The notes under the pieces: model-generated | The model's input: the letters and a program-made list of their open reading frames with translations, nothing else | Database searches by the model: none | Told to the model about the DNA's origin: nothing | Translations under genes and position numbers: made by a program | In this document: piece after piece, positions 1-8,134 of the stretch | Layout of the letters: the number at the start of each line of letters is the position of its first letter | How positions within the stretch are numbered: position 1 is the stretch's first letter | Assembly: GCA_003696125.1 (NCBI GenBank) | Contig: RFHZ01000286.1 | Span: forward strand, 1-8,134 | Source: Nitrospinota bacterium | Lineage (GTDB): Bacteria > Tectomicrobia > Entotheonellia > J063 | Direction: 5' to 3' | Length of the DNA: 8,134 bases

Positions 1-747
1 CTCCAGCAGCGGGTTCCCCACACCAAATGGGTCGTGCTCCGCTGGCCCACCCCTTCCATGGCCCAGCAGGCAGAGATGTCTACGGAGGGATTTGAGCAGT
101 TCTACTTCGATGTATGTACACTCGATTACGGGAAGATGGCGGCGGCCATGGAACCGCTCAAGGACTGGATGGAGCGGACCGATCGGGTGCACATCGTGGG
201 ACCGGGGACCGATCTTCACTTCTCCATCAAGGGACTCCCGGCGATCCCGTGTAGCGGTGAGCATAACATCCCGGACGGGGAGTGCTTTACCGCACCGGTG
301 CGGGAATCGGTGGAGGGAAAGATCACCTTCAATACGGCGACCCTCTATCACGGAACGGTCTTTACCGACGTCTCCCTGGTCTTTGAAAGAGGGAGAATCG
401 TGCAGGCCACGGCCAATCATGCCGAGAAACTCAACGAGATTCTCGACACTGACGAAGGTGCCCGCTACATCGGTGAATTTTCCCTGGGACTGAACCCTTA
501 CATTACCCGCACCATGAAGGATATCCTCTTTGACGAGAAGATCGCCGGCTCTTTTCATCTGACCCCGGGAAACGCCTATGACCTCTGTGACAATGGGAAC
601 CGGTCTGAGGTGCACTGGGATATGGTCATGATCCAGACTCCAGCCTATGGGGGAGGGGAGATCTGGTTTGATGATACCCTGATTCGCAAGGATGGACGCT
701 TTGTCCCGGAGTCCCTGCAGGCACTGAATCCGGAGCGGCTTGCCTGA
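1..747 (+). CDS. M29 family metallo-aminopeptidase, C-terminal part (5' end outside window)
   Basis: This is a thermophilic-type aminopeptidase of peptidase family M29 (AmpS/AmpT/PepS relatives), a cytoplasmic dinuclear-metal exopeptidase that removes N-terminal residues from peptides. The frame is open from base 1, and the residues before the first possible start (GTG at 34) already match the family ([17 protein letters not shown]), so the gene begins upstream and 248 residues are visible. The family metal ligands can be assigned by motif: Glu in IPDGE (codon at 280), Glu in RYIGEFSLG (475), His in [11 protein letters not shown] (556) with the likely catalytic Tyr at the end of that motif, and His and Asp in SEVHWDMV (613 and 619). 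All are present, so the visible part looks intact. It ends 26 bases before the convergent helicase gene. Family assignment is firm; the substrate range cannot be read from sequence. Confidence 0.93.
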
Positions 748-773
748 GCACCTGGACACCCGGTCCCGGCTGC

Positions 774-2687
774 TTACGGTCTCTCTCCTTCCTGCTTCAG
801 GAACCTGGCCAGATCGTCCAGTTCGTGGGTGATGGGGCAGGGGGGCAGGCTTTCCAGGAAGAAGCGTCCATACGTCTTGGTCAACAGGCGCTTATCCAGG
901 ATGGCCAGGACTCCCCGGTCCCTGCGGTTCCGGATGAGGCGGCCCAGGCCCTGTTTCAAGGTGATGATCGCTGCCGGGATCTGGTACTCGAGGAAGGGGT
1001 TTCGTTTCTCGGTTAAGAGGAGCTCGATGCGGGCTTCGGTGAGCGGATCAGAGGGGGCGGTAAAGGGGAGTTTGTCGATGATGACGGCGGTAAGCGCCTC
1101 CCCCTGCACATCGATCCCCTGCCAGAAGCTGCTGGTGGCAAAGAGTACAGAAGAGATGTCCTGTTTGAACTCTTCCAGGAGGAGGTTCTTGGGACGCTCA
1201 CCCTGAAGCAGGAGACGGTAGGGGAGGGTGCCGTGCAACCGTTGGTATACCTCGTGCATGTTGCGATAGCTGGTGAAGAGCACGAGGGCCCGTCCCGCGG
1301 TGACCTGGAGCAGGCGGTGGATCTCTGCAGTGATCCGGTCCACAAAGGCCGGGGAACGCGGATCAGGGAGATGGGTGGGGAGGTAGAGGAGGGTCTGCCG
1401 GGCGTAGTCAAAGGGGGAGGGGAGGATTATCTCATCTGCCTTGTCGATCCCCAGGCGATCCCTGACAAAGGAGAAGTCCTGGTGGACGGCCAGGGTGGCA
1501 GAGGTGAGGATGATCGGTTTGGACTGGGAGAAGAGCCGGCGTCGCAAATCTTCCCCCACATCGATGGGAGCCGCCTGCAGCACCATTCCCTGTCCCCGGC
1601 GTTCGCACCAGTAGACATAGCGTCGATCCTCTCGCTCCGTGATAAAGCGGAGGGTTTCGGCCAGGGAGAGGCTGCGTCGTGCGCAACTGCGCAGCTCTTC
1701 CGAAGGGTGGGAGAGGTTTTGTATCTGGCTGGCGAGCAGGACCAGGGCATCGATCAGCTCGGTCACCCCCGGGAGGAGGGGCTCTCCCGGGTGGCGCAGG
1801 GGCAGGCGAACCCGGTCTCCCTGGCGGGCCATGGTGGCAAAGAAGGCGGCACCGAGCTGGTAGAGGGTTTCCAGCGTGGTAAAGAGGAGGCGGTCAGCCA
1901 CCTGGTCGAGACGCAATCGCTGTTCGGTATCGCGCAGCAACGTCTCGAACTGGTAGCTGCTGGCCGAGAGTCCAAAGTAGTGGGTTGCCACCTCATCGAG
2001 CAGGTGGGCTTCGTCGAAGATCACCGCATCATAAGAAGGGATTACCTCTCCGAAATTGGTATCCCGCACCGCCAGATCGGCACAGAAGAGATGGTGGTTG
2101 ACCACGATCAGATCCGCCTCTGCGGCCCGCTGTCGCATCTGGGTCAGAAAGCAGCGGTGAAAGAAGGCACAGGGGGAACCGAGGCAGGTCTCTGCGGTGG
2201 CGTTGATTTCCCGCCACAGCGGAGCATCGTCGGGGAGGAGGTGGAGTTCGGCCCGGTCCCCGGTCCGGGTGTGCTGGCTCCAGCGCGTGATGACGTCGAT
2301 GGGATGTTCGGTAGAGGCTGCGGGGAGGGTGAGCTGTTGCCGGTACGTATCCAGCCGCTGCAGGCAGAGATAATTCTCCCTTCCCTTCATGTAACAGGCG
2401 GAGAAAGAGCGGGGGAGGAGACGCTGCAGGAGGGGAATGTCCTTAAAATAGATCTGGTCTTGCAGGTTTTTGGTCCCCGTGGATATGACCACCTTGAGAC
2501 CGCTGAGGATGGCCGGCACCAGGTAGGCAAGCGTCTTCCCGGTTCCTGTTGCCGCTTCGATAATCAGCGTCTTGCGTTCCTGCAACGCCTCCCAGACCCA
2601 CTGGCTCATGGTCAACTGCTCCGGGCGTTCCTCGTATCCCGGTAGCCGCTGGGCCAGCAGTCCCCCTGGTCCAAAGATCTTCTCCAT
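774..2687 (-). CDS. dinG: DinG/XPD-like ATP-dependent DNA helicase with Fe-S cluster
   Basis: A 637-residue superfamily 2 helicase of the DinG/XPD/Rad3 group, 5'-3' DNA helicases used in repair and in resolving unusual nucleic-acid structures. Motifs in order: Q-like region near residues 21-35, Walker A EAATGTGKT (44-52), a four-cysteine Fe-S insertion (C108, C168, C173, C179; the last three spaced Cx4C x5 C as in E. coli DinG), DEAH box (225-228), TSATL motif III (395-399), motif V around FWQGIDVQGEAL (521-532) and motif VI QGLGRLIRNRRDRG (579-592). The ATG at 2687 places the Q-region normally; a Shine-Dalgarno is weak (AGG three bases before the start). It begins 27 bases after the aroF stop with no terminator between them, so it is probably the second gene of an aroF transcript. 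No N-terminal exonuclease domain is present, unlike Gram-positive DinG. The biological role in this organism is inferred from family only. Confidence 0.93.
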   Translation of the reverse strand: MEKIFGPGGLLAQRLPGYEERPEQLTMSQWVWEALQERKTLIIEAATGTGKTLAYLVPAILSGLKVVISTGTKNLQDQIYFKDIPLLQRLLPRSFSACYMKGRENYLCLQRLDTYRQQLTLPAASTEHPIDVITRWSQHTRTGDRAELHLLPDDAPLWREINATAETCLGSPCAFFHRCFLTQMRQRAAEADLIVVNHHLFCADLAVRDTNFGEVIPSYDAVIFDEAHLLDEVATHYFGLSASSYQFETLLRDTEQRLRLDQVADRLLFTTLETLYQLGAAFFATMARQGDRVRLPLRHPGEPLLPGVTELIDALVLLASQIQNLSHPSEELRSCARRSLSLAETLRFITEREDRRYVYWCERRGQGMVLQAAPIDVGEDLRRRLFSQSKPIILTSATLAVHQDFSFVRDRLGIDKADEIILPSPFDYARQTLLYLPTHLPDPRSPAFVDRITAEIHRLLQVTAGRALVLFTSYRNMHEVYQRLHGTLPYRLLLQGERPKNLLLEEFKQDISSVLFATSSFWQGIDVQGEALTAVIIDKLPFTAPSDPLTEARIELLLTEKRNPFLEYQIPAAIITLKQGLGRLIRNRRDRGVLAILDKRLLTKTYGRFFLESLPPCPITHELDDLARFLKQEGERP

Positions 2688-2714
2688 ATGCCTGTCCGTC
2701 CGGTTTCTCCCTCT

Positions 2715-3731
2715 TCAGACGCTGCGTCCCACCGCTTCGGCCACGGCAGCGACCCGTTGCATCAGGGTGACAAAGTTATCGAATTTGAGCGATTGCGCCC
2801 CATCAGAGAAGGCCTCATGGGGGCGAGGATGGACCTCGATCAGCAATCCATCCGCTCCGGCCGCCACCGCTGCCTGGGCCATAGGGGTCACGTACCGCCA
2901 GTGTCCTGTCCCATGGCTCGGGTCTACGATGACCGGGAGGTGGGTTTCGTGCTTGAGTACCGGCACGGCATTGAGATCTAAGGTGTTGCGCGTGGCCGTT
3001 TCAAAGGTGCGGATTCCCCGCTCACAGAGGATCACCTTCTGGTTCCCTTCGGAGAGGATGTACTCTGCTGCCATGAGCAGCTCTTCGATGGTGGTAGATA
3101 GCCCGCGCTTTAAGCAGACCGGGATATCGAATTCTCCTACCCGGCGCAGGAGCTTGAAGTTCTGGACATTGCGGGCACCGATCTGGATCACATCCGCGTA
3201 CCTGGCCACCAGCTCCACATCTTCAGGAGCCATGACCTCGGTCTGGATGGGCAGGCCGGTTTCCGCCTTGGCTTCCTGTAGGAGCTTGAGTCCTTCTTCC
3301 CCCAGTCCCTGGAAACTGTAGGGAGAGGTGCGGGGTTTGAACGCCCCTCCCCGGAGCATGGAAGCCCCAGCCGCTTTTACGGCTCGTGCCGTCTCCAGGA
3401 TCTGATCCCGGCTTTCCACCGAGCAGGGACCGGCCACGACCACGATACGGGTGCCACCGATCTCCACCCCATCGATCTGATAGCGGCTCGGTCCGTCTTT
3501 GACCTGTTTGCTTGCCAGCTTGTACGGTTTCAAGATCGGCACAACGCTCTCGACACCGGGAAGCGCCTCCAGCGAGTGGAGGCGTGACTTCCCCCGCTCA
3601 TCCCCGATCGCGCCGATGATGCAGCGCTCTACCCCACGGCTTACATGGGGACGATACCCCAGGCTCTCAATGGTTTCGATCACCCGGTTGATCTCTCCAT
3701 CGGTGGCATCGGCCTTCATGACGACAATCAT
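2715..3731 (-). CDS. aroF: 3-deoxy-7-phosphoheptulonate (DAHP) synthase, type I-beta with N-terminal regulatory domain
   Basis: Condenses phosphoenolpyruvate and erythrose-4-phosphate to DAHP, the committed step into the shikimate pathway and aromatic amino acids. Of 338 residues, about 1-70 form a ferredoxin-like (ACT-like) domain ([19 protein letters not shown]...), the module that in Thermotoga maritima DAHP synthase mediates Tyr/Phe inhibition. The TIM-barrel follows, with AGPCSVES (100-107), [16 protein letters not shown] (127-142), IGARNVQN (184-191), LKRG (207-210), DPSHGTG (270-276) and [17 protein letters not shown] (298-314). Predicted metal ligands C103, H273, E299 and D310 match the T. 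maritima set, shifted by one. ATG 3731 is preferred over an in-frame ATG at 3815 because a strong GGAGG lies just upstream and the family N-terminus starts with this MIVVMK. The gene sits behind an attenuator leader and is followed 27 bases later by dinG. Confidence 0.96.
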
Positions 3732-3745
3732 CTCCTTTCCTCCTC
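3732..3745 (-). promoter_or_regulatory. Strong ribosome binding site of aroF
   Basis: On the minus strand GAGGAGGAAAGGAG runs directly into the ATG at 3731, with the GGAGG core about 7 bases from the start. It decides the start against in-frame upstream ATGs at 3815 and 3788, which lie inside the terminator hairpin. It lies about 30 bases beyond the terminator U-tract, so only read-through transcripts carry it. Confidence 0.85.
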
Positions 3746-3774
3746 TCTTGGCCCAACGACTGGGAACGATACAA

Positions 3775-3821
3775 ATAAAAAAGGCCATGGGTCTTTCCTT
3801 ACTGGCTCGACCCATGGCCTT
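3775..3821 (-). terminator. Intrinsic terminator in the aroF leader (attenuator, regions 3:4)
   Basis: Reading the minus strand, AAGGCCATGGGTC (3821-3809) and GACCCATGGCCTT (3793-3781) form a perfect 13-bp stem with a 15-base loop. The stem is followed at once by a U-rich tract (TTTTTATTTG, with two more T in the stem end). It stands between the leader peptide and aroF, about 40 bases before the aroF start, where it would stop transcription before the structural gene. Its position in front of a biosynthetic gene, and the competing pairing described separately, make it an attenuator rather than the end of an upstream operon. Confidence 0.92.
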
Positions 3822-3870
3822 GTCTAAAAGAGAGTTTATAGAAGAACGTGGAGACAGGAACGATGGGTCG
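3808..3870 (-). promoter_or_regulatory. Predicted antiterminator pairing (regions 2:3)
   Basis: CGACCCAT at 3870-3863, three bases past the leader-peptide stop codon, is perfectly complementary over 8 bases to ATGGGTCG at 3815-3808. The latter comprises the loop-proximal half of the terminator's 5' arm plus the first loop base. Pairing 2:3 is therefore exclusive with the terminator. The complementarity is seen directly; that it forms in the RNA and acts as antiterminator is inference from the trp/phe/his attenuation model. Confidence 0.75.
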
Positions 3871-3906
3871 GGTCAGGTACCATAGCTAAAATAGTACCAA
3901 AACCCG
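3869..3906 (-). promoter_or_regulatory. Predicted anti-antiterminator hairpin (regions 1:2)
   Basis: Minus-strand CGGGT (3906-3902) pairs with ACCCG (3873-3869), and GGTAC (3898-3894) pairs with GTACC (3880-3876). A small internal loop separates the two stems and a 13-base loop caps them. The 5' side covers leader codons Phe18-Tyr22 and the 3' side covers the last codons and the stop, running into the antiterminator segment (2 bases shared). With no ribosome on the leader, this hairpin would tie up the start of region 2 and favour termination. The shared part is short, so part of the effect may be steric. Fold inferred by eye, no energies calculated. Confidence 0.6.
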
Positions 3907-3959
3907 AAAAAGTAATAATAGCAAAAGTACCCTTCTCTCCGCTCCCGGAGATGTTCCAT
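3873..3959 (-). CDS. Aromatic-rich leader peptide of the aroF attenuator
   Basis: A 28-codon ORF (ATG at 3959, TGA at 3875-3873) upstream of DAHP synthase. The first ten residues are polar and charged (MEHLRERREG). Residues 11-26 are YFCYYYFFGFWYYFSY: 7 Tyr, 5 Phe and 1 Trp, or 13 aromatic residues out of 16. Such a run has no plausible protein function but is what a ribosome-stalling sensor of aromatic aminoacyl-tRNA needs, as in the pheA and trp leaders of enteric bacteria. ATG is the only usual start codon in this frame after the preceding in-frame stop. A possible Shine-Dalgarno AGGA lies 9 bases upstream (3972-3969); a GGAG only 2 bases upstream is probably too close. The stop codon sits beside the antiterminator segment, so a ribosome finishing the peptide would mask it and allow termination. 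Both Tyr codons and both Phe codons are used. Confidence 0.9.
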   Translation of the reverse strand: MEHLRERREGYFCYYYFFGFWYYFSYGT

Positions 3960-4019
3960 GACTCCGCGTCCTACTCGCCTGGTCTACCCTATGGGTGAAA
4001 TCAGATACCTCGTTATTCT

Positions 4020-4048
4020 TTCCTAACAGATTTCCCCAAAGTTGTCAA
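4020..4048 (-). promoter_or_regulatory. Sigma-70-type promoter of the aroF leader
   Basis: On the minus strand a perfect TTGACA (4048-4043) is followed by a 17-base spacer and TAGGAA (4025-4020). The -10 is weak, but is preceded by TG one base upstream, giving an extended -10 (TGTTAGGAA). The stretch upstream is A/T-rich with an A7 run, resembling an UP element. The predicted transcript start is near 4013, giving a leader RNA of roughly 280 bases and about 54 bases before the leader peptide ATG. The promoter lies just after the xdhC-like stop codon. Confidence 0.75.
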
Positions 4049-4066
4049 GATTTTTTTGCCGATTTT

Positions 4067-5221
4067 TTAAGGAGCAGCGGCGACCAGCGAGACGCGCTGG
4101 TAGTTGGAGAGCTTCCGGCGATCCTTGTGTCCACGGCGTACCTGGATCATCTGGGCGACGATGCTGATGGCGATCTCGGCCGGGGTATCGGCATTGATGT
4201 CCAGGCCGATCGGGGCATGGACCCGCTCCAGCAGGTGGCGGGGAATCCCCCTGGCTTCCAGCTTCTCCCAGGATTTCCGTACCTTGCGCTTGCTGCCGAT
4301 CATGCCGATGTAACGGGCCGGCGTCTTCACCGCCTGCTCGATCACGCGATCGTCGTACTGGTGACCCCTCGTCACGCTGACGATATAGGAGGAGTCGTCG
4401 ATGGGAAGCCGGGCAAAGACCTGGGAGAAGTCGGCAACGATCACCTCATCCGCCTCGGGGAAGCGCTCGGTATTGGCAAAAGCCGGCCGATCGTCGATGA
4501 CAACCAGCCGGAAACCGGCCAGCTTGGCCACCTTGGCCACGAAGAGGGAGACGTGTCCTCCACCGAACAGGTAGAGGGTAGGAATGGGGATGATCGGTTC
4601 GAGAAAGACATCGAGCGTTTCCTCTGCGGCCAGTCCCCACCGGCGGGCTTCTTCGGGGGGAAGCTGAAACTGGAATACCTTGAGGTAATCCTTTTCCATG
4701 ACCTGTAGCGCCTCTTCCCGGACGATCTCCTCCAGGTGGCTATTGCTCCCGATCTGCCCGACAACGGTCCCATCCTCCTTCAGCACCAGCTTGGCCTTTC
4801 CCCGCAGGGCAGGGGGGATCTGACCGGAGATGACCGTGGCGATGGCCCCTTTCTTCCCCGCCTCCTGGATGGCAGCGATCGTCTCAAAGACCGCCTCGGC
4901 CCTGCCCGGCACGATCGGTTCGATGAAGATCTCTACCACCCCTCCACAGTTTAACCCGGCCTCTCCGGCGTGCTTTTCGGTGAGGATGAAGCGGGAGATG
5001 CGGGGGGTATCCCGCTTCATCACCTTCTTGGCCTCACTCCAGACATCTGCCTCCAGACACCCCCCTCCCACCGTGCCCAGGGTGGTCCCCTCCTCGGTGA
5101 CGAGCATCTTGGCCTTGCCACTCATGGGGAGGGAGCCTTTGCTGGAGATGATGGTACAGAGGGCACCTCTTTTTCCCTCTCTCTGTAGACGCCGGATGGT
5201 GGCAAATATTCCTTCTTGCAT
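4067..5221 (-). CDS. xdhC: XdhC/CoxI-family molybdenum cofactor insertion/maturation factor
   Basis: XdhC-family proteins bind molybdenum cofactor and help sulfurate and insert it into xanthine dehydrogenase/CO dehydrogenase-type hydroxylases. The 384 residues hold an N-terminal XdhC_CoxI unit (about 16-103; SGKAKMLV, GTVGGGCLEADV, NCGGVVEIFIEPI). A second, diverged copy of that unit follows (about 122-212; RGKAKLVL, GQIGSNSHLEEIV, LDVFLEPI). The C-terminal part is a Rossmann-like XdhC_C domain (about 214-360; LYLFGGGHVS, VVIDDRPAFANTERFPEAD, VSVTRGHQYDD, IGMIGSKRK). Copy 2 lacks the GGGC and CGG motifs of copy 1. ATG 5221 has a GAGGAG 9 bases upstream. It is the last gene of the molybdenum-hydroxylase cluster, 107 bases after the mocA-like stop. 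No terminator follows it; the aroF promoter begins about 19 bases after the stop, so read-through transcripts would enter the aroF attenuator. Confidence 0.93.
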   Translation of the reverse strand: MQEGIFATIRRLQREGKRGALCTIISSKGSLPMSGKAKMLVTEEGTTLGTVGGGCLEADVWSEAKKVMKRDTPRISRFILTEKHAGEAGLNCGGVVEIFIEPIVPGRAEAVFETIAAIQEAGKKGAIATVISGQIPPALRGKAKLVLKEDGTVVGQIGSNSHLEEIVREEALQVMEKDYLKVFQFQLPPEEARRWGLAAEETLDVFLEPIIPIPTLYLFGGGHVSLFVAKVAKLAGFRLVVIDDRPAFANTERFPEADEVIVADFSQVFARLPIDDSSYIVSVTRGHQYDDRVIEQAVKTPARYIGMIGSKRKVRKSWEKLEARGIPRHLLERVHAPIGLDINADTPAEIAISIVAQMIQVRRGHKDRRKLSNYQRVSLVAAAP

Positions 5222-5264
5222 GCGCCCTTGCTCCTCTCTAGACTCAAGCGGTCAGCGAGGTTAC

Positions 5265-5298
5265 ATCAGCAGGATCCTGTGTCGTCTCAGGTGCTGAT
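5265..5298 (-). other. Imperfect hairpin in the mocA-xdhC intergenic gap
   Basis: In the 107-base gap (5222-5328), minus-strand ATCAGCA (5298-5292) pairs with TGCTGAT (5271-5265), with an inner CCTG/CAGG and a 4-base bulge. No T-tract follows, so it is not a terminator. It may be an mRNA processing or stability element, or chance. No convincing promoter or small ORF is seen in this gap. Confidence 0.3.
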
Positions 5299-5328
5299 CA
5301 CCGTCATGACCGCGCATAACCGTTGCTA

Positions 5329-5961
5329 CTATTCGGTGAGCTTTCCCAGCTCTCGCCGATAGTCTTCCTCATAGTCGATGTCTCGCAGGATATCATCCGT
5401 AGGGACCGGGATGTCGAGGATCTCCTCCGGATAGGTATGCAACAGGCTGTTTAATCCTACCGTATGCGGTAAGGCCAGGATGGCGGCACGAAACCTGGCA
5501 TGCAACAGGGCCGGATGACCTCGTTTCCCTGCATAGACCGGGAGGAAGATCCCCTTGTCCGGACGTTGCAGGAAGGCCTGGACCAGGGCCTGCACCACGG
5601 CGGCCTGGATATGCGGCTGGTCTCCCAACGCGATCAGGATGCCGGTGGCGTCAGGGGAGGCAGCCCGGAGACCGGCCTGGATGGAGGAGAGCATTCCTGC
5701 CCGGTAGTGCGGGTTGAAGATGACCGTCACCCCAAAGGGTTCGACCGCCCGGGCCACCTCTGCTCCGGCATGCCCCACCACCACCAGGATCTCGGTGAGG
5801 CAGCGGGCCTGCTGCAGGGTCTGGATGACCCGACCGATCATGGTGGTCTGGCCGAAAGGGAGGAGCTGTTTGAGCCTCCCCATCCGCCTCCCCTCACCTG
5901 CTGCCAGCACGATGGCACTGATCCCTGGCCGGGATGACTCCATGTTCCGGGTCGGTGACAC
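5329..5961 (-). CDS. mocA: MocA/MobA-like molybdenum cofactor nucleotidyltransferase
   Basis: A GT-A-fold NTP transferase of the MobA/MocA family. In the context of a molybdenum hydroxylase cluster it most likely adds CMP to molybdopterin (MCD cofactor for the xanthine oxidase family). Visible in the 210 residues: nucleotide-binding loop LAAGEGRRMGRLKQLLPFG (19-37), GDQPH metal-binding motif (113-117), RGHP (147-150) and C-terminal DIDYEEDY (194-201), close to the DIDTxxD motif typical of the family. I chose GTG at 5961: GAGGGAG stands 5 bases upstream, and the start follows the coxS stop by 10 bases. ATG at 5943 is an alternative with a poorer ribosome site; an in-frame ATG still further upstream would overlap coxS. 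CTP versus GTP preference cannot be proven from sequence. Confidence 0.9.
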   Translation of the reverse strand: MSPTRNMESSRPGISAIVLAAGEGRRMGRLKQLLPFGQTTMIGRVIQTLQQARCLTEILVVVGHAGAEVARAVEPFGVTVIFNPHYRAGMLSSIQAGLRAASPDATGILIALGDQPHIQAAVVQALVQAFLQRPDKGIFLPVYAGKRGHPALLHARFRAAILALPHTVGLNSLLHTYPEEILDIPVPTDDILRDIDYEEDYRRELGKLTE

Positions 5962-5971
5962 GCTCTCTCCC

Positions 5972-6445
5972 TCAGGATGACGTCTGTGTGTTGGCCGCGG
6001 CGGCAATCGCCTCCACGATTTTCATGTACCCGGTGCAGCGGCAGAGGTTACCGGCAATGGCCTGCCGGATCTCCATCTCCGAGGGCCGGGAATTGCGGTC
6101 CAGCAGATCTTTGGCCGCCATGATCATCCCGGGGGTACAGAATCCGCACTGCACCGCCCCATGGTCGATGAACGCCTGCTGGATCGGATGCAACTCTCCT
6201 CCCCGGGCCAGCCCTTCGATGGTGGTGATCTCCCGTCCGTCTGCCTCGACGGCAAAGATGAGGCAGGAATCGACCAGCCTGCCGTCGAGGAGGATGGAAC
6301 AGGCCCCACATTCCCCCTCGCTACAACCTTCCTTGGTACCGGTGAGTCCGAGTTCTTCGCGCAGGTATTGTAAAAGGCTCATCCGGGGTTCCACAGCGCT
6401 TTCATAAACCTCGCCGTTGACCGTGACCTTGATTAGCTGCTTCAT
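5972..6445 (-). CDS. coxS: Molybdenum hydroxylase [2Fe-2S] small subunit (CoxS/XdhC-type iron-sulfur subunit)
   Basis: The electron-transfer subunit of a three-subunit xanthine oxidase-family enzyme, passing electrons from the molybdenum centre to FAD. Its 157 residues are the normal family length. The N-terminal plant-ferredoxin-like domain carries C41, C46, C49 and C61 (CSEGECGACS...C). The C-terminal helical domain carries C100, C103, C135 and C137 (QCGFCTPGM and NLCRCTGY) for the second [2Fe-2S] cluster. All eight ligands are present. ATG 6445 is chosen for its upstream GGAGGAGG and because the family begins with this beta strand; the frame stays open further upstream but that part is unlike the family. 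It lies 37 bases after the FAD-subunit gene and 10 bases before the mocA-like gene. Substrate (CO, purine, aldehyde or another heterocycle) is not determined by this subunit. Confidence 0.95.
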   Translation of the reverse strand: MKQLIKVTVNGEVYESAVEPRMSLLQYLREELGLTGTKEGCSEGECGACSILLDGRLVDSCLIFAVEADGREITTIEGLARGGELHPIQQAFIDHGAVQCGFCTPGMIMAAKDLLDRNSRPSEMEIRQAIAGNLCRCTGYMKIVEAIAAAANTQTSS

Positions 6446-6482
6446 GCGGTATCTTCCTCCTCCTGCCTGAGTGCAATATGCG

Positions 6483-7346
6483 CTATCTCTTCGCCTGTTC
6501 CAGGGCCTCTTGGGTAGCACGATAGGTCAGGACACGTACCATTTCCCTCCGGTACTCGGCAGAGCTGCGAACATCCGAGATGGGACGCGCTTCCTGGCGG
6601 GCCACTTCACTCGCTTCCTGGATCAAGGTGGGGGTGATGACCTGCCCGCGCAGGACCGCCTCGGCTCTCACCGCGCGGAGCGGGGTAGGAGCCACTGCGC
6701 CCAGGGCGATACGCACCGCTGTGCAGACCTCGCCGTCCAGGGTCAGCACCGTGCAGGCATTGACCAGAGCGATATCCATGGCGCTTCGTGTACGGCGCTG
6801 GAATCCCCCCCCGGTGTGCGGGGGAGGCACGGGAAGCTGCACCTCGACCAGCAGTTCATCGGGTTGCAGGCAGGTCTTGCCCGGACCCAGGAAGAACTCC
6901 TCCAGGGGAACCTGTCGTGTCCCCCGCATGCTGGCCAGCCTGGCTTTCCCTCCGTAAGCCAGGAGGGGGAGTACCGTATCGGCTGCCGGGGAAGCGTTGC
7001 AGATGTTTCCCCCTATTGTTCCCCGGTTCCGGGTCTGGTAGGAGCCGACTACCTGGGCGGCCCGGGCCAGGGGAGCATACCTTTCCCGCACCAGATCCGA
7101 TTTGGCCAGGTCCGCATGCAGGGTCAGGGCACCTATCACCAGGCCCTGCTCTGCATCGAAGTGGAATGTCTGCAGTTCCGGTATCCGCTTGAGATCGATG
7201 ACGTAATCTGGTTGGAAGACGCGGGTACGCATCCGGAGAAAGAGATCGGTTCCGCCAGCGAGGACTTTGGCTTGCTCTCGATATCGACTCAAGAGGGAAA
7301 GCGCTTCTTCGAGTGATCTCGGGGCAAAATACTGGAAGTTCTTCAC
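6483..7346 (-). CDS. coxM: Molybdenum hydroxylase FAD-binding medium subunit (CoxM-like)
   Basis: The flavoprotein subunit of a xanthine oxidase-family molybdenum hydroxylase, taking electrons from the CoxS-like clusters to the acceptor. In 287 residues (normal length) the FAD-binding signatures are LAGGTDL (29-35) and TIGGNICNASPAADT (109-123). The C-terminal CO dehydrogenase flavoprotein domain follows from about residue 180. Start is GTG at 7346, with GGGGAGGA nine bases upstream. The preceding VWA gene ends 27 bases earlier and the small-subunit gene follows after 37 bases, an operon arrangement. The name coxM reflects family resemblance and the CoxE-like neighbour; xanthine dehydrogenase or another hydroxylase is equally possible without the large subunit. 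Confidence 0.94.
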   Translation of the reverse strand: MKNFQYFAPRSLEEALSLLSRYREQAKVLAGGTDLFLRMRTRVFQPDYVIDLKRIPELQTFHFDAEQGLVIGALTLHADLAKSDLVRERYAPLARAAQVVGSYQTRNRGTIGGNICNASPAADTVLPLLAYGGKARLASMRGTRQVPLEEFFLGPGKTCLQPDELLVEVQLPVPPPHTGGGFQRRTRSAMDIALVNACTVLTLDGEVCTAVRIALGAVAPTPLRAVRAEAVLRGQVITPTLIQEASEVARQEARPISDVRSSAEYRREMVRVLTYRATQEALEQAKR

Positions 7347-7373
7347 GCGTTAATTCCTCCCCTTCGCGGTCTG

Positions 7374-8134
7374 CTACCATAGAGGTTGCAGGGTTTTTCC
7401 CAAACGCACGAGACTTTCAACGTTGTGTACCGGTAAAAAGTAGTCTATATAGGGTAAAGCGGCCTGCATTCCCTGGCATATCGGTTGATAGTGCGGGCTG
7501 CCCAGTAGAGGATTGAGCCAGATCAGCCGGTAAGCCTGGCGGGAGAGGCGACTCATCTCCTCGGCCAATAACCGGGGATCACCGCGATCCCATCCATCGC
7601 TCATGATCATCACCACCGTCTTTCGTCCGAGCAGGCGGCGGGCCAGGTGGCGGTTAAAGGTGCGCAGACAGGCACCGATGTTGGTGCCTCCTGACCAGTC
7701 GTGTACCTGTTGGGCCAGGGCTTCCAGTCCCTCCTCTAACCCCCGTTTGCGCAGGAGGTCGGTGATTCGGGTCAGGCGGGTGCTGAAGACCAGGGTTTCG
7801 ATGCCCCGCAACTCCTTTTGTAAGGCGTAGATGAACTGCAGGAGGAAGCGGCTGTAGTGATCCATGGAGCCGCTCACATCACAGAGCAGGATCAGTTTGG
7901 CCTTCTTGATCTTGCGCTCCCTGGTGGCCAGATCGAGGAGCTCTCCACCGTATTTGAGGCTACGACGCCAGCTACGTCGCAGGTCGAGCTGGGTTCCACC
8001 GGTTTGCTGCCGGTAGCGTCGTCCTAAAGCCGTGGCCAGCTTGCGGGCGATCTGGGCCACCACCTGCTGCATCAGCCAGATCTCCTGCGCATCCATCTTC
8101 CCAAAATCCTTTTGGGTCAGCACCTCGTCTGGAC
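7374..8134 (-). CDS. coxE: CoxE-like von Willebrand factor A domain protein, C-terminal part (5' end outside window)
   Basis: The VWA partner of the MoxR-type AAA+ ATPase CoxD; in Oligotropha carboxidovorans, CoxD and CoxE act in maturing the Mo/Cu site of CO dehydrogenase. The frame is open to the window edge. The first possible start (GTG 8123) lies within conserved sequence (EVLTQKDFGKMDAQE), so the protein begins upstream; family members are near 400 residues and 252 are visible. The MIDAS is complete: DVSGS (codon of first Asp at 7880), Thr in DWSGGTNIG, and Asp in SDGWDRGD. The family ending (WLNPLLGSPHY...GMQAALPYIDYFLP) is also present. Placement directly before coxM, rather than after the structural genes, suggests that large-subunit and CoxD genes may lie beyond the right edge. 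VWA family call is firm; the CoxE role is inferred from context. Confidence 0.92.
   Translation of the reverse strand, partial: PDEVLTQKDFGKMDAQEIWLMQQVVAQIARKLATALGRRYRQQTGGTQLDLRRSWRRSLKYGGELLDLATRERKIKKAKLILLCDVSGSMDHYSRFLLQFIYALQKELRGIETLVFSTRLTRITDLLRKRGLEEGLEALAQQVHDWSGGTNIGACLRTFNRHLARRLLGRKTVVMIMSDGWDRGDPRLLAEEMSRLSRQAYRLIWLNPLLGSPHYQPICQGMQAALPYIDYFLPVHNVESLVRLGKTLQPLW

Follow-up and report, generated by a model that had tools for sequence, protein, structure and literature searches.

The aroF gene of the Nitrospinota bacterium contig analyzed here (RFHZ01000286.1; the whole stretch of 8,134 nucleotides is called the window) is very likely controlled by ribosome-mediated transcription attenuation through the charging of the Phe and Tyr (and Trp) tRNAs, a likelihood that applies to the class of mechanism and is based on the sequence and on folding models. 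The initial annotation had interpreted an aromatic-rich peptide upstream of aroF as an attenuation leader, and this interpretation is supported by a full attenuator that was absent from that annotation: a terminator and an antiterminator strand lie between the leader ORF and the aroF ATG at 3731 and make attenuation the natural reading. The region combines a short ORF rich in end-product codons upstream of a biosynthetic gene, an intrinsic terminator between this leader and the gene, and an antiterminator that excludes the terminator and is positioned to be blocked by a ribosome at the leader stop codon. The host assembly (4.18 Mb, completeness 94.8%) consists of 990 contigs with a contamination of 8%, so that the owner of the contig is not certain.

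2715..3731, minus strand: aroF, DAHP synthase with ferredoxin-like regulatory domain, Thermotoga maritima type (NF006421/TIGR01361; PF18152 and PF00793)
3873..3959, minus strand: leader peptide ORF, 28 codons plus TGA, translated as MEHLRERREGYFCYYYFFGFWYYFSYGT and stop
4020..4048, minus strand: candidate promoter, read from the sequence (TTGACA at 4048-4043, 17-nt spacer, TGt-TAGGAA with the -10 element at 4025-4020)

The gene downstream of the leader was identified as a DAHP synthase (NF006421 with 508 bits, also TIGR01361), and the N-terminal ferredoxin-like domain of AroF (PF18152) marks it as the T. maritima type. Judged from the sequence, the most likely start of aroF is the ATG at 3731 (MIVVMK), which is preceded by AGGAGGAAAGGAG, and not the mechanical ORF start at 3815, a position within the terminator. 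The leader ORF lies on the minus strand, which corrects the initial annotation, and its translation confirms the aromatic run reported there: residues 11-26 are YFCYYYFFGFWYYFSY and contain seven Tyr, five Phe and one Trp (13 aromatic residues out of 16). Reading upstream from the leader ATG, a TAG is reached without any in-frame start, and the two Shine-Dalgarno candidates before this ATG (AGGA at 9 nt, GGAG at 2 nt) are weak. The ORF belongs to a class of genes that annotation misses.

The region is T-rich on the minus strand and comes after xdhC, as would be expected if the leader were a chance ORF and the terminator simply the one that closes the upstream operon. This explanation is highly improbable, as the initial annotation had also argued: when the intergenic region (3732-4066) was shuffled 1500 times with dinucleotides preserved and both strands were read from ATG, GTG and TTG starts, no shuffle contained more than eight aromatic residues within 16 residues, and the aromatic codons are under selection in relatives (see below). 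In the rest of the window the best stretch of 16 residues contains five aromatic residues.

The same annotation had placed the leader behind a good promoter, which holds for the candidate -35 element (TTGACA, the perfect consensus) but less so for the candidate -10 element, since TAGGAA matches the consensus at three out of six positions, together with a TGn extension, and a consensus promoter scan reported no promoter. Since xdhC lies upstream on the same strand, with its end at 4067, the leader may also be transcribed by read-through from the xdhC operon. The genes on the minus strand between 4067 and 8134 resemble xdhC, a MocA-like NTP transferase, coxS, coxM and coxE (molybdenum hydroxylase and its maturation); this run of genes points into the aroF leader in the same direction and leaves only ~108 nt to the leader ATG. 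At the other end of the window (1-747, plus strand) lies the C-terminal part of an M29-type metallopeptidase (PF02073).

Three alternative RNA helices (1:2, 2:3 and 3:4) are formed by the leader and the sequence that follows it, in the layout of the textbook attenuator design as folded in silico.

3868..3907, minus strand: 1:2 hairpin (CGGGUUU..GGUACUAU-loop-AUGGUACC..GACCCGA), -21.0 kcal/mol for the isolated hairpin, also part of the minimum-free-energy fold
3863..3870, minus strand: antiterminator strand 2 (CGACCCAU), a perfect 8-bp complement of AUGGGUCG in the 5' arm of the terminator
3775..3821, minus strand: intrinsic terminator (AAGGCCAUGGGUC at 3821-3809, loop, GACCCAUGGCCUU at 3793-3781, U-run), 13-bp stem, -28.0 kcal/mol alone

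The 1:2 hairpin spans the end of the aromatic run together with the stop codon of the leader and sequesters the first bases of strand 2, which begins 2 nt past the stop. The leader region folds far more stably than its shuffles (z = -6.26), and a strand 2/strand 3 duplex of 8 bp was reached in 47 out of 5000 shuffles of the stretch from the leader end to the terminator. In a simple model of a stalled ribosome, the RNA was treated as free from 14 nt downstream of the first A-site base onward. Prior to the synthesis of strand 4, the 2:3 antiterminator has a predicted probability of 0.77-0.99 with the A site at codons 2-26 (0.99 at codons 15-26) and of 0.32 with the A site at codon 27; a ribosome at codon 28 or at the stop codon blocks it, such that the antiterminator is free at every aromatic codon position. 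The terminator outcompetes the antiterminator in equilibrium folding, and the attenuation model thus depends on the kinetics of folding during transcription, as is the case for known attenuators.

The sequence suggests the following course of events from the promoter onward. A leader RNA of ~280 nt would be transcribed by RNA polymerase, with a ribosome translating the 28-codon ORF behind it. A shortage of charged tRNA-Tyr or tRNA-Phe (or tRNA-Trp) would stall this ribosome in the aromatic run, where it would disrupt the 1:2 hairpin, leaving strand 2 free to pair with strand 3; the 2:3 pairing would then prevent the terminator and aroF would be transcribed. With an ample supply of charged aromatic tRNAs, the ribosome would reach the stop codon and cover strand 2, the 3:4 terminator would form and transcription would stop before aroF. 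An untranslated leader would likewise permit the terminator by means of the 1:2 hairpin. Under this model the speed of translation probably sets the amount of AroF enzyme.

Many Firmicutes regulate aromatic genes by T-boxes, and a T-box or another direct RNA sensor could in principle control aroF with the ORF being incidental. This is extremely unlikely given that the leader is far beyond chance and that Rfam found no T-box: the window gave no family hit at the gathering threshold, positions 3700-4080 gave no T-box at E ≤ 1, and a scan of 20 related loci returned tRNA genes only. A sub-threshold match to the RybB sRNA (34.1 bits, gathering threshold 40) at 3775-3849 on the minus strand lies over the terminator and is probably a terminator likeness.

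The comparison within the phylum comprised four other genomes, one of which, a relative of the same class (G003), carries an orthologous aroF (68%). The leader in front of it is smaller but aromatic (W..YFYY) and is followed by a 14-bp terminator with U7; strand 2 is located within the leader, and its pairing is that of AGCGGCCC with GGGUCGCU. Within the window's own genome, pheA-tyrA, trpE and a second DAHP synthase lack an aromatic leader, although little sequence upstream of trpE was available, as its contig begins just ahead of the gene. The AroF of the window is located at the base of a clade that contains the Desulfuromonadia and many other families.

A detailed analysis was possible for the Desulfuromonadia, based on 117 genomes in the class of a Geobacter locus, in 111 distinct genomes of which the DNA upstream of the best aroF was read. 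An aromatic-rich short ORF precedes aroF in 110 out of 111 genomes (a duplicate genome, L120/L231, was counted once and L333, in which the leader is present, stands for L228), and the sole true negative is G164 (L192). The absence of such an ORF from relatives had been named in the initial annotation as evidence against a leader; it is present both here and in the same-class relative. The Desulfuromonadia leaders contain 6-11 aromatic residues per 14 residues and end 131-336 nt before the gene; among base-composition shuffles, 2 out of 560 reached seven or more aromatic residues. Their consensus is roughly F.F.F[YF]FW[YF]GF[YF]FRPSAR. Trp is present in 109 out of 110 leaders, usually once, and at the main Trp column it occurs in 102 out of 109. 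The weighting toward Tyr and Phe that had been deduced from a single Trp codon is correct as a count, but since the single Trp is nearly invariant in the Desulfuromonadia it is no evidence against Trp sensing.

The aromatic codons of 74 nearest-neighbor pairs of leaders differ by 65 synonymous, 22 aromatic-to-aromatic and 35 aromatic-losing single-base changes, counts that are descriptive and do not amount to a strict test, since pairs may share branches. Hence 87 out of 122 changes retain an aromatic residue, compared with two out of nine expected from the genetic code for a Phe or Tyr codon and none for a Trp codon. At the sequence level the aromatic codons of the Desulfuromonadia leaders are under selection, in line with the check proposed in the initial annotation that relatives keep them. 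In two Geobacter-type genomes the paralogous second DAHP synthase lacks an aromatic leader. In several Desulfuromonadia (e.g., L033, L036, and L040) a second terminator-like palindrome (such as AAAGGCCGGGG...CCGGCCTTT) is located between the attenuator and aroF, and in four loci (L170, L190, L207, and L230) a tRNA gene adjoins the aroF leader region.

The aromatic run is hydrophobic enough that it might insert into a membrane, and the ORF could encode a small membrane or toxin-like peptide without a role in aroF control. Such a peptide is very unlikely to account for the data: the position of the ORF is tied to aroF in nearly all Desulfuromonadia genomes and in several other families, the ORF overlaps the three-helix attenuator, and paralogous DAHP synthase genes lack the leader.

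Co-variation was analyzed in an alignment of 70 distinct Desulfuromonadia leaders; the window's own lineage is represented by the one relative with an orthologous aroF. The 2:3 helix is formed in 84.7% of the alignment cells, with both-side changes in 8 out of 10 pairs and a covariation of 0.228 (0.159 ± 0.008 in shuffled and ≤0.095 in slid controls). The 3:4 terminator helix is formed in 95.1% of the cells with 94 double-change cells and a covariation of 0.466 compared with 0.157. The two helices share columns and both co-vary, which indicates that alternative structures have been selected. Pairing of a strand 2 is more stable with the strand 3 of its own leader than with strands 3 from other leaders (-23.3 vs. 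-20.6 ± 0.3 kcal/mol, 0 out of 5000 permutations), and the same is true for strand 1 and strand 2 (-7.84 vs. -6.79, 0 out of 5000 permutations); these permutation controls are inflated by sequence relatedness, whereas the slid controls retain relatedness and fall to 33-60% paired.

The ribosome might alternatively be arrested by the nascent peptide in a TnaC-like manner, the peptide in the exit tunnel sensing some ligand, such as a free aromatic amino acid, and the arrested ribosome setting the same RNA switch. The peptide is unusual and its F-W-[YF]-G-F part is well conserved in the Desulfuromonadia. On the other hand, leaders vary greatly among lineages except for their aromatic content, Phe and Tyr interchange (the 22 aromatic-to-aromatic changes), and the conserved nonaromatic residues (RPSA and G) coincide with the co-evolving RNA strands 1 and 2, strand 2 explaining the conservation of RPSA. 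Arrest by a plentiful free amino acid would also be expected to raise aroF at high product, the wrong sign for a biosynthetic gene. Peptide arrest is accordingly considered unlikely, and sensing of tRNA charging is the preferred explanation.

The distribution of the element was assessed in 119 aroF upstream regions across bacterial families. Eighteen of these contain an aromatic ORF at a shuffle P ≤ 0.01, in 15 cases followed by a terminator; the 18 include the window, one of the Desulfuromonadia (L333) and one genome twice (L242/L334), leaving about ten other families. Aromatic leaders also precede aroF in named genomes of Ruminococcus and other Oscillospiraceae, and Phe-rich leaders, many followed by terminators, were observed before aroF in Ruminococcus and other Clostridia (L054-L063, L067-L083, and L100). 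The AroF proteins of the Clostridia form a separate clade in the AroF tree.

A covariance model of the Desulfuromonadia element (R1) produced full-length matches in L005, L268, L300, and L010. Its match to the window is limited to model positions 76-131, the terminator half (18.7 bits, E = 0.0003). As this match does not extend over the full length including strand 2, the window element works alike but is not assigned to R1; a further match of 22 bases (E = 0.59) is meaningless. A common function of the window and Desulfuromonadia elements is well supported, and as to common descent of the window element the sequence evidence is the match to the terminator half. The Desulfuromonadia element would constitute a new Rfam-type family.

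The kind of attenuator described here is already known from two precedents, whereas the window's element and its spread appear to be uncatalogued. The AroR leader of C. glutamicum (Phe-Tyr-Phe) is described as acting on aroF by attenuation under Phe limitation (PMC11802643, which cites Neshat et al. 2014, and PMC4046766). In both cases a leader with Phe and Tyr codons precedes a DAHP synthase gene or operon, and stalling in C. glutamicum raises transcription when Phe is limiting (PMC11802643). The window leader differs from the Phe-Tyr-Phe motif as described there by its 13 aromatic residues out of 16, including Trp, and belongs to a different phylum; the likeness is one of function drawn from the description. 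The second precedent is uORFC-13-1, a predicted uORF with Phe codons and an adjoining intrinsic terminator upstream of aroF in Acholeplasma (PMC8632094). It has been reported solely from Acholeplasma and environmental sequences, contains at least one Phe with no Tyr/Trp-rich run described, and has its own base-paired substructure (PMC8632094).

The enterobacterial pheA (pheL), pheST and trp (trpL) attenuators share the end-product codons, the 1:2, 2:3 and 3:4 helices and the intrinsic terminator (PMC11802643 and general knowledge), but each senses a single amino acid and controls a terminal branch or a tRNA synthetase, whereas the window leader mixes Tyr, Phe and Trp codons at the common first step. 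The contrast with single-amino-acid sensors was nevertheless overstated in the initial annotation. Mixed-codon leaders are known from the enterobacterial thr operon (Thr and Ile) and ilv operons (Ile, Val, and Leu) in addition to AroR; like the window leader, the thr and ilv leaders contain codons for several end products of a branched pathway, although the amino acids and the pathway differ. A search of open-access papers found no literature on aro attenuation in Geobacter, Ruminococcus, the Deltaproteobacteria or the window's group; a study of bacterial attenuation by Lopatovskaya et al., cited in PMC4833913, might contain predictions.

On balance, the data slightly favor an uncatalogued and widespread attenuator family that monitors the three aromatic tRNAs together where the shikimate pathway begins, that is nearly universal in the Desulfuromonadia and recurs in several unrelated lineages, and that may there do the job of the E. 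coli repressors. The model offers a concrete circuit, open to testing, by which the first committed step of aromatic amino acid synthesis would be controlled, including in Geobacter and its relatives, and Geobacter is a tractable host for the Desulfuromonadia element. The element would represent a natural case of one leader that integrates several amino acids of a branched pathway.
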